Positions 1 to 64,000 of a DNA stretch of 64,000 nt are shown here, piece after piece. The first letter of the stretch is position 1, and the number at the start of each line of letters is the position of its first letter. This DNA is from Pseudomonas serboccidentalis. GTDB taxonomy: Bacteria; Pseudomonadota; Gammaproteobacteria; Pseudomonadales; Pseudomonadaceae. The notes beneath the pieces were generated by a model. It was not told the origin of the DNA and did no database searches. It saw only the letters and a list, made by a program, of their open reading frames with translations. Both the position numbers and the translations under genes were made by a program. The stretch spans positions 3,417,229 to 3,481,228 of the forward strand of contig NZ_CP101655.1 in assembly GCF_028830055.1 (NCBI RefSeq), written 5' to 3'.

Positions 1-465
1 CTTGTGCATGCGCGCCAGGTTTTGCGCCAGGTCTTTGAGGACGCGTTCATAGACGGCTTCGCCGTATTGGGCACGACCGCCAGCGGCTTCCCATTTTTCG
101 AGTTCGTCGAAACCGTCCAGCGACTTGGTCACCAGCAGGGCACGCCATTTGTATTGCGGATCAGGCTGCGCTCCGCAGAACACGATTTGCGGTACACGCA
201 CGCCGAGCCGGCTGACGCCGGTCAGGGCATCCAGCTCACGCAATACCGTCGGGCGGCCGAAAGGATGCAGCCAGCTGCGATAGATATGTCCGGTCTGGCG
301 CTTGGCATACAGTAACTGGCCGTCACGGCCCATGACTCGTTGCACACCACTTTCCCCGCCACGGCGTACATTGGGTTCTTCCACCCATTCACCGCGCTGG
401 TTCCAGTAGTAGTCGAAGCGATCCTGGGGAGCGACTTCCGTTTCTGCTGCTATTTGCACCGCCAT
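1..465 (-). CDS. LPS core kinase, InaA/WapQ-like (partial, cut at window start)
   Basis: The reverse strand encodes 155 residues from an ATG at 465, open to the window edge, so the C-terminal part is missing. The N-terminal half looks like the InaA/Kdo-kinase (WaaP-like) family, which phosphorylates sugars of the lipopolysaccharide inner core. Visible features are a lysine in a YAKRQ context (a plausible ATP-binding strand) and the segment HIYRSWLHPFGRP typical of InaA-like proteins. The start has an AGAGG ribosome site and lies 4 bases after the stop of the methyltransferase gene, so it is translated as part of the colR-colS-methyltransferase-kinase operon. In P. fluorescens and P. putida the kinase in this position has been called wapQ or inaA. 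The family is fairly certain, the exact sugar substrate is inferred. Confidence 0.8.
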   Translation of the reverse strand, partial: MAVQIAAETEVAPQDRFDYYWNQRGEWVEEPNVRRGGESGVQRVMGRDGQLLYAKRQTGHIYRSWLHPFGRPTVLRELDALTGVSRLGVRVPQIVFCGAQPDPQYKWRALLVTKSLDGFDELEKWEAAGGRAQYGEAVYERVLKDLAQNLARMHK

Positions 466-469
466 CCTG

Positions 470-1144
470 TTACCTCTTGCGTAATACGTAAACCCGCCAC
501 ATGGCATAGAGCGGAATAAAGTCCAGTTGTTCCTGAATGCGAAAACCTGCCTCTTCGAATTCCTTTTCCACTGTCACAGCCGGTAACACAAATCGGTTCT
601 GGTAACCTTCCTGCCCACGACGCTTCTCGGCGCGTTTGCGTTTCCAGGCCTTGAAATTACCGTCTACCCACAACGAAATGATGACGCTGTCGCGGGTGAC
701 ACGCTCGAATTCGCGCAAAATCGCCCGCCGATGCTCGGCGTCACCGATGTGGTGCAGCAATCGCATGCAGAAAATGCTGTCGACGGCGTTATCTGGCAGG
801 GCAATGTCGAACGCTGACGTGTGCAAAGGTTGTACCCGTTTCACCACGTCGGCCGGTTGCGACTGCATCGCAGTCTTGATCATGGATTCGGAATTGTCCG
901 CGCCAATGATCACCCGGTTGGGCTTTTCCGCCAGTAACGGCCAGAAACGCCCTGCTCCGCACGGCAGATCCAGAACCAACCCCGGCTCGCCGGCCAGTGT
1001 CAGGGCCTTGCGGGCCAACTGCTCGTCCCGCCAGTGAGACAACCGACGACCGAGACCGTCCTGATGCTTGCGCAAATATTTTTGCGCATGCTGGTCATCA
1101 TACTTTTCGGAAAAATCGAGCTTGATCGGTCTGCTCATTATCAC
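470..1144 (-). CDS. class I SAM-dependent methyltransferase downstream of colRS
   Basis: A 224-residue protein with a Rossmann-type methyltransferase fold. Motif I is VLDLPCGAGRFWPLL at about residues 57-71, an acidic ribose-binding segment IGADNSESM follows, and a motif IV-like FCMRLLHHI comes later. The C-terminus is basic (KAWKRKRAEKRR). Translation may begin at the third codon (a second ATG, MSRPIK). It lies between colS and the LPS kinase, the same place as the orf222/warA gene described downstream of colRS in other Pseudomonas. That suggests a role in the cell surface or LPS. The substrate cannot be read from the sequence. Confidence 0.85.
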   Translation of the reverse strand: MIMSRPIKLDFSEKYDDQHAQKYLRKHQDGLGRRLSHWRDEQLARKALTLAGEPGLVLDLPCGAGRFWPLLAEKPNRVIIGADNSESMIKTAMQSQPADVVKRVQPLHTSAFDIALPDNAVDSIFCMRLLHHIGDAEHRRAILREFERVTRDSVIISLWVDGNFKAWKRKRAEKRRGQEGYQNRFVLPAVTVEKEFEEAGFRIQEQLDFIPLYAMWRVYVLRKR

Positions 1145-1289
1145 GGCTCCTGAATTACTGATACCCCTACCATAGGTAGCGGTATGTCAGCGTCAGGTCG
1201 TCACTTTGTGAAAAATACGTCAGGTAAACCAACAAACTATTACAGGGTTTTACAAGGAGAAAGCAATAGCGCGGGGCCATCAATGGGGC

Positions 1290-2564
1290 TCAGCGCAGCC
1301 CCAGCGTCACCTCGAAGCGGCAACCATTGGGCTCCATGGTGCTCAACGTCACCTCCCAGCCCTGGTTCTCGCAGATCCGCTGCACCAGCGACAAGCCCAG
1401 CCCAAGGCCTTCGCCGCGCTTTTCACTGCCGCGCACAAAGGGTTGGAACATGGCTTCGCGTTTTTCCTCGGGAATGCCGACGCCCGAATCCTCGACGACA
1501 AACCCGTTGTGGTTGAGTGTCAGGCGAATGAATCCCTGCTCGGTGTAGTGGCAGGCATTGCGCAGCAGATTGCCCATCACGGCGCCAAGCAGAGTGGCAT
1601 TGAAGCAGGTGGCCGGCGGGTTGCCCGGCTCGAACATCAGACGCAGCCCTTTGGACTCGATCGGTTCGCGCCAGATACTCAACAGGCCATCGGCCACTTG
1701 AGTGAGGTTCTGCTGCGGCGCGGAACCGGCGTCTTCACGCTGGGCGCGGGCGAGCATCAGGAAGGTCTGCACCAGCTCGCGCATTTCCTCGCTGGCGCGG
1801 GCGATACGCTCGACCTGGGCCCGGCCACGCTGATCCAGCCCCGGGTTTTCCAAAAGTAATTCGCAGGAACTGGCCAACACCATCAACGGCGTGCGCAGTT
1901 CGTGGCTGACGTCGCTGGTGAACAACCGCTCGCGGGTCAGCGCCTGACGCAGACGCCCGAGCGTGGCATCGAACGCCACCGCCAGTTCGCCGACTTCGTC
2001 AGCCGCGTAATCCGGAGCCAGCGGTGGTGCCAGGCCGAGCAGTTGATCGCGGTGACGCACTTGCCGCGCCAGTCGCACCACTGGCGCCATGACCTTGCGC
2101 GCCAACACCCAGCCGAGGAACACCGCCAGCGCCAGACTGAGCACGAAGCCCACCAGCACCACGGCGAACAGCACGCGTTCGCGCTCCTCGAAATCGCTTT
2201 GATCCTGCAGCAGCACGTAGCGGCGACCATCGACGATCTCGACCATCGCGTGATACGACAGCTGTTCGCGGAAGACTTCGTGGAACCCCGCATCGAGGTG
2301 GCGCAGATCCTTGGGCAGCTCGAAATCACCCGGGCCGCCACTGAAATAGAACAACTGGTCCGGTTCCGGGCGATGGCTCCAGTCCGACACGCTGTCCATC
2401 AGCAGCAGACGTTGCAGATCGCCGCCCAGCCCTGCCGAAATCAGTTTTTCCTCCACCAGGTGCACGGTCGCCACAATGCCCATGGCGAAGGCGCCGGCCA
2501 CCAGCGCACTCATCAGCGCAAAGGCGATGATGATCCGCTGCGAAAGGCTTTGCTTAAACTCCAT
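1290..2564 (-). CDS. colS: sensor histidine kinase ColS
   Basis: Membrane sensor kinase of 424 residues. It has a transmembrane helix at about 12-34, a periplasmic sensor domain at 35-130, a second helix at about 132-155, a HAMP linker, a HisKA domain with the phospho-acceptor His in SHELRTP (His221), and an HATPase domain with N (NLLRNACHY), G1 (DSGVGI) and G2 (GLGLGLSL) boxes. The periplasmic part contains H35, E38, H95, H105 and an ExxE pair at 126/129, the kinds of residues reported to bind zinc or iron in ColS. The ATG at 2564 overlaps the end of colR by 11 bases. An earlier in-frame start at 2594 would lie inside colR and is less likely. ColRS protects the envelope against metal and membrane stress in pseudomonads. 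Confidence 0.92.
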   Translation of the reverse strand: MEFKQSLSQRIIIAFALMSALVAGAFAMGIVATVHLVEEKLISAGLGGDLQRLLLMDSVSDWSHRPEPDQLFYFSGGPGDFELPKDLRHLDAGFHEVFREQLSYHAMVEIVDGRRYVLLQDQSDFEERERVLFAVVLVGFVLSLALAVFLGWVLARKVMAPVVRLARQVRHRDQLLGLAPPLAPDYAADEVGELAVAFDATLGRLRQALTRERLFTSDVSHELRTPLMVLASSCELLLENPGLDQRGRAQVERIARASEEMRELVQTFLMLARAQREDAGSAPQQNLTQVADGLLSIWREPIESKGLRLMFEPGNPPATCFNATLLGAVMGNLLRNACHYTEQGFIRLTLNHNGFVVEDSGVGIPEEKREAMFQPFVRGSEKRGEGLGLGLSLVQRICENQGWEVTLSTMEPNGCRFEVTLGLR

Positions 2565-3237
2565 CACGCCCCTCGGCCAGGCGGTAACCCACACCGTGCA
2601 CGGTTTGCAGCAACGGTTTGGCGAAGGGCTTGTCGATCACCTGACGCAATTGGTGGACATGGCTGCGCAAGCTGTCGCTGTCCGGGCAGTCATCGCCCCA
2701 CAGCGCTTCTTCGAGGATTTCCCGACGCAGCACGTGCGGGCTCTTCTGCATCAACACCGCCAGCAGTTTCAGGCCGACCGGGTTGAGCTTGAGCAGCTTG
2801 CCCTCGCGGGTCACTTCGAGGGTATCGAGGTCGTAGGTCAGGTCGCCGACCTGCAGCGCACGGCGTCCGCCGCCCTGGGTGCGGCGCATGACCGCCTCGA
2901 CCCGCGCCGCCAGCTCGGACAGCGCAAACGGTTTGACCAGGTAATCGTCGGCCCCGGACTTGAAGCCCTGCAGGCGGTCGTCCAGTTGATCGCGGGCGGT
3001 GAGCATGATCACCGGTGTGTCGCGCCGGGCGTCTTCACGCAGGCGCTTGCACAGGGTGTAGCCATCGATCCCCGGCAGCATGATGTCGAGCACGATCAGG
3101 TCGTAATGCTCGGTGGCAGCCAAATGCAGGCCCGACAAGCCGTCCTGGGCGCAATCGACGGTATAGCCTTTGAGCCCCAGGTAATCGGCCAGGTTGGCCA
3201 GGATATCGCGGTTGTCTTCGACCAATAGAATTCGCAT
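2554..3237 (-). CDS. colR: response regulator ColR
   Basis: OmpR/PhoB-type response regulator of 227 residues. The receiver domain (1-115) has the acidic pair E8-D9, phospho-acceptor D51 in LIVLDIMLPG, and the TAR and KPF switch residues. A C-terminal winged-helix DNA-binding domain covers about 125-220. There are two ATGs six bases apart. The GGAGG ribosome site sits 2 bases from the first and 7 from the second, so the second (3237, protein MRILLVEDN) is chosen. It is the first gene of the colR-colS-methyltransferase-kinase operon. The sequence is very close to what I remember of P. putida and P. fluorescens ColR. Confidence 0.93.
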   Translation of the reverse strand: MRILLVEDNRDILANLADYLGLKGYTVDCAQDGLSGLHLAATEHYDLIVLDIMLPGIDGYTLCKRLREDARRDTPVIMLTARDQLDDRLQGFKSGADDYLVKPFALSELAARVEAVMRRTQGGGRRALQVGDLTYDLDTLEVTREGKLLKLNPVGLKLLAVLMQKSPHVLRREILEEALWGDDCPDSDSLRSHVHQLRQVIDKPFAKPLLQTVHGVGYRLAEGRDGV

Positions 3238-3440
3238 TGGCATTTCCTCCGTACACAGTTACGGCCGTCTTGGCCCGCGCAGCTTAAGGCCAACGCCGGT
3301 TCAGGGCTAGCGCTGGCATGCGCGCACATCCATTTGCACAGCCAAATTAGATGTTTAACAAAGTTTTCACTATCGATTCACAACCTGACTACAGTGGCGC
3401 CGCGACACTCGCGCGCCATTGATATAAGGAAAACGAGACA

Positions 3441-5387
3441 ATGGACTCTTTCAAGACCGCGCCTATGCGCTTTCTGCTGCTGATCACCGGCGCCTGGCTG
3501 GTCATTTTTCTCCTGACCCGAGCGGTCTTGCTGCTGACTCACCTGGATGAGGCCGGTGGCTTCGCCCTTTCCGTGTTTGGCATCGGCGCGCTGTATGACC
3601 TGGGGTTCCTTGCTTACGCGGCGCTGCCGATGGGCTTGTACCTGTTGCTCTGCCCGCCGGGCCTGTGGCGTCGTCGCGGGCATCGCGGGTTCCTGCGCGT
3701 CCTGCTGACGATCAGCCTGTTCGCCATGCTGTTCGTGGCGGTGGCCGAATGGCTGTTCTGGGACGAGTTCGGCGTGCGCTTCAACTTCATCGCCGTCGAT
3801 TACCTGGTGTATTCCGACGAGGTGTTGAACAACGTCCTCGAGTCGTATCCGATCGGCAAACTGCTGAGCCTCCTCGCGGTACTGGCTGTGGTGATCAGTT
3901 TTGCCCTGCGCAAGCCGTTCAATGCCGCCATGAATGCCCCGCTGCCACCGCTGCGCGGACGCCTGCTCAGCGCATTGGGCCTGCTGATCGTCGCGGGGCT
4001 GAGCCTGCAACTGCTCAGCCAGGACGCCCCGCGCGCCCAGGGCGGCAACGCTTACCAGAACGAACTGGCCAGCAACGGGCCATACCAGTTCTTCGCCGCG
4101 TTCCGTAACAATGAACTGGACTACACCCAGTTCTACAAAAGCCTGCCTGCGGAAAAAGTCGCTGGTGAGATCCGTGCCGAGCTGAGTGAAAGCAACGCCC
4201 GCTTCATCGGCCAGGACCCGCAGGATATTCGCCGGATGATCGACAATCCCGGCACTGCGCGCAAACCGAACATTGTGCTGGTGACCATCGAAAGCCTGAG
4301 CGCCAAGTACCTGGGCAGCAACGGCGACGGTCGCAACCTGACGCCGAACCTCGACGCCTTGCGCAAGCAAAGCCTGTACTTCAATAACTTCTATGCCACT
4401 GGCACCCGCACCGACCGCGGTCTGGAAGCCATCACCCTGGCCATCCCGCCGACGCCGGGGCGCTCGATCGTCAAGCGCATCGGCCGTGAAAGCGGTTTCG
4501 CCAGCCTTGGCCAACAGCTGAGCGCCGTGGGTTACGACAGTGTGTTCGTCTACGGCGGGCGCGGTTACTTCGACAACATGAACGCGTTCTTCAGCGGCAA
4601 CGGTTATCGCGTCGTCGATCAGAGCAGCGTCGATGAAGCCGAAATCCACTTCAAGAACGCCTGGGGCATGGCTGACGAGGATCTGTATCGCCAGACCCTG
4701 AAGCTGGCGGATGCCGATTACGCCAAGCAGCAACCGTTTTTGCTGCAGTTGATGACCACGTCCAACCATCGTCCTTACACCTATCCGGACAACCGGATCG
4801 ACATCAAGTCCGGCAACGGTCGTGATGGTGCAGTGAAGTACACCGACTATGCGATTGGACAGTTCCTCGAGCAGGCGCGGCAGAAACCGTGGTTCGACAA
4901 CACGATCTTCATTTTCGTCGCCGACCACACCGCCGGCAGCGCCGGCAAAGAAGACTTGCCGATCGCCAACTATCAGATCCCGCTATTCATCTACGCGCCG
5001 AAAATGATCGAGGCACGCGAGAGCGCGCAACTGGCCAGCCAGATCGACCTGGCCCCGACGCTGCTGGGCTTGCTGAACCTGGATTACACCTCGACGTTCT
5101 TCGGCCGCAACCTGTTGCAGGACAACCCGCTGCCACCGCGCGTGGTGGTCGGCAACTACCAGCATCTGGGTCTGTTCGATGGCAAGGATCTGGCCATCCT
5201 CAGTCCGCGCCAGGGCTTGCGTCGGCATGACGATGCGCTGACCGAAAGCCGCGAGTCGCGAGTCACCAGCGACGACCCGCTGATCACCCGTGCGATCACC
5301 TACTACCAGACCGCCAGTTATGGCTTCAAACAGCAGTTGTTGAGCTGGAAAACCCCCGGCAACGCTGCGCAAGTCAGCGACCGTTAA
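3441..5387 (+). CDS. LTA synthase-like membrane sulfatase/phosphotransferase
   Basis: A 648-residue inner-membrane protein. Five or so hydrophobic helices lie in residues 10-190 and a large periplasmic alkaline-phosphatase-superfamily (sulfatase) domain covers about 275-600. Catalytic signatures are PNIVLVTIESLSAKYLG (metal site), ATGTRTDRGLEA with the likely nucleophile Thr near 322-324, and FIFVADHTAG (metal site). Relatives include LtaS and periplasmic phosphoethanolamine or phosphoglycerol transferases. The length and layout fit. The acceptor in this Gram-negative host (LPS, periplasmic glucan or phospholipid) is not known. It has an AAGGAAA ribosome site and is followed directly by a strong terminator, so it is probably transcribed alone, divergently from colR. 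Confidence 0.85.
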   Translation: MDSFKTAPMRFLLLITGAWLVIFLLTRAVLLLTHLDEAGGFALSVFGIGALYDLGFLAYAALPMGLYLLLCPPGLWRRRGHRGFLRVLLTISLFAMLFVAVAEWLFWDEFGVRFNFIAVDYLVYSDEVLNNVLESYPIGKLLSLLAVLAVVISFALRKPFNAAMNAPLPPLRGRLLSALGLLIVAGLSLQLLSQDAPRAQGGNAYQNELASNGPYQFFAAFRNNELDYTQFYKSLPAEKVAGEIRAELSESNARFIGQDPQDIRRMIDNPGTARKPNIVLVTIESLSAKYLGSNGDGRNLTPNLDALRKQSLYFNNFYATGTRTDRGLEAITLAIPPTPGRSIVKRIGRESGFASLGQQLSAVGYDSVFVYGGRGYFDNMNAFFSGNGYRVVDQSSVDEAEIHFKNAWGMADEDLYRQTLKLADADYAKQQPFLLQLMTTSNHRPYTYPDNRIDIKSGNGRDGAVKYTDYAIGQFLEQARQKPWFDNTIFIFVADHTAGSAGKEDLPIANYQIPLFIYAPKMIEARESAQLASQIDLAPTLLGLLNLDYTSTFFGRNLLQDNPLPPRVVVGNYQHLGLFDGKDLAILSPRQGLRRHDDALTESRESRVTSDDPLITRAITYYQTASYGFKQQLLSWKTPGNAAQVSDR

Positions 5388-5390
5388 CAG

Positions 5391-5427
5391 AAACGCCCCG
5401 GGCTGATGCACCGGGGCGTTTTCCTTT
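5391..5427 (+). terminator. rho-independent terminator after the sulfatase gene
   Basis: A perfect GC-rich stem (AACGCCCCGG paired with CCGGGGCGTT) around a 9-base loop, followed by TTTTCCTTT. It begins 4 bases after the stop codon of the sulfatase gene. Confidence 0.9.
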
Positions 5428-5442
5428 ATTCAGGATTGGCTC

Positions 5443-6186
5443 ATGTCATCATCCGCTGTACATCCCTCTTCCCGCCCCCTCAATTTGCGGTTTTGCCTGG
5501 GCATTCCTGCTGCGGCGGCGATCATTCTGGTGCTGCTGGAACTGACCGATCTGGACATGGCTCTGGCCCGAGTGTTTTATGATCCGGTCGCTGGCGATTT
5601 CATCGGGCGCTACAGCTTCTTCCTTGAGGACATCCTTCATGATCGCGCCAAAGAAGCGGTGATCGTATTTTCGGTGTTGGCCATACTCGGCTTCATCGGG
5701 GCGTTTTTTCTGCAACGGCTCAAACCATTCAAGCGTGAACTGGGCTGCCTGGTGCTGTCACTCGGCCTCGCCACCTCATTCGTCAGCCCGCTGAAAACAG
5801 TCACCGCCGTGCAGTGCCCGTGGAGTCTGGAGCAGTTCGGCGGCCACGAAACCTACAGCAAACTGCTGGAGCCTCGCCCGCCGACCGACAAACCCGGCCG
5901 CTGCTGGCCCGGCGGCCACGCCTCCACCGGCTTCAGCCTGTTTGCGCTGTTCTTCGTGCTGCGAGACCGGCGCCCGCGCCTTGCACGCCAGGCGTTGGTC
6001 TTTGCCGTCGCACTGGGTTCGGTGTTTTCGATCAGCCGAATGATGCAGGGCGCGCATTTCTTCTCGCACAACGTGTGGACGGCGATCTTCTGCTGGCTGA
6101 TTTGCCTGGGGTCGTATTACTGGCTGCTGTATCGCCCGGCAATGAAGGCAGAGGCGGCGGTCAAGGCACAACCTGTTACTACCTGA
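5443..6186 (+). CDS. PAP2-family membrane phosphatase
   Basis: A 247-residue membrane protein with several hydrophobic helices (about 18-36, 70-90, 98-116, 163-173, 184-198, 210-228). The three PAP2 phosphatase motifs are recognisable: K118 with a following CP, PGGHAS (156-161, containing the acid/base His159), and SRMMQGAHFFSH (198-209, containing the nucleophile His). Such enzymes remove phosphate from lipid pyrophosphates, lipid A, phosphatidylglycerophosphate or undecaprenyl pyrophosphate at the periplasmic face. It follows the LTA-synthase-like gene but is separated from it by a terminator. The exact lipid substrate cannot be told. Confidence 0.85.
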   Translation: MSSSAVHPSSRPLNLRFCLGIPAAAAIILVLLELTDLDMALARVFYDPVAGDFIGRYSFFLEDILHDRAKEAVIVFSVLAILGFIGAFFLQRLKPFKRELGCLVLSLGLATSFVSPLKTVTAVQCPWSLEQFGGHETYSKLLEPRPPTDKPGRCWPGGHASTGFSLFALFFVLRDRRPRLARQALVFAVALGSVFSISRMMQGAHFFSHNVWTAIFCWLICLGSYYWLLYRPAMKAEAAVKAQPVTT

Positions 6187-6200
6187 GTGAAGTTCGAAAA

Positions 6201-6275
6201 ATCGCGCCCTTCGGCAGCGCCTACAGGCTCATCTATCTCGCACAGAGGCTGTCGAAGGCTGCGAGCTTTTGCCTT
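6201..6275. repeat. degenerate REP pair
   Basis: Two inverted, decayed copies of the GTAGGAGCTGCCG...GGCTGCGATC REP unit seen intact elsewhere in the window. The left arm reads CTTCGGCAGCGCCTACAGG and the right arm CTGTCGAAGGCTGCGAGC. Confidence 0.55.
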
Positions 6276-6294
6276 TTGATCGTTCCTGAGGCAA

Positions 6295-6333
6295 TAAAAA
6301 ACCCCGCCTGCTCATCGCAGGCGGGGTTTTTCG
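6295..6333. terminator. bidirectional terminator between the PAP2 gene and groEL
   Basis: AACCCCGCCTGC and GCAGGCGGGGTT form a perfect stem around TCATC. It is flanked by a run of A on one side and T on the other, so it can end transcription of groEL (minus strand) and of the gene from the left. Confidence 0.85.
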
Positions 6334-6352
6334 TTACAGGGGTAAGGCTGGC

Positions 6353-8011
<1,659 letters not shown>

Positions 8012-8048
8012 TTAAATACTTTGTAGTAGCGGGAAAATGAGCGGGGTA

Positions 8049-8342
8049 TCAGCCTTCCAGTACGGCGAGAATCTCGTTCTCAGCCATTACCAGCAGGTCT
8101 TCGCCGTCGACTTTCACAGTGTTGCTGCCGGAGTAAGGACCGAACACAACCTTGTCGCCGACTTTAACGGCCAGCGCACGCACTTCACCGTTTTCCAGGG
8201 TCTTGCCTGGGCCAGCAGCGACGATCACACCGTGGTTGGCTTTTTCAGCAGCCGAACCTGGCAGGACGATACCGCCAGCGGTTTTCTTTTCTTCTTCGCT
8301 GCGACGGATGACGACGCGGTCATGCAGAGGACGAAGCTTCAT
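8049..8342 (-). CDS. groS: co-chaperonin GroES
   Basis: The 97-residue 10-kDa lid of the chaperonin. It begins [14 protein letters not shown]. The mobile loop ([16 protein letters not shown], about 16-31) contains the IVL motif that contacts GroEL. A clear AGGAGA ribosome site precedes the ATG. It is first in the groES-groEL operon, with fxsA upstream on the same strand. Confidence 0.99.
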
Positions 8343-8485
8343 TGTCGATCTCTCCTAATTGTGGTTTTCATCGGCCGGTGTAGTCCCGGCGGGTTTAACA
8401 AATCCGGCCTGCGCCGGTTGCGGTTCGTCGAGCGAGCCGCGGAAGTCTGTCCGACTCAAATGTCGGAAACCTTTCGGTGACCGAT

Positions 8486-8513
8486 ACATAAGGGCGCATA
8501 AGCTTATTACAAG
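8486..8513 (-). promoter_or_regulatory. candidate heat-shock (sigma32) promoter of groESL
   Basis: On the minus strand a CTTGTAA element (8507-8513) preceded by a C-rich stretch is followed after 13 bases by CCTTATGT (8486-8493). This matches the spacing and much of the sequence of the sigma32 pattern CTTGAA-N13-CCCCAT. It would give a leader of about 140 bases before groES. Confidence 0.5.
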
Positions 8514-8561
8514 GGCGGGGGCAGAAAATTTTTCTCGATTTGCCCCTTGAATGCCGCGCAT

Positions 8562-8587
8562 AAAGAAACGGCACCCGAAGGTGCCGT
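8562..8587 (-). terminator. terminator of fxsA
   Basis: Read on the minus strand, ACGGCACC-TTCG-GGTGCCGT forms a perfect hairpin with a stable TTCG loop followed by TTCTTT. It lies 14 bases after the fxsA stop and separates fxsA from groES. Confidence 0.8.
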
Positions 8588-8600
8588 ATCGATACAGAGG

Positions 8601-9077
8601 TTACTTGCTGTCGCGATGTTCGAACTCGCCTTCGATCACATCACCTTCACGACCCAGAGGCTGGCGCGGCGCAGGACCGCCGCGCGGTTGCAGGTCATCG
8701 GCGAAGGCACGCTGACGAATCGCCTGTTCCTCGGCGCGCTGGCGCATTTTATTCGCCAGCAGACGGCGGGTGAACGGCAACAACATCACCAGACCGACCA
8801 CGTCGCTGACGAAGCCCGGCAGGATCAGCAGGCCGCCGGCCAGTGCCAGCATCAGGCCTTCAAGCATGGTTTGCGCGGGCAGTTCACCGCGATTCAGGCT
8901 TTCACGGGCACGCAGTGCCGTGGCCAGACCGGCGACGCGCAGCACGAACACGCCGAACATCGAGCCGAGAATGATCAGCAGCAGGGCCGGGAAAAACCCG
9001 ATAGCCCCTGCCACTTTGACGAATACGAACAGCTCCAGCACCGGAAACAGCAGAAAGAGCAACAAAAAAGGGCGCAT
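8601..9077 (-). CDS. fxsA: FxsA family membrane protein
   Basis: A 158-residue inner-membrane protein with three or four hydrophobic segments in residues 4-105 and a hydrophilic charged tail ending EFEHRDSK. The N-terminal FLLLFLLFPVLELFVFVKVAGAIG and the LILPGFVSDVVGLVMLLPFTRRL block are typical of FxsA (suppressor of F exclusion of phage T7). The ATG at 9077 has a GAGGAA site five bases upstream. A TTG one codon earlier is less likely. As in E. coli it lies just upstream of groESL. Confidence 0.9.
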   Translation of the reverse strand: MRPFLLLFLLFPVLELFVFVKVAGAIGFFPALLLIILGSMFGVFVLRVAGLATALRARESLNRGELPAQTMLEGLMLALAGGLLILPGFVSDVVGLVMLLPFTRRLLANKMRQRAEEQAIRQRAFADDLQPRGGPAPRQPLGREGDVIEGEFEHRDSK

Positions 9078-9142
9078 CAAAGATTCCTCAACGCAAGAAA
9101 TGCCTTGCAGTAAGCATTAGATGACGTCGCCCTTTCGTGAAT

Positions 9143-9874
9143 TCAAGCATCGGTCACCGCATTTTTTGGCCAGACCTCGGCGTGAGCCAGAGAAACCAAG
9201 GCTTCGCGCACTTGTATCGGCGTATGACAAGGCGCTTGAAACGGCAACCAGTACAGCGCCTGACCGATGCGCAGGTGCATGCCTTCGCTGTCGATCCCGG
9301 CCAGTTGCGCCGGCACGGTTTGCGGCAGGCCGGCCAGTTCCACGTAATGGGCGATGGCCTTGGCGTGGTCGCTGTTCATGTGCTCGACCATGCTGATTTC
9401 AGCCTTGCCGGCAAACGGGTTGGCCAAGGTCAGTTGATCGACCCAGTGAATCGCGCCGAAACCGCCGATGTAGCGATGACGCACGGGGTTGAGCACCCAG
9501 AAGTCAAAATCGTGGGCCTTGTGGTAGTTCTGCGAATCGGGGAAATAACGGTAATAACGCTCGGCGGCCGCTTCAATGGCGATCGGCTCTTCGAGCTTTT
9601 GCGCTTCGGCCAGGTAGGTCAGGCGACCAACGGCCTGCACGTCGTCGGCCTCACGCTCGCCCACCAGCAGCGAACATTTTGGGTCCTTCTGCAGGTTGTG
9701 AGTGTGCTGGGCGATGCGGCTGATCAGGATCAGCGGGCGGCCCTGCTCGTCCAGGCAATAGGGAACCACGGAGCCGAACGGGAAACCGGGCATCGATTTG
9801 GAGTGGGTGGACAATACGCCACGGTATTCCTTGAGAAGCAATTCTCGGGCATTCTTGGCCGCTTCAACGCTCAA
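9143..9874 (-). CDS. HugZ-like heme-utilisation / pyridoxamine phosphate oxidase-fold protein
   Basis: A 243-residue cytosolic protein with an N-terminal split-barrel flavin-binding fold ([43 protein letters not shown]) and a C-terminal DUF2470-like domain that starts near [14 protein letters not shown]. This two-domain layout matches HugZ-family proteins, some of which bind or degrade heme. The best start is a TTG at 9874 (protein beginning [12 protein letters not shown]), because an AGGAG site lies 8 bases upstream and similarity to relatives begins there. The in-frame ATG at 9952 would add 26 unconserved residues. Confidence 0.8.
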
Positions 9875-10038
9875 TTTATGACTCCTTATATAGAATCCGT
9901 CAAAAAAACGGACAGGCGCCTGGGGATAAGTCCCGGTCACGCCATCGGGCAATGCTCATGTGCAACCAGGCCACGTTCGGTGCAGATCGAGCGTCGTCCA
10001 CAACAAAAACCACTCAGACCGGCTATCGGGGCATGCGA

Positions 10039-10797
10039 ATGCAACTCAACGACAAAGTAATCATTATCACCGGCGGTTGCCAGGGTTTGGGCCGTTCCAT
10101 GGCCGAGTATTTCGCCGGCAAAGGCGCGAAGCTGGCCCTGGTGGACCTGAATCAGGAAAAACTCGACGACGCGGTCGCAGCCTGCAAAGCCAAGGGTGTC
10201 GAGGCGCGCAGCTATCTGTGCAACGTGGCCAATGAAGAACAGGTTGAGCACATGGTCGCCCAGGTGGCCGAGGACTTCGGTGCGATCCATGGCCTGATCA
10301 ACAACGCCGGGATCCTGCGCGATGGTCTGCTGCTCAAGGTCAAGGACGGCGAAATGACCAAGATGAGCCTGGCCCAGTGGCAGGCGGTCATCGACGTCAA
10401 CCTGACCGGCGTGTTCCTGTGCACCCGTGAAGTCGCGGCGAAAATGGTCGAGCTGAAGAACAGTGGCGCGATCATCAACATCTCGTCGATCTCCCGCGCC
10501 GGCAACGTCGGCCAGACCAACTATTCCGCCGCCAAGGCCGGCGTGGCAGCAGCCACCGTGACCTGGGCCAAGGAACTGGCGCGTTACGGCATTCGCGTGG
10601 CGGGCATTGCCCCGGGCTTTATCGAAACCGAGATGACCCTGGGCATGAAGCCCGAAGCGCTGGAGAAGATGACCTCGGGGATTCCGCTCAAGCGCATGGG
10701 CAAGCCGGAAGAGATCGCCCATTCGGCGGCGTACATCTTCGAGAACGACTACTACACCGGACGGATTCTGGAGATGGATGGCGGCTTGCGCATCTAA
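10039..10797 (+). CDS. short-chain dehydrogenase/reductase (SDR)
   Basis: A 252-residue NAD(P)-dependent oxidoreductase. It has the cofactor motif TGGCQGLG (about 10-17), the NNAG motif near 86-89, and a catalytic triad Ser (ISSIS), Tyr and Lys in YSAAK. It resembles FabG-like 3-oxoacyl reductases but carries an extra loop ([19 protein letters not shown]). Two ATGs six bases apart are possible. The second (10039, [13 protein letters not shown]) fits the GGGG ribosome site better. The gene is alone, so the substrate is unknown. Confidence 0.88.
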
Positions 10798-10814
10798 GCC
10801 CCCCACAAAACCAA

Positions 10815-10906
10815 CTGTAGGAGTGAGCCAGCTCGCGATTACGCTCATTCATTCAACCCATCTGTTGAATGTTAATCCGCTATCGCGAGCAGGCTCACTC
10901 CTACAG
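10815..10906. repeat. REP inverted pair (GTAGGAGTGAGCC type)
   Basis: Two inverted REP units, CTGTAGGAGTGAGCCAGCTC and GAGCAGGCTCACTCCTACAG, about 50 bases apart. They lie between the convergent SDR and apbC genes. Confidence 0.85.
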
Positions 10907-10928
10907 GTTTTTCAATGTTGCTGGTCGA

Positions 10929-12023
10929 TCAATCGTCGCTGATGCTGATATTCGGCATCGCCGGTGTCGCCGCTTCCTGCAACACAATGCGCGCGCCGAC
11001 GTGGCGGGCGAGTTCCTGATAGACCATCGCGATCTGGCTGTCCGGCTCGGCGATCACCGTCGGCTTGCCGCCATCGGCCTGCTCACGGATCAGCATCGAC
11101 AACGGCAGCGAGGCCAGCAGCTCAACGCCGTACTGGGTCGCCAGCTTCTCGCCACCGCCCTCACCGAACAGATGCTCGGCATGCCCGCAGTTCGAGCAGA
11201 TGTGCACCGCCATGTTCTCCACCACGCCCAGCACCGGAATGTTGACCTTGCGGAACATTTCCACGCCTTTGCGGGCGTCCAGCAGCGCCAGATCCTGCGG
11301 GGTGGTGACGATCACGGCACCGGCCACCGGGACTTTTTGCGCCAGGGTCAGCTGGATGTCGCCAGTGCCCGGCGGCATGTCGATCACCAGATAGTCCAGA
11401 TCGCCCCACGCGGTTTGCGTGACCAGTTGCAGCAGTGCGCCGGAGACCATCGGCCCGCGCCAGACCATCGGCGTGTTGTCATCGGTCAGAAACGCCATCG
11501 ACATGACTTCGACACCGTGGGCCTTGAGCGGCACGAACCACTTCTGGTCCTTGACCTCCGGACGGGTGCGCTCGGGAATGCCGAACATGATGCCCTGGCT
11601 CGGGCCATAGATGTCGGCGTCGAGAATCCCCACCTTGGCGCCTTCACGGGCCAGTGCCAGCGCGAGGTTGGCGGCGGTGGTCGATTTGCCTACGCCGCCC
11701 TTGCCAGACGCCACGGCGACCACGTTCTTGACGTTGGCCAGCCCCGGGATCTGTGCCTGGGCCTTGTGCGCCGCGATCACGCTGGTGACCTCGACCTTGG
11801 CCGAGACCACGCCGTCGAGGTTTTCGATAGCCAGTTGCAGCAGTTGCGCCCAGCCGCTCTTGAACAGACCGGCGGCGTAGCCGATTTCCAGTTGAACCTT
11901 GACGCGGTCGCCATCGATTTCGATGTGCTTCACGCAACCGGCGCTGACCGGGTCCTGGTTCAGGTAAGGGTCGGTGTATTGGCTGAGGACGGCTTCCACC
12001 GCTGCGCGAGTGACGGCACTCAT
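10929..12023 (-). CDS. apbC: iron-sulfur cluster carrier ApbC (Mrp/NBP35 family)
   Basis: A 364-residue P-loop ATPase that binds and transfers Fe-S clusters. An N-terminal DUF59/MIP18-like domain (about 1-85) precedes a deviant Walker A motif GKGGVGKST (about 107-115), the DADIYGPSQG switch, the DMPPGTGD Walker B region, and the conserved CSNCGH pair that bridges the cluster between subunits. The ATG at 12023 has a GGAG site. Upstream in-frame codons run into a REP element and are excluded. It is divergent from metG. Confidence 0.95.
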   Translation of the reverse strand: MSAVTRAAVEAVLSQYTDPYLNQDPVSAGCVKHIEIDGDRVKVQLEIGYAAGLFKSGWAQLLQLAIENLDGVVSAKVEVTSVIAAHKAQAQIPGLANVKNVVAVASGKGGVGKSTTAANLALALAREGAKVGILDADIYGPSQGIMFGIPERTRPEVKDQKWFVPLKAHGVEVMSMAFLTDDNTPMVWRGPMVSGALLQLVTQTAWGDLDYLVIDMPPGTGDIQLTLAQKVPVAGAVIVTTPQDLALLDARKGVEMFRKVNIPVLGVVENMAVHICSNCGHAEHLFGEGGGEKLATQYGVELLASLPLSMLIREQADGGKPTVIAEPDSQIAMVYQELARHVGARIVLQEAATPAMPNISISDD

Positions 12024-12341
12024 GGGCAACTCCGATAACAAGACTGGGAATAGATGGCGGGTATCGTACCCCGCGGATTCGTTTGCGGTCAGGCGATTTA
12101 TAATTCGCCGCGCCTTTGTGGCGAGGAAGCTTGCACCTGCTCGGCTGCGCAGCAGTCGCAATCAGGTTGACGCGGTGTCCGGTTCGGATGCGAAGGGGCG
12201 GCTTCGCCACCCAGCGGGAGCAAGCTCCCTCGCCACAATTAATTGCAGTTGCCGCATCCGGAAACAGGCGCACAGGGTGAAAAATATGCGCCAGCGCTTT
12301 ATAGTGGCCGACCTCCGTTTCATCAAGTAGCGAAGCCCCAC
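12024..12341. other. apbC-metG divergent intergenic region
   Basis: About 320 bases between divergent genes. It contains the REP pair annotated separately. The remaining flanks, 12024-12115 and 12239-12341, must hold the promoters of apbC and metG, but I see no clear consensus boxes. Confidence 0.6.
12116..12238. repeat. REP inverted pair (GTGGCGAGG type)
   Basis: TTGTGGCGAGGAAGCTTGC on the left and GCAAGCTCCCTCGCCACAA on the right are inverted copies of the third REP class of this genome, with about 85 bases between them. Confidence 0.85.
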
Positions 12342-14393
12342 ATGTCCGAACCACGCAAGATCCTCGTCACCAGCGCCCTGCCCTACGCCAACGGTTCGAT
12401 CCACCTTGGCCATATGCTGGAATACATCCAGACCGATATGTGGGTGCGCTTCCAGAAGCATCGCGGCAACCAGTGCATCTATGTCTGCGCCGACGACGCC
12501 CACGGTTCGGCGATCATGCTGCGCGCGGAAAAGGAAGGCATCACCCCGGAACAACTGATCGCCAACGTGCAGGCTGAACACAGCGCCGACTTTGCCGAGT
12601 TCCTGGTCGACTTCGACAATTTCCACTCCACTCACGCCGAAGAAAACCGTGAGCTGTCGAGCCAGATCTACCTGAAGCTGCGTGACGCCGGGCACATCGC
12701 CCAACGCTCGATCACCCAGTATTTCGACCCGGAAAAGAAAATGTTCCTGGCCGATCGCTTCATCAAGGGCACCTGCCCGAAATGCGGCACTGAAGACCAG
12801 TACGGCGACAACTGCGAAAAATGCGGTGCGACCTACGCCCCGACCGATCTGAAAGACCCGAAGTCGGCCATTTCCGGCGCCACCCCGGTGCTCAAGGATT
12901 CCCAGCACTTCTTCTTCAAGCTGCCAGACTTCCAGCAAATGCTGCAAACCTGGACCCGCAGCGGCACCCTGCAGGACGCCGTGGCCAACAAGATCGCCGA
13001 ATGGCTGGACGCCGGCCTGCAACAGTGGGACATCTCCCGCGATGCGCCGTACTTTGGTTTCGAAATCCCGGACGAGCCGGGCAAGTACTTCTACGTGTGG
13101 CTGGATGCGCCGATCGGCTACATGGCCAGCTTCAAGAACCTCTGTAACCGCACGCCGGAGCTGGACTTCGACGCGTTCTGGGGCAAGGACTCCACCGCCG
13201 AGCTGTACCACTTCATCGGCAAGGACATCGTCAACTTCCACGCGCTGTTCTGGCCAGCCATGCTCGAAGGCGCCGGTTTCCGCAAGCCGACTGGCATCAA
13301 CGTGCACGGCTACCTGACCGTCAACGGCCAGAAGATGTCCAAGTCCCGCGGCACCTTCATCAAGGCCCGTACCTACCTGGATCACCTGTCACCGGAATAC
13401 CTGCGCTACTACTACGCGGCCAAACTGGGCCGTGGCGTCGATGACCTTGATCTGAACCTCGAAGACTTCGTGCAGAAGGTCAACTCCGACCTGGTCGGCA
13501 AAGTGGTCAATATCGCCAGCCGTTGCGCCGGTTTCATCCACAAGGGCAACGGCGGCCTGCTGGTCGACAACAATGCCGCGCCAGAGCTGACCGAAGCGTT
13601 CCTGGCTGCCGCGCCAGGCATTGCCGACGCCTATGAGGCCCGCGACTTCGCCCGTGCCATGCGTGAAACCATGGCCCTGGCCGACCGCGCCAACGCCTGG
13701 ATCGCCGACAAGGCCCCATGGTCGCTGAACAAGCAGGAAGGCAAGCAGGATGAAGTCCAGGCGATCTGCGCCACCGGCATCAACCTGTTCCGCCAGTTGG
13801 TGATCTTCCTCAAACCGGTGCTGCCGTTGCTGGCCGCCGATGCCGAGGCGTTCCTCAATGTCGCCCCGCTGACCTGGAACGACCACACCACCCTGCTGGC
13901 CAACCATCAGTTGAACGAATTCAAACCGTTGATGACCCGCATCGACCCGGTAAAAGTACAAGCCATGACCGACGCCTCGAAGGAAGACCTGACCGCCAGC
14001 CAGACCGACACCGGTGCCGCCGCACCGGCGGGCAACGGCGAACTGGCCAAGGATCCGCTGTCGCCGGAAATCGACTTCGACACGTTCGCCGCTGTCGACC
14101 TGCGCGTCGCCCTGATCGTCAAGGCTGAACACGTGGAAGGCGCCGACAAGCTGCTGCGCCTGACCCTGGACATCGGTGACGAGCAACGCAACGTGTTCTC
14201 CGGGATCAAGAGCGCGTACCCGGACCCGTCGAAACTTGACGGTCGCCTGACCATGATGATCGCCAACCTCAAGCCACGGAAAATGAAGTTCGGCATCTCC
14301 GAAGGCATGGTGATGGCGGCAGGTCCCGGCGGTGAAGAAATCTACCTGCTGAGCCCGGACAGCGGCGCCAAGCCGGGTCAACGCATCAAGTAA
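12342..14393 (+). CDS. metG: methionyl-tRNA synthetase
   Basis: The 683-residue class I aminoacyl-tRNA synthetase that charges tRNA-Met. It has the HIGH-type motif HLGH (near residue 21), a zinc-binding knuckle [17 protein letters not shown] (about 145-161), the KMSKS motif (KMSKSRG, about 331-337), and an appended C-terminal tRNA-binding (Trbp111-like) dimerisation domain (about 580-683). The start at 12342 ([18 protein letters not shown]) is the family start. A terminator follows the gene. Confidence 0.98.
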
Positions 14394-14410
14394 GGCCCAG
14401 CGGTAAAACG

Positions 14411-14447
14411 ATCCCACAGGCATGTTCTGCAGGCCTGTGGGATTTTT
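14411..14447 (+). terminator. terminator of metG
   Basis: ATCCCACAGGC pairs with GCCTGTGGGAT, followed by five T. It lies 18 bases downstream of the metG stop. Confidence 0.85.
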
Positions 14448-14525
14448 CATATCTGGCCCACCCTTCGCGGGTGCCGGATAATGCCTAACCTTAAGTGACA
14501 CCCGCCCGTTTTTGCCGGCAGAACC

Positions 14526-15095
14526 ATGACCGAACTTGCGCTTACGCTGATCAGTGCCGCCCTGCTCAACAACTTCGTGTTGCACTGGCCGCTGGGCGTC
14601 GATCCGTTGCTGGCCGGCAGTCGGCGCCAAGTGCATGCGTTGGGGCTGGCCACGTCATGCCTGATGCTGAGCGTCGGCGTCATCGGTTACGTGATCTGGC
14701 ACTGGCTGCTGGTGCCGCCGCAACTGCAGGCCCTGCACCTGTTTGTGTTCTTGCCGCTCAGCGTGCTACTGATCGCGCCAATGCTGAAACGGCTGGCGCG
14801 TGCGCTGCCCGACTGGCCGTTCGACGGACTGTGGCCGCTGTTGCTGGGCAATGCCGGGGTGCTGGGGCTGGCCTTGATCAATGCGCACAATGATCGAGGC
14901 TTGCTGCAGGCAACGGCGCTGAGCCTTGGCGCCGGCCTGGGTTTCTGGCTGGTGCTGAGCCTGTTCAGCGACTTGCGTGAGCGCACGGCCGACAACGACA
15001 TTCCCCTGCCCTTTCGCGGCCTGCCGATCGATCTGATCGGCGCCGGACTGATCGCAGTGATTTTTCTCGGATTCAGTGGACTGATCAAAACATGA
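14526..15095 (+). CDS. rsxA: RsxA/RnfA-like membrane subunit lacking the conserved cysteines
   Basis: A 189-residue protein with about six transmembrane helices, homologous along its whole length to RsxA/RnfA of the Rnf electron-transport complex (compare LNNFVL near the start and [10 protein letters not shown] at the end). Canonical RsxA has Cys in LGLCPFMG and in TTNCAVLG. Structural work on Rnf places a membrane [2Fe-2S] cluster between the cysteines of RnfA and RnfE. Here the equivalents are LGVDPLLA and LLGNAGVLG, so both cysteines are replaced, and the Glu of the VQFTEMVV segment is also gone. It starts the rsxA-B-D-G-E-nth operon and overlaps rsxB by ATGA. Confidence 0.85.
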
Positions 15096-16300
15096 GTCTG
15101 ATTCAACTCATCGATGCCCTCCTGCCGCAGACCCAGTGCGGCAAATGCGGCCACCCTGGCTGCAAGCCCTATGCGCAAGGCATCGTCGATGGCGAACCGA
15201 TCAACAAGTGCCCGCCCGGCGGCGACGAAACCATCGCTGCCCTGGCTGAACTGCTGAAAGTACCGGTGCTGGAGCTGGACGTCAGCCGTGGTTCGGCACC
15301 GCCACAAGTGGCGTACATCCGCGAAGCGGAGTGCATCGGCTGCACCAAGTGCATTCAGGCCTGCCCGATCGACGCCATTGTCGGCGCCGCGAAACTGATG
15401 CACACCGTGCTGATCGACGAATGCACCGGTTGCGACCTGTGCGTGGCGCCGTGCCCGGTGGATTGCATCGAGATGCATCCGCTGCCACTCGGCACCTTGC
15501 CGGTGGTGGGCGGTCTGGCGGCCAGCCTTGAAGAGCAGCGCGCGCGCACCGCCAAACGTGATCATGCGCGCCAGCGTTTTGAACGACGCAACGCCCGCCT
15601 GCAACGCGAAGAGCAACAGAAACAGGCTGAGCGCGAGGCGCGGGCGCAACGTGCAGCGCAACCCGCAGTGGCAACCCTCGATCCAGTGCAGGCCGCCCTG
15701 GAACGCGTGCGCGCGCAGAAAGCCGCGACCGCCGACGCTGCGCTGAAAAAGGCCAAGATCGATGTCGCCATGAGCCGCGCGCAATTGCACAAATCGCTGA
15801 AAGCCTTCGGCCATCCACCGACGTTCGAGCAGCAGTCGCAACTGATTGTGTTGCAACAGCAGTTCGAAGCCGCCGAGCAGGCGCTGGCGATACTCGAAAG
15901 CAGCGTCCCTGCCGCCCCTGCAGCTCCGGCCCCGGCGAAAGACGCGGACCTGAAACGGGCGAAAATCCAGTTGGCCATGCGCCGTGCCGAGCTGAAAAAG
16001 GCCCAGACCGCCGAGGCACCGCCGGAGCAGATCGCCACGCTGGAACAGGCCCTGCGTGACGCCCAGCAAGCCCTTCACGCTGCCGAAGCCGCCAGCGAGC
16101 AACCGGCGCCTGACCTCGTGCGCGTGGAAAAACGTCCGATCGACAGCCAGCTTCGCCAATTGAAAACCGAACTGGCTTACGCGCGCGCCAACCTGAGCAA
16201 ACTCCAACGCCGCGCCGACACGCCGAGCGACGCCCTCGACAAGGCCCGCGCCCGCCTGCAGGACGCCGAGCGTCAGGTACACGATCATGTCGCCCCGTGA
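15092..16300 (+). CDS. rsxB: RsxB/RnfB-like ferredoxin subunit with long coiled-coil tail, no membrane anchor
   Basis: A 402-residue iron-sulfur protein. Residues 5-45 carry a four-cysteine Fe-S motif (C16, C19, C24, C40). Residues 81-91 and 111-121 are two [4Fe-4S] ferredoxin motifs ([12 protein letters not shown] and [12 protein letters not shown]). Classical RsxB (about 190 residues) starts with a transmembrane anchor of some 25 residues. This protein starts directly before the first cluster and has none. From about 145 on it is a charged, Ala/Gln/Lys-rich extension with three related repeats of about 55 residues (roughly 215-270, 284-335, 351-399), each containing an LKxAKIxxAMxRAxL-like motif. 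RsxC, normally next in the operon, is absent. It overlaps rsxA by 4 bases and rsxD by 14. Confidence 0.85.
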
Positions 16301-17270
16301 AGCACCGGATGATCGCCTGCAACAGGCGATGAAACAGGTGCTGCTCGCCACGCTGCCGGGGCTGCTGGGGTTGTTCTGGCTGTACGGCTGGGGCGTGTTG
16401 ATCAATCTGGCTCTGGCGGTGACCACCGCGTTAGTGGTCGAGGCTGGCGTCACCCGGCTGCGCCGACAGCCACTGCAACCGACGCTGAGCGACGGCAGCG
16501 CACTGGTCAGCGCCACCCTGCTGGCGGTTGCCCTGCCGCCTTATTGCCCGTGGTGGCTGACCGTGACGGCAATAGCTACGGGCCTGCTGTTCGGCAAGCA
16601 CCTCTACGGCGGCATCGGCAAGAACCCATTCAATCCGGCCATGCTCGGCTTCGCGCTGGCGATGGTGCTGTTTCCGCAGCCGATGACCCACTGGCCGGCA
16701 CACGGGATGAATTTGCTGGCAGCGTTTGAACACGTCTTCAATATGGGCCAGGCGCCGGACGCCTGGGCTCAGGCTACCGCGCTGGACAGCCTGCGCATCA
16801 ACAAAAGCCTGACCATGGATGAGCTGTTCGCCGCCAACCCGGCGTTCGGGCGTTTCGGCGGGCGCGGTGTGGAGTGGGTCAATCTGGCGTTTCTCGCCGG
16901 CGGGCTGTTGTTGTTGCAACGCCGGGTGATTGGCTGGCAAGCACCGGTCGGCATGCTGGTCAGTCTGTTTGTTGTCAGTCTGCTCTGCTGGAACGGTTCG
17001 GGCTCCGATTCCCAAGGCTCGCCGCTGTTTCATTTGCTGAGCGGGGCGACCATGCTCGGCGCGTTTTTCATCATCACTGAACCGGTGTCCGGGGCAAAAA
17101 GTCCGTTGGCCCGCCTGCTGTTCGGCATCGGTGTCGGGTTGCTGACCTACCTGATTCGCACTTGGGGCGGCTACCCGGATGGCGTTGCATTTGCCGTGCT
17201 GCTGATGAATCTCTGCGTGCCGGCGCTGGAACGCATTGCTGCTGGCCGCCAGACGCAGGTGACCCCATGA
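16287..17270 (+). CDS. rsxD: RsxD/RnfD-like flavin-carrying membrane subunit
   Basis: A 327-residue integral membrane protein with around eight to ten helices, similar to RsxD/RnfD. It keeps the [10 protein letters not shown] segment (about residue 251-260) whose Thr carries covalent FMN in the family, and [20 protein letters not shown] (about 109-128), typical of NqrB/RnfD proteins. It is slightly shorter than E. coli RsxD (about 350). The ATG overlaps the end of rsxB by 14 bases, and the stop overlaps the rsxG start by ATGA, so translation is probably coupled. Confidence 0.88.
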
Positions 17271-17872
17271 ACCGCACGGCCTCGGTCATCGCGCTGGTGC
17301 TGATCGCCGGTGCCGGTCTCGGCCTGACTTATGTGGTGCAACGCAGCAGTGCACCGCAGATTGCCATCGAACAACGCCTGCTCGACAGTCGCAAACTGCT
17401 GGATGTACTCGCGGCCGACAGCTACGACAATCAGCCGCTGGAGCAGCCGCTGGCGTTGGCGGACACTCAATTGAGCCACAGCACGTTGCTGGCCGGTTAC
17501 CGCGCAAGCAACGCCGGGCAACCGGTGGCGGTGTTGTTGCGCACGCAGACCGAGGGTTATGCCGGCGCCATCGAATTGCTGATCGCCATTGATGCCAACG
17601 GCAGACTGCTGGGCGTTAAAACCCTGCGGCAAAACGAAACACCAGCGCTCGGCGGGCTCATCGGCGACTGGCCGAACACCTGGCTGGCAGGGTTTTCCGG
17701 GAAATCGCGCAGTGCCCCCGATGACGCAGGCTGGGCATTGAAAAAGGATCAGGGACAGTTCGATCAACTGGCTGGAGCGACCATCACGTCCCGCGCCACC
17801 GTGAATGCCATCCATGACGCCCTGCGCTACTTTGATGAGCACCGGGCAACCTTGCTGGGGATCGAACCATGA
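17267..17872 (+). CDS. rsxG: RsxG/RnfG-like FMN-binding periplasmic subunit
   Basis: A 201-residue protein with one N-terminal transmembrane helix (about 5-22) and a periplasmic FMN-binding domain. The motif GATITSR near residue 172 contains the Thr that takes covalent FMN in RnfG and NqrC. The usual Ser before Gly is Ala here (LAGATIT). GYAGAIELLIAIDANGRLLGVKTLRQNETPALGG is a family hallmark. It overlaps rsxD and rsxE by 4 bases each. Confidence 0.88.
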   Translation: MNRTASVIALVLIAGAGLGLTYVVQRSSAPQIAIEQRLLDSRKLLDVLAADSYDNQPLEQPLALADTQLSHSTLLAGYRASNAGQPVAVLLRTQTEGYAGAIELLIAIDANGRLLGVKTLRQNETPALGGLIGDWPNTWLAGFSGKSRSAPDDAGWALKKDQGQFDQLAGATITSRATVNAIHDALRYFDEHRATLLGIEP

Positions 17873-18450
17873 ACCGGCCAACGAATCTGACCAATGCTTT
17901 GCTGCTGGCGCTGTTGCTCGGCACCAGCGCCACACTCGCCGGCGCGCTGGGCATGCTGTTGATGTCGAGCGTGGTCGTGACGGTTTACGCGGTGTGCATG
18001 GGGCCACTGCGTTCACGACTGTCCGACAGCAGCGGGTTGCTGGCCAGCATGCTGCTGGCCGCCACCCTGACCAGTTGCGCCAATATCCTCGCGCAGCGCT
18101 GGGCGCTGCAGTGGCACCAGGCACTTGGAATCTATGCCGGGCTGATCGCCTTGCAATGCGTGGTGCTGGAATACAATGGGTTCTTTCGTCAGGCGCTAAC
18201 CGAACGCCTGAAGTTTTTTGGCCTGTCGAGCGGGCTGCTACTGACGCTCGCTGTTCTGCGTGAGCTGTTCGGTCAGGGCTATCTCGGTCATGGTCTTTCA
18301 GCGCACTGGCAAGGTCTGGCTCTGTTCAACCAAGGGTTGCACCTGATCACCCTGGTTCCCGGCGCCTTCATATTGTTGGGGCTGCTGCTGGCTGCCCGCC
18401 AGGCATGGACTCGCTCGAACGCTCTCTCCAAGGAAACACATCACCCATGA
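17869..18450 (+). CDS. rsxE: RsxE/RnfE-like membrane subunit, shortened and divergent
   Basis: A 193-residue membrane protein with about six helices in the position of rsxE. The family is recognisable in LGIYAGLIALQCVVLE (compare LGIFIPLIVTNCIVVG in E. coli), VLRELFGQG and LVPGAFILLGLLLA. It is about 40 residues shorter than E. coli RsxE. The first conserved Cys (in LLGLCPLLAV) falls in LLGTSATLAG and is missing, while the second (LQCVV) is kept. The next gene, nth, starts inside its stop codon. Confidence 0.8.
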   Translation: MNRPTNLTNALLLALLLGTSATLAGALGMLLMSSVVVTVYAVCMGPLRSRLSDSSGLLASMLLAATLTSCANILAQRWALQWHQALGIYAGLIALQCVVLEYNGFFRQALTERLKFFGLSSGLLLTLAVLRELFGQGYLGHGLSAHWQGLALFNQGLHLITLVPGAFILLGLLLAARQAWTRSNALSKETHHP

Positions 18451-19085
18451 ATGCCGCAAAACGCCTTGAGATTTTTCGCAGGCTGCACGAAGACAATCCC
18501 GAGCCGAAAACCGAACTGGCCTACTCCTCGCCCTTCGAGCTGCTGATTGCGGTGATTCTATCGGCTCAGTCGACGGATGTTGGCGTCAACAAGGCCACGG
18601 CCAAACTGTTCCCGGTGGCCAATACCCCGGCAGCGATCCACGCCCTTGGCGTCGAAGGGCTGTCTGAGTACATCAAGACCATCGGCCTCTACAACAGCAA
18701 AGCCAAGAACGTGATCGAGACCTGCCGCATGCTGGTCGAACTGCACAACGGTGAGGTCCCGCAAACCCGTGAAGAACTGGAAGCCCTGCCCGGCGTGGGC
18801 CGCAAGACCGCCAACGTGGTGCTCAATACCGCTTTTCGGCAATTGACCATGGCGGTCGACACGCACATTTTCCGCGTCAGCAATCGCACCGGCATCGCTC
18901 CGGGTAAAAATGTGGTTGAGGTGGAAAAGAAACTGATGAAGTTTGTACCCAAAGACTACCTGCTGGACTCTCATCACTGGTTGATTCTGCACGGTCGCTA
19001 CGTATGTCTTGCTCGCAAGCCGCGCTGTGGCAGCTGCCGGATCGAAGATTTGTGCGAGTACAAACACAAAACCTCGGACGATTGA
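18447..19085 (+). CDS. nth: endonuclease III
   Basis: A 212-residue DNA glycosylase/AP-lyase for oxidised pyrimidines. The helix-hairpin-helix LPGVGRKTANVV contains catalytic Lys120, and Asp138 lies in VDTH. The [4Fe-4S] ligands C187, C194, C197 and C203 have exactly the spacing of the E. coli enzyme. The ATG at 18447 overlaps the rsxE stop by four bases. The rsx-nth arrangement is shared with E. coli and P. aeruginosa. Confidence 0.97.
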   Translation: MNAAKRLEIFRRLHEDNPEPKTELAYSSPFELLIAVILSAQSTDVGVNKATAKLFPVANTPAAIHALGVEGLSEYIKTIGLYNSKAKNVIETCRMLVELHNGEVPQTREELEALPGVGRKTANVVLNTAFRQLTMAVDTHIFRVSNRTGIAPGKNVVEVEKKLMKFVPKDYLLDSHHWLILHGRYVCLARKPRCGSCRIEDLCEYKHKTSDD

Positions 19086-19192
19086 TTGGCTATTGGTTTT
19101 ATTGATTCATCGATTGAAAAAATCTTTTTTACCCGCAGCAGGAATGTCGATATAAGGAGCGCCAAAGGCAGTCTTAGCCTGGAGTTAACCTT

Positions 19193-19372
19193 ATGACTGA
19201 CAGCAAAGAACAACTGGATGTAGATGACGATTTCACCGCTGCAGAAACCGACGACGCCGAACCGGTGGTCGAGGTCGCCAAGACCAACCTGAGCAAACGC
19301 CGCACCATCGACAACCTGCTTGAGGAGCGCCGACTGCAAAAGCAATTGGCCGATTACGATTTTGATCTCTGA
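19193..19372 (+). CDS. small acidic conserved protein, PA3496-like
   Basis: A 59-residue protein with an acidic N-terminal half (LDVDDDF, TDDAEPVVEV) and a charged helical C-terminal half (KRRTIDNLLEERRLQKQL) ending YDFDL. A GGAG ribosome site lies 8 bases upstream and a strong terminator follows. In P. aeruginosa a similar small gene sits right after nth, and I recall related proteins being annotated as putative envelope-integrity factors. The function cannot be seen from the sequence. Confidence 0.8.
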   Translation: MTDSKEQLDVDDDFTAAETDDAEPVVEVAKTNLSKRRTIDNLLEERRLQKQLADYDFDL

Positions 19373-19376
19373 CACT

Positions 19377-19405
19377 TAAAAGCCTCCCGAACCGGAGGCT
19401 TTTTA
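19377..19405 (+). terminator. terminator after the small acidic gene
   Basis: AAAGCCTCC and GGAGGCTTT pair around CGAACC and are followed by TTTTA. It lies 5 bases past the stop. Confidence 0.85.
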
Positions 19406-19459
19406 CTTTCTGATGAATCTGACCCCGGGCGTCCCATGATCCAATGGCAGTCAAGCCCA

Positions 19460-20086
19460 TCAGACCAGGCCGTTGCGTTGTGCCAGCTCGATCAGGTCCA
19501 CCAGCGACCGGGCATTGAGCTTCAACAACAGACGGGTCTTGTAAGTGCTGACTGTCTTGTTGCTGAGAAACATGCCATCGGCAATTTCCTTGTTGGTCTT
19601 GCCACGCGCCAGTTGCTGCAACACCATCATTTCCCGTCCTGAAAGGCGGTCGACCATATCGGCCTCGCTGGCATTACCCAGGCTGGTTCGCACGGTATGC
19701 AGGGCCTGGTTCGGAAAATAGCTGTAACCGGACAACACGGCTTTTATTGCACTGAGCAGCTCAGTCAAATCCTGTTGTTTACAAACATATCCCGCCGCCC
19801 CCGACTGCATGCAGCGCATCGAAAAGTGCCCCGGCGCCTGTGAAGTCAGTACCAGAACTTTCAATGGCATGGCTGTCGAGTTAAGGCGCGCAATAACTTC
19901 CAGCCCATCAAGTTTCGGTATCCCGATATCCAGAATGACGATGTCCGGCATCTGGTCGCGTGCAAGTTGTAACGCATCCACACCATTATCTGTTTCGGCA
20001 ATGACTTCGTAGCCATGACGTTCCATCAGCATACGCACAGCAAGACGAATGACGGGGTGATCATCCACGATCAGCACTTTATTCAT
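19460..20086 (-). CDS. LuxR-type (NarL/BvgA-like) response regulator
   Basis: A 208-residue transcription factor. The receiver domain (1-120) has D8-D9, phospho-acceptor D53 in IVILDIGIP, Thr/Ser in VLTSQ and Lys in VCKQQ. The C-terminal HTH (about 143-200) contains LSGREMMVLQQLARGKTNKEIA. No sensor kinase is adjacent, so the partner must lie elsewhere. The ATG at 20086 (MNKVLIVDDHPVIR) is the natural start, and in-frame codons upstream are AT-rich and not conserved-looking. It resembles BvgA/RocA-like regulators. Its targets are unknown, but the divergent AT-rich gene at 20557 is a candidate. Confidence 0.88.
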   Translation of the reverse strand: MNKVLIVDDHPVIRLAVRMLMERHGYEVIAETDNGVDALQLARDQMPDIVILDIGIPKLDGLEVIARLNSTAMPLKVLVLTSQAPGHFSMRCMQSGAAGYVCKQQDLTELLSAIKAVLSGYSYFPNQALHTVRTSLGNASEADMVDRLSGREMMVLQQLARGKTNKEIADGMFLSNKTVSTYKTRLLLKLNARSLVDLIELAQRNGLV

Positions 20087-20556
20087 GGGCAAGTCCAGTT
20101 TCGCTGTTCGAATTTTTAGAGCACGCACAATAGCGTAGTCATCTACTTGATGGCACATCAGAGCGATCTGGCACTTGCAGCGAAAGACATCCCCTACAAG
20201 CATTGAGGATTAATCCTACAAAAAACCTCTAGTCTGATGGCGCAATTGAAAAAAACATTCTCGACCCTCTCCTTTAGCCGAAAAAAATTGTCGCGGAGTG
20301 TTTAAAAAAAACACCCATGCATCCTGAATTAAACTGACTTAAACACTTCAAACACTCAAACCGCCCGAATACGCCTTATAGTCCACCCTCTGATTACCAC
20401 TTGCACCGACGACAAAGAACCCAGAGCAACTTCAGCACTCACAGACAAAAAAACAACAAAAATTATCAGCAGTGATTTTATTTGCTATAAACACCCACAC
20501 AACAAACAACCTCAACCAACCCTATCTCATTTCAAAAAAACCAACGAACAATTAGC
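20087..20556. other. AT-rich divergent intergenic region
   Basis: About 470 bases with much higher A+T than the surroundings, many A-runs and no open reading frame of substance. It separates the LuxR-type regulator from the divergent membrane-protein gene and probably contains both promoters. A short A-rich palindrome, GTGTTTAAAAAAAACAC, lies near 20298. This base composition is typical of horizontally acquired, silenced regulatory DNA, but that is an inference. Confidence 0.5.
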
Positions 20557-21261
20557 ATGCTAAAACTAAAGAACAAAGTTACCAATCCGATGACAGTCAT
20601 CGCTATATTTGCGGTTATATCCGAAACTTCCGCAGCTATTTCCCTGCCCTTTCTTGCCAACAAGGAACGGGAAATCTATGTCTGGTTTCTGATCAGCTTT
20701 CCGTTTTACCTGTTGTTTCTATTCTTTATCACTCTGAACTTCAATTATCGATCCCTGTATGCGCCCTCTGATTTCGACAAGGACAAAAACTTCCTAAGGG
20801 CCGGAAAAGACGACAAACGCCATCCCGGCAATCCATCGTCACCCACCGATAAAGCATCGCAAGGCGACTCAATGTGCCAGTCCATAAACCTGCAAGCCGA
20901 CGGCCATAGTGATGACATGCGGCGTCCTCACAATGTGCCCGACCCTCCAGAATCCGGCACCCTGGCCCATGCCGTCCTTCAACACTTTGTCCACCTGCCC
21001 GCTTCAAAGGGCGAGTTGCTTTTTATCGACGGACGCCAGATAAAGCTCAAGAGCGAGCTTTCCGAGATACTGACGGGCGCCGGCCCCCTGCATAAGAGCG
21101 CAACGCGGGTCATTGTGTTGCTGTCCTGCCACACGTCGAACGAGTTGCTCAAACGTCATGTGGCCCGGCAGCTCAAACCAGCCGGAAAAGGCACGATCAC
21201 AACGATCTGTATTGTTTACAACGTGTGTTCGCAAGAACTGACGATACTGCGAAGACGCTGA
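20557..21261 (+). CDS. hypothetical membrane protein with C-terminal soluble domain
   Basis: An open frame of 234 residues not recognised as any family. Two hydrophobic segments (about 13-35 and 42-63) are followed by a polar, low-complexity linker (about 70-140) and a C-terminal domain from about 142 (HFVHLPASKGELLFIDGRQIKL...) that could fold as a small alpha/beta unit. The first 70 codons are AT-rich, unlike neighbours. The ATG has no clear Shine-Dalgarno site, so the start is uncertain (a second ATG lies 33 bases in). It is divergent from a LuxR-type regulator and ends before the argG terminator. Confidence 0.55.
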   Translation: MLKLKNKVTNPMTVIAIFAVISETSAAISLPFLANKEREIYVWFLISFPFYLLFLFFITLNFNYRSLYAPSDFDKDKNFLRAGKDDKRHPGNPSSPTDKASQGDSMCQSINLQADGHSDDMRRPHNVPDPPESGTLAHAVLQHFVHLPASKGELLFIDGRQIKLKSELSEILTGAGPLHKSATRVIVLLSCHTSNELLKRHVARQLKPAGKGTITTICIVYNVCSQELTILRRR

Positions 21262-21321
21262 CGCCAACCTGTATCCGTGAGAAGAACGATTGAAAAGCGT
21301 TAAGCGGGATCAGCAAAACAA

Positions 21322-21368
21322 CTCAAAAAAAATGGCGGCCTGTTCGAAAACAGTGCCGCCATTTCTTT
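21322..21368 (-). terminator. terminator of argG (probably bidirectional)
   Basis: AATGGCGGC pairs with GCCGCCATT around CTGTTCGAAAACAGT, which itself can form an inner stem. A run of eight T follows on the minus strand and TTTCTTT on the plus strand. Confidence 0.8.
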
Positions 21369-21383
21369 ATGCGCCTGATGGAC

Positions 21384-22601
21384 TCAGAACAACTTGCGGC
21401 CCTTGTTGGCAGCAATGCGCATGCGCAGCGCGTTGAGCTTGATGAAGCCCGCCGCGTCGGCCTGGTTGTAAGCACCGCCGTCTTCTTCGAAGGTCGCGAT
21501 GTTGGCATCGAACAGCGAATCGTCGGACTTGCGGCCGGTCACGATCACGTTGCCCTTGTACAGCTTCAGGCGAACCACACCGTTCACGTTGACCTGCGAA
21601 GCGTCGATCATCTGTTGCAGCATCAGACGCTCCGGGCTCCACCAGTAGCCGGTGTAGATCAGACTGGCGTACTTCGGCATCAGCTCGTCTTTGAGGTGAG
21701 CGACTTCGCGATCCAGGGTGATCGATTCGATAGCGCGGTGAGCGCGCAGCATGATGGTGCCGCCCGGGGTTTCGTAGCAACCACGGGACTTCATGCCCAC
21801 GTAACGGTTTTCGACGATGTCGAGACGGCCGATACCGTGAGCACCACCGATCTTGTTCAGCGTTGCCAGTACGGTGGCCGGGGTCATTTCGACGCCGTCC
21901 AGTGCAACGATGTCGCCGTTGCGGTAGGTCAGTTCCAGGTACTGCGGGGTGTCGGGAGCCTTCTCCGGGGAGACGGTCCAGCGCCACATGTCTTCTTCGT
22001 GCTCGGTCCAGGTGTCTTCCAGCACGCCGCCTTCATAGGAGATGTGCAGCAGGTTGGCATCCATCGAGTACGGAGATTTTTTCTTGCCATGACGCTCGAT
22101 CGGGATCGCGTGCTTCTCGGCATAGTCCATCAGCTTCTCGCGGGACAGCAGGTCCCACTCGCGCCATGGCGCAATCACTTTCACGCCTGGCTTGAGTGCG
22201 TAGGCGCCCAGCTCGAAACGCACCTGGTCGTTGCCCTTGCCGGTGGCACCATGGGAAATGGCGTCGGCGCCGGTTTCGTTGGCGATTTCGATCAGGCGTT
22301 TGGCGATCAGCGGACGTGCGATGGAAGTACCCAGCAGGTACTCACCTTCGTAAACGGTGTTGGCGCGGAACATCGGGAACACGAAATCGCGCACGAACTC
22401 TTCGCGCAGGTCATCGATGTAGATTTCTTTGACGCCCATGGCCTGAGCCTTGGCGCGAGCCGGCTCGACCTCTTCGCCCTGACCCAGGTCAGCGGTGAAG
22501 GTCACCACTTCACAGTTATAAGTATCCTGCAGCCACTTGAGGATCACCGAAGTGTCCAGGCCGCCGGAATACGCCAGAACGACCTTGTTTACGTCCGCCA
22601 T
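21384..22601 (-). CDS. argG: argininosuccinate synthase
   Basis: The 405-residue enzyme that joins citrulline and aspartate with ATP in arginine biosynthesis. The PP-loop is [14 protein letters not shown] (8-21). [15 protein letters not shown] (about 114-128) and the YKGNV region near the C-terminus are family signatures. Full length, with a GGAG ribosome site 7 bases before the ATG. The argG-motY-pyrC-rnt order matches P. aeruginosa PA3525-PA3528. Confidence 0.98.
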
Positions 22602-22730
22602 GCCATCACTCCACGGGGTTCTACGGAAAGCCGAGGAGTCTACCGCTCAAATGCGATAATTTACAGAGGCGCGACAGCTTAAGACGACAAAGCGACAGAA
22701 TCTGTCGAGAGCGCGACGATGACCGGCGAG

Positions 22731-23639
22731 TCAGGAAGTTGCCGCAGCGTTGGCAGGTGTACTGGCTTGCGGCGCTGGTGCAGTGGTCGGCGCCACCCGT
22801 GCCAGCTTCACGCTGACCCGGCGATTCTTCGCCCGGTTGGCCGCGCTGGTGTTCGGTACCAGCGGGTATTGCTCGCCATGGAAACGCACAGTGATCTGCG
22901 ATTCGGCAATGCCATTGGCCTTGAAGAAGTCGACCACTGCCAGCGCGCGACGGCGCGACAGCTCCCGATTGGTCAGACGGTTGCCGCTGTTGTCGGAGTG
23001 GCCATCGAGTTCGATGTGATTGACCGTCGGATCGGCCTTCATGTACTCGAGCATCACTTGCAGTTTGGCCTTGGCGTCGGCATCCAGGTCGGTACCTTCG
23101 CCAGGGAAGCCGATCTGCGACTGTTTCACCTGATCGAAATTCTGCGGCAGCAATTTTGCCACACACGTCTGGTACTCGTTGAAAGCCTTGCTGAACTTGA
23201 CCGGCAGCAGGCGCACTTCAGACACCCGGCCATCGCCGGAAGCACGGCGCACCACCGGACTGCGACCGTCGAGCAAACCGCTGATCAATCCACCGGCCTG
23301 CGATTGCGAACTGTTGAACAGCACGTTGCCGGTGCCGATCCTGACGCTGCCCAGGTTGATGTCGTTGCGCCCCGGCTGCCACGGCGCTGCCGCCGCAAGC
23401 AAGGTCGCCGAACCACCGCCGAGCATGGCGTTGTAGGCATTCAGGCGGAAAATCGCCTGCTCGCCGGCCTTGCGCACGAACTGGCCCGAGCCGAAATCGG
23501 TGATCGGCTGGGTCAGGCGGCACTCGAACTTGTCGCCCTCGACCGTCCACTCAATGTTCTCCAGACGTGTCTGGTAGGTGAGCGCCATCGCGGGGAGGCT
23601 GGCAAACACACTGAGCAAGGCTAAATATCGCTGGCGCAC
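22731..23639 (-). CDS. motY: flagellar stator-associated protein MotY
   Basis: A 302-residue exported protein with a signal peptide ending near PAMA. An N-terminal MotY domain (about 20-155: TYQTRLENIEWTVEGDKFECRL) and a C-terminal OmpA-like peptidoglycan-binding domain (about 170-285: IELDGHSDNSGNRLTNRELSRRRA) follow. MotY helps anchor or assemble the MotAB/MotCD stators of the polar flagellum. The preferred start is a GTG at 23639 (MRQRYLALLS) with GGAG six bases upstream. An in-frame ATG at 23651 has no ribosome site. It is isolated from other flagellar genes, as in P. aeruginosa. Confidence 0.9.
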   Translation of the reverse strand: MRQRYLALLSVFASLPAMALTYQTRLENIEWTVEGDKFECRLTQPITDFGSGQFVRKAGEQAIFRLNAYNAMLGGGSATLLAAAAPWQPGRNDINLGSVRIGTGNVLFNSSQSQAGGLISGLLDGRSPVVRRASGDGRVSEVRLLPVKFSKAFNEYQTCVAKLLPQNFDQVKQSQIGFPGEGTDLDADAKAKLQVMLEYMKADPTVNHIELDGHSDNSGNRLTNRELSRRRALAVVDFFKANGIAESQITVRFHGEQYPLVPNTSAANRAKNRRVSVKLARVAPTTAPAPQASTPANAAATS

Positions 23640-23799
23640 GGGAGGCTCCATTGGCTTCTGTAACACAAAGACCGATTCACACTATGTTTACGGCATACCT
23701 ACGGGATATCGGAAGGTTCCTGCAAAACTTGATAGCGAGTGCCTGCAAGAGTCTTTTCCGGTAGCATTCCCCTCAGTTTGACCCGCCTGGAATCCCCTC

Positions 23800-24846
23800 A
23801 TGTCCGACCGCCTGACCCTGCTGCGTCCCGACGACTGGCACATTCATCTTCGCGATGGTGCCGTGTTGACCAATACCGTTGCCGATGTTGCGCGCACCTT
23901 TGGCCGCGCCATCATCATGCCCAACCTGGTACCACCGGTGCGCAACGCCGCTGAAGCCGACGGCTATCGCCAGCGGATTCTCGCTGCCCGCCCGGCCGGC
24001 AGTCGCTTCGAACCGCTGATGGTGCTGTACCTCACCGACCGCACCCAGCCCGAAGAAATTCGTGAGGCCAAGGCCAGCGGTTTCGTGCACGCCGCCAAAC
24101 TGTACCCGGCCGGCGCCACCACCAACTCCGATTCCGGGGTGACCAGCATCGACAAGATCTTCCCGGCGCTGGAAGCCATGGCCGAAGTCGGCATGCCGCT
24201 GCTGATCCACGGCGAAGTCACCCGTGGCGATGTCGATGTCTTCGACCGCGAAAAGATTTTCATCGATGAGCACATGCGCCGTGTGGTCGAGCGTTTCCCG
24301 ACGCTCAAAGTGGTGTTCGAACACATCACCACCGGCGACGCCGTGCAGTTCGTCAACGAGGCTTCGGCCAACGTCGGCGCAACCATCACCGCGCATCACC
24401 TGCTGTACAACCGCAACCACATGCTGGTGGGCGGGATCCGGCCGCACTTCTACTGCCTGCCGATCCTCAAGCGTAATACCCATCAGGAAGCCCTGCTCGA
24501 CGCCGCCACCAGCGGCAGTGCGAAGTTCTTCCTCGGCACCGACTCGGCGCCGCACGCCCAGCACGCCAAGGAAGCCGCCTGCGGCTGCGCCGGCTGCTAC
24601 ACCGCGTACGCCGCCATCGAGCTGTATGCCGAAGCCTTCGAACAGCGCAATGCGCTGGACAAGCTCGAAGCGTTCGCCAGCCTCAACGGGCCGCGCTTCT
24701 ACGGTCTGCCGGCCAACACCGATCGCATCACCCTGGTTCGCGAAGAATGGACCGCCCCGACCAGCCTGCCCTTCGGCGAGCTGAACGTTATCCCGCTGCG
24801 CGCCGGTGAAAAACTGCGCTGGCGCCTGCTGGAGGAACACGCGTGA
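23800..24846 (+). CDS. pyrC: dihydroorotase (class II, PyrC type)
   Basis: A 348-residue zinc hydrolase closing the dihydroorotate ring in pyrimidine synthesis. Metal and catalytic motifs are [10 protein letters not shown] (His pair), [13 protein letters not shown] with the carboxylated Lys, LLIHGEV, FEHITT, and LGTDSAPH with the catalytic Asp. Length and motifs fit the homodimeric class II enzymes. The stop overlaps the GTG start of rnt. Confidence 0.97.
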
Positions 24847-25520
24847 GTGAAGACCATTTCGACGACGAACTGGACGGTCAAGGTGGTGGCGGCGGTTCCC
24901 GTCATCCAATGGCAGCGCGTTTTCGCGGCTATTTGCCGGTTGTCGTCGACGTAGAGACCGGTGGCTTCAATTCGGCCACCGACGCTCTGCTGGAGATTGC
25001 CGCGACCACCATCGCCATGGATGAAAAGGGTTTCGTTTACCCGGACCACACCTACTTCTTCCGCGTTGAGCCGTTCGAAGGCGCCAACATCGAAGCGGCA
25101 GCCCTGGAATTCACCGGGATCAAGCTCGATCACCCGCTGCGCATGGCCGTCAGCGAAGAAACCGCGCTGACCGACATCTTCCGCGGCATCCGCAAGGCGC
25201 TGAAGGCCAACGGCTGCAAACGGGCGATTCTGGTCGGCCACAACAGCAGCTTCGACCTCGGCTTCCTGAATGCCGCCGTGGCGCGACTGGACATGAAGCG
25301 CAACCCGTTTCATCCGTTCTCCAGCTTCGACACCGCGACGCTGGCTGGCCTGGCGTACGGTCAAACCGTGCTGGCCAAGGCCTGTCAGGCAGCCGACATC
25401 GACTTCGATGGCCGTGAAGCGCACTCGGCGCGTTACGACACCGAGAAGACTGCCGAGCTGTTCTGTGGGATCGTCAACCGCTGGAAACAGATGGGCGGCT
25501 GGGAAGACTTCGACGACTGA
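24843..25520 (+). CDS. rnt: ribonuclease T
   Basis: A 225-residue DEDDh 3'-5' exoribonuclease that trims the 3' ends of tRNA and other stable RNAs. ExoI is VVDVETGGF with D36 and E38, ExoII is [13 protein letters not shown], and ExoIII is [10 protein letters not shown] with the catalytic His and Asp. A GTG start overlaps the pyrC stop by four bases, so translation is coupled. Confidence 0.96.
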
Positions 25521-25546
25521 TCCTCGTCGGGTATTTTCCGCGCATG

Positions 25547-25577
25547 AAAAAACCGGCCACGTGGGCCGGTTTTTTTG
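25547..25577. terminator. bidirectional terminator between rnt and the peroxiredoxin gene
   Basis: AAAAAACCGGCC-ACGTG-GGCCGGTTTTTTT is a perfect stem with A and T runs on both flanks, between convergent genes. Confidence 0.9.
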
Positions 25578-25594
25578 TGCCTCGACGATGCGCC

Positions 25595-26197
25595 TTACAG
25601 GGCAGCAGCGTTCTCGGTCAGGTAAGCCGCAACGCCTTCTGGCGAAGCGTTCATGCCTTTGTCGCCTTTCTTCCAGTTGGCAGGGCAGACTTCGCCGTGC
25701 TCTTCGTGGAATTGCAGAGCGTCGACCAGACGGATCAGCTCTTCCATGTTACGGCCCAGCGGCAGGTCGTTGATGATCTGCGAGCGGACAACGCCCTTGT
25801 CGTCGATCAGGAACGCGCCACGGAAAGCCACGCCGCCTTCGGACTCAACGTCGTAGGCCTTGGCGATTTCGTGCTTCATGTCGGCAGCCATGGTGTATTT
25901 CACCTGGCCGATACCGCCGTTGTTGACCGGGGTGTTGCGCCAGGCGTTGTGGGTGAAGTGCGAGTCGATCGACACAGCGACCACTTCCACGTTGCGCGCC
26001 TTGAAGTCGGCCATGCGGTTGTCCAGAGCGATCAGCTCGGACGGGCAGACGAAGGTGAAGTCCAGTGGGTAGAAGAACACCAGGCCGTATTTGCCTTTGA
26101 TGGCCGAGGACAGGGTGAAGCTGTCAACGATCTCGCCATTGCCGAGGACGGCCGGGACGGTGAAGTCAGGGGCTTGTTTGCCTACGAGTACGCTCAT
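25595..26197 (-). CDS. 2-Cys peroxiredoxin (AhpC/Prx1 type)
   Basis: A 200-residue thiol peroxidase. Peroxidatic Cys51 lies in FTFVCPSEL with the PxxxTxxC-type pocket (PLDFTFVC). The resolving Cys near 172 is in HGEVCPANW. NGGIG takes the place of the GGLG motif. The C-terminal YF motif linked to overoxidation sensitivity is not visible (the tail ends LTENAAAL), so the enzyme may be of the robust type. AGGAG precedes the ATG. It is next to bfd-bfr, combining peroxide and iron protection. Confidence 0.94.
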   Translation of the reverse strand: MSVLVGKQAPDFTVPAVLGNGEIVDSFTLSSAIKGKYGLVFFYPLDFTFVCPSELIALDNRMADFKARNVEVVAVSIDSHFTHNAWRNTPVNNGGIGQVKYTMAADMKHEIAKAYDVESEGGVAFRGAFLIDDKGVVRSQIINDLPLGRNMEELIRLVDALQFHEEHGEVCPANWKKGDKGMNASPEGVAAYLTENAAAL

Positions 26198-26510
26198 GGA
26201 TATCTCCTGGTGAATAACTTGAAGTTCAGGGTCCGGGCCAGCCTGCCACCCTGAGGCGACAGCCCTGTGACACGAACCCTCTTCGCAAGGGCCGACCATC
26301 ATACACTGCGTTTTTCGCCTGTCCTTAACGGTTTTTTGCCCGGGGCGGATAACGAGGCCGCATTTTCGGGGCCAGGCAAATCGCCATTAATCACCGTTCG
26401 TCAGTCGCCAGCGTTTCTATCGAAAACCATTCAGAAAGCACTTTGACAATCATTCTCGTTAACATTAAGATCCATCGCAATTGAGTCACAACCAGCGACG
26501 GTTCTCACTT
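26198..26510. other. divergent promoter region of the peroxiredoxin gene and bfd
   Basis: About 310 bases between divergent genes. The bfd side has a promoter and a Fur-like operator, annotated separately. The peroxiredoxin side has no box I can assign with confidence. Confidence 0.5.
26443..26471 (+). promoter_or_regulatory. bfd promoter with overlapping Fur-like box
   Basis: TTGACA (26443-26448) and TAAGAT (26466-26471) are spaced by 17 bases. Lying across the spacer, GACAATCATTCTCGTTAAC (26445-26463) matches much of the Fur consensus GATAATGATAATCATTATC. This predicts iron-repressed bfd, in agreement with the role of Bfd in releasing stored iron. Confidence 0.6.
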
Positions 26511-26729
26511 ATGTATGTTTGTCTCTGCACTGGCGTCACCGACGGACAGATCCGCGAAGCGATCTATGAAGGTTGCTGCAGCTATAAAGAAGTTCGCCAG
26601 GCCACCGGCGTCGCCAGCCAATGCGGCAAATGTGCGTGTCTTGCCAAGGAAGTGGTTCGCGAAACCCTGACCAAGCTGCAAACCGCTCAGGCTGCGATCC
26701 CCTACCCTGTAGAATTTACAGCGGCGTAA
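26511..26729 (+). CDS. bfd: bacterioferritin-associated ferredoxin
   Basis: A 72-residue [2Fe-2S] protein that reduces the core of bacterioferritin so that iron can leave. Cluster ligands C4, C6, C38 and C41 have the family spacing (MYVCLCTGV and SQCGKC). The start at 26511 is used because the protein begins at MYVCLC in this family. It is followed by a terminator and then the bacterioferritin gene. Confidence 0.95.
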   Translation: MYVCLCTGVTDGQIREAIYEGCCSYKEVRQATGVASQCGKCACLAKEVVRETLTKLQTAQAAIPYPVEFTAA

Positions 26730-26744
26730 TCACCCCCCTATTTC

Positions 26745-26773
26745 AAAAAACCGGACATATGTCCGGTTTTTTT
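26745..26773. terminator. terminator of bfd
   Basis: A perfect palindrome ACCGGACATATGTCCGGT is flanked by A-runs and T-runs, 15 bases after the bfd stop. Confidence 0.9.
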
Positions 26774-26931
26774 ATGCCTGCAAATCAAGCGGTTAGGCGC
26801 TAGACGCGGAACACAAACATTCTTATTCAGATTTAATTTCATTTATTATTCAATAACTTAGGTTTGACACTTATAAATACCAAGCTCAAACTCCGCCCTA
26901 TATACAGCTAATACAGGGCAGGACTCCCATC

Positions 26932-27405
26932 ATGAAAGGCGACATTACAGTCATCCAGCATCTCAACAAAATCCTTGCCAATGAACTGGTCGCGATCAAT
27001 CAGTACTTCCTGCATGCACGCATGTATGAAGATTGGGGCCTGAACAAGCTGGGCAAGCACGAGTACCACGAATCCATCGACGAGATGAAGCACGCGGACA
27101 AGCTGATCAAGCGCATCCTGTTCCTCGAAGGCCTGCCGAACGTGCAGGACCTGGGCAAGCTGCACATCGGCGAGCACACTCAGGAAATGCTGGAGTGCGA
27201 CCTGCGTATTGAAAAAACCGGCCACGCCGACCTGAAAGCCGCCATCGCGCATTGCGAATCCGTTGGCGACTTCGGCAGCCGTGAACTGCTCGAAGACATT
27301 CTTGAATCCGAAGAAGAACATATCGACTGGCTGGAAACCCAACTGGGCCTGATCGATAAAGTCGGTCTTGAGAACTACCTGCAATCGCAGATGGGCGAAG
27401 AGTAG
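26932..27405 (+). CDS. bfrB: bacterioferritin (BfrB type)
   Basis: The 157-residue subunit of the 24-mer iron-storage cage. Ferroxidase ligands E18, E51, H54, E94, E127 and H130 are present ([32 protein letters not shown]), and heme ligand Met52 is in DEMKHA. Upstream, 26774-26931 is AT-rich with a TTGACA at 26864, but no good -10 box at standard distance. A REP unit begins inside the stop codon region. Confidence 0.97.
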
Positions 27406-27562
27406 GAGCTGCCGCAGGCTGCGATCTTTTCAGATTGCACCCGCAACTCGCAGTAACTTTTCGAACGCACTAAAAAGCCCCGCCCTCTTTCGAGGTGCGG
27501 GGCTTTTTATTGGCTGCAGATCAAGAGATCGCAGCCTCGTTTCACTCGACAGCTCCTACAGG
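27402..27562. repeat. REP pair wrapped around a terminator
   Basis: A GTAGGAGCTGCCGCAGGCTG unit begins at the bfr stop codon (27402-27430). An inverted, partly decayed copy (ATCAAGAGATCGCAGCC...AGCTCCTACAGG) ends at 27562. The bfr/grxD terminator lies between them. Confidence 0.75.
27472..27509. terminator. bidirectional terminator between bfr and grxD
   Basis: AAAAAGCCCCGC and GCGGGGCTTTTT pair around CCTCTTTCGAGGT, between two convergent genes. Confidence 0.88.
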
Positions 27563-27589
27563 AGCAACCAGCGCCGAGTGAAGCCTGGA

Positions 27590-27931
27590 TCAGGCTTCGG
27601 ACTTGTTCGCAGCAGCCGCTTCGACAGCCGCCTTGATGGTGCTTTGCAGCGAACCGTCAGCAGCCATCTCGGTCATGATGTCGCTACCGCCGACCAGCTC
27701 ACCACCGACCCACAGTTGCGGGAAAGTCGGCCAGTTGGCGTACTTCGGCAGGTTGGCGCGGATTTCCGGGTTCTGCAGGATGTCCACGTACGCAAACTTT
27801 TCGCCACACGCCATCACAGCCTGCGCAGCTTTCGCGGAGAAGCCGCACTGCGGGGCATTCGGCGAGCCTTTCATGTAAAGCAGAATGGTGTTGTTGGCAA
27901 TCTGCTCTTTAATCGTTTCGATGATATCCAT
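27590..27931 (-). CDS. grxD: monothiol glutaredoxin, Grx4/GrxD type
   Basis: A 113-residue CGFS glutaredoxin that binds a glutathione-ligated [2Fe-2S] cluster and hands clusters to targets. CGFS starts at Cys29 in PQCGFSAK, WPTFPQLWVGGELVGGSDI is the GSH-binding region. The start at 27931 (MDIIETIKEQI) is the family start. An upstream ATG at 27961 would add ten unconserved residues. Confidence 0.95.
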   Translation of the reverse strand: MDIIETIKEQIANNTILLYMKGSPNAPQCGFSAKAAQAVMACGEKFAYVDILQNPEIRANLPKYANWPTFPQLWVGGELVGGSDIMTEMAADGSLQSTIKAAVEAAAANKSEA

Positions 27932-28028
27932 GGAGCACCTCGGCTGAACTTTCCGACTCATGGGTCGGCACGGTGGCGCATTGTAACGGAATCCCGAGCG
28001 CGCTGCTCGGTCTCCCCGACAGACATGC

Positions 28029-30134
28029 TCAAGCCGCCGCCACCGTCACCGGCACGCCATTGAGCGCCGCGTTGCCCGACAACTCGTCGAGCTGGCATTC
28101 ATCGGTGAGGTCGTTGGCACTCGACCCGGGCTGGCCGCTGGCAATCGTCATCTGCACCCCCGGCCGCGCATGTCCCCAGCCGTGCGGCAGGCTAACCACG
28201 CCCTTCATCATGTCCAGGCTGCCGAGCACTTCGACCTCGATCTGCCCGACCCGCGAACTGACGCGAACCAACTGCCCATCGCTGAGCCCGCGACTGGCGA
28301 GATCATCCGGGTGCATCAGCAACTGGTGCCGTGGTTTGCCCTTCACCAGACGATGGTAGTTATGCATCCAGGAGTTGTTGCTGCGCACATGCCGACGGCC
28401 AATCATCAACAGCTCATCGGCGGCGGGCGCCTGCAAGGCAGCGAAACGTGCGAGGTCAGCGAGAATCTCTGGCGGAGCGGCCTGCACATGCTGATTGGGC
28501 GTTTTCAGGCGCGATGCCAGATTTGGCTTCAACGCGCCAAGATCGATGCCGTGAGGATGATCAAACAGTGTCGCCAACGAGAGTTTCTGCTCGCAGGCAT
28601 CGCCATACAGGCCCATGCGCAGGCCCATGTCGATCATCTTCGCCGGCGGCATGGTCGGTTTCAGCTCCTTGCCGGTTTTTTCGGCAAAGGCCTTGGCCAG
28701 GCCGACGAAGATCTCCCAGTCGTGCAACGCGCCTTCGGGCTTGGCGAGAATCGCCCGGTTGAAGCGAGTGACGTTGCGCACCGCGAACAGGTTGAACGTG
28801 GTGTCGTAGTGATCGTTCTCCAGCGCCGAGGTCGATGGCAGGATCAGGTCGGCATAACGCGTGGTTTCGTTGATGTACAGGTCAATGCTGACCATGAACT
28901 CCAGCCCATCCAGCGCCTGCTCCAGTTGCCGGCCGTTCGGCGTCGACAACACCGGATTGCCGGCCACGGTGATCAGCGCGCGAATCTGCCCTTCGCCTTC
29001 GGTGAGCATCTCTTCGGCCAGCGCCGACACCGGCAATTCGCCGCCGTATTCGGGCCGCCCGGACACCCGGCTCTGCCACTTGTTGAAATGCCCGCCCGAG
29101 GTCGATGCCACCAGATCCACCGCCGGTTCGGTGCACAACGCACCGCCGACCCGGTCAAGATTGCCGGTGACCAGGTTGATCAACTGCACCACCCAATGGC
29201 ACAAAGTGCCGAATGCCTGAGTGGAAACGCCCATGCGCCCGTAGCACACCGCGCTCGGCGCTGCGGCGAAATCCCGCGCCAGTTGGCGGATCTGCTCGGC
29301 CGGCACGGCGCACAACGGGCTCATGGCCTCGGCGGTGAACGTTGCAACCGCCGCGCGCACTTCATCGAGGCCTTCGACCGGCAAATGACTGTCGCGCGTC
29401 AACCCTTCGCTGAACAGCGTATTGAGCATCCCGAACAGCAGCGCCGCATCGCCGCCCGGGCGTACGAACACGTGCTGATCGGCGATGGCAGCGGTTTCGC
29501 TGCGACGCGGATCGACCACCACCACTTTGCCGCCGCGCGCCTGAATCGCCTTCAGGCGTTTCTCGACATCGGGCACGGTCATGATGCTGCCGTTGGAGGC
29601 CAGCGGGTTGCCGCCTAGAATCAACATGAAATCGGTGTGATCGATGTCCGGGATCGGCAGCAGCAAACCGTGGCCGTACATCAGGTAACTGCTCAGGTGA
29701 TGCGGCAACTGATCGACCGAGGTCGCGGAGAAGCGATTGCGCGTCTTCAGCAAGCCGAGAAAGTAGTTGCTGTGAGTCATCAGCCCGTAGTTGTGCACGC
29801 TCGGGTTGCCCTGATAGACCGCCACCGCGTTCTGCCCGTGACGCTCCTGAATCGCCGCCAGACGCTCGGCCACCAGCGCAAAGGCCTCGTCCCACTCGAT
29901 CGGCAGCCATTCGCTGCCAACCCGGCGCATCGGCTGGCGCAGGCGGTCCGGATCATTCTGGATGTCTTGCAGGGCCACGGCCTTGGGGCAGATGTGTCCA
30001 CGACTGAAGGTATCGAGGGCATCGCCCTTGATCGAGGTGATCGCAACGTTGCCATCGGTTTCGGTGGTCTCGATGGTCAGGCCGCAGATGGCTTCGCACA
30101 GGTGGCAGGCACGGTGGTGGAGAGTCTTGGTCAT
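28029..30134 (-). CDS. molybdopterin-dependent oxidoreductase, formate-dehydrogenase-like
   Basis: A 701-residue protein of the DMSO-reductase superfamily. An N-terminal [4Fe-4S] site is formed by C10, C13, C17 and C49. The bis-MGD binding domains (LILGGNPLASNG, VVVDPRRSETAA, RYADLILPSTSALEND) and a C-terminal molybdopterin dinucleotide domain (from about 585) follow. Near residues 139-146 (SVDQLPHH), where formate dehydrogenases carry SeCys or Cys next to His, there is no cysteine, so the molybdenum ligand or the reaction may differ. No electron-transfer subunit, membrane anchor or export signal is encoded nearby, so it is probably a soluble orphan enzyme. The substrate is unknown. Confidence 0.88.
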   Translation of the reverse strand: MTKTLHHRACHLCEAICGLTIETTETDGNVAITSIKGDALDTFSRGHICPKAVALQDIQNDPDRLRQPMRRVGSEWLPIEWDEAFALVAERLAAIQERHGQNAVAVYQGNPSVHNYGLMTHSNYFLGLLKTRNRFSATSVDQLPHHLSSYLMYGHGLLLPIPDIDHTDFMLILGGNPLASNGSIMTVPDVEKRLKAIQARGGKVVVVDPRRSETAAIADQHVFVRPGGDAALLFGMLNTLFSEGLTRDSHLPVEGLDEVRAAVATFTAEAMSPLCAVPAEQIRQLARDFAAAPSAVCYGRMGVSTQAFGTLCHWVVQLINLVTGNLDRVGGALCTEPAVDLVASTSGGHFNKWQSRVSGRPEYGGELPVSALAEEMLTEGEGQIRALITVAGNPVLSTPNGRQLEQALDGLEFMVSIDLYINETTRYADLILPSTSALENDHYDTTFNLFAVRNVTRFNRAILAKPEGALHDWEIFVGLAKAFAEKTGKELKPTMPPAKMIDMGLRMGLYGDACEQKLSLATLFDHPHGIDLGALKPNLASRLKTPNQHVQAAPPEILADLARFAALQAPAADELLMIGRRHVRSNNSWMHNYHRLVKGKPRHQLLMHPDDLASRGLSDGQLVRVSSRVGQIEVEVLGSLDMMKGVVSLPHGWGHARPGVQMTIASGQPGSSANDLTDECQLDELSGNAALNGVPVTVAAA

Positions 30135-30271
30135 GGCCAGTCTCTGTCTTGTTCTGGGCAGGCAACGGTGATGCCTGCGGGAACAAAACTATGGCCCGTG
30201 TGCGCAAGCGACGCCAGCGACGTTCGTCTTGTGAATCGACGGCTATCAGGCGAGCCGATAGCCCGTCAGGG

Positions 30272-30562
30272 TCAGTTGGGCGGTAGTTGGGGCGGCGCCT
30301 GCAACTGGATTTCCTGAATGGTTTCGATCTGCTCCTGGGCGATGTGCACGCCGGTGAGTTCGCCGATCAGCCGCCAGTGCTCGTCGAGCCCGGCACTGAT
30401 GGTCGCCATGCGATCGATCATGTGGCGACCGGCGGTCTTGACCACTTCGTCTTCGCTACGCAACAGCTCGAAAGACATCGAAGTCACCGACGCGGTGAGA
30501 TGGGTCAGTGAGCGAGCCGTGTGGCCCAGCAATTCCATTAACAGTTTTTCTTTCGATTCCAT
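30272..30562 (-). CDS. small helical protein of unknown function
   Basis: A 96-residue, largely alpha-helical protein (MESKEKLLMELLGHTARSL...) ending in a Pro/Gln-rich tail (QAPPQLPPN). It has no signal peptide or membrane segment. An AGGAAG site lies 8 bases before the ATG. It sits on the same strand as the molybdenum enzyme, 137 bases upstream of it, and could share a transcript. I do not recognise a family with certainty. Confidence 0.7.
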   Translation of the reverse strand: MESKEKLLMELLGHTARSLTHLTASVTSMSFELLRSEDEVVKTAGRHMIDRMATISAGLDEHWRLIGELTGVHIAQEQIETIQEIQLQAPPQLPPN

Positions 30563-30967
30563 GCGGAGGCTTCCTGCGTCGCTCGAAACTTATTTATAAC
30601 CCAGCACTTTGCTTTAGCAAATGTTTCAGCCTGAGCATCCGACCAAGCGAAACCGCAACCACGCAGTCTTGAACCGACCCGCGTGCCACTCTCCCCGCCA
30701 CGCCGGATTGCCAAGCCCGCCAGAGCCAGTGTACAAAGAGGCTCGCTGCTGTCCCGAACCCGGCTTCAAACGCGTGACTGCCACTGGCGGTTCGTCCTCC
30801 GAATTCTGCAAAAACCGTAGCCTATTGGAAAAACGCGACATTTAGTGTCAATATCGCGCCTTCCCCTATTTCGTCGCCCCGTGCGGCTTACGCCGCAGGT
30901 CTCGCCCGTTGTTCCGTTAAACAAGGCTTTGAGCATCTGCGGTTTGTAGCAAAAAAGGTAGTCAATG
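30563..30967. other. intergenic region upstream of argF
   Basis: About 400 bases between divergent genes. It contains a candidate ArgR site (annotated separately). Beyond that I see no gene-like reading frame, repeat or clear promoter. Confidence 0.5.
30825..30840 (-). promoter_or_regulatory. candidate ArgR half-site before argF
   Basis: On the minus strand TGTCGC-N8-AA, the half-site pattern reported for Pseudomonas ArgR, is present (TGTCGCGTTTTTCCAA). It lies about 125 bases before argF, whose repression by arginine-bound ArgR would be expected. Only one good half-site is seen. A weaker TGTCAATATCGCG follows on the plus strand at 30846. Confidence 0.4.
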
Positions 30968-31888
30968 ATGAGCGCAAGGCACTTTCTCTCCCTGATGGAT
31001 TGCACGCCCGAAGAGCTGGTCAGCGTGATCCGTCGAGGCGTTGAGCTCAAGGACCTGCGTAACCGCGGCGTACTGTTCGAGCCTCTGAAAAACCGCGTCC
31101 TGGGGATGATCTTCGAGAAATCCTCGACCCGTACCCGGATCTCCTTCGAGGCCGGCATGATCCAGCTCGGTGGCCAGGCGATCTTCCTGTCGCCGCGTGA
31201 CACCCAACTGGGCCGTGGCGAGCCGATCGGCGACTGCGCCATCGTCATGTCGAGCATGCTCGATGCGGTGATGATCCGTACCTTTGCCCACAGCACCCTG
31301 ACCGAATTCGCCGCCAACTCGCGCGTACCGGTGATCAACGGCCTGTCCGACGACCTGCACCCGTGCCAGTTGCTCGCCGACATGCAGACGTTCCTTGAGC
31401 ACCGTGGTTCGATCCAGGGCAAGACCGTGGCCTGGATCGGCGACGGCAACAACATGTGCAACAGCTATATAGAAGCGGCGATCCAGTTCGACTTCCAGTT
31501 GCGCGTTGCCTGCCCGCAAGGCTACGAGCCAAACCCTGAATTCGTGGCCAAGGCCGGCGATCGCGTGACCATCGTCCGCGATCCGCAGGACGCCGTGCGC
31601 GGCGCGCATCTGGTGAGCACCGACGTCTGGACCTCGATGGGCCAGGAAGAAGAAACCGCCAAACGCCTGAAACTGTTCGCGCCATTCCAGGTGACCCGCG
31701 CCCTGCTCGACCTGGCGGCCGAGGACGTGCTGTTCATGCATTGCCTGCCTGCCCACCGCGGCGAAGAAATCAGCCTCGACCTGCTTGATGACCCGCGCTC
31801 CGTCGCCTGGGATCAGGCAGAAAACCGTCTCCACGCACAGAAGGCCCTGCTCGAGTTCCTCGTCGAACCGGCATATCACCACGCATGA
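30968..31888 (+). CDS. argF: ornithine carbamoyltransferase (anabolic)
   Basis: A 306-residue enzyme making citrulline from ornithine and carbamoyl phosphate. The carbamoyl-phosphate loop is SSTRTR (52-57), HPCQLLAD (about 131-138) also binds substrate, and the ornithine-binding HCLPAHRG follows near 260-267. There are two adjacent ATGs (30965 and 30968). [11 protein letters not shown] from the second is chosen by comparison with P. aeruginosa ArgF. The stop overlaps the start of the ABC ATPase gene (ATGA). Confidence 0.97.
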
Positions 31889-32994
31889 GCCATGAATTAC
31901 TGCTGAACCTGCGCAACCTCGCTTGCGGCTACCAAGATCAACGCGTGGTGCAGAACCTCAATCTGCACCTCAACGCCGGTGACATCGGCTGCCTGCTCGG
32001 TTCGTCCGGCTGCGGCAAGACCACCACTTTGCGCGCCATCGCCGGTTTCGAACCGGTGCACGAAGGGGAAATCACCCTGGGTGGCGAAACAATCTCCAGC
32101 GCCGGTTTCACCCTGGCCCCGGAGAAACGCCGGATCGGCATGGTGTTCCAGGACTACGCGCTGTTCCCGCATTTGAGCGTCGCGGACAACATCGCCTTCG
32201 GTATCCGCAAGCATCCGAACAAGGAGCGTGTCACCGAAGAGCTGCTCGAACTGGTCAACCTGAAGAACCTCGGCAAGCGCTTTCCGCACGAACTGTCCGG
32301 CGGCCAGCAACAGCGTGTCGCCCTCGCCCGCGCCCTGGCGCCGGAGCCGCAATTGCTGCTGCTCGATGAGCCGTTCTCCAACCTCGACGGCGAGCTGCGC
32401 CGCAAGCTCAGCCACGAAGTCCGAGACATTCTCAAGGCCCGTGGCACCAGTGCGATTCTGGTGACCCACGACCAGGAAGAAGCCTTCGCCGTGAGCGATC
32501 ACGTCGGTGTGTTCAAGGAGGGCCGGCTGGAGCAGTGGGACACGCCTTACAACCTCTACCACGAGCCGGCGACGCCGTTTGTCGCCAGTTTCATCGGGCA
32601 GGGCTATTTCATTCGCGGCCAGCTCGGCAGCCCGGAATCGGTGCAGACCGAACTCGGCGAACTGCGCGGCAACCGGGCCTACACCTGGCCGGTGGGCGGT
32701 GCGGTGGATGTGCTGCTACGTCCGGATGACATCGTTTATGCGCCGGACAGTGCGCTGAAAGCGCGGATCGTCGGTAAAACCTTCCTCGGCGCCTCGACCC
32801 TGTATCGCCTGCAACTGCCGACCGGGGCGCAGCTGGAATCGATCTTCCCGAGCCATGCCGATCATCAGGTGGGGGCGGAAGTAGGCATTCGAGTGGCGGC
32901 AGAGCATCTGGTGTTGTTCCAGGCTTCGGGCAGCACCGCCGCACAAATCCCGGCTGTGGAAAACGGCGTGCGTCGCTACAGCGCAGCCCTCTAA
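31885..32994 (+). CDS. ABC transporter ATP-binding protein (FbpC/PotA-like)
   Basis: A 369-residue ATPase with Walker [10 protein letters not shown] (about 40-48), Q-loop FQDYALFPH, signature LSGGQQQR, Walker [14 protein letters not shown]-loop VTHD, and a C-terminal TOBE-type regulatory domain (about 240-350). Similarity is to iron(III), polyamine or sulfate importer ATPases. It is translationally coupled to argF but no permease or binding protein is adjacent, so the rest of the transporter must be elsewhere. The same argF-ATPase pair occurs in P. aeruginosa. Confidence 0.9.
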
Positions 32995-33070
32995 GATCAA
33001 AAGATCGCAGCCTGCGGCAGCTCCTACATTAATCCCTGTAGGAGCTGCCGCAGGCTGCGATCTTTTGATT
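32995..33070. repeat. REP inverted pair (GTAGGAGCTGCCG type), near-perfect
   Basis: Two REP arms, GATCAAAAGATCGCAGCCTG...CTCCTACA and its inverse, are almost identical over 33 bases and separated by 8 bases, so the whole element can fold as one long hairpin. It touches the stop codons of both convergent neighbours. Confidence 0.9.
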
Positions 33071-33851
33071 AAGCCAGCAGCAACTTACCGCTGGCAACCA
33101 GCGTCGCATTCCCGCCAATCTTCACCCGCTCGCCTTCCAGCCGACAGAACAGTTCCCCGCCCCGCGCCGAACGCTGATACGCCGTCAGGCTCGATTTGCC
33201 CAGACGCTTGGACCAGTACGGAATCAGGCTGCAATGGGTCGAGCCGGTCACCGGGTCTTCGTTGATACCGATCGCCGGTGCGAAGTAGCGCGAGACGAAA
33301 TCATGCTGATTGCCGCGCGCCGTCACGATAGCGCCGAGCCACGGCAGTTTGGCCAGCGCGACCATGTCCGGTGTGCAGTCGAGCACCGCCTGCTCCGACT
33401 CCAGCACCACGAACAACTCGTTGGAACCCAGCACATCCACTGCCTCGACGCCCAACGCGCGCTCGACATCCAGCGTCACGCCAATCTCTGACGGCATGAT
33501 CGACGGGAAGTCCAGCCACAGACGATCGCCCTCACGGCTGACGCTCAGCGGCCCGGACTTGCAGATGAAGTCCAGACGCTCGGCGTTTTCCTTGTAGACC
33601 TCGAACAACACATAGGCGCTGGCCAGCGTCGCATGCCCGCACAACGGCACTTCGGTGGTCGGGGTGAACCAGCGGATATGCCACACCGCGCCTTCGCGCA
33701 CCACGAAGGCGGTTTCCGCCAGGTTGTGTTCGGCGGCGATCTTCTGCATCAGCTCGTCCGCGAGCCATGCATCGAGCCGATAAACCATCGCCGGGTTACC
33801 ACTGAACGGCCGATCACTGAACGCGTCAACCTGATGAAACTCGAGCTGCAT
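33069..33851 (-). CDS. PhzF family isomerase/epimerase-like protein
   Basis: A 260-residue protein of the PhzF fold (two similar alpha/beta halves). Catalytic Glu46 lies in NLAETAFV, and GNPAMV (about 18-23), PLCGHATLASA and GSTHCSLIPYW are family signatures. No phenazine genes are nearby, so this is one of the common housekeeping PhzF paralogues with an unknown substrate. GGAG precedes the ATG. Confidence 0.92.
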   Translation of the reverse strand: MQLEFHQVDAFSDRPFSGNPAMVYRLDAWLADELMQKIAAEHNLAETAFVVREGAVWHIRWFTPTTEVPLCGHATLASAYVLFEVYKENAERLDFICKSGPLSVSREGDRLWLDFPSIMPSEIGVTLDVERALGVEAVDVLGSNELFVVLESEQAVLDCTPDMVALAKLPWLGAIVTARGNQHDFVSRYFAPAIGINEDPVTGSTHCSLIPYWSKRLGKSSLTAYQRSARGGELFCRLEGERVKIGGNATLVASGKLLLA

Positions 33852-33946
33852 AACCTTCTCCCTAAGTCAGTGGGCAAAGCATGCAGCCACGCTGCGATCA
33901 GCGCCAGTGACAGAACCGGGCGATTTTCTTCATACAGAGCGCAGCG

Positions 33947-34417
33947 TTATGCGCGACCGATGTCGGCGAATTTGGCCTGGGTGTGTTCGGCCAGCACGGC
34001 CGGCGCCAGTTCGACTTCCAGCCCACGCCGGCCGGCACTGACATAAATGGTGGCAAAACCCTGGGCGGAATTATCGATGAAGGTGCGCAGGCGTTTCTTC
34101 TGCCCCAGCGGGCTGATACCGCCCAACAGATAACCGGTGGAACGCTGCGCAGCGGCCGGGTCAGCCATTTCGACTTTTTTCACCCCTGCCGCGTGAGCCA
34201 GGCCCTTGAGGTCAAGGCTTCCGACGACCGGTACTACGGCCACCAGCAATTCACCTTTTTCGCTGGCAGCGAGCAGCGTCTTGAACACCTGTGCCGGCTG
34301 CAGCGCCAGTTTTTCCGCAGCCTCCAGCCCATAGGAGGCGGCCTTGGGGTCATGTTCGTAACTGTGCACGCGATGTTCGGCACGAACTTTTTTCAACAAG
34401 TCCAACGCAGGGGTCAT
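33947..34417 (-). CDS. ybaK: Cys-tRNA(Pro)/Cys-tRNA(Cys) deacylase YbaK
   Basis: A 156-residue YbaK-type protein that hydrolyses mischarged Cys-tRNA(Pro) in trans. QVFKTLLA contains the conserved catalytic Lys, [16 protein letters not shown] carries the GGxSPxG loop, and the Tyr/Asp residues around HSYEHDP are also typical. GGAG lies 6 bases before the ATG. It stands alone on the minus strand, divergent from glpF. Confidence 0.93.
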
Positions 34418-34779
34418 GGCAGCTCCAGGCTCGGCATCAACAGGAAAATCCTGCGCCGAATTCTAGGCCATCGCCTCGCAAAAGGCTCTACCGCAAGCCC
34501 CGATTCCCGGGCTTTGCAGGCAAACCGCAGGGTTATTGTCGCGGTCATCCGCTGAATCATTCAGCCGACTGATAGTTGAATTGTGACCGATGGTTCACTT
34601 TCGACCTTTGACAGGTTTGTTTCTTGTCTATATTTTTTCGAATCTGAATAATGTAAGAATTATGTTCACCGCAGCACCCAGCAGTAAACCGGGAACAGGA
34701 TGGGGATCCTGCCCCGGGGAAAATCGCGCTCTGCCCTGACGGCAAACGCGCCAGACAACAACAAAAATCGAGGTTTTCA
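34418..34779. other. ybaK-glpF intergenic region with candidate glpF promoter
   Basis: About 360 bases. TTGACA (34608-34613) and TATTTT (34631-34636) are 17 bases apart and form a plausible glpFK promoter with a leader of about 140 bases. ATGTTC at 34662 resembles the half-site of the palindrome seen before glpD and may be part of a GlpR operator. Nothing else is recognised. Confidence 0.45.
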
Positions 34780-37211
<2,432 letters not shown>

Positions 37212-37238
37212 GCCAACCTGAGTACTGACTAAAGCTGT

Positions 37239-37417
37239 CCAAACAGCGTGAAAGCGTAGCGAGCGAAGGCAAGACAAGGCAAAAACAGGCGAGGACCGGC
37301 TGGGGTCGCACTCGACTTTACGGGTTTGTAAATGAGCAGTCCGAGCCTGTTTTTAACGCAGGATTGCTTGCGTAACGCCGAAGGCGCCCAGCACGAAGTA
37401 GCTTTCACGTTGTTTGG
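37239..37417. repeat. MITE-like 179-bp inverted-repeat element
   Basis: Terminal inverted repeats of 17 bases with one mismatch: CCAAACAGCGTGAAAGC at 37239-37255 and GCTTTCACGTTGTTTGG at 37401-37417. An inner inverted pair, AAAAACAGGC (37281-37290) and GCCTGTTTTT (37345-37354), adds a second stem. It has no coding capacity. I recall closely similar sequence between genes in other Pseudomonas, so it is probably a dispersed non-autonomous element or structured repeat (possibly the R178-type repeat of P. fluorescens). It lies between glpK and glpR. Confidence 0.7.
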
Positions 37418-37485
37418 AAACTGGTCGGGAGGAGATTCCTGCGTCATCATGGGCAAATTTTGCACGGCAGCCCAAAGGAAGCCCC

Positions 37486-38241
37486 ATGAATCTGCCTCCC
37501 CGTCAGCAGCAAATCCTCGAGCTGGTCCGCGAACGCGGCTATGTGAGCATCGAGGAAATGGCTACGCTGTTCGTTGTCACCCCGCAAACCATCCGCCGCG
37601 ACATCAATCAGCTCGCGGAAGCCAATCTGTTGCGTCGCTACCATGGCGGCGCGGCCTACGATTCCAGCGTCGAAAACACCGCTTATGCGATGCGCGCCGA
37701 CCAGATGCGCGATGAAAAACAACGCATCGGTGAAGCCATCGCCGCGCAGATCCCCGATCACGCCTCGCTGTTCATCAACATCGGCACCACCACCGAATCG
37801 ATTGCCCGCGCCCTGCTCAACCACAACCATCTGAAGATCATCACCAACAACCTGCACGTCGCCTCGATGCTCAGTGCCAAGGATGATTTCGATGTGCTGT
37901 TGACCGGCGGCAATGTGCGCCGTGATGGCGGTGTGGTCGGCCAGGCAAGTGTGGATTTCATCAATCAGTTCAAGGTTGATTTTGCGCTGGTAGGCATCAG
38001 CGGCATCGACGAAGACGGCAGCCTGCTCGACTTCGATTATCAGGAAGTGCGGGTTTCCCAGGCGATCATCGCCAATGCGCGACAGGTGATCCTGGCGGCG
38101 GACTCCAGCAAGTTCGGGCGCAATGCGATGATTCGCCTCGGCCCGATCAGCCTGATCGATTGCCTGGTCACCGACCAGCAGCCGGTGCCGGCATTGGCGC
38201 AGTTGTTGAGCCAGCACAAGATTCGTCTGGAAGTCGTTTAA
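37486..38241 (+). CDS. glpR: glycerol 3-phosphate regulon repressor (DeoR family)
   Basis: A 251-residue repressor. The N-terminal DeoR helix-turn-helix is at about 1-57 ([37 protein letters not shown]). The sugar-phosphate-binding DeoRC domain follows ([34 protein letters not shown]). It represses glp genes until glycerol 3-phosphate binds. AGGA lies 6 bases before the ATG at 37486. Confidence 0.96.
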
Positions 38242-38268
38242 ACCTTTCCATCAGCTCCCTCTCCCCAC

Positions 38269-38396
38269 GTGGCGAGGGAGCTTGCTCCCGCTGGGCTGCG
38301 AAGCGGCTCCAACACCATTCAACCCTGCTCATCCAGATACTCTTCTGTGCATTCACGACGGCTACGCCGCCGAGCGGGGGCAAGCTCCCTCGCCAC
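38269..38396. repeat. REP inverted pair (GTGGCGAGG type)
   Basis: GTGGCGAGGGAGCTTGCTCC and GGGGCAAGCTCCCTCGCCAC are inverted copies about 90 bases apart, between glpR and glpD. Confidence 0.88.
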
Positions 38397-38515
38397 AAAA
38401 AGCATCTCCCCGCCTCAGAATGTTCGAAAATTTTCTTTTAACCGCCCTTCGATGAGTTTTTTCAATCGAAGTCGACTGGCTGTGCGCGTCTTTATGGGCT
38501 ACCATTTTCGCAAAT

Positions 38516-38529
38516 GAACATTTATGTTC
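38516..38529 (+). promoter_or_regulatory. candidate GlpR operator before glpD
   Basis: The palindrome GAACAT-TT-ATGTTC lies about 40 bases before the glpD ATG. Its right half continues as ATGTTCGAT, which equals the half-site of the E. coli GlpR operator. Control by GlpR is inferred. Confidence 0.4.
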
Positions 38530-38570
38530 GATTTCCAAGACAGAAAATCAAAAGAGCCCGAGGCCAGCCG

Positions 38571-40106
38571 ATGTCCACATCTACCTTGCGTACGCCCCCG
38601 ATCGCCGAGATCTACGATGTTGCCGTGATTGGCGGCGGGATCAATGGAGTGGGGATCGCAGCGGATGCCGCCGGTCGCGGTCTCTCGGTGTTCCTTTGCG
38701 AAAAGGATGACCTGGCCAGCCACACCTCGTCGGCCAGCAGCAAGCTGATCCACGGTGGCCTGCGCTACCTCGAACATTACGAATTCCGTCTGGTACGTGA
38801 GGCACTGGCCGAGCGCGAAGTGCTGCTGGCAAAGGCCCCGCACATCGTCAAGCCGATGCGCTTCGTGCTGCCGCACCGTCCGCATCTGCGTCCGGCGTGG
38901 ATGATCCGCGCGGGCCTGTTCCTTTATGACAACCTCGGCAAGCGCGAAAAACTGCCGGGGTCGAAAAGCCTGAAGTTCGGTGCCGACAGCGCGCTGAAAA
39001 GCGAAATCACCAAAGGCTTCGAATACTCCGATTGCTGGGTCGATGACGCCCGTCTCGTGGTACTGAATGCCATGGCCGCCCGGGAACAAGGCGCCCATGT
39101 GCACACCCAGACCCGCTGCGTCAGCGCCCGCCGCGCCAAGGGCCTGTGGCACCTGAACCTGGAGCGTGCCGACGGCAGCCTGTTTTCGATCACCGCCAAA
39201 GCACTGGTGAACGCCGCAGGCCCATGGGTCGCCAAGTTCATCCGTGACGATCTGAAAATGGAATCGCCTTATGGCATTCGCCTGATTCAGGGCAGCCACA
39301 TCATCGTGCCGAAACTGTACGAAGGTGAGCATGCGCACATCCTGCAAAACGAAGATCAGCGCATCGTCTTCACTATTCCGTACCTGAACCACTTCACCCT
39401 GATCGGCACCACCGACCGTGAATACACCGGCGACCCGGCCAAAGTGGCGATCACCGACGGCGAAACCGATTACTTGCTCAAAGTGGTCAATGCCCACTTC
39501 AAGAAGCAGATCAGCCGCGACGATATTCAGCACAGCTACTCGGGCGTGCGTCCGCTGTGCAATGACGAATCCGACAACCCTTCGGCCGTGACCCGCGACT
39601 ACACCCTGGCGCTGTCCGGCAGCGCGGAAGAAGCGCCGCTGCTGTCGGTGTTCGGCGGCAAGCTGACCACCTACCGCAAACTGGCCGAGTCGGCGATGGC
39701 CCAGTTGATGCCGTATTTCACCCAGATGCGCCCGAGCTGGACCGCCACCGCCACCCTGCCCGGCGGTGAAGACATGACCACCCCGCAGGCCTTGAGCGCG
39801 CAGATTCGCGACAAGTTCGACTTCGTGCCGACCGAGATCGCCCGCCGTTGGTCCACCACCTACGGCAGCCGCACCTGGCGCATGCTCGAAGGCGTGGAAA
39901 CCCTGGCGGACATGGGCGAACACCTCGGCGGCGGGCTCTACACCCGTGAAGTCGATTACCTGTGCAGCGAAGAATGGGCCACCACTGCGCACGACATCCT
40001 GTGGCGTCGCAGCAAGCTGGGCCTGTTCACCACCCCGGCCGAGCAAGAGAAACTGGCGGCATACCTGGGCAAGGTCGAGCAGAATCGCAAGATTGAAGCG
40101 GCCTGA
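38571..40106 (+). CDS. glpD: aerobic glycerol-3-phosphate dehydrogenase
   Basis: A 511-residue membrane-associated flavoenzyme that oxidises glycerol 3-phosphate to dihydroxyacetone phosphate and feeds electrons to quinone. The FAD-binding motif is DVAVIGGGINGVGIAADAAGRG (about 16-37). SSKLIHGGLRYLE and the FSGVRP-like YSGVRPLC are family motifs. The start at 38571 has GAGG seven bases upstream. An in-frame ATG at 38514 would run through the putative operator. Confidence 0.97.
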   Translation: MSTSTLRTPPIAEIYDVAVIGGGINGVGIAADAAGRGLSVFLCEKDDLASHTSSASSKLIHGGLRYLEHYEFRLVREALAEREVLLAKAPHIVKPMRFVLPHRPHLRPAWMIRAGLFLYDNLGKREKLPGSKSLKFGADSALKSEITKGFEYSDCWVDDARLVVLNAMAAREQGAHVHTQTRCVSARRAKGLWHLNLERADGSLFSITAKALVNAAGPWVAKFIRDDLKMESPYGIRLIQGSHIIVPKLYEGEHAHILQNEDQRIVFTIPYLNHFTLIGTTDREYTGDPAKVAITDGETDYLLKVVNAHFKKQISRDDIQHSYSGVRPLCNDESDNPSAVTRDYTLALSGSAEEAPLLSVFGGKLTTYRKLAESAMAQLMPYFTQMRPSWTATATLPGGEDMTTPQALSAQIRDKFDFVPTEIARRWSTTYGSRTWRMLEGVETLADMGEHLGGGLYTREVDYLCSEEWATTAHDILWRRSKLGLFTTPAEQEKLAAYLGKVEQNRKIEAA

Positions 40107-40123
40107 CCTGACAGCCGATTGAT

Positions 40124-40160
40124 AAAAAGCCCCTGGATCTCACGATTCAGGGGCTTTTTC
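40124..40160 (+). terminator. terminator of glpD
   Basis: AAAAAGCCCCTG pairs with CAGGGGCTTTTT around GATCTCACGATT, 18 bases after the glpD stop. Confidence 0.85.
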
Positions 40161-40183
40161 GTATGCAAGACAAACGGCTATCC

Positions 40184-40276
40184 CCTGTAGGTGTGAGCCT
40201 GCTCGCGATAGCACCCGCTCAGGCAAATCATTTGTGACTGATGCATTGCAATCGCGAGCGGGCTCACTCCTACAGG
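40184..40276. repeat. REP inverted pair (GTAGGAGTGAGCC type)
   Basis: CCTGTAGGTGTGAGCCTGCTCG and GAGCGGGCTCACTCCTACAGG are inverted copies separated by about 50 bases. Confidence 0.85.
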
Positions 40277-40300
40277 TCATCAGTAGCCGCAGGAACCATG

Positions 40301-40345
40301 TTCGGATTTCCGAACGCGACCTTACGGTCGATTCGGTAAACCGGA
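40301..40345 (+). promoter_or_regulatory. two AauR-type operators upstream of aatJ
   Basis: TTCGG-ATTT-CCGAA (40301-40314) matches exactly the TTCGGNNNNCCGAA box reported for AauR in P. putida. TTCGG-TAAA-CCGGA (40332-40345) is a second copy with one mismatch. Centre to centre they are 31 bases (three helix turns) apart, about 80-120 bases before the sigma54 promoter, as expected for an enhancer-binding activator encoded downstream in this window. Confidence 0.7.
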
Positions 40346-40420
40346 TCAGATCAGCCAAAAATCACCGACACAAAACTTTAATACCTCGCTAAATCAACCA
40401 GTTAACCACCGGCCACTGGT

Positions 40421-40437
40421 CTGGCACGACTCATGCT
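40421..40437 (+). promoter_or_regulatory. sigma54 promoter of aatJ
   Basis: CTGGCACGACTCATGCT has the GG (-24) and GC (-12) elements separated by exactly ten bases, and TGGCAC matches the -24 consensus. It lies about 115 bases before the aatJ start and downstream of the AauR boxes. Confidence 0.7.
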
Positions 40438-40552
40438 CTACACTCTCTCGACGAATGCCTGCCGTGCCAACACTTCAGGAGCCTTCAGGCATTCGAAGCA
40501 CAAAAGGGCCGACGAACTGGCTCCATAAAAAAAACAATTCGAGGAAAATTTG

Positions 40553-41479
40553 ATGCGCATCGTTCCCCATATCCTGGGCGCAGCCATTGCGGCCGCTCTG
40601 ATCAGCACGCCAGTTTTCGCCGCCGAACTCACCGGCACCCTGAAGAAAATCAACGACTCGGGCACCATCACGCTCGCTCACCGCGACAGCTCCATCCCGT
40701 TTTCCTACATCGCGGATGCTTCCGGCAAACCCGTGGGCTACTCCCACGACATTCAGATGGCCATCGTTGAAGCCCTGAAAAAAGACCTGAACAAGCCAGA
40801 CCTGCAAGTCAAATACAACCTGGTGACCTCGCAAACCCGTATCCCGCTGATCCAGAACGGCACCGCGGATATCGAGTGCGGCTCCACCACTAACAACGCT
40901 GAACGCGCCCAGCAAGTCGACTTCACCGTCAACATCTTCGAAATCGGCACCCGTCTGCTGGTCAAGAAAGACAAGGATGGCAAGCCGTCCTACGCTGACT
41001 TTGCCGACCTGAAAGGCAAAAACGTCGTGACCACCGCTGGCACCACATCCGAGCGCATCATCAAAGCGATGAACGCCGACAAGCAAATGGGCATGAACAT
41101 CATCTCCGCCAAAGACCACGGCGAATCCTTCAACATGCTGGAAAGCGGCCGCGCCGTTGCCTTCATGATGGACGACGCCCTGCTCGCTGGCGAAGAAGCC
41201 AAGGCCAAGAAGCCAGCTGACTGGATCATCACCGGTACTCCACAGTCCTTCGAAGCCTACGCGTGCATGGTTCGCAAAGACGATCCGGCCTTCAAGAAGG
41301 CTGTCGATGCCGCCATCGTCGGCCTGTACAAGTCCGGCGAGATCAACAAGATCTACAGCAAGTGGTTCGAAAGCGCGATCCCGCCAAAAGGCCTGAACCT
41401 CAACTTCCCGATGAGCGACAAGGTCAAGGAATTGATCGCCAACCCGAGCGACAAGCCGGCGCCTGACGTAAAAATCTGA
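40553..41479 (+). CDS. aatJ: glutamate/aspartate ABC transporter substrate-binding protein
   Basis: A 308-residue periplasmic binding protein (GltI/AatJ type) with an N-terminal signal peptide cleaved near VFAAE. A family-3 solute-binding domain follows: ITLAHRDSSIPFSYIADASGKPVGYSHDI, DIECGSTTNNAERAQQVDFT, VVTTAGTTSERI. GAGG lies 8 bases before the ATG at 40553. It is the first gene of aatJQMP, with the sigma54 promoter and AauR boxes upstream. Binding of acidic amino acids is strongly suggested by family and context. Confidence 0.95.
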   Translation: MRIVPHILGAAIAAALISTPVFAAELTGTLKKINDSGTITLAHRDSSIPFSYIADASGKPVGYSHDIQMAIVEALKKDLNKPDLQVKYNLVTSQTRIPLIQNGTADIECGSTTNNAERAQQVDFTVNIFEIGTRLLVKKDKDGKPSYADFADLKGKNVVTTAGTTSERIIKAMNADKQMGMNIISAKDHGESFNMLESGRAVAFMMDDALLAGEEAKAKKPADWIITGTPQSFEAYACMVRKDDPAFKKAVDAAIVGLYKSGEINKIYSKWFESAIPPKGLNLNFPMSDKVKELIANPSDKPAPDVKI

Positions 41480-41496
41480 TTCCTGACTAACCTTAT

Positions 41497-41525
41497 CGCC
41501 TGAGGGAGCCACCTTCCCTCAGGCG
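41497..41525 (+). other. strong hairpin between aatJ and aatQ
   Basis: CGCCTGAGGGA pairs perfectly with TCCCTCAGGCG around a seven-base loop, 17 bases after the aatJ stop. There is no T-run, so it is more likely a barrier to 3' exonucleases that stabilises the binding-protein mRNA than a terminator. Confidence 0.6.
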
Positions 41526-41672
41526 TCTGTTACTACCTGCTGGCCTTACTGTGGAACACTCGACCTGGCGGTTTCCGAGCCGATCGCGTGTGCCCGGCGT
41601 TCAACGTCGGATGGGAAAGGATCTTTCCCAAGCGGGTGCTTGTACATCGATCGATTTCGAGGGGAGACCCTA

Positions 41673-42419
41673 ATGAATTACAACTGGGACTGGGGCGTGT
41701 TCTTCAAGTCCACCGGCGTTGGCAGCGAGACGTATCTCGACTGGTACATCGCCGGCCTGGGCTGGACCATCGCCATCGCTGTCGTGGCGTGGATTATCGC
41801 CTTGCTGCTGGGCTCCATTCTGGGGGTCATGCGCACCGTGCCGAACCGCCTCGTATCGGGCATCGCGACCTGCTACGTCGAACTGTTTCGTAACGTGCCG
41901 CTGCTGGTTCAGCTGTTCATCTGGTACTTCCTGGTGCCCGACCTGCTGCCGCAAAACCTGCAGGACTGGTACAAGCAGGACCTCAACCCGACCACCTCGG
42001 CCTACCTGAGCGTTGTCGTGTGCCTGGGCCTGTTCACCGCCGCCCGTGTGTGCGAGCAAGTGCGTACCGGCATCCAGGCGCTGCCGCGCGGCCAGGAATC
42101 CGCCGCCCGCGCCATGGGCTTCAAGCTGCCGCAGATCTACTGGAACGTGCTGCTGCCCCAGGCATACCGCATCATCATTCCGCCGCTGACCTCGGAATTC
42201 CTCAACGTCTTCAAGAACTCCTCCGTGGCGTCCCTGATCGGCCTGATGGAACTGCTGGCGCAAACCAAACAGACCGCCGAATTCTCCGCCAACCTGTTTG
42301 AAGCGTTCACCCTGGCCACGCTGATCTACTTCACCCTGAACATGAGCCTGATGTTGCTGATGCGCATGGTCGAGAAGAAAGTCGCGGTGCCCGGCCTGAT
42401 CTCCGTGGGGGGTAAATAA
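41673..42419 (+). CDS. aatQ: glutamate/aspartate ABC transporter permease (GltJ type)
   Basis: A 248-residue inner-membrane permease of the His/Glu/Gln family with about five helices. ELFRNVPLLVQLFIWYF (about 74-90) is characteristic, and the cytoplasmic coupling loop is GQESAARAMGFKLPQIYWNVLLPQA (about 142-167). GGGGAG precedes the ATG at 41673. The stop codon shares its last base with the start of aatM. Confidence 0.95.
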   Translation: MNYNWDWGVFFKSTGVGSETYLDWYIAGLGWTIAIAVVAWIIALLLGSILGVMRTVPNRLVSGIATCYVELFRNVPLLVQLFIWYFLVPDLLPQNLQDWYKQDLNPTTSAYLSVVVCLGLFTAARVCEQVRTGIQALPRGQESAARAMGFKLPQIYWNVLLPQAYRIIIPPLTSEFLNVFKNSSVASLIGLMELLAQTKQTAEFSANLFEAFTLATLIYFTLNMSLMLLMRMVEKKVAVPGLISVGGK

Positions 42420-43090
42420 TGGACTTCGATTTCAGCGGCATCATCCCCGCCATCCCAGGCCTGTGGAACGGCATGGTCATGACCCTGCAGTTGATGGTCA
42501 TGGGCGTGATCGGCGGCATCGTGCTCGGCACGATCCTCGCTCTGATGCGCCTGTCGTCCAGCAAACTGCTGTCGCGTGTGGCCGGCGCCTATGTGAACTA
42601 CTTCCGTTCGATCCCGCTGCTGCTGGTGATCACCTGGTTCTACCTGGCGGTGCCGTTCGTGCTGCGCTGGATCACCGGCGAAGACACCCCGATCGGTGCG
42701 TTCACCTCCTGCGTCGTGGCCTTCATGATGTTCGAAGCCGCGTACTTCTGTGAAATCGTCCGGGCCGGCGTGCAGTCGATCCCCAAAGGCCAGATGGCCG
42801 CCGCGCAGGCGATGGGCATGACCTATGGCCAGACCATGCGCCTGATCATCCTGCCCCAGGCGTTCCGCAAGATGACCCCGTTGCTGCTGCAACAGTCGAT
42901 CATCCTGTTCCAGGACACCTCGCTGGTCTACACCGTGGGCCTGGTGGACTTCCTCAACTCCGCCCGCTCCAGCGGCGACATCATTGGTCGTTCCAACGAG
43001 TTCCTGATCTTCGCCGGTGTCGTCTACTTCATCATCAGCTTTTCCGCCTCGCTGCTGGTCAAGCGTCTGCAAAAAAGGTTCGCCGTATGA
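42419..43090 (+). CDS. aatM: glutamate/aspartate ABC transporter permease (GltK type)
   Basis: A 223-residue partner permease to aatQ. It has five helices, [20 protein letters not shown] near 60-79, and the coupling loop [25 protein letters not shown] (about 123-147). It starts on the last base of the aatQ stop and overlaps aatP by four bases, so the three genes are translationally coupled. Confidence 0.95.
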
Positions 43091-43821
43091 TCTCTATCAA
43101 AAACATCAACAAGTGGTATGGGGACTTCCAGGTGCTGACTGATTGCAGCACCGAGGTCAAAAAAGGTGAAGTGATCGTGGTCTGCGGCCCTTCGGGCTCG
43201 GGCAAGTCGACTCTGATCAAGTGCGTCAACGCGCTGGAGCCGTTCCAGAAAGGCGACATCGTCGTCGACGGCACTTCGATTGCCGACTCCAAGACCAACC
43301 TGCCGAAACTGCGCTCGCGCGTCGGCATGGTGTTCCAGCATTTCGAGCTGTTCCCGCACCTGACCATCACCGAAAACCTGACCATCGCGCAGATCAAGGT
43401 GCTCGGTCGCAGCAAGGAAGAAGCGACCAAGAAAGGTCTGCAACTGCTGGAGCGCGTCGGTCTGTCGGCGCACGCCCACAAGCACCCGGGGCAACTGTCC
43501 GGTGGTCAGCAACAGCGTGTGGCGATTGCCCGTGCGCTGGCGATGGACCCGATCGTCATGCTGTTCGACGAGCCGACCTCGGCGCTCGACCCGGAAATGG
43601 TCAATGAAGTGCTCGACGTGATGGTGCAACTGGCCCAGGAAGGCATGACCATGATGTGCGTGACCCACGAAATGGGCTTCGCCCGCAAAGTGGCCGACCG
43701 CGTGATCTTCATGGACGCGGGCAAGATCATCGAAGACTGCCCGAAAGAGGAGTTCTTCGGCGACATCAGCGCCCGCTCCGAACGCGCGCAGCACTTCCTC
43801 GAGAAAATCCTGCAGCACTAA
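43087..43821 (+). CDS. aatP: glutamate/aspartate ABC transporter ATPase
   Basis: A 244-residue ATPase of the GltL type. It has Walker [10 protein letters not shown] (about 35-43), Q-loop [13 protein letters not shown], signature LSGGQQQRV, Walker [15 protein letters not shown] and H-loop VTHE. It lacks the C-terminal regulatory domain, as usual for polar amino-acid transporters. Last gene of aatJQMP. A REP pair separates it from aauS. Confidence 0.96.
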
Positions 43822-43841
43822 AAGCAACACCGCCGCTCTCT

Positions 43842-43922
43842 CTGTAGGAGCTGCCGCAGGCTGCGATCTTTTGCCTTTAAACAGCAAGATCAAAAGATCG
43901 CAGCCTGCAGCAGCTCCTACAG
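43842..43922. repeat. REP inverted pair (GTAGGAGCTGCCG type)
   Basis: CTGTAGGAGCTGCCGCAGGC and GCAGCAGCTCCTACAG are inverted arms separated by about 18 bases, between aatP and aauS. Confidence 0.9.
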
Positions 43923-43967
43923 CGGATTGGTGAGGTTTGTTGTGGTGGTTGACCCAAGGCAACTGTG

Positions 43968-45869
43968 ATGAAATGCGACCCCAATCTCTATCGCGCAGCG
44001 CCGCCATCACTTGCCGTGAAGCCCCGTCTGATTCGCCATCTGTTCCTGCCGCCGCTGATCATCGTGTTGATGATCGGACTGGGTTACGCCGGCTTCTGGA
44101 CCAGTGAACATTTCGGCATCCGCAACCTCAGCGAAAGCGGCCAGCGCCAGCTGGAACTGCATGCGCGCACGGTCGAAAGCGAGATCAGCAAGTACACCTA
44201 TCTGCCCAGCCTGCTGGAACTGGAAACCAGTGTCCCGCAGTTGCTGGCCGACCCGACGCCGGAACACCGGCAAACGGTCAACGCCTACCTGGAAGGCCTG
44301 AACCGACGCAGCCGCAGTCGGGCCATCTACGTGATGGACACCACCGGCCGCGTGATGGCCACCAGCAACTGGCGCGACGTCGACAGCTATCTGGGTGAAG
44401 ACCTGTCCTTTCGCGCCTATTTCCAGAAAGCCGTGCGCGGCGAACCCGGGCGTTTCTACGGGATCGGCAGCACCAGCGGCGAACCCGGTTATTACCTGGC
44501 CCACGGCCTGGAAGAACACGGCAAGATCATCGGCGTCGCCGTGGTCAAGGTGCGTCTCGAAGCACTGGAAGAACGCTGGCAGCGGGCACGCCTGGAAGCC
44601 TTCGTCAGCGACGAGAACGGCATCATCATTCTCTCCAGCGATCCGGCTCGACGCCTGAAGTCAGTGGTACCGCTGAGCGACGAAACCAAGGAAAAACTCG
44701 CCCGCAGCCTGCAGTATTACTGGTTCCCGCTCAACGAACTGCAACCGCTGGCCCGCGAAATCCTGGCCGAGGGCGTGGAGAAACTGACCTTCCCGGCCAA
44801 CAGCGAACTGAGCGCCGACGACGACAGCATCAGCTACCTGGCGCAGACCCGGCCGCTGAGCGACACACCGTGGAACTTCACCCTGCTCACACCGTTGCAG
44901 GACTTGCGGCGCGAGGCGATCAACCAAGGGATTCTGGTGTCGGTCGCCTTCGCTCTGGTGGCGTTCCTGCTGATCGCCTGGAACGAGCGGCGCAAGGTCA
45001 TCGCCACCCGCCTCGCCGCCCGCGAAGCCTTGCAGGAAGCCAACAATCAGCTGGAGCGTCGGATTACCGAACGCACTACCGACCTGCGCGCCAGCAACGA
45101 ACGCCTCAAGAGTCAGATCCGCGAACGACGCCAGGCCGAAGAAACCCTGCGCCGCGCCCAGGACGAACTGGTGCAGGCCGGCAAACTCGCGGCCATCGGC
45201 CAGATGTCGACCAGCATCGCCCACGAATTGAACCAGCCGCTGGCGGCGATGCGCACGCTGTCCGGCAACACCATTCGCTTCCTCGAACGCGGCCAGCTCG
45301 ACGTCGCCAGCACCAACCTCAAGACCATCAACGACCTGATCGACCGCATGGGCCGGATCACCGCCAGCCTGCGCGCGTTCGCCCGGCGTGGTGACGACAA
45401 GGGCCAGGCCAGTCTCGGCAAAGCGGTGGACGCGGCGCTGCAATTGCTCGGCGCGCGGGTGGACAGCATGGCGTTGCAACTGCATCGACAGTTCATCGAC
45501 GTGCAGGTGCAGATCGATCAGACCCGCCTCGAACAGATTCTGGTCAACCTGATCGGCAACGCCCTCGACGCCATGCAGGCGCAACCGCAGCCCGAACTAT
45601 GGCTGGAGGGCGAAGAATTCAACGGCAAATACCGTCTGCGGGTGCGCGACAATGGCCACGGCGTCGATGCCGAAGCGCGCAAGCATCTGTTCGAACCGTT
45701 CTTCACCACCAAACCCGGCGAGCAGGGCCTGGGCCTCGGCCTGACCCTCTCCGCCAGCCTCGCTGCCGCCACCGGCGGGCACCTGGGTGTCGAACACCCG
45801 GGCAGCGGTGGCACCACCTTCGTCCTCAGTTTACCGTTGGTAAGCCCTACTCCTGCCGAGCCAATATGA
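43968..45869 (+). CDS. aauS: sensor histidine kinase AauS (DctB-like)
   Basis: A 633-residue membrane kinase. It has a transmembrane helix at about 27-47, a periplasmic double-Cache-like sensor domain to about 315, a second helix near 325-342, a coiled coil (345-400), a HisKA domain with the phospho-acceptor in SIAHELNQPLAAM, and an ATPase domain with NLIGNALDAM, DNGHGV and GLGLGLTLS boxes. DctB-type kinases sense C4-dicarboxylates. Here the operon with aatJQMP points to glutamate and aspartate. The ATG at 43968 is preferred to a GTG one codon earlier. It overlaps aauR by ATGA. Confidence 0.93.
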   Translation: MKCDPNLYRAAPPSLAVKPRLIRHLFLPPLIIVLMIGLGYAGFWTSEHFGIRNLSESGQRQLELHARTVESEISKYTYLPSLLELETSVPQLLADPTPEHRQTVNAYLEGLNRRSRSRAIYVMDTTGRVMATSNWRDVDSYLGEDLSFRAYFQKAVRGEPGRFYGIGSTSGEPGYYLAHGLEEHGKIIGVAVVKVRLEALEERWQRARLEAFVSDENGIIILSSDPARRLKSVVPLSDETKEKLARSLQYYWFPLNELQPLAREILAEGVEKLTFPANSELSADDDSISYLAQTRPLSDTPWNFTLLTPLQDLRREAINQGILVSVAFALVAFLLIAWNERRKVIATRLAAREALQEANNQLERRITERTTDLRASNERLKSQIRERRQAEETLRRAQDELVQAGKLAAIGQMSTSIAHELNQPLAAMRTLSGNTIRFLERGQLDVASTNLKTINDLIDRMGRITASLRAFARRGDDKGQASLGKAVDAALQLLGARVDSMALQLHRQFIDVQVQIDQTRLEQILVNLIGNALDAMQAQPQPELWLEGEEFNGKYRLRVRDNGHGVDAEARKHLFEPFFTTKPGEQGLGLGLTLSASLAAATGGHLGVEHPGSGGTTFVLSLPLVSPTPAEPI

Positions 45870-47194
45870 ACCACGACCTTAGTGTGCTGATCGTCGAAGA
45901 CGACCCCCATGTGCTGCTCGGTTGCCAGCAGGCGCTGACCCTGGAAGACATTCCCTGCATCGGCGTCGGCAGTGCCGAAGAAGCGCTGGCGCAGGTCGGC
46001 GACAACTTTGCCGGGATCGTCATCAGCGACATTCGCCTGCCGGGCATCGATGGACTGGAATTGCTGACCCGTCTCAAGCAACGCGACCGCAGCCTGCCGG
46101 TGGTGTTGATCACCGGCCACGGCGACATCTCCATGGCCGTCGGCGCGATGCAGAAAGGCGCCTACGACTTCATGGAGAAACCCTTCTCGCCGGAGCGTCT
46201 GGTGGACGTCGCCCGTCGTGCGCTGGAGCAACGCAGCCTAGCCCGGGAAGTGTCGTCGCTGCGGCGACAACTGGCCGAACGCGACTCCCTTGAGGGCCGC
46301 ATCATCGGTCGTTCACCGGCGATGCAGAACCTGCGCGAACTGATCGCCAACGTCGCCGACACCTCGGCCAACGTGCTGATCGAAGGCGAGACCGGCACCG
46401 GCAAGGAACTGGTCGCCCGCTGCCTGCACGACTTCAGCCGCCGGCACGCCAAGCAGTTCGTCGCGCTGAACTGCGGCGGCCTGCCGGAAAACCTCTTCGA
46501 AAGCGAGATCTTCGGCCACGAGGCCAACGCCTTCACCGGTGCCGGCAAACGGCGCATCGGCAAGATCGAACACGCCGACGGCGGCACGCTGTTCCTCGAC
46601 GAAGTGGAAAGCATGCCGCTGCCGCTGCAGATCAAACTGCTGCGCGTATTGCAGGAGCGCACCCTGGAACGCCTCGGTTCGAACCAGAGCGTGGCGGTGG
46701 ATTGTCGGGTGATTGCGGCGACCAAGTCCGACCTCGACGAAGCGAGCAAGGCCGGCGACTTCCGCAGCGACCTGTACTACCGGCTCAACGTGGTGACCCT
46801 GGAATTGCCACCACTGCGCGAGCGTCGCGAAGACATCCTGCAACTGTTCGAACACTTCACCCAGCAGTCGGCGTTGCGTTTCGACCGGGTGTTGCCGGAA
46901 CTGGACAACCAGACCCTGTCGAACCTGATGAGCCACGACTGGCCGGGCAACGTGCGTGAGCTGCGCAACGTCGCCGAACGCTTCGCCCTCGGTCTGCCGG
47001 CATTCAAGAAGTCCGGCGCCAGCAGCGGCAGCCAGGGCCTGGCATTTGCCGAAGCGGTGGAAGCGTTCGAGCGCAACCTGCTCAGCGATGCCCTGCAGCG
47101 CAGCGGTGGCAACCTGACCCAGGCCAGCCTGGAACTGGGCATGGCCAAGACCACGCTGTTCGACAAAGTGAAAAAGTACGGGTTGAGCCACTGA
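45866..47194 (+). CDS. aauR: sigma54-dependent response regulator AauR
   Basis: A 442-residue NtrC-type activator. The receiver (1-120) has D55 as phospho-acceptor (VISDIRLPG). The AAA+ domain (about 145-380) has Walker A GETGTGKE and Walker B GGTLFLDEVE, and the C-terminal Fis-type helix-turn-helix (about 400-442) contains GGNLTQASLELGMAKTTLF. The sigma54-contact loop reads NAFTGA instead of GAFTGA. It should bind the TTCGGNNNNCCGAA sites before aatJ and drive the sigma54 promoter there. Confidence 0.94.
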   Translation: MNHDLSVLIVEDDPHVLLGCQQALTLEDIPCIGVGSAEEALAQVGDNFAGIVISDIRLPGIDGLELLTRLKQRDRSLPVVLITGHGDISMAVGAMQKGAYDFMEKPFSPERLVDVARRALEQRSLAREVSSLRRQLAERDSLEGRIIGRSPAMQNLRELIANVADTSANVLIEGETGTGKELVARCLHDFSRRHAKQFVALNCGGLPENLFESEIFGHEANAFTGAGKRRIGKIEHADGGTLFLDEVESMPLPLQIKLLRVLQERTLERLGSNQSVAVDCRVIAATKSDLDEASKAGDFRSDLYYRLNVVTLELPPLRERREDILQLFEHFTQQSALRFDRVLPELDNQTLSNLMSHDWPGNVRELRNVAERFALGLPAFKKSGASSGSQGLAFAEAVEAFERNLLSDALQRSGGNLTQASLELGMAKTTLFDKVKKYGLSH

Positions 47195-47532
47195 TGGATC
47201 TGATTCTCAAAGCGGCACTCGGCGCGGCAGTGGTGGTGCTCCTCGCCGCGCTGTCCAAGACCCGAAACTATTACATCGCCGGGCTGGTGCCGCTGTTTCC
47301 GACCTTTGCCCTGATCGCCCATTACATCGTCGGCAAGGGTCGCTCGCTGGAGGATTTGAAAGCCACAATCGTGTTTGGCATGTGGTCGATCATTCCGTAC
47401 TTCATCTATCTGGCGACGCTGTACGTCATGGTTGACCGCATGCGCCTGGAGGCGTCACTCGCCGTGGCGGTGGTCGCGTGGTTGATCGCGGCGACAGTGC
47501 TGGTCTCGGTATGGGTGCGTCTGCACGCCTGA
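47194..47532 (+). CDS. glpM: GlpM family membrane protein
   Basis: A 112-residue protein with four predicted transmembrane helices (about 5-20, 26-47, 58-80, 90-110) and few charged loops. It matches GlpM (PA3585-like), reported in P. aeruginosa to influence alginate production. There it lies next to glpD. Here it is placed after aauR and starts on the last base of its stop codon, so it is co-translated with the two-component system. Confidence 0.88.
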   Translation: MDLILKAALGAAVVVLLAALSKTRNYYIAGLVPLFPTFALIAHYIVGKGRSLEDLKATIVFGMWSIIPYFIYLATLYVMVDRMRLEASLAVAVVAWLIAATVLVSVWVRLHA

Positions 47533-47559
47533 TCACAACCTTCGCCGCCTGCAGGAGCT

Positions 47560-48228
47560 TTACCCGTTGACGGTGCCGCCCCTGGACTCGGCCATGATCT
47601 GCCGGATCGCCCCGACAAAGGTGTCCACCGGCTGCCCGCCCGTCACCGCGTACTGACCGTTGAACACCACAGTCGGCACCGAACTCACGCCGCGTTGCAG
47701 CCAGAGCTGCTCTTCTTCGCGCACCTCATCGGCAAACTCGTCGGAGGCCAGAATCGCCGCCGCGCGCTGCCGGTCCAGGCCCGCGCTTTCGGCAATCTGC
47801 ATCAATTGCGCGTGATCGGACGGATTGCCGCCGTCAGTGAAATACGCCTTGAACAGCGCCTCTTTCAAGGGCAACTGCAACCCCTCGAGCCCGGCCCAGT
47901 GCAGCAGGCGATGCGCATCGAAGGTGTTGTAGATGCGGCTGTTGCCATCGGTGCGAAAGGCGAATCCGACGTCGGCGCCACGGGCACGAATCGCTTCGCG
48001 GTTCTTCTGCGACTGCTCCGGGGTCGAACCGTATTTCTCGCCGATGTGCTCGGTGATGTTCTGCCCCTCGGGGCCCATTTTCGGGTTCAGTTCGAACGGC
48101 TGGAAATGAATCTCGGCCTGCACTTCTTCGCGCAGAATCTCCAGCGCCTGCAGCAGGCCGTACAGACCGACGACGCACCACGGGCAGGACACGTCGCTGA
48201 CAAAATCGATTTTCAAAGCGGAACTCAT
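47560..48228 (-). CDS. DsbA family oxidoreductase (FrnE-like)
   Basis: A 222-residue cytosolic thioredoxin-fold protein. The redox motif is C15-P-W-C18 in SDVSCPWCVVG, a helical insertion follows, and the cis-Pro motif is SSVPTVVF near residue 190. There is no signal peptide, so it belongs to the FrnE/2-hydroxychromene isomerase-like branch rather than periplasmic DsbA. The ATG at 48228 has a GAGGTG site. It is convergent with glpM. Confidence 0.92.
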   Translation of the reverse strand: MSSALKIDFVSDVSCPWCVVGLYGLLQALEILREEVQAEIHFQPFELNPKMGPEGQNITEHIGEKYGSTPEQSQKNREAIRARGADVGFAFRTDGNSRIYNTFDAHRLLHWAGLEGLQLPLKEALFKAYFTDGGNPSDHAQLMQIAESAGLDRQRAAAILASDEFADEVREEEQLWLQRGVSSVPTVVFNGQYAVTGGQPVDTFVGAIRQIMAESRGGTVNG

Positions 48229-48277
48229 CACACACCTCGCGGACAGATCACACATCGCAAAATCTGAAAGATACACC

Positions 48278-48352
48278 GGTAGGCGCTGCCGAAGGCTGCG
48301 ATCTTTTGATCTGCAAAAGCAAAAGATCGCAGCCTTCGGCAGCTCCTACAGG
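48278..48352. repeat. REP inverted pair (GTAGGAGCTGCCG type)
   Basis: GGTAGGCGCTGCCGAAGGCTG and CAGCCTTCGGCAGCTCCTAC are inverted arms with about 15 bases between them. Confidence 0.88.
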
Positions 48353-48366
48353 GGATGTATTTCAAT

Positions 48367-48388
48367 GTGGGAGCGAGCCTGCTCGCGA
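48367..48388 (+). repeat. solitary REP unit (GTGGGAGCGAGCC type)
   Basis: GTGGGAGCGAGCCTGCTCGC folds into a short stem and resembles the unit of the GTAGGAGTGAGCC pairs, but no inverted partner is seen nearby. Confidence 0.65.
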
Positions 48389-48420
48389 AGGGGCCAGATC
48401 AAATACCGCCAACCTATCGG

Positions 48421-49455
48421 TTAAAGCAGATTCCCCGCCGCCACCGGCTCGATCTGCGCCCAGTGTGACGTGTCTTCACGATGTTGCTGCAGATACGGCA
48501 ACACCGCCGCCAGCAACGGCGCCTTGAACGCTTCCTGGAAACGATGGGCCAGCCCCGGAATCAGTTTCAACTGACTGCCGCGAATGTGCGCCGCCAGGTG
48601 CACGCCGTGCATCACCGGCAACAACGGATCGGCCGTGCCGTGCACCACCAGGGTCGGCACCCGCAGTTGATTGAGCAAGGCCACCCGGCTCGGCTCCGCG
48701 AGAATCGCCATGATCTGGCGCTTCACACCTTCAGGATTGAACGCGCGGTCATAAGCAATCGCTGCCTGATGCAGCAGCGCCTGCCGATCATCGCTGACCG
48801 CCGGACTGCCCAGCGCCGCCAGCAGGTCAGCCTGCTGCTCCAGCGCCACTTCGCGATTGGGCGCACCGCGTCGCGCCAGCAGTTGCACCAGCGCCGCGCT
48901 CGGTGCCGGCAAGCCTTCGGCGCCGGAGCTGGTCATGATCAGCGTCAGGCTCTCCACCCGTTGGGGCGCCATCGCCGCCAGATGCTGGGCGATCATCCCG
49001 CCCATGCTCGCGCCCAGTACGTGAAACTGGTCGATGTGCAGCGCGTCCATCAAGCCCAGCGCGTCGTCGGCCATGTCGGTCAATGAATACGGCGCCGACA
49101 CCGGCAAGCCGAGCTTGTAGCGCAGCACTTCAAACGTCAGATTGGCCTCGACCGGTGCCTGGCGCCAGGTCGACAGACCGACATCGCGGTTGTCATAACG
49201 AATCACCCGAAAGCCTTGCTGACACAGCGCAACCACCACTTCGTCCGGCCAGTGGATCAACTGGCCGCCCAGGCCCATGACCAACAACAGCGCCGGGTCC
49301 GACGCGCGGCCGATGCTTTGGTAGGCAATGCTCACTTGCTGCAGATCGACATGCTCGGTCGGCACATTCACGTCGCAACGCGCGGCCGCGAACGATGGCG
49401 CACCGAATAAAAACGCGACCAGAACGGCCGCGAGCGAAAAAAAGCCCTTGATCAT
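48421..49455 (-). CDS. secreted alpha/beta hydrolase
   Basis: A 344-residue protein with an N-terminal signal peptide ([20 protein letters not shown]). The alpha/beta-hydrolase core shows the oxyanion region [14 protein letters not shown], nucleophile elbow GASMGG, acid [11 protein letters not shown] and catalytic His in GLAHRFQEA. Esterase or lipase-like activity is expected, substrate unknown. The start at 49455 ([13 protein letters not shown]) gives a proper signal sequence. It is divergent from the giant gene at 49681. Confidence 0.87.
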
Positions 49456-49680
49456 GAAAAACACCGAAACGCAGAACCCCAGTAGAGCGCGAGTCTGATG
49501 AAGTTTGTTCAAGCGCGCTGCCACAGTTGCGTGACAGTTTGATGAAGTTTGCCGAGCGGTCGTCAGCGCCGCCCCCAAAGCACCGCGATAACTATGTACC
49601 ACCCGCCCCTGCCGTCGCTGACCTCTAATGGCGCGAACGCCGGTTTGCCCGGCCTTCACGCTCTCTGGAGATCTGTCTTC

Positions 49681-52600
49681 ATGTTCGACGAACTCTCGCA
49701 GCGACCGACCGACTTCGGTCTCGCCCCCCCCTTACTCCCCAACCCGGATCAGAGCCTGCTGTTGAGCGCCACGGCGCGCTGGCGCGACTGCCACGATCAG
49801 TGGCTCGACCTCATGACGCAAGATCCGCCATCAATGCTTGACGAGCAGTGGTGGAGCGCCCGGGCACGGGGCACCCCAGTGACTCGCAAGGCCCACGCAA
49901 TCAGCTTGTATCGGCAGCATTTCGAGGTGTCGAGCCATTGGGCGTTCGCCAACGGCACATTGGCTGAAGGACAGATCGAAGCGCTGCAGACGCTCATCGA
50001 CCCGACAGCACCAGCGACCTGCACGGTGTCTGTCCAACAGCTGCGACTCAAAGGCGCGGAGCGCCCGACGGTCGAACTGGCCGGCGCGCTGCTCATCACC
50101 CTCTGTGGCGATCCAGCGGCCCCGCTCCTGTTGTATTTGCCATCGTCCACCCTGGCCTGGATAAGCTTCCATGGTCGCCTTGCCTTGCAGGGCTGGTTGA
50201 TCGAGCAGCAACCGCAACTGCTCGGCCAACAGCGGCTGGAATCACCGGGCATCAGCATTGAGTACAGCGCACTCGAAGCAGCGGCATTGACGCAAAGCGC
50301 CGAGGCGCTGCTGACACAGTTCAAGCGCCTTGCGCCAGATCGCCAACGTCGCGAAACCGTGCTCTCGCTGCCTCCGGAACGGCCGGCCATCGACGGACCA
50401 GACGATCTCGCGCCGTTCTACCAGCTCAGTCCCGACATTCCATTGGGCCAGCGCCTCAGGGCCCTGAGCCTGCAGCAGAGCGCACTGGAGCACCTGCTCG
50501 GGAGCGACGTTGAAGGCGACCGGCGCGTCCCGCAACTGCAACACCTGCAACAACGGCTCGATGACCTCGCGACGGCTGAACAGGCCAGTCAAGTTGCCGC
50601 CACGCAGTTGCTCAACCCCGACAACGACCTGCAGATGCTCGAACTGCGCCATAAGACCCACCCGCATTACGCCGCGCTTTATCAGGCACGGCTGAACGGT
50701 TTGCGGGCCGAGGCCGAACTGCAAGCGAGCCTGAAGCAGATCAGCGGCGAAGAGCATCAATGGCTCAAGTCCGTGCTGGATGCGCCCGCTCAACCACGCC
50801 CGACCGAAGTCGTCGTGGCGCGACTGATGCTGGCGGTGACCGATACCGAGCACGACGCCAGCCACCCGCAAACCCAGGAGCTGGACGGGGTTCTGCTGTT
50901 CTGCCAGCCCTCGGCATTGTTGCCGTCTTCGGATCAAAGCCTGTTGCTTTACTGGCCAGGCCGCTTCGGCGGCCTGCAGCGATTCGCCTCTCGCCAGGCG
51001 CTGGAAGCGACGCTGTTCAAAATCCCGGCTCACGCTACCACCCAGGCGCTGCATATCCTGGCGCTGAACACCGATCCGTTCGAATACGGGTTGCAGATGC
51101 AGCTCTACGCCTGTGTCCAGCAGGCCAGCCAGATACTGACCGCCAATCCCCTTCCCTCGCGTGCGGCTCAACGCAGCTCGGCACTGGAAGAACTGCGCGA
51201 ACAGGCCATAGCACGCCTGACGGTTCCCGCCTCGCCCTCGCGGGAGCTGAGCTACACACACCTCGTCGAGCAAAACCACAGCGCTGCACTGGCCGACCGC
51301 TTGCCGTCCTGGTTGCGTGCATTACCCGAAGCCCGACGCAAGGCGCTCAAGACCTTGTTCAGCGCTTACATCAAAGCGATGAAGGACTCCCACCGGTTGC
51401 TCGAACGCGAATTGCCTTCGCGCGACACCTTCAACCGCAACGCGATCTTCGCTGACCTGCAACAGACGTTTGGCCTGACTGAAAACGTTGAGGTCGTGCT
51501 GGACGTTCCCGACGCCACAACCTGGCGCAAAGAAGTTATCGAAGGACCGGCCCCCGGAACGCCTCAGCGCAATACGCTGATCGCCAGTACGCAACGGAGC
51601 AAGCTGCCGCTCGCCAATCTGCTGCAAGGCAACATTGACCAGTCGATGTGGTGGCGCCTGTCGTTCATGCAGGTCGAGGTCAGCGGCGGGGTCGAAGCGC
51701 AACGTCGCAAAGTCAAAGCCGCGATCACCCCGCCCTGGCTGCGCAAACTCGTGGCCAGGCAGGATCTCGCCGGCAAGTATGAAGCGCTGATCCGTCAGGC
51801 CTTTCTCGGCCCCCCGGGTGAACCGGCCTTCGACAACGCCTGGCGCCGTGAATGCCTGAGCGAGCCATGGCGGCTGATGCTTAAACTGCACGGCGCGTTT
51901 GCGCTGTTGCGGGGCGACATAACCGCCGACGGCCAGCAAATCCTCGACATCGCCATCGATGCCGACAGTCGTGCGGCCTACACGCCCCATGGCCGACGCA
52001 TCGTGCTGCTGCCGGCGCACTTGAGCGCAGGCGGCGACGACACGCACGGGCAAGGGCCCAGCACACTGGCGGGCGTCACCTTCATTGAGGAGCAGATCAG
52101 CCAACAGACGCTGCTGTATCTGCCTGACAGCCCCGACGGAGTATTTCTGCGTCAGTTCGACAGCCTCGAAGAGGCGCGCAAGGCGTTGTACAACCTGTGC
52201 CTGCAAACCGCCATGCCCGCTTATCTGGCCGGGCGAGCGATCACTGGCGACGCAGACCGGCATGTCAGCCGGATCAATCAGGCGCTGCTGAAAAACTTCG
52301 ACGCCATCATTGGTACGGGTCAGGCCTGGCCGGCCAGCACGTCTCTGGCCACGCACATGCTCAACGTGCACATGGGCCGATTGCTGCAAGCCCATCGCGT
52401 CACCTCGCGCTCTAACGACGCGCTGTATCTGGAAACCGTCGCGTTGCAATCCGGCACGCTCTTCAACTACCTGAAAATGGCCGTGGGCATGGTGCCCTTC
52501 GTCGGCAGCGCCATCGCTCTGTATGACGCCTGGAGCAGTGCCAATCTGGCGGTGGCGGCGTTTCTGCGTGGCGATGTCGGGCATGGCCTGGCCGAAGTGG

Positions 52601-54897
52601 AAGCCGTGTTGCTGTCGCTGATCGATGCGGCCATGGACGTCCTGCCCGGTACAAACGTTGCCCGCAGTGCGCGCTCCCTCACCCGTCTGCGCCAATTGCA
52701 GACATTGGGCAGACGCCCTGCAAGCCTGGTTGCTTCGACACAACGACGGGCACGCTACTCGCTGGAACGCTTCAAGGGGTACGAATACGAACGCCCGATT
52801 TCCCTCGCCGGTCTGCAACCGGGCAGCGAAGGGATGTATCGCAACGTGTATCGCCATGCCGACGGCGACTTCATCATCAGCCATGGTCGCATCTACCGCG
52901 TCGAACTGAGCCAGAGCCCGCCGCAATGGCGCCTGAGCGCAACCAGCACACGCACCTACAAGCAACCGATCGCTCTGGATGAAGCGGGCTACTGGAACAG
53001 CCATTACGCGGTGTACGGCACAACGATCGCCGGCGGCGGTGTCGGGGGTGGCGCGGTGCTCGGGCACATGGCCGACGGTCTCGATCCGCTGTGGCCCGCC
53101 GCCATTCGTGGCTGGCTCCCGCGCTGGTGGGTGGATCGCCAACTGCGCCGTCAACTGGCCCTGTCCCACAGCATCGACGCCACTACCCGGCGCCTGAATA
53201 CCCAGACCCAAAGCTCCGGCCAGTTACTCGAACGCTACCAGGCGCTGACCGTTGCCGAGCGCAGGCCGTTGCAAGCCAGGGTCGACGCGGCATGTGTCAA
53301 CGACATCGACGTCGCCCAGGCCGCGTACCAGGATCTCACCGAGCTGCTGCCCCTGAGCCACGGCCGCAAGCGTGTGCAGATCGAAAATTTTCAAAGCCGC
53401 TGCGCATGGGTCGTGGTCGACCGCACTATCCAGCGTCTCAACGTGTCCCGGGCCAGGTTGCTGGAATACCTGAGCAAGATCGAAGAAATGGTCGCTGAAT
53501 CCGATGCAACGCCGTTCACCGATAGCGCCGCCCATCTGGCACTGATGACCCGACGCAAAGGGGTGCGCAAGCAGTTCCTCAAAGAGTTCGAGCACCTGCA
53601 CAGCACCACCGAACAGGCCAATCTGTGGAATACACGCATCACCCACCGCAGCCAGAAAGCCGTCGTGGCCGACAACATCTCCGCCATAAATGAGTACTTG
53701 GGCGAAGTCACCTGCGATTACCTGAAAACCTCGAATATTCTGGAGCTCATCACCCACTACGACGCCATCGACGATTTGTCCTGGAGCTACTTTCAGGTGC
53801 AAATGAAAAAGGCCCGGTCCAAGGTTGGACGCGCACTGATGACGCAACACTACCTGCCCGAGGTTAACGCCACCCAGGTCCAGCGCAATCGGGTGCTTGA
53901 GGATTGCCTTGAGACCTACGCCGGGTTCCGCCGGCAGTTGAATGCCTGGTGCCTCGGTTATCCACAGCATCTGGACCTGGAACAGGTCACCCCTTTTCTA
54001 GACGGCTTGAGCAAAATCGAAACCCACGCGCGGCAAGCCATCAAGCACCGACAGCCGATCAAAGCCAAAGGCAACAGCGGCCGGCAACTGTTCGAAACCG
54101 AGGACAACCAATTGCTGATCGGCACCCAGACCATCGATGCCGTCACCCGACAAAAACGCTTCACCATCGAAGGTCTCGATGGCTACCGGGAAACCTGGTT
54201 GCCGCGTTCGAGCGGCAAATATCTGCTGCACACCGCATCGGCACCCGCCGCCCCGGTGATGCAGACCGACATCCAGCCGCTGCTCAAGGAGGCCCGCAAA
54301 CGACTTGCCAGCGTTCCGGCCTACCGCAACAAAGTCATGGGCTACACCCGACAAGACATGTTGCCCGTGGACCTGGAGCACATGCTGAGCAGTGAAGCGC
54401 TGGAATTGAGTACCCGGGCCGACACCATCGAACGGCTGTCGCCCGACGAGTCGCTGGTGCTGCAATTGAACACTCAGGCGCAGCAACTGCGCGACGTGGG
54501 GCGAGCACTGCGCGTCGAACAGTCACTGCGCAGCCAGACGCCCACTGAAGGTTATCTGGACTATCTGCTGCAACAAAAAGTGGTGGATATCCGCAAGGAC
54601 GGTGGGCTGCGTGCGCAGGGCAAGCGTGCCGACGGACGCCAGGACTTCCTGCAGGAATACGAGGTGCGTGACCTGACCAGCACCCCGCCACGCACGCTGT
54701 GGTACGCGCACTTTCACTACACGTCGGACAAAGTGCCGTTCCAGGACTTTGTCAAAGCGCACTTGAAGTTGCCGGCGCAACGCCATCTCGGTCTGCAATG
54801 GCAGCAGGCCCAAGCCGCCGGCGGCGCTCAGGTTGAAGCGATCTGGCGGGGTGACATCGGTAAACCGCTGGGCACCCGCCTGTTTTCAGCACTGTGA
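49681..54897 (+). CDS. giant protein resembling dermonecrotic-toxin-domain proteins of Pseudomonas
   Basis: About 1738 residues from the ATG at 49681. GGAG lies 11 bases upstream. In-frame starts at 49594 and 49549 also exist but lack a ribosome site. There is no signal peptide. The first two thirds resemble the DUF6543/dermonecrotic-toxin N-terminal region, judged from blocks such as LPSWLRALPEARRKALKTLF and YIKAMKDSHRLLEREL. Around residues 920-990 a hydrophobic stretch (MAVGMVPFVGSAIALYDAW and VEAVLLSLIDAAMDVLPG) could insert in a membrane, and GGGVGGGAVLG lies near 1116. The C-terminus has LWYAHFHY, a block I recall from many such Pseudomonas proteins. No partner, chaperone or immunity gene is adjacent. 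A toxin role is inferred from family resemblance only. Confidence 0.75.
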   Translation: MFDELSQRPTDFGLAPPLLPNPDQSLLLSATARWRDCHDQWLDLMTQDPPSMLDEQWWSARARGTPVTRKAHAISLYRQHFEVSSHWAFANGTLAEGQIEALQTLIDPTAPATCTVSVQQLRLKGAERPTVELAGALLITLCGDPAAPLLLYLPSSTLAWISFHGRLALQGWLIEQQPQLLGQQRLESPGISIEYSALEAAALTQSAEALLTQFKRLAPDRQRRETVLSLPPERPAIDGPDDLAPFYQLSPDIPLGQRLRALSLQQSALEHLLGSDVEGDRRVPQLQHLQQRLDDLATAEQASQVAATQLLNPDNDLQMLELRHKTHPHYAALYQARLNGLRAEAELQASLKQISGEEHQWLKSVLDAPAQPRPTEVVVARLMLAVTDTEHDASHPQTQELDGVLLFCQPSALLPSSDQSLLLYWPGRFGGLQRFASRQALEATLFKIPAHATTQALHILALNTDPFEYGLQMQLYACVQQASQILTANPLPSRAAQRSSALEELREQAIARLTVPASPSRELSYTHLVEQNHSAALADRLPSWLRALPEARRKALKTLFSAYIKAMKDSHRLLERELPSRDTFNRNAIFADLQQTFGLTENVEVVLDVPDATTWRKEVIEGPAPGTPQRNTLIASTQRSKLPLANLLQGNIDQSMWWRLSFMQVEVSGGVEAQRRKVKAAITPPWLRKLVARQDLAGKYEALIRQAFLGPPGEPAFDNAWRRECLSEPWRLMLKLHGAFALLRGDITADGQQILDIAIDADSRAAYTPHGRRIVLLPAHLSAGGDDTHGQGPSTLAGVTFIEEQISQQTLLYLPDSPDGVFLRQFDSLEEARKALYNLCLQTAMPAYLAGRAITGDADRHVSRINQALLKNFDAIIGTGQAWPASTSLATHMLNVHMGRLLQAHRVTSRSNDALYLETVALQSGTLFNYLKMAVGMVPFVGSAIALYDAWSSANLAVAAFLRGDVGHGLAEVEAVLLSLIDAAMDVLPGTNVARSARSLTRLRQLQTLGRRPASLVASTQRRARYSLERFKGYEYERPISLAGLQPGSEGMYRNVYRHADGDFIISHGRIYRVELSQSPPQWRLSATSTRTYKQPIALDEAGYWNSHYAVYGTTIAGGGVGGGAVLGHMADGLDPLWPAAIRGWLPRWWVDRQLRRQLALSHSIDATTRRLNTQTQSSGQLLERYQALTVAERRPLQARVDAACVNDIDVAQAAYQDLTELLPLSHGRKRVQIENFQSRCAWVVVDRTIQRLNVSRARLLEYLSKIEEMVAESDATPFTDSAAHLALMTRRKGVRKQFLKEFEHLHSTTEQANLWNTRITHRSQKAVVADNISAINEYLGEVTCDYLKTSNILELITHYDAIDDLSWSYFQVQMKKARSKVGRALMTQHYLPEVNATQVQRNRVLEDCLETYAGFRRQLNAWCLGYPQHLDLEQVTPFLDGLSKIETHARQAIKHRQPIKAKGNSGRQLFETEDNQLLIGTQTIDAVTRQKRFTIEGLDGYRETWLPRSSGKYLLHTASAPAAPVMQTDIQPLLKEARKRLASVPAYRNKVMGYTRQDMLPVDLEHMLSSEALELSTRADTIERLSPDESLVLQLNTQAQQLRDVGRALRVEQSLRSQTPTEGYLDYLLQQKVVDIRKDGGLRAQGKRADGRQDFLQEYEVRDLTSTPPRTLWYAHFHYTSDKVPFQDFVKAHLKLPAQRHLGLQWQQAQAAGGAQVEAIWRGDIGKPLGTRLFSAL

Positions 54898-55017
54898 ATC
54901 TGGAGCAGCGGAGCACACCTGGTGCGCCGCTGCCGTTTTGTGAGTCGACAGCTCGATCAACATGAGACAAACTCACCGCCTTCGAATTGATCACAAATTT
55001 TATTCATGGGGCCAGCA

Positions 55018-55935
55018 GTGCTTGAAATCCGTCATCTGAAAACCCTGCATGCCCTGCGCGAAGCCGACAGCCTGGTCGACGCCGCCGACCGTCTGCACCT
55101 GACCCAGTCGGCGCTGTCCCACCAGTTCAAGGAACTGGAGGAGCGCATGGGCATGCCGTTGTTCGTGCGCAAGACCAAACCGGTGCGTTTCACCAGCGCC
55201 GGTCTGCGCCTGCTGCAACTGGCTGACGCGACCCTGCCACTGCTGCGCGCCGCCGAACGCGACATCAGCCGTCTGGCCGGTGGCACTGCCGGGCGCCTGC
55301 ACATGGCGATCGAGTGTCACAGTTGCTTCCAGTGGCTGATGCCGACCATCGACCAGTTCCGCGACGCCTGGCCGGAAGTCGAACTCGACCTGGCGTCGGG
55401 CTTCGCCTTCGCCCCGCTGCCGGCGCTGGCTCGGGGTGATCTGGACCTGGTGGTGACCTCCGATCCGCTGGACATCGCCGGCATCACCTACGTGCCGCTG
55501 TTCACCTACGAAGCGATGCTGGCAGTCGCCAACCAGCATCCACTGGCGAGCAAACCCTACATCGTCCCTGAAGACCTGCTCACCGAAACCCTGATCACCT
55601 ACCCGGTGGAACGCGATCGGCTGGACATCTTCACGCGCTTCCTGGAACCGGCCGACATCGAACCGGCGCAGGTCCGTACTTCGGAGCTGTCGGTGATGAT
55701 GATGCAACTGGTCGCCAGCGGCCGTGGCGTCTGCGGCATGCCCCACTGGGCGCTGCACGAGTACAGCTCGCGCGGCTATGTGAAGGCCAAGCGGCTGGGC
55801 GAGAAAGGTCTGTTTGCCACGCTGTACGCGGCGATCCGCACGGACATGCTGGATGCGCCGTACATGCGCGATTTCCTGCTGACGGCCAAGGACACGTCGT
55901 TCTCGACGCTGGATGGCGTCAGCGCGGTGCGCTGA
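55018..55935 (+). CDS. metR: LysR-type regulator MetR
   Basis: A 305-residue activator. The N-terminal winged helix (about 1-60) is LEIRHLKTLHALREADSLVDAADRLHLTQSALSHQFKELEE, followed by the inducer-binding domain (about 90-295) with AIECHSCFQWLMP and GDLDLVVTSDP, both characteristic of MetR (homocysteine-responsive regulator of methionine genes). A GTG at 55018 is chosen as the start, by comparison with other MetR proteins beginning MLEIRHLKTL. An ATG at 55006 has no ribosome site. Confidence 0.92.
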   Translation: MLEIRHLKTLHALREADSLVDAADRLHLTQSALSHQFKELEERMGMPLFVRKTKPVRFTSAGLRLLQLADATLPLLRAAERDISRLAGGTAGRLHMAIECHSCFQWLMPTIDQFRDAWPEVELDLASGFAFAPLPALARGDLDLVVTSDPLDIAGITYVPLFTYEAMLAVANQHPLASKPYIVPEDLLTETLITYPVERDRLDIFTRFLEPADIEPAQVRTSELSVMMMQLVASGRGVCGMPHWALHEYSSRGYVKAKRLGEKGLFATLYAAIRTDMLDAPYMRDFLLTAKDTSFSTLDGVSAVR

Positions 55936-55943
55936 CGCTAAAA

Positions 55944-56018
55944 ATCAAAAGATCGCAGCCTGCGGCAGCTCCTACACCGATCTCTGTAGGAGCTGCCGCA
56001 GGCTGCGATCTTTTGATC
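55944..56018. repeat. REP inverted pair (GTAGGAGCTGCCG type), near-perfect
   Basis: ATCAAAAGATCGCAGCCTGC...GGAGCT-type arms face each other with about 11 bases between them. It lies between convergent metR and the acetyltransferase gene. Confidence 0.9.
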
Positions 56019-56028
56019 TTGTCCCCTC

Positions 56029-56535
56029 TCAGGGTAATTCACGCCACATGTGAATCTTGTCGAAGTAGTCTTCGCCGACCCGCACCGCCAGCGGCTCAAG
56101 GCCGAACTGGATGAAGCCGCAACGCTGGTACAGGTTGAACGCGGCGTCGTTGCCGGCGGTGACGGTGAGCTGGATGACTTTCAGCCCAGGGTGATTTTGT
56201 GCTTCGGCCAGCGCGGCCTGCACCAGTTCATGGCCCACACCGTGCTGACGAAAATCGGCTGACACGTACATGCCGAACAGCGTGGCCTTGTGGCGGGCCT
56301 TTTCCCGGGGTTCGAACGCCAGGCCGACGATACCGGCCAGAATGCCGGCCTCGAAGGCACCCAACACCACATCGAGCTTGCTGGTCAGGCGCGCTTCCCA
56401 CCAGCTCAGCGGCATCACCGCGCGCTCGCGCACACTGGAGGTGAACGCCTGCGGATGGCGGTCGTAGGCCTCAAGCATCAGCTCGCGGTAGGCCAGCGCA
56501 TGGCTGGCGTCCAGCCGTTCGATCCACATGCTCAC
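56029..56535 (-). CDS. GNAT family N-acetyltransferase
   Basis: A 168-residue acetyltransferase. Motif A (acetyl-CoA loop) is ADFRQHGVGHELVQAAL, roughly 93-109, and motif B is NDAAFNLYQRCGFIQFG near 128-144. The start is probably a GTG at 56535 overlapping the LysE stop (GTGA) with AGGA four bases upstream. An ATG two codons later is the alternative. The substrate is unknown. Confidence 0.88.
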   Translation of the reverse strand: MSMWIERLDASHALAYRELMLEAYDRHPQAFTSSVRERAVMPLSWWEARLTSKLDVVLGAFEAGILAGIVGLAFEPREKARHKATLFGMYVSADFRQHGVGHELVQAALAEAQNHPGLKVIQLTVTAGNDAAFNLYQRCGFIQFGLEPLAVRVGEDYFDKIHMWRELP

Positions 56536-57170
56536 GCCGTCCTGCGTTGTTCAAGCATCAGGCGTACAGCCAGACCACCCAGCACGAAACTCATGAAATA
56601 ACGCTGCAGCGCCAGCCACGTCGGGTTACGCACGAACCACGAAGCAATGCCCGCGGCGAACAGCGCGATCAGCAGATTGACGGTGAAACTGACGCTGATC
56701 TGGGTCAGACCGAGGATGATGCTCTGGGTGAACACCGAACCGTGCTCGGGGGTGATGAATTGCGGAAACACCGAGAGGTAGAACACCGCGATTTTCGGGT
56801 TCAGTGCGCTGGTGAGAAAACCCATGGTGATCAGTTTGCGCGGAGAATCCGCCGGCAGTTGCTGCGCTTCGAACGGCGAGCGCGCACCGGGTTTGACCGC
56901 TTGCCAGGCCAGCCACAGCAAATACAGGGCACCGGCCCACTTCAGCACTTCATAGGCCATCGGCACCGCCAGAAACACCGCAGTCAACCCGGCAGCCGCG
57001 GCGAACATATGCACGAAGAATCCACTCACCACACCCAGCAACGACGTAACCCCGGCCTTGCGTCCCTGACAGATCGAACGCGAGATCAGGTAAATCATGT
57101 TCGGCCCCGGTGTCAGCACCATCAACAGCGCCGCGGCGGCGAAGATCAGCAAGTCTTGAAGTGGGATCAT
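56532..57170 (-). CDS. LysE/RhtB family amino-acid exporter
   Basis: A 212-residue membrane exporter with six helices. TPGPNMIYLISRSICQGRKAGVTSLLGV (about 20-47) is the family signature, and FLTSALNPKIAVFYLSVFPQF (about 118-138) follows. It probably exports amino acids or derivatives such as homoserine lactone. AGGA lies 7 bases before the ATG. The stop overlaps the acetyltransferase gene, so the two form an operon, possibly detoxifying the same compound. Confidence 0.93.
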   Translation of the reverse strand: MIPLQDLLIFAAAALLMVLTPGPNMIYLISRSICQGRKAGVTSLLGVVSGFFVHMFAAAAGLTAVFLAVPMAYEVLKWAGALYLLWLAWQAVKPGARSPFEAQQLPADSPRKLITMGFLTSALNPKIAVFYLSVFPQFITPEHGSVFTQSIILGLTQISVSFTVNLLIALFAAGIASWFVRNPTWLALQRYFMSFVLGGLAVRLMLEQRRTA

Positions 57171-57192
57171 GGCAAAGTCCTTTGCGTGGAGA

Positions 57193-57627
57193 TCAGGCGA
57201 GAGCGCTCAGTGAGTTGCGATAAAACGGCAGGATCAGGTCGCGTGTCAATGGCGCCAGAGCAAGTCCAGCGTCAGTAGCCGGGTCGATCCAGATCACTTC
57301 CTCGATTTCAGCAGCCGGGGCCACGTCAGTGTCGATCGTCACTTGAAAGATATCCGCCTGAACGACACACCCCGGCTCGTTGGCGGCAGGCGCCGAGAAC
57401 TGGCCGAGAAAATACGCCTGCGCCGGATCGATCACCAGGCCCAGCTCTTCTTCCAGCTCGCGGGCCAGCGCGTGCACCGGCAATTCATGTGCCTCGATCT
57501 TGCCGCCCGGCTGCATGAACGCCGTGGTTCCGCGCTTGCGCACCAGCAGGGTCTGGCCTTCGGGGTCGAGCAGCAGCGCGGCGGCAATACGAATGAGGTG
57601 CGGAGATGCAACGGATGCAGAAGTCAT
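57193..57627 (-). CDS. Nudix hydrolase
   Basis: A 144-residue protein with a complete Nudix box GGKIEAHELPVHALARELEEELGL (about 41-64), including the REXXEE metal-binding glutamates. MutT-like enzymes of this size hydrolyse nucleoside diphosphate derivatives. The specific substrate is not evident. It is 22 bases upstream of the LysE gene on the same strand and may lead that operon. Confidence 0.92.
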   Translation of the reverse strand: MTSASVASPHLIRIAAALLLDPEGQTLLVRKRGTTAFMQPGGKIEAHELPVHALARELEEELGLVIDPAQAYFLGQFSAPAANEPGCVVQADIFQVTIDTDVAPAAEIEEVIWIDPATDAGLALAPLTRDLILPFYRNSLSALA

Positions 57628-57694
57628 GGGTCAGCCACCGGCCTGGAAAAACCGCAAGGATCCCATGCCCGCCCCAATGACGTCACCTCGCAGA

Positions 57695-59056
57695 TCATTG
57701 CCCCAGCGCCTTGAGCGTGGCTTCAACCTCCTCCGGCACCTTGACGAAAATCTTGTATTTGCCGCCCTCCATGGCTTCGAATGCAATCAGCTTTTCCACC
57801 AATAGCGGGCTGAGGACCTTGCCGGCGTTGAGCAGCAGCATGCCGTTATCGGCATTGAGATTGCGCGCCAGAATCATCCCCGCTGCGAGGTCCCGAGTAG
57901 ACAGCACCTTGACCGACGGATCGGCCAGCGTGACGTCGCTGAGGAACGCCGCACACACCTGAATGAAATCTTCGACCAGATCGGGATCGTACAAACGGCC
58001 GGCGTACTGGCGCAGGTACAGCAGCGCTTCATCGCTGTTCATCTGCCGTTCGAGGATCAGGCCGCGCTGCAACTCGACGAAATCCACCGCCAGCTTCAGC
58101 AAGCGTGAACCGAACGGAATGGCCTCGCCCTTGAGCCGGTCGGGAAACCCGCTGCCGTCCCAGCGCTCCTGGTGATGCAGGATCAGGCGTGCCGCGTCCT
58201 TCATCGGGTCCAGCGTCATGAGCAGCGATTCGCTCTGCTTGGGGTAACTGCGATAACGCTCGCGATCGGTATGGCGCAACAGATCCGAGGGCGTCGCCAT
58301 CATGCCGTCGGTCCAGCTCAGTTTGCCGACGTTGTACAGCGCCGCAGCCATGGTCAGGTCACGGCTGGTGGCCTCGTCCAGGCCATGCTGTTTGCAGTAG
58401 CTGCGCACCAGTTCGATGATCTGCCGGTTGGTCTGCTTGGCAGGGGGCAAACGCAGATTGGCCAGTAGCGAGAACACTTCGGTGCCCGTGACATAGCTGT
58501 GTTTGAGCTCTTCGTAAGCCAGATCGAGCATGTCGGCGGTCTGCTGCAGTTCGGCCGTGCGTGCCGCGACATGCTTTTCCAGGGTGCTGTTGAGCAACTT
58601 GAGCTGGTCGTTCTGCACCCGGGTCAAGCGTTCCAGACGCTGACGCTCCTGCTCGGAATGCTGGTGTTCCAGGGACTGGCGCAGGATCAGCAGCAACTCT
58701 TCGTCGTTCCAGGGTTTGCTGATGTAACGGTGAATCTGCCCTTCATTGATGGCTTTGATGATGGCCGCGGGGTCGGCATAGCCGGTAAGCATGATCCGCG
58801 CAGTTTGCGGATGGCGCTCACGGACATGGGCCAGTAACGAGGCACCGTCCATGCCGGGCATGCGCGCATCGCTCACCACCAGATTCACCGGTTGCTGCGC
58901 GAGCATGTCCAGCGCCTGGGCACCGCTGGTGGCCAACAGAACATCATAGGGCTGGCCCCGCAACAATCGGCGCAGACTGTTGAGGATCGACTCTTCGTCA
59001 TCGACCAACAGCACCGTGGGTCGATGGGACTGCATCGGGGGGGATTGCTCTTCCAT
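57695..59056 (-). CDS. response regulator with degenerate HD-GYP domain
   Basis: A 453-residue RpfG-like protein. The receiver domain (13-130) has D19-D20 and phospho-acceptor D63 (VVSDARMPGMDG). A coiled coil follows (130-185), then an HD-GYP-type domain (190-380) and a C-terminal extension (390-453). The metal-binding HD pair is YN (241-242 in ALYNVGK). HHE is HHQ (294-296), while DGSGFP (300-305) is close to the GYP motif. With the HD pair missing, hydrolysis of cyclic di-GMP is doubtful. It is divergent from two REC-GGDEF-EAL genes and is probably part of the same signalling module. Confidence 0.88.
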   Translation of the reverse strand: MEEQSPPMQSHRPTVLLVDDEESILNSLRRLLRGQPYDVLLATSGAQALDMLAQQPVNLVVSDARMPGMDGASLLAHVRERHPQTARIMLTGYADPAAIIKAINEGQIHRYISKPWNDEELLLILRQSLEHQHSEQERQRLERLTRVQNDQLKLLNSTLEKHVAARTAELQQTADMLDLAYEELKHSYVTGTEVFSLLANLRLPPAKQTNRQIIELVRSYCKQHGLDEATSRDLTMAAALYNVGKLSWTDGMMATPSDLLRHTDRERYRSYPKQSESLLMTLDPMKDAARLILHHQERWDGSGFPDRLKGEAIPFGSRLLKLAVDFVELQRGLILERQMNSDEALLYLRQYAGRLYDPDLVEDFIQVCAAFLSDVTLADPSVKVLSTRDLAAGMILARNLNADNGMLLLNAGKVLSPLLVEKLIAFEAMEGGKYKIFVKVPEEVEATLKALGQ

Positions 59057-59303
59057 GGCATGGTCTCAAGCGAAACAGGGGGTTAACGACACACCGACCG
59101 ATCGCCTCTCAGGCCTGCGTCTGAGTCAAAGGCTAGATGATTTTTGACTGGATTCACGCAAATCTTCGTCCGGGACCGAAAGCGTAGTAGGAAGGAGCCG
59201 ACTATGCTGTACAAGGCGCAGGACCCATCGGCTTTCGAACAGGCAAATCGCGAGGGAAAAGGATGCCCCTGATGACAACACGTCCCCCTACCGGTGTCGC
59301 GGC
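59057..59303. other. divergent region between the cyclic-di-GMP genes
   Basis: About 250 bases that must contain promoters in both directions. I see no clear sigma70 or sigma54 boxes and no repeat. Confidence 0.4.
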
Positions 59304-61559
59304 ATGAACCCGCCAGCCGCGCACATCAATCGTCGTGTACTCATTGTCGACGACAGCCCGTCGATCCACGGCGACTTCGCCAAAATTCTCAGCCCGGTCA
59401 TCCCCGGCGACGATGGCTTGGGCGAAACCGAGAATCTGTTGTTTGGCACCCCGTCCGTACAGCAATCCCAGCATTTCGAACTCGATTCGGCCTTTCAGGG
59501 CCGCGAAGCCCTGGACAAACTCGAAGCCGCGCTGGCGGAAAACCGTCCCTACGCCATGGCCTTCATCGACATGCGCATGCCACCGGGCTGGGATGGCCTG
59601 GAAACCATCGAACGGCTGTGGCAAGTCGACCCCAAGTTGCAAGTCGCCTTGTGCACCGCCTATTCCGACTACTCCTGGGAAGACATCGACCGGCGTCTGG
59701 CGCTGAACGACCGGTTGCTGATTCTGAAAAAGCCCTTCGACGCGATCGAAATCCGGCAGATGGCCAGTGCCCTTACGGTCAAATGGCAAATGACCGAGGA
59801 CGCCGATCTGAAGATGAACCTGCTGGAACACGCGGTTCAGGAGCGCACCCGGGAGCTGTCCGATGCCAACATCATCGTGCAGAACAGCCCGACCATCCTT
59901 TACCGTTTGCGCGGCGATCCCTCGTTTGCCCTGATGTACATCTCCCACAACATCACCCGTTACGGCCATGTCGCCGCCGACCTGGTGCGTTCGCCCAACT
60001 GGGCGCAGGAACTGATTCACCCGGACGATCACGCCATTGTCGATGCCGCCATGGCCCGAGTGCTGGATCGGCATGCGTCAGGCGCGTCCATCGAATTCCG
60101 GATGCGCACCGGCCAGGGAACCTGGCGCTGGGTGGAGAACCGCTACATCCCGGTGCGCGATCATGACGGCCGTCTACTGGAAGTCGAGGGCATCATCCTC
60201 GACATCACCGAGCGTCGCCTGGCCGAGGACAAACTGGCGTTGCTGGCGCGCTCCGATGGCCTGACAGGCCTGGCCAATCGCGCCACACTGATCGAACGCC
60301 TGCATCAGGCGTTTGCCGCCGCGCGACGGGGCGCCATGCCGTTTGCAGTGTTTTACCTGGATCTGGACCACTTCAAGCGGATCAATGACACCCTGGGCCA
60401 CCCGATCGGCGATCTGCTGCTGCAGGAAGTGGCCCGGCGCATCAAGTTCGGCGTGCGGGAAAGCGACGTGGTGGCGCGCCTGGGCGGCGACGAGTTCGCG
60501 ATCCTGCAAATGGACGTCAGCGACCCGACCCAATCGGCCGCGATGGCCGCCAACATCCGCGACACGCTGCTGGCCCCCTACAACCTGGCCGGCAATGCAC
60601 TGCACATTTCGGTCAGTATCGGCATCAGCAGTTACAGCGACCTCAGCCCCGATGCCGACAGCCTGCTCGGGCAGGCCGATATGGCGCTGTATCGCGCCAA
60701 GGAAATGGGCCGCAACCAGTATCACTTCCACTCCGAGGCGATCTCGCGCGAAGTGGCCGAGCGCATGACGCTGGTCAGCGAATTGATGACGGCGCTCGAG
60801 AGCGATGAGCTGCAACTGCATTACGCACCGGAGATGGATCTGCACAGTGGCAGGATTCTTGGCATGGAGGCGCAGATTCTCTGGCAGCATCCGCGCCTCG
60901 GCCTGCTGCCGGCCAGCGCCTTCGTGCCGGCGGCGGAGCGCACCGGGGCGATCATTCCTCTTGGGCGCTGGGTCCTGGAACACGCCTGTGCCCAGATGCG
61001 CAAATGGCGTGACGCAGGCGTAGCGCCGCCAGTCATGGCAATCAAACTCTCGCTGGCGCAACTCAAGAGCGGTCCCGAGTTGATCTACGACGTGCTGCGC
61101 ACCACCGCTCGCTGGGAGCTGGCCCCCTGGGATCTGCGCTTCGATGTCACCGAGGCGACGCTGGCCCAGACCAAATGGACCCACAACGATGCGTTGCCGC
61201 GCCTGCGCGAGCTGGGCGTGACCATCGCCATCGATGATTTCGGCACCGAATACTCCTCGTTCGATTACCTGAAAACCTACCGGGTCAATCACCTCAAACT
61301 GGCGCAGAGCTTCATCGACAGTGCGGCCCACGATGTGGCCGGCGCCAACGCCCTGCGCGCCATCGTCAACTTCGCCCGGGACCTGAACATCGGCATCATC
61401 GCCGAAGGACAGCCGTCGCCGGACCAGCCTTGCGTGCCATCCGTCGCGCCACTGCCCAGCGCCCGGGGGCTGTATTTCAGCGCGGCGGTCTGTGCCGAAG
61501 AGGCTGGGCGACTGCTCAAGAACAGTCCGAGTCCTACGCCGAAGGAGGACGAGGCATGA
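59304..61559 (+). CDS. REC-PAS-GGDEF-EAL protein with intact GGDEF and degenerate EAL
   Basis: A 751-residue cytosolic signalling protein. The receiver-like domain (11-165) has D16-D17 and D89 in FIDMRMPPGWDG. A PAS/PAC unit (about 185-310) ends in DITERR. The GGDEF domain (about 320-480) is complete: RESD inhibitory site, RLGGDEF active site near 393. The EAL domain (about 495-735) is altered: EAL is EAQ in MEAQILW, the KID-type residue is lost (HLKLAQSF), though DDFGT remains. It should make cyclic di-GMP but not cleave it. No Shine-Dalgarno is obvious before the ATG. It overlaps the next gene by ATGA. Confidence 0.92.
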   Translation: MNPPAAHINRRVLIVDDSPSIHGDFAKILSPVIPGDDGLGETENLLFGTPSVQQSQHFELDSAFQGREALDKLEAALAENRPYAMAFIDMRMPPGWDGLETIERLWQVDPKLQVALCTAYSDYSWEDIDRRLALNDRLLILKKPFDAIEIRQMASALTVKWQMTEDADLKMNLLEHAVQERTRELSDANIIVQNSPTILYRLRGDPSFALMYISHNITRYGHVAADLVRSPNWAQELIHPDDHAIVDAAMARVLDRHASGASIEFRMRTGQGTWRWVENRYIPVRDHDGRLLEVEGIILDITERRLAEDKLALLARSDGLTGLANRATLIERLHQAFAAARRGAMPFAVFYLDLDHFKRINDTLGHPIGDLLLQEVARRIKFGVRESDVVARLGGDEFAILQMDVSDPTQSAAMAANIRDTLLAPYNLAGNALHISVSIGISSYSDLSPDADSLLGQADMALYRAKEMGRNQYHFHSEAISREVAERMTLVSELMTALESDELQLHYAPEMDLHSGRILGMEAQILWQHPRLGLLPASAFVPAAERTGAIIPLGRWVLEHACAQMRKWRDAGVAPPVMAIKLSLAQLKSGPELIYDVLRTTARWELAPWDLRFDVTEATLAQTKWTHNDALPRLRELGVTIAIDDFGTEYSSFDYLKTYRVNHLKLAQSFIDSAAHDVAGANALRAIVNFARDLNIGIIAEGQPSPDQPCVPSVAPLPSARGLYFSAAVCAEEAGRLLKNSPSPTPKEDEA

Positions 61560-63430
61560 AAACCCCTTTTCCCCAGACCAACCGGCGCATCCTGATCATC
61601 GACGACACGCCGGCGATTCACGATGATTTTCGCAAGATCCTTGCCCCGCAGGTTCAAGACACGGCCGATCTGAATCAACTGGAGCAGACGCTGTTCGGCA
61701 CGCGCCAGTCGCAGCACCTGAGCTTCCAGCTCGATTCCGCCTATCAGGGCCAGGAAGCCCTGGCCCTGGTCAAACGTGCCCAGGCCAGCGGCACCCCCTA
61801 TGCGCTGGCCTTCATCGACATGCGCATGCCGCCCGGCTGGGATGGCCTGGAAACCATCGAGCAACTGTGGCGGGTCGATCCGAACCTGCAAATTGCCTTG
61901 TGCACGGCATACAGCGACTACAGCTGGGAAGCGATGGCCGAACGGCTGGAATTCGGCGACCAGTTGCTGATTCTGAAAAAACCGTTCGACAGTCTGGAAA
62001 TCCGCCAGATGGCCAACGCCCTGACCTGGAAATGGCAACTGGCGCAGGACGCGGCGCTGAAGATGCTCAGCCTTGAGCAGACCATCGAGGCGCGGGTTCA
62101 CGAATTGCTCAAAGTTTCGCACCTGCTGCAATACGACAGCCTCACGGAACTGCCCAACAGCACATTGCTGGGCGATCGCCTGAGCCAGGCCATGGCCGTC
62201 TGCCGGCGCCATGACAAACAACTGGTGGTGATGTTCCTCGGCCTGGATCGCTTCAAGCGCATCAACAATGCGCTGGGCCATCCCGCGGGCGACGAGATGC
62301 TCAAACGAGTCGCACAACAGCTGTTGTCGTGCGTACGCGGCTCGGACTCGGTGTTTCGCTACGGCTCCGACGAGTTCGTGATGATCCTCGGCGACATCAA
62401 CCACCCTCAACAAACCCACGGCATCGCCGAAAAACTGCTCACCGCCATTCGTCTGCCGCAGACGATTGCCGGTCATGACGTCAGCGTCACTGCCAGCCTG
62501 GGCATCAGCGTCTACCCCGATGACGGCCTCGAAGCCATCGAGTTGATCAAGAAGGCCGAGACCGCGATGCGCAACGTCAAGGAACAGGGGCCGGACAACA
62601 TTGGCTTCTTTATCGAAGCCATGAACCAGCGCGCCCGGGAACAGCACAGCATCGAGTCGGGTATTCGCCGCGCCCTGCAAGAGCACGAGTTCGTCCTGCA
62701 CTATCAGCCGAAAATCGACCTGCGCAGTGGCAGAGTGGTGGGTGCCGAAGCGTTGGTGCGCTGGCAGAAACCGGGGCATGGCTGGGTCTATCCTTCGGAC
62801 TTCATCCCGGTGGCCGAGGACAGCGGCCTGATCGTACCGCTGAGCAAATGGGTGCTGACGCAAGCCTGTCGTCAGACCTGCGCATGGCAAGCCGCCGGGC
62901 TGCCGCCGATCCGCATGTCGGTGAACATGTCGCCCATCGATTTTCGCCAGCGTGATTTCGTCGAAGGCGTCGAGCGCGTGCTCGAGCAGACAGGTCTGGC
63001 CCCGGACTGGCTGGAGATCGAAATCACCGAAGGTGTGTTGATGCAAAACGTCGAGGTGACGATGACTGCGCTCACTCGCCTCAAGACACTGGGCACGCGC
63101 CTGGCCATCGACGACTTCGGCACCGGCTATTCCAGCCTGAGCTACCTGCGCCGGTTTCCCATCGATGTGCTGAAAATCGACCAGTCATTCATTCGCGGCC
63201 TGTGCAACGACCGCAACGATGCCGCGCTGGTGAGCGCCATCATCAACCTGGGCAAGAGTCTGGGGCTGAACGTCATCGCCGAGGGCATTGAAACCGCCGA
63301 ACAGTTGGCTTTTCTCAAGGCGCATCACTGCGAAGAAGGCCAGGGCTACTTCTTCAGCGAAGCCCTGCCGGCAGACGCGTTTGCGCGCTTGCTGGCCGGC
63401 ACGGAGCCCGCTCCGTGGACGATTTCATGA
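61556..63430 (+). CDS. REC-GGDEF-EAL protein with degenerate GGDEF and intact EAL
   Basis: A 624-residue paralogue of the previous protein without the PAS unit. The receiver (11-165, D88 in FIDMRMPPGWDG) is very similar to that of its neighbour. The GGDEF domain reads YGSDEF near residue 268, so the diguanylate cyclase site is altered, while RGSD resembles the inhibitory site. The EAL domain (about 365-610) is complete: EALVRW, NMSP, EITEG, DDFGTGYSSL, KIDQSF and EGIET. It should be a cyclic-di-GMP phosphodiesterase. A strong AGGAGG lies 11 bases before the ATG, which overlaps the upstream stop. Confidence 0.93.
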   Translation: MKTPFPQTNRRILIIDDTPAIHDDFRKILAPQVQDTADLNQLEQTLFGTRQSQHLSFQLDSAYQGQEALALVKRAQASGTPYALAFIDMRMPPGWDGLETIEQLWRVDPNLQIALCTAYSDYSWEAMAERLEFGDQLLILKKPFDSLEIRQMANALTWKWQLAQDAALKMLSLEQTIEARVHELLKVSHLLQYDSLTELPNSTLLGDRLSQAMAVCRRHDKQLVVMFLGLDRFKRINNALGHPAGDEMLKRVAQQLLSCVRGSDSVFRYGSDEFVMILGDINHPQQTHGIAEKLLTAIRLPQTIAGHDVSVTASLGISVYPDDGLEAIELIKKAETAMRNVKEQGPDNIGFFIEAMNQRAREQHSIESGIRRALQEHEFVLHYQPKIDLRSGRVVGAEALVRWQKPGHGWVYPSDFIPVAEDSGLIVPLSKWVLTQACRQTCAWQAAGLPPIRMSVNMSPIDFRQRDFVEGVERVLEQTGLAPDWLEIEITEGVLMQNVEVTMTALTRLKTLGTRLAIDDFGTGYSSLSYLRRFPIDVLKIDQSFIRGLCNDRNDAALVSAIINLGKSLGLNVIAEGIETAEQLAFLKAHHCEEGQGYFFSEALPADAFARLLAGTEPAPWTIS

Positions 63431-63470
63431 ACACTGCAAAACCGGCCATGAGTCAGGGAGACAGTTACCG

Positions 63471-64000
63471 ATGAGCCTTTTCCACCACGCCATGGTGTTG
63501 CTGTTGTGCGGGGTCTGTGCCGGGGCCAGTGCCGAGCCGCTGGACGAGCCTCTCAAACCGTTGCCCGCCGCGCCTCAGCAGGACGCACGGCGCGTGGAGC
63601 TCGGTCGGCGCTTGTTCCACGAGCCACGGTTGTCGATCAACCACACGCTGTCCTGCGCCAGCTGCCACCAACTGGACAAGAACGGTGCCGACAGCCGTGC
63701 CTTGTCCCTGGGCTTCGACGGCAAACCGGTGGCCGTCAACACGCCGACCGTGTTCAACGCCGCCCTCAACTTCCGCCAGTTCTGGGATGGCCGTGTCGAG
63801 ACGCTGGAGGAGCAAAGCAACGTCGTCATCACCAGCCCGCATGAAATGGGCGGCGACTGGCGCACCGTGATCGAGCGGATCGGCAAAGACCCCGATTATC
63901 GTCGCGATTTCGCCGCCACCTACCCGGACGGCGTGACCCAGGCCAATGTCCAGCAGGCGCTGGCCAGCTTCGAACGCACCTTGCTGACGCCCAACTCGCG
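63471..64000 (+). CDS. cytochrome c peroxidase (partial, cut at window end)
   Basis: 176 codons are visible and the frame is open at the edge. A signal peptide (LLLCGVCAGASA) is followed by the N-terminal heme domain of the di-heme peroxidase/MauG family: LGRRLFHEPRLS, the heme-binding CASCH, NTPTVFNAALNFRQFWDGR and SFERTLLTPNSR. The protein would act in the periplasm, reducing hydrogen peroxide. The start at 63471 has GGAG 11 bases upstream, and the gene lies 40 bases after the EAL gene, so it may be co-transcribed. Confidence 0.88.
   Translation, partial: MSLFHHAMVLLLCGVCAGASAEPLDEPLKPLPAAPQQDARRVELGRRLFHEPRLSINHTLSCASCHQLDKNGADSRALSLGFDGKPVAVNTPTVFNAALNFRQFWDGRVETLEEQSNVVITSPHEMGGDWRTVIERIGKDPDYRRDFAATYPDGVTQANVQQALASFERTLLTPNS

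What the first reader, a model, noticed from the sequence alone, without database searches (positions are those of the whole stretch)
14526..18450. Reduced Rsx/Rnf complex with no RsxC and missing intramembrane cysteines
The operon reads rsxA-B-D-G-E-nth with overlapping genes and no space for rsxC, the NADH/FMN subunit. RsxA lacks both conserved cysteines (LGVDP and GNAGV instead of LGLCP and TNCAV), and RsxE lacks one (LLGTSAT) and is about 40 residues short. These cysteines are understood to hold the membrane [2Fe-2S] cluster of Rnf. RsxD and RsxG keep their FMN-attachment motifs, and RsxB keeps all its Fe-S ligands. All frames are open and tightly coupled, so this is not simple decay. It looks like a rewired complex with a different electron route, perhaps ferredoxin-type entry through RsxB alone.
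Basis: partly seen in the sequence, partly recalled or inferred. Interest (0 to 1): 0.75.

Follow-up and report, generated by a model that had tools for sequence, protein, structure and literature searches.

The report
Pseudomonas Rnf core reduced to flavins
In many Pseudomonas species a well-known membrane electron pump has lost its NADH subunit and the iron-sulfur cluster in its membrane centre but kept its flavin-binding subunits, so these genes, still labelled as the standard pump, probably make a different kind of electron-transfer machine.

Summary
The operon is metG-rsxA-B-D-G-E-nth. The complete 6.0-Mb genome holds no RnfC and no second Rnf/Nqr cluster. In a 398-genome genus sample, 219 genomes have rnfD but no rnfC over the cut-offs. 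Among 117 C-less rows, three of the four ligand cysteines are gone in all; RsxE Cys97 stays in 113. The flavin Thr of RsxD stays in 117 of 117, that of RsxG as Thr/Ser in 117 of 117. The 33-34 canonical rows keep all four cysteines. RsxB is a fusion: an RnfB Fe-S head without its membrane anchor joined to the C-terminal tail of RnfC, which shows how rsxC vanished. RsxB and A-D-G-E occur independently of each other (odds ratio 1.01; no phylogenetic correction), so entry of electrons through RsxB is not supported. Best reading: a flavin-only A-D-G-E membrane core moving electrons between the cytosolic/membrane side and a periplasmic acceptor, beside a separable soluble RsxB. The architecture is well supported; the electron route is inference. 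Raised dN/dS of A and E and frequent loss keep a relaxed remnant as main rival.

The parts
12342..14393 (+). metG, conserved left flank of the rnf site
   Evidence: metG in 73 of the 77 loci of the metG-nth site (in the other four not matched in the fetched stretch)
14526..15095 (+). rsxA (189 aa), Rnf-Nqr membrane subunit without either [2Fe-2S] cysteine
   Evidence: (109 bits against TIGR01943 cut-off 229)
14601..14603 (+). RsxA Asp26 in place of ligand Cys 1
   Evidence: Cys in 33 of 33 canonical rows; Asp in 93 of 117 C-less rows, Cys in 0
14853..14855 (+). RsxA Ala110 in place of ligand Cys 2
   Evidence: Cys 33 of 33 canonical; Ala in 100 of 117 C-less rows, Cys in 0
15092..16300 (+). 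rsxB (402 aa): RnfB Fe-S head without N-terminal anchor, fused to the RnfC C-terminal tail
15497..16297 (+). RsxB tail (about aa 136-402) homologous to the post-ferredoxin tail of canonical Pseudomonas RnfC
   Evidence: 47% identity over 251 aa to RnfC of L085, E 7e-47 without masking (54% over 116 aa, E 2e-22 with masking)
16287..17270 (+). rsxD (327 aa), best-conserved membrane subunit; lacks the N- and C-terminal tails of canonical RnfD
   Evidence: (360 bits, cut-off 207)
16776..16778 (+). RsxD Thr164, position of the covalent FMN (xxAT motif)
   Evidence: Thr in 117 of 117 C-less and 35 of 35 canonical rows
17267..17872 (+). rsxG (201 aa), FMN_bind subunit with a hydrophobic N-terminus
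17780..17782 (+). RsxG Thr172, flavinylation site (AGAT)
   Evidence: Thr 112 + Ser 5 of 117 C-less rows
17869..18450 (+). rsxE (193 aa), shortened Rnf-Nqr membrane subunit
   Evidence: (66 bits against TIGR01948 cut-off 213)
17908..17910 (+). RsxE Ala14 in place of ligand Cys 1
   Evidence: Cys 34 of 34 canonical, 0 of 117 C-less
18157..18159 (+). RsxE Cys97, the only ligand cysteine retained
   Evidence: Cys in 113 of 117 C-less rows and 34 of 34 canonical
18447..19085 (+). nth (endonuclease III), conserved right flank
   Evidence: nth in 77 of 77 loci of this site

Best explanation
Shown: within Pseudomonas an Rnf operon lost rnfC. What remains of it, the long C-terminal tail, is fused to an anchorless RnfB head. 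RsxA and RsxE lost three of the four ligands of the membrane [2Fe-2S] cluster, while RsxD and RsxG kept their covalent-FMN sites. The lasting unit is A-D-G-E; RsxB is a separable Fe-S protein without a membrane anchor, so probably soluble. Inferred: A-D-G-E is a flavin-only membrane complex. RsxD passes electrons between a cytosolic or membrane donor (quinol, or a soluble flavin/NAD(P)H reductase that takes the place of RnfC) and its periplasmic-side FMN; RsxG, moving on a cluster-free A/E scaffold, carries them to or from a periplasmic acceptor. The U-turn of normal Rnf (in through RnfB and the A/E cluster, back through RnfD and RnfC) is thus replaced by one leg, probably without redox-driven ion pumping through A/E.
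For: RnfC absent from a complete genome. 219 of 398 genus genomes have rnfD and no rnfC over the cut-offs (read off the tables by hand). Coupling of C loss and Cys loss in named loci: 55 of 55 C-less loci lack the three cysteines; in 25 canonical-type loci A (23 read) and E (24 read) have them all. Flavin sites invariant; two ApbE matches in the genome. Residues fixed in C-less rows but absent from the canonical Pseudomonas rows: RsxA W141 (116 of 117), D149, P167; RsxD E265, R316; RsxG S175 (117); P167 is not unique, as A. woodii and C. tetanomorphum RnfA also have Pro there. Fusion: RnfC-tail homology of RsxB, anchor missing. Independence of B: 192/34/106/19, odds ratio 1.01; repeated change of B presence. 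A/E fold kept in models of moderate confidence. RsxD dN/dS 0.26, as in canonical loci (0.28). Electron path of normal Rnf/Nqr: review PMC12174285 (passages and one section). A one-leg precedent: two-subunit NQR/RNF-like systems (PMC8238504, PMC11334425, passages).
Against: No biochemistry. The donor and the periplasmic acceptor are unknown; RnfD lacks the extra N-terminal helices that form the NqrB quinone site (PMC12174285), so quinol as donor is a guess. A and E evolve much faster than in canonical loci (median dN/dS 0.42 and 0.55 against 0.13 and 0.20) and G somewhat faster (0.35 against 0.26); 12 of 926 E pairs are at or above 1, so relaxation is not excluded. 125 of 398 genomes have no RnfD over the cut-off, so the set is dispensable. 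Two of 62 loci show a split gene (L136 rsxA, L144 rsxD). The retained RsxE Cys97 is not explained. Independence of B was not corrected for phylogeny.
Confidence: 0.5

Rival explanations
1. One reading: electrons still enter through RsxB and cross to RsxG by a new route around the missing cluster.
For: RsxB keeps all 13 conserved cysteine columns in 63 of 63 RnfB rows (10 canonical, 48 A-B-D-G-E, 5 orphan); its Fe-S head is strongly constrained (median dN/dS 0.12, like metG); it lies inside the operon, often with a 4-base overlap.
Against: Anchor lost; A-D-G-E persists without B in 34 genomes (14 of these loci inspected) and B without D in 106; odds ratio 1.01; three of four cluster ligands gone from A/E.
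Confidence: 0.15
2. A relaxed remnant: after losing rnfC the complex no longer moves electrons and is slowly lost; residual constraint reflects membrane-protein folding or a minor structural role.
For: Raised dN/dS in A and E, slightly in G; repeated loss of B and of the whole set; split genes in 2 of 62 loci.
Against: 60 of 62 loci show no split gene although median dS between them is about 1; FMN-site Thr/Ser invariant in 117 rows, RsxE Cys97 in 113, further residues fixed; RsxD as constrained as in canonical loci.
Confidence: 0.27
3. The A/E pair has become a cation- or proton-binding site (Asp26, Asp149, Cys97) and the complex couples flavin redox to ion movement without a cluster.
For: Asp replaces ligand Cys 1 in 93 of 117 rows, and Asp149 is present in 116 of 117 but in no canonical row.
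Against: In 20 of 117 rows the segment around position 26 aligns with a gap, so Asp26 is not universal; no structure of the assembly here.
Confidence: 0.06
4. A distant rsxC, a second rnf/nqr cluster or an assembly artefact explains the missing gene.
For: 7 of the 226 genomes with the C-less type of RnfD do have an RnfC over the cut-off; in the three looked at (G022 L095, G057 L102, G093 L103) it lies away from the C-less operon.
Confidence: 0.02

Closest known systems
RNF / Rsx complex (RnfABCDGE)
   Same: Homologous A, B, D, G, E in the same order; covalent-FMN sites of D and G; metG..nth site shared with canonical Pseudomonas loci
   Different: No RnfC; incomplete [2Fe-2S] ligand set in A/E; RnfB anchorless, fused to the RnfC tail, and dispensable
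Na+-NQR (NqrABCDEF)
   Same: Shares the D/E (RnfE/A), B (RnfD) and C (RnfG) core; RsxA and RsxE models match NqrE/NqrD
   Different: NQR also uses the cluster; only two PF02508 proteins in the genome, both here; rnf, not nqr, models score best
Two-subunit NQR/RNF-like systems, mainly of Actinobacteria and CPR (PMC8238504, PMC11334425)
   Same: One-leg flavin route proposed from the cytosolic side to an extracytosolic flavin
   Different: There the RnfD-like protein carries a PF00175 NAD domain and lacks the FMN Thr, and only two subunits are described; RsxD here has only PF03116, keeps its FMN Thr, and A/E are present
Orphan RsxB next to nth
   Same: Five Pseudomonas orphans read are the same anchorless, tailed protein at the same site (L097-L101)
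   Different: Here it sits inside an operon with A-D-G-E

Membership tests
RNF complex (RnfABCDGE) | RnfC (NADH/FMN and 2x[4Fe-4S] subunit) present | tested here: not met
   only the RnfC tail survives, fused to RsxB
RNF complex (RnfABCDGE) | Four membrane cysteines (two in A, two in E) for the [2Fe-2S] cluster | tested here: not met
   one of four kept; named loci
RNF complex (RnfABCDGE) | RnfB with N-terminal membrane anchor and Fe-S head | tested here: not met
   (hydropathy): cysteines in 48 of 48 A-B-D-G-E loci, anchor in 0 of 48 (10 of 10 in canonical)
RNF complex (RnfABCDGE) | Covalent-FMN sites in RnfD and RnfG | tested here: met
   D Thr 117 of 117; G Thr/Ser 117 of 117; ApbE present
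RNF complex (RnfABCDGE) | RnfA/RnfE six-helix fold | tested here: met
   sequence profiles; models of moderate confidence, pLDDT 80 and 76; RsxE best Foldseek E 3e-3
RNF complex (RnfABCDGE) | Ferredoxin:NAD+ oxidoreductase activity and ion pumping | not testable with these tools
   needs biochemistry
Rsx SoxR-reducing system (E. coli type) | RsxABCDGE with NAD(P)H-dependent SoxR re-reduction | not testable with these tools
   RsxC absent; activity not testable; SoxR and RseC not searched
NQR/RNF-like two-subunit system | RnfD-like protein with C-terminal PF00175 NAD domain | tested here: not met
   RsxD has PF03116 only
Na+-NQR | NqrA-F set | tested here: not met
   no further PF02508 pair in the genome; best subfamily models are rnf

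The most novel reading that the evidence does not exclude
A genus-wide, four-subunit, flavin-only descendant of Rnf (RsxA-D-G-E) that works without RnfB, RnfC or any Fe-S cluster as a one-way electron conduit between the inner-membrane/cytosolic side and the periplasm, with a cluster-free A/E pair serving as the docking and gating scaffold of RsxG.
Probability: 0.4. Interest if true: 0.85.

Novelty: new variant of a known kind. Interest (0 to 1): 0.68.

Why it matters
Genes named after the ferredoxin:NAD+ pump in many species of a model genus probably do not encode that pump. The case separates what the A/E cluster does (ion coupling, the input leg) from what the D/G flavins do, supplies a natural minimal core for structural work, and shows a clear gene-fusion route by which Rnf lost its NADH subunit. 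Metabolic models and SoxR arguments that assume a full RsxABCDGE in these pseudomonads would need revision.

Tried and rejected
Distant rsxC or second cluster: searched with three families, rejected for this genome. Shifted cysteines: rejected. I first took the SGAT motif of RsxD at aa 252-255 for the FMN site (and a notebook entry); alignment to solved RnfD chains put the site at Thr164, and the counts given here are. A first dN/dS run used over-long ORFs for RsxG and took the RnfC ORF for canonical B; it is replaced. RnfC loss as a class-wide habit: in a 274-genome class sample 171 have rnfD over cut-off. Of these I gave 80, mostly those with the lowest RnfD scores, to the rnfC search; 74 of 80 had RnfC over cut-off. 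Of the six without, I fetched five and read them: in G618 the RnfD gene lies at a contig end; G490 and G611 have all four cysteines; in G532 only A (both cysteines) and B were recognised; in G505 (L231) only an RnfC-like ORF and a weak B match were recognised; the B ORFs of G490, G611 and G532 have 21-23 Cys. G614 was not read. So in what I read the cysteine-less, C-less form was seen only in this genus. A regulatory motif upstream of rsxA in 114 C-less and 20 canonical stretches: ANR, SoxR and OxyR patterns none; a loose sigma54 pattern in 5 of 114 and GATAAT in 72 of 114 and 15 of 20 mean little. An HMM-coverage test of gene intactness was useless because the profiles contained over-long ORFs; I rely instead. 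Origin of anchorless RsxB by transfer from other families: the head tree has only 123 columns and is poorly resolved, and the tails of nine such proteins from other families do not match canonical Pseudomonas RnfC tails (E above 0.01). Literature: the listings (25 of 59 papers shown; 2 of 2; 15 of 17; 20 of 65; 25 of 53; 17 of 17) showed no title or abstract describing an Rnf without RnfC or without the A/E cysteines in Pseudomonas. Beyond listings I saw passages of PMC12174285, PMC4014512, PMC8238504, PMC11334425 and PMC8042378 and one section of PMC12174285.
Full report
What is there. The window (G000 C1:3417229-3481228 of a complete 5,997,322-bp genome) holds metG, rsxA, rsxB, rsxD, rsxG, rsxE and nth in tight order. 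Pfam and NCBIfam confirm the families. RsxD, RsxG and RsxB pass the rnf subfamily cut-offs; RsxA and RsxE fall far below theirs (109 against 229 bits; 66 against 213). The closest named relative found by RsxD is Pseudomonas parakoreensis (92%), so the host is probably a fluorescens-group Pseudomonas; that is inference, as the genome itself is unnamed.

RnfC is absent. PF01512 finds only NuoF, RnfC_N only a pyruvate carboxylase B / oxaloacetate decarboxylase alpha type protein, TIGR01945 nothing over cut-off in this genome, and PF02508 only RsxA and RsxE.

It is widespread in the genus. In the same 398 genomes, rnfC passes its cut-off in 54, rnfD in 273 and rnfB in 345. Reading the tables by hand: 47 genomes have the high-scoring canonical RnfD (at least 411.9 bits), and exactly these have the high-scoring RnfC (at least 609.5 bits). 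The other 226 have the lower-scoring RnfD type; 7 of these also have an RnfC over cut-off, and 219 have none. B passes the cut-off in 192 of the 226; B is present without D in 106 genomes; 19 have neither. I fetched 80 stretches and, with the window, classified 62 C-less loci (48 A-B-D-G-E, 14 A-D-G-E), 10 canonical, 5 orphan-B and 4 second clusters. nth flanks 77 of 77 loci of this site and metG 73 of 77. Two of the 62 C-less loci show a split gene (L136 rsxA, L144 rsxD). Eighty named loci from the species-level collection give the same picture: 55 C-less (among them P. protegens, P. chlororaphis, P. brassicacearum, P. corrugata, P. cichorii and P. alkylphenolica) and 25 of the canonical type (P. 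indica, P. guguanensis, P. peli, Stutzerimonas and others). C was recognised in 23 of the 25; in the other two (L219, L222) the contig starts inside the operon, and I class them by their RsxE cysteines.

Cysteines and flavins. With canonical rows pooled (33-35 per gene) and 117 C-less rows (112-113 distinct sequences), RsxA has neither ligand cysteine in any C-less row (at site 1 Asp in 93, a gap in 20 and N, G or A in 4; at site 2 Ala in 100), RsxE lacks the first in all, and RsxE keeps the second in 113. Canonical rows keep them in 33 of 33 (A) and 34 of 34 (E). The RsxD flavin Thr (placed by alignment to solved RnfD chains) is Thr in 117 of 117; the RsxG site is Thr in 112 and Ser in 5. The genome has two ApbE matches. 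C-less proteins have fixed residues absent from canonical Pseudomonas ones: RsxA W141, D149, P167; RsxD E265, R316; RsxG S175. Of these P167 is also found in RnfA of A. woodii and C. tetanomorphum. AlphaFold2 models of RsxA (pLDDT 79.8) and RsxE (76.4) resemble RnfA/NqrE (TM 0.62-0.69) and RnfE/NqrD (TM 0.50-0.58; no match under E 0.001). The fold is kept, with moderate confidence.

How rsxC went. RsxB is 402 aa where canonical RnfB is about 191. All its conserved cysteines remain (13 columns, 63 of 63 RnfB rows), but the N-terminal hydrophobic anchor present in 10 of 10 canonical RnfB is absent in 48 of 48 A-B-D-G-E loci and 5 of 5 orphans. Its tail matches the C-terminal tail of canonical Pseudomonas RnfC: 47% identity over 251 aa, reaching RnfC residue 958 of 961 (E 7e-47 in a 20-sequence set; 54% over 116 aa, E 2e-22, with low-complexity masking), and no canonical RnfB at E below 1. 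With masking, 36 of 45 tails (five of them orphans) and 8 of 8 further ones match at E below 0.001; the 9 without a match are 83-150 aa long. In L074 the match begins 4 residues into the tail and at RnfC residue 617, 20 residues after the last ferredoxin Cys (597) of the L092 RnfC (without masking, 92). The simplest reading is an excision that fused the RnfB head to the RnfC tail and removed every cofactor domain of RnfC. The review PMC12174285 notes that the long C-terminal helix of A. vinelandii RnfC contacts RnfB (passage).

RsxB and A-D-G-E are separate modules. The 2x2 table 192/34/106/19 gives an odds ratio of 1.01 (Fisher p = 1; not corrected for phylogeny). In the RsxD tree the C-less rows lie on one side of a branch (support 92) and the canonical rows on one side of another (93), both below the star level; presence or absence of B changes at least three times by starred branches and six times on the tree as drawn. 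None of the 14 inspected loci of B-less genomes has an RnfB-matching ORF at the site; where the ORF starts are not over-extended, A and D lie -4 to 96 bases apart.

Selection. With a Nei-Gojobori script on ORFs trimmed to the window's gene starts, median dN/dS in A-B-D-G-E pairs is A 0.42, B 0.21 (head 0.12), D 0.26, G 0.35, E 0.55, against metG 0.12 and nth 0.05. Canonical pairs give A 0.13, B 0.15, D 0.28, G 0.26, E 0.20 (930 and 22 pairs at most). Pairs are not independent, median dS is near 1, and 12 of 926 E pairs reach 1. So A and E, and a little G, are less constrained than in true Rnf, yet mostly well below 1 and with fixed functional residues: purifying selection, but a partly relaxed system remains possible.

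Mechanism. In Rnf and Nqr the electron runs from the cytosolic Fe-S domain (RnfB/NqrF) to the A/E [2Fe-2S] cluster, then RnfG FMN, RnfD FMN, RnfD riboflavin and out through RnfC or quinone (PMC12174285, passages and section 16). Here the input leg has lost most of its cluster ligands and its anchor, and the output subunit is gone; only the RsxG-RsxD flavin leg looks intact. The most economical function is a one-leg flavin relay between the cytosolic/membrane side and the periplasm, as proposed for the two-subunit NQR/RNF-like systems (PMC8238504, PMC11334425, passages). Donor, acceptor and direction are inference. The eLife survey defined RNF by the presence of RnfB, so the B-less form would not have been counted there.

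Not found in print: the listings showed no description of this form. Outside the genus, 74 of 80 lower-scoring rnfD genomes of the class have RnfC over the cut-off, and the three of the exceptions whose RnfA I could read keep its cysteines.

Noticed in passing
L227, L228, L229 (G490, G611, G532, same class): Other Rnf loci without a full RnfC: an RnfB ORF of 310-323 aa with 21-23 Cys, apparently RnfB fused to the RnfC ferredoxin part, beside RnfA (and RnfE in the first two) that keeps its cysteines.
   Followed up: partly
L097-L101 and 106 of 398 genus genomes: Orphan RsxB: the five loci read are metG-rsxB-nth with no other rnf gene at the site, the same anchorless, RnfC-tailed protein.
   Followed up: partly
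L235, L237, L242, L247, L248, L251, L252, L254, L256: Anchorless RsxB with tails of 65-101 aa in other families of the class; the tails do not match Pseudomonas RnfC, so anchor loss may have happened several times.
   Followed up: partly
L095 (G022), L096 (G288), L102 (G057), L103 (G093): Second, different Rnf-type clusters in a few Pseudomonas genomes, with RnfC scores of about 378-567 bits.
   Followed up: no
L136 (G245) and L144 (G262): C-less loci with a split rsxA and a split rsxD respectively: signs that the set can decay.
   Followed up: no
window 18157-18159 (RsxE Cys97): A single ligand cysteine stays nearly invariant (113 of 117) although its three partners are gone; its role is unexplained.
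   Followed up: no
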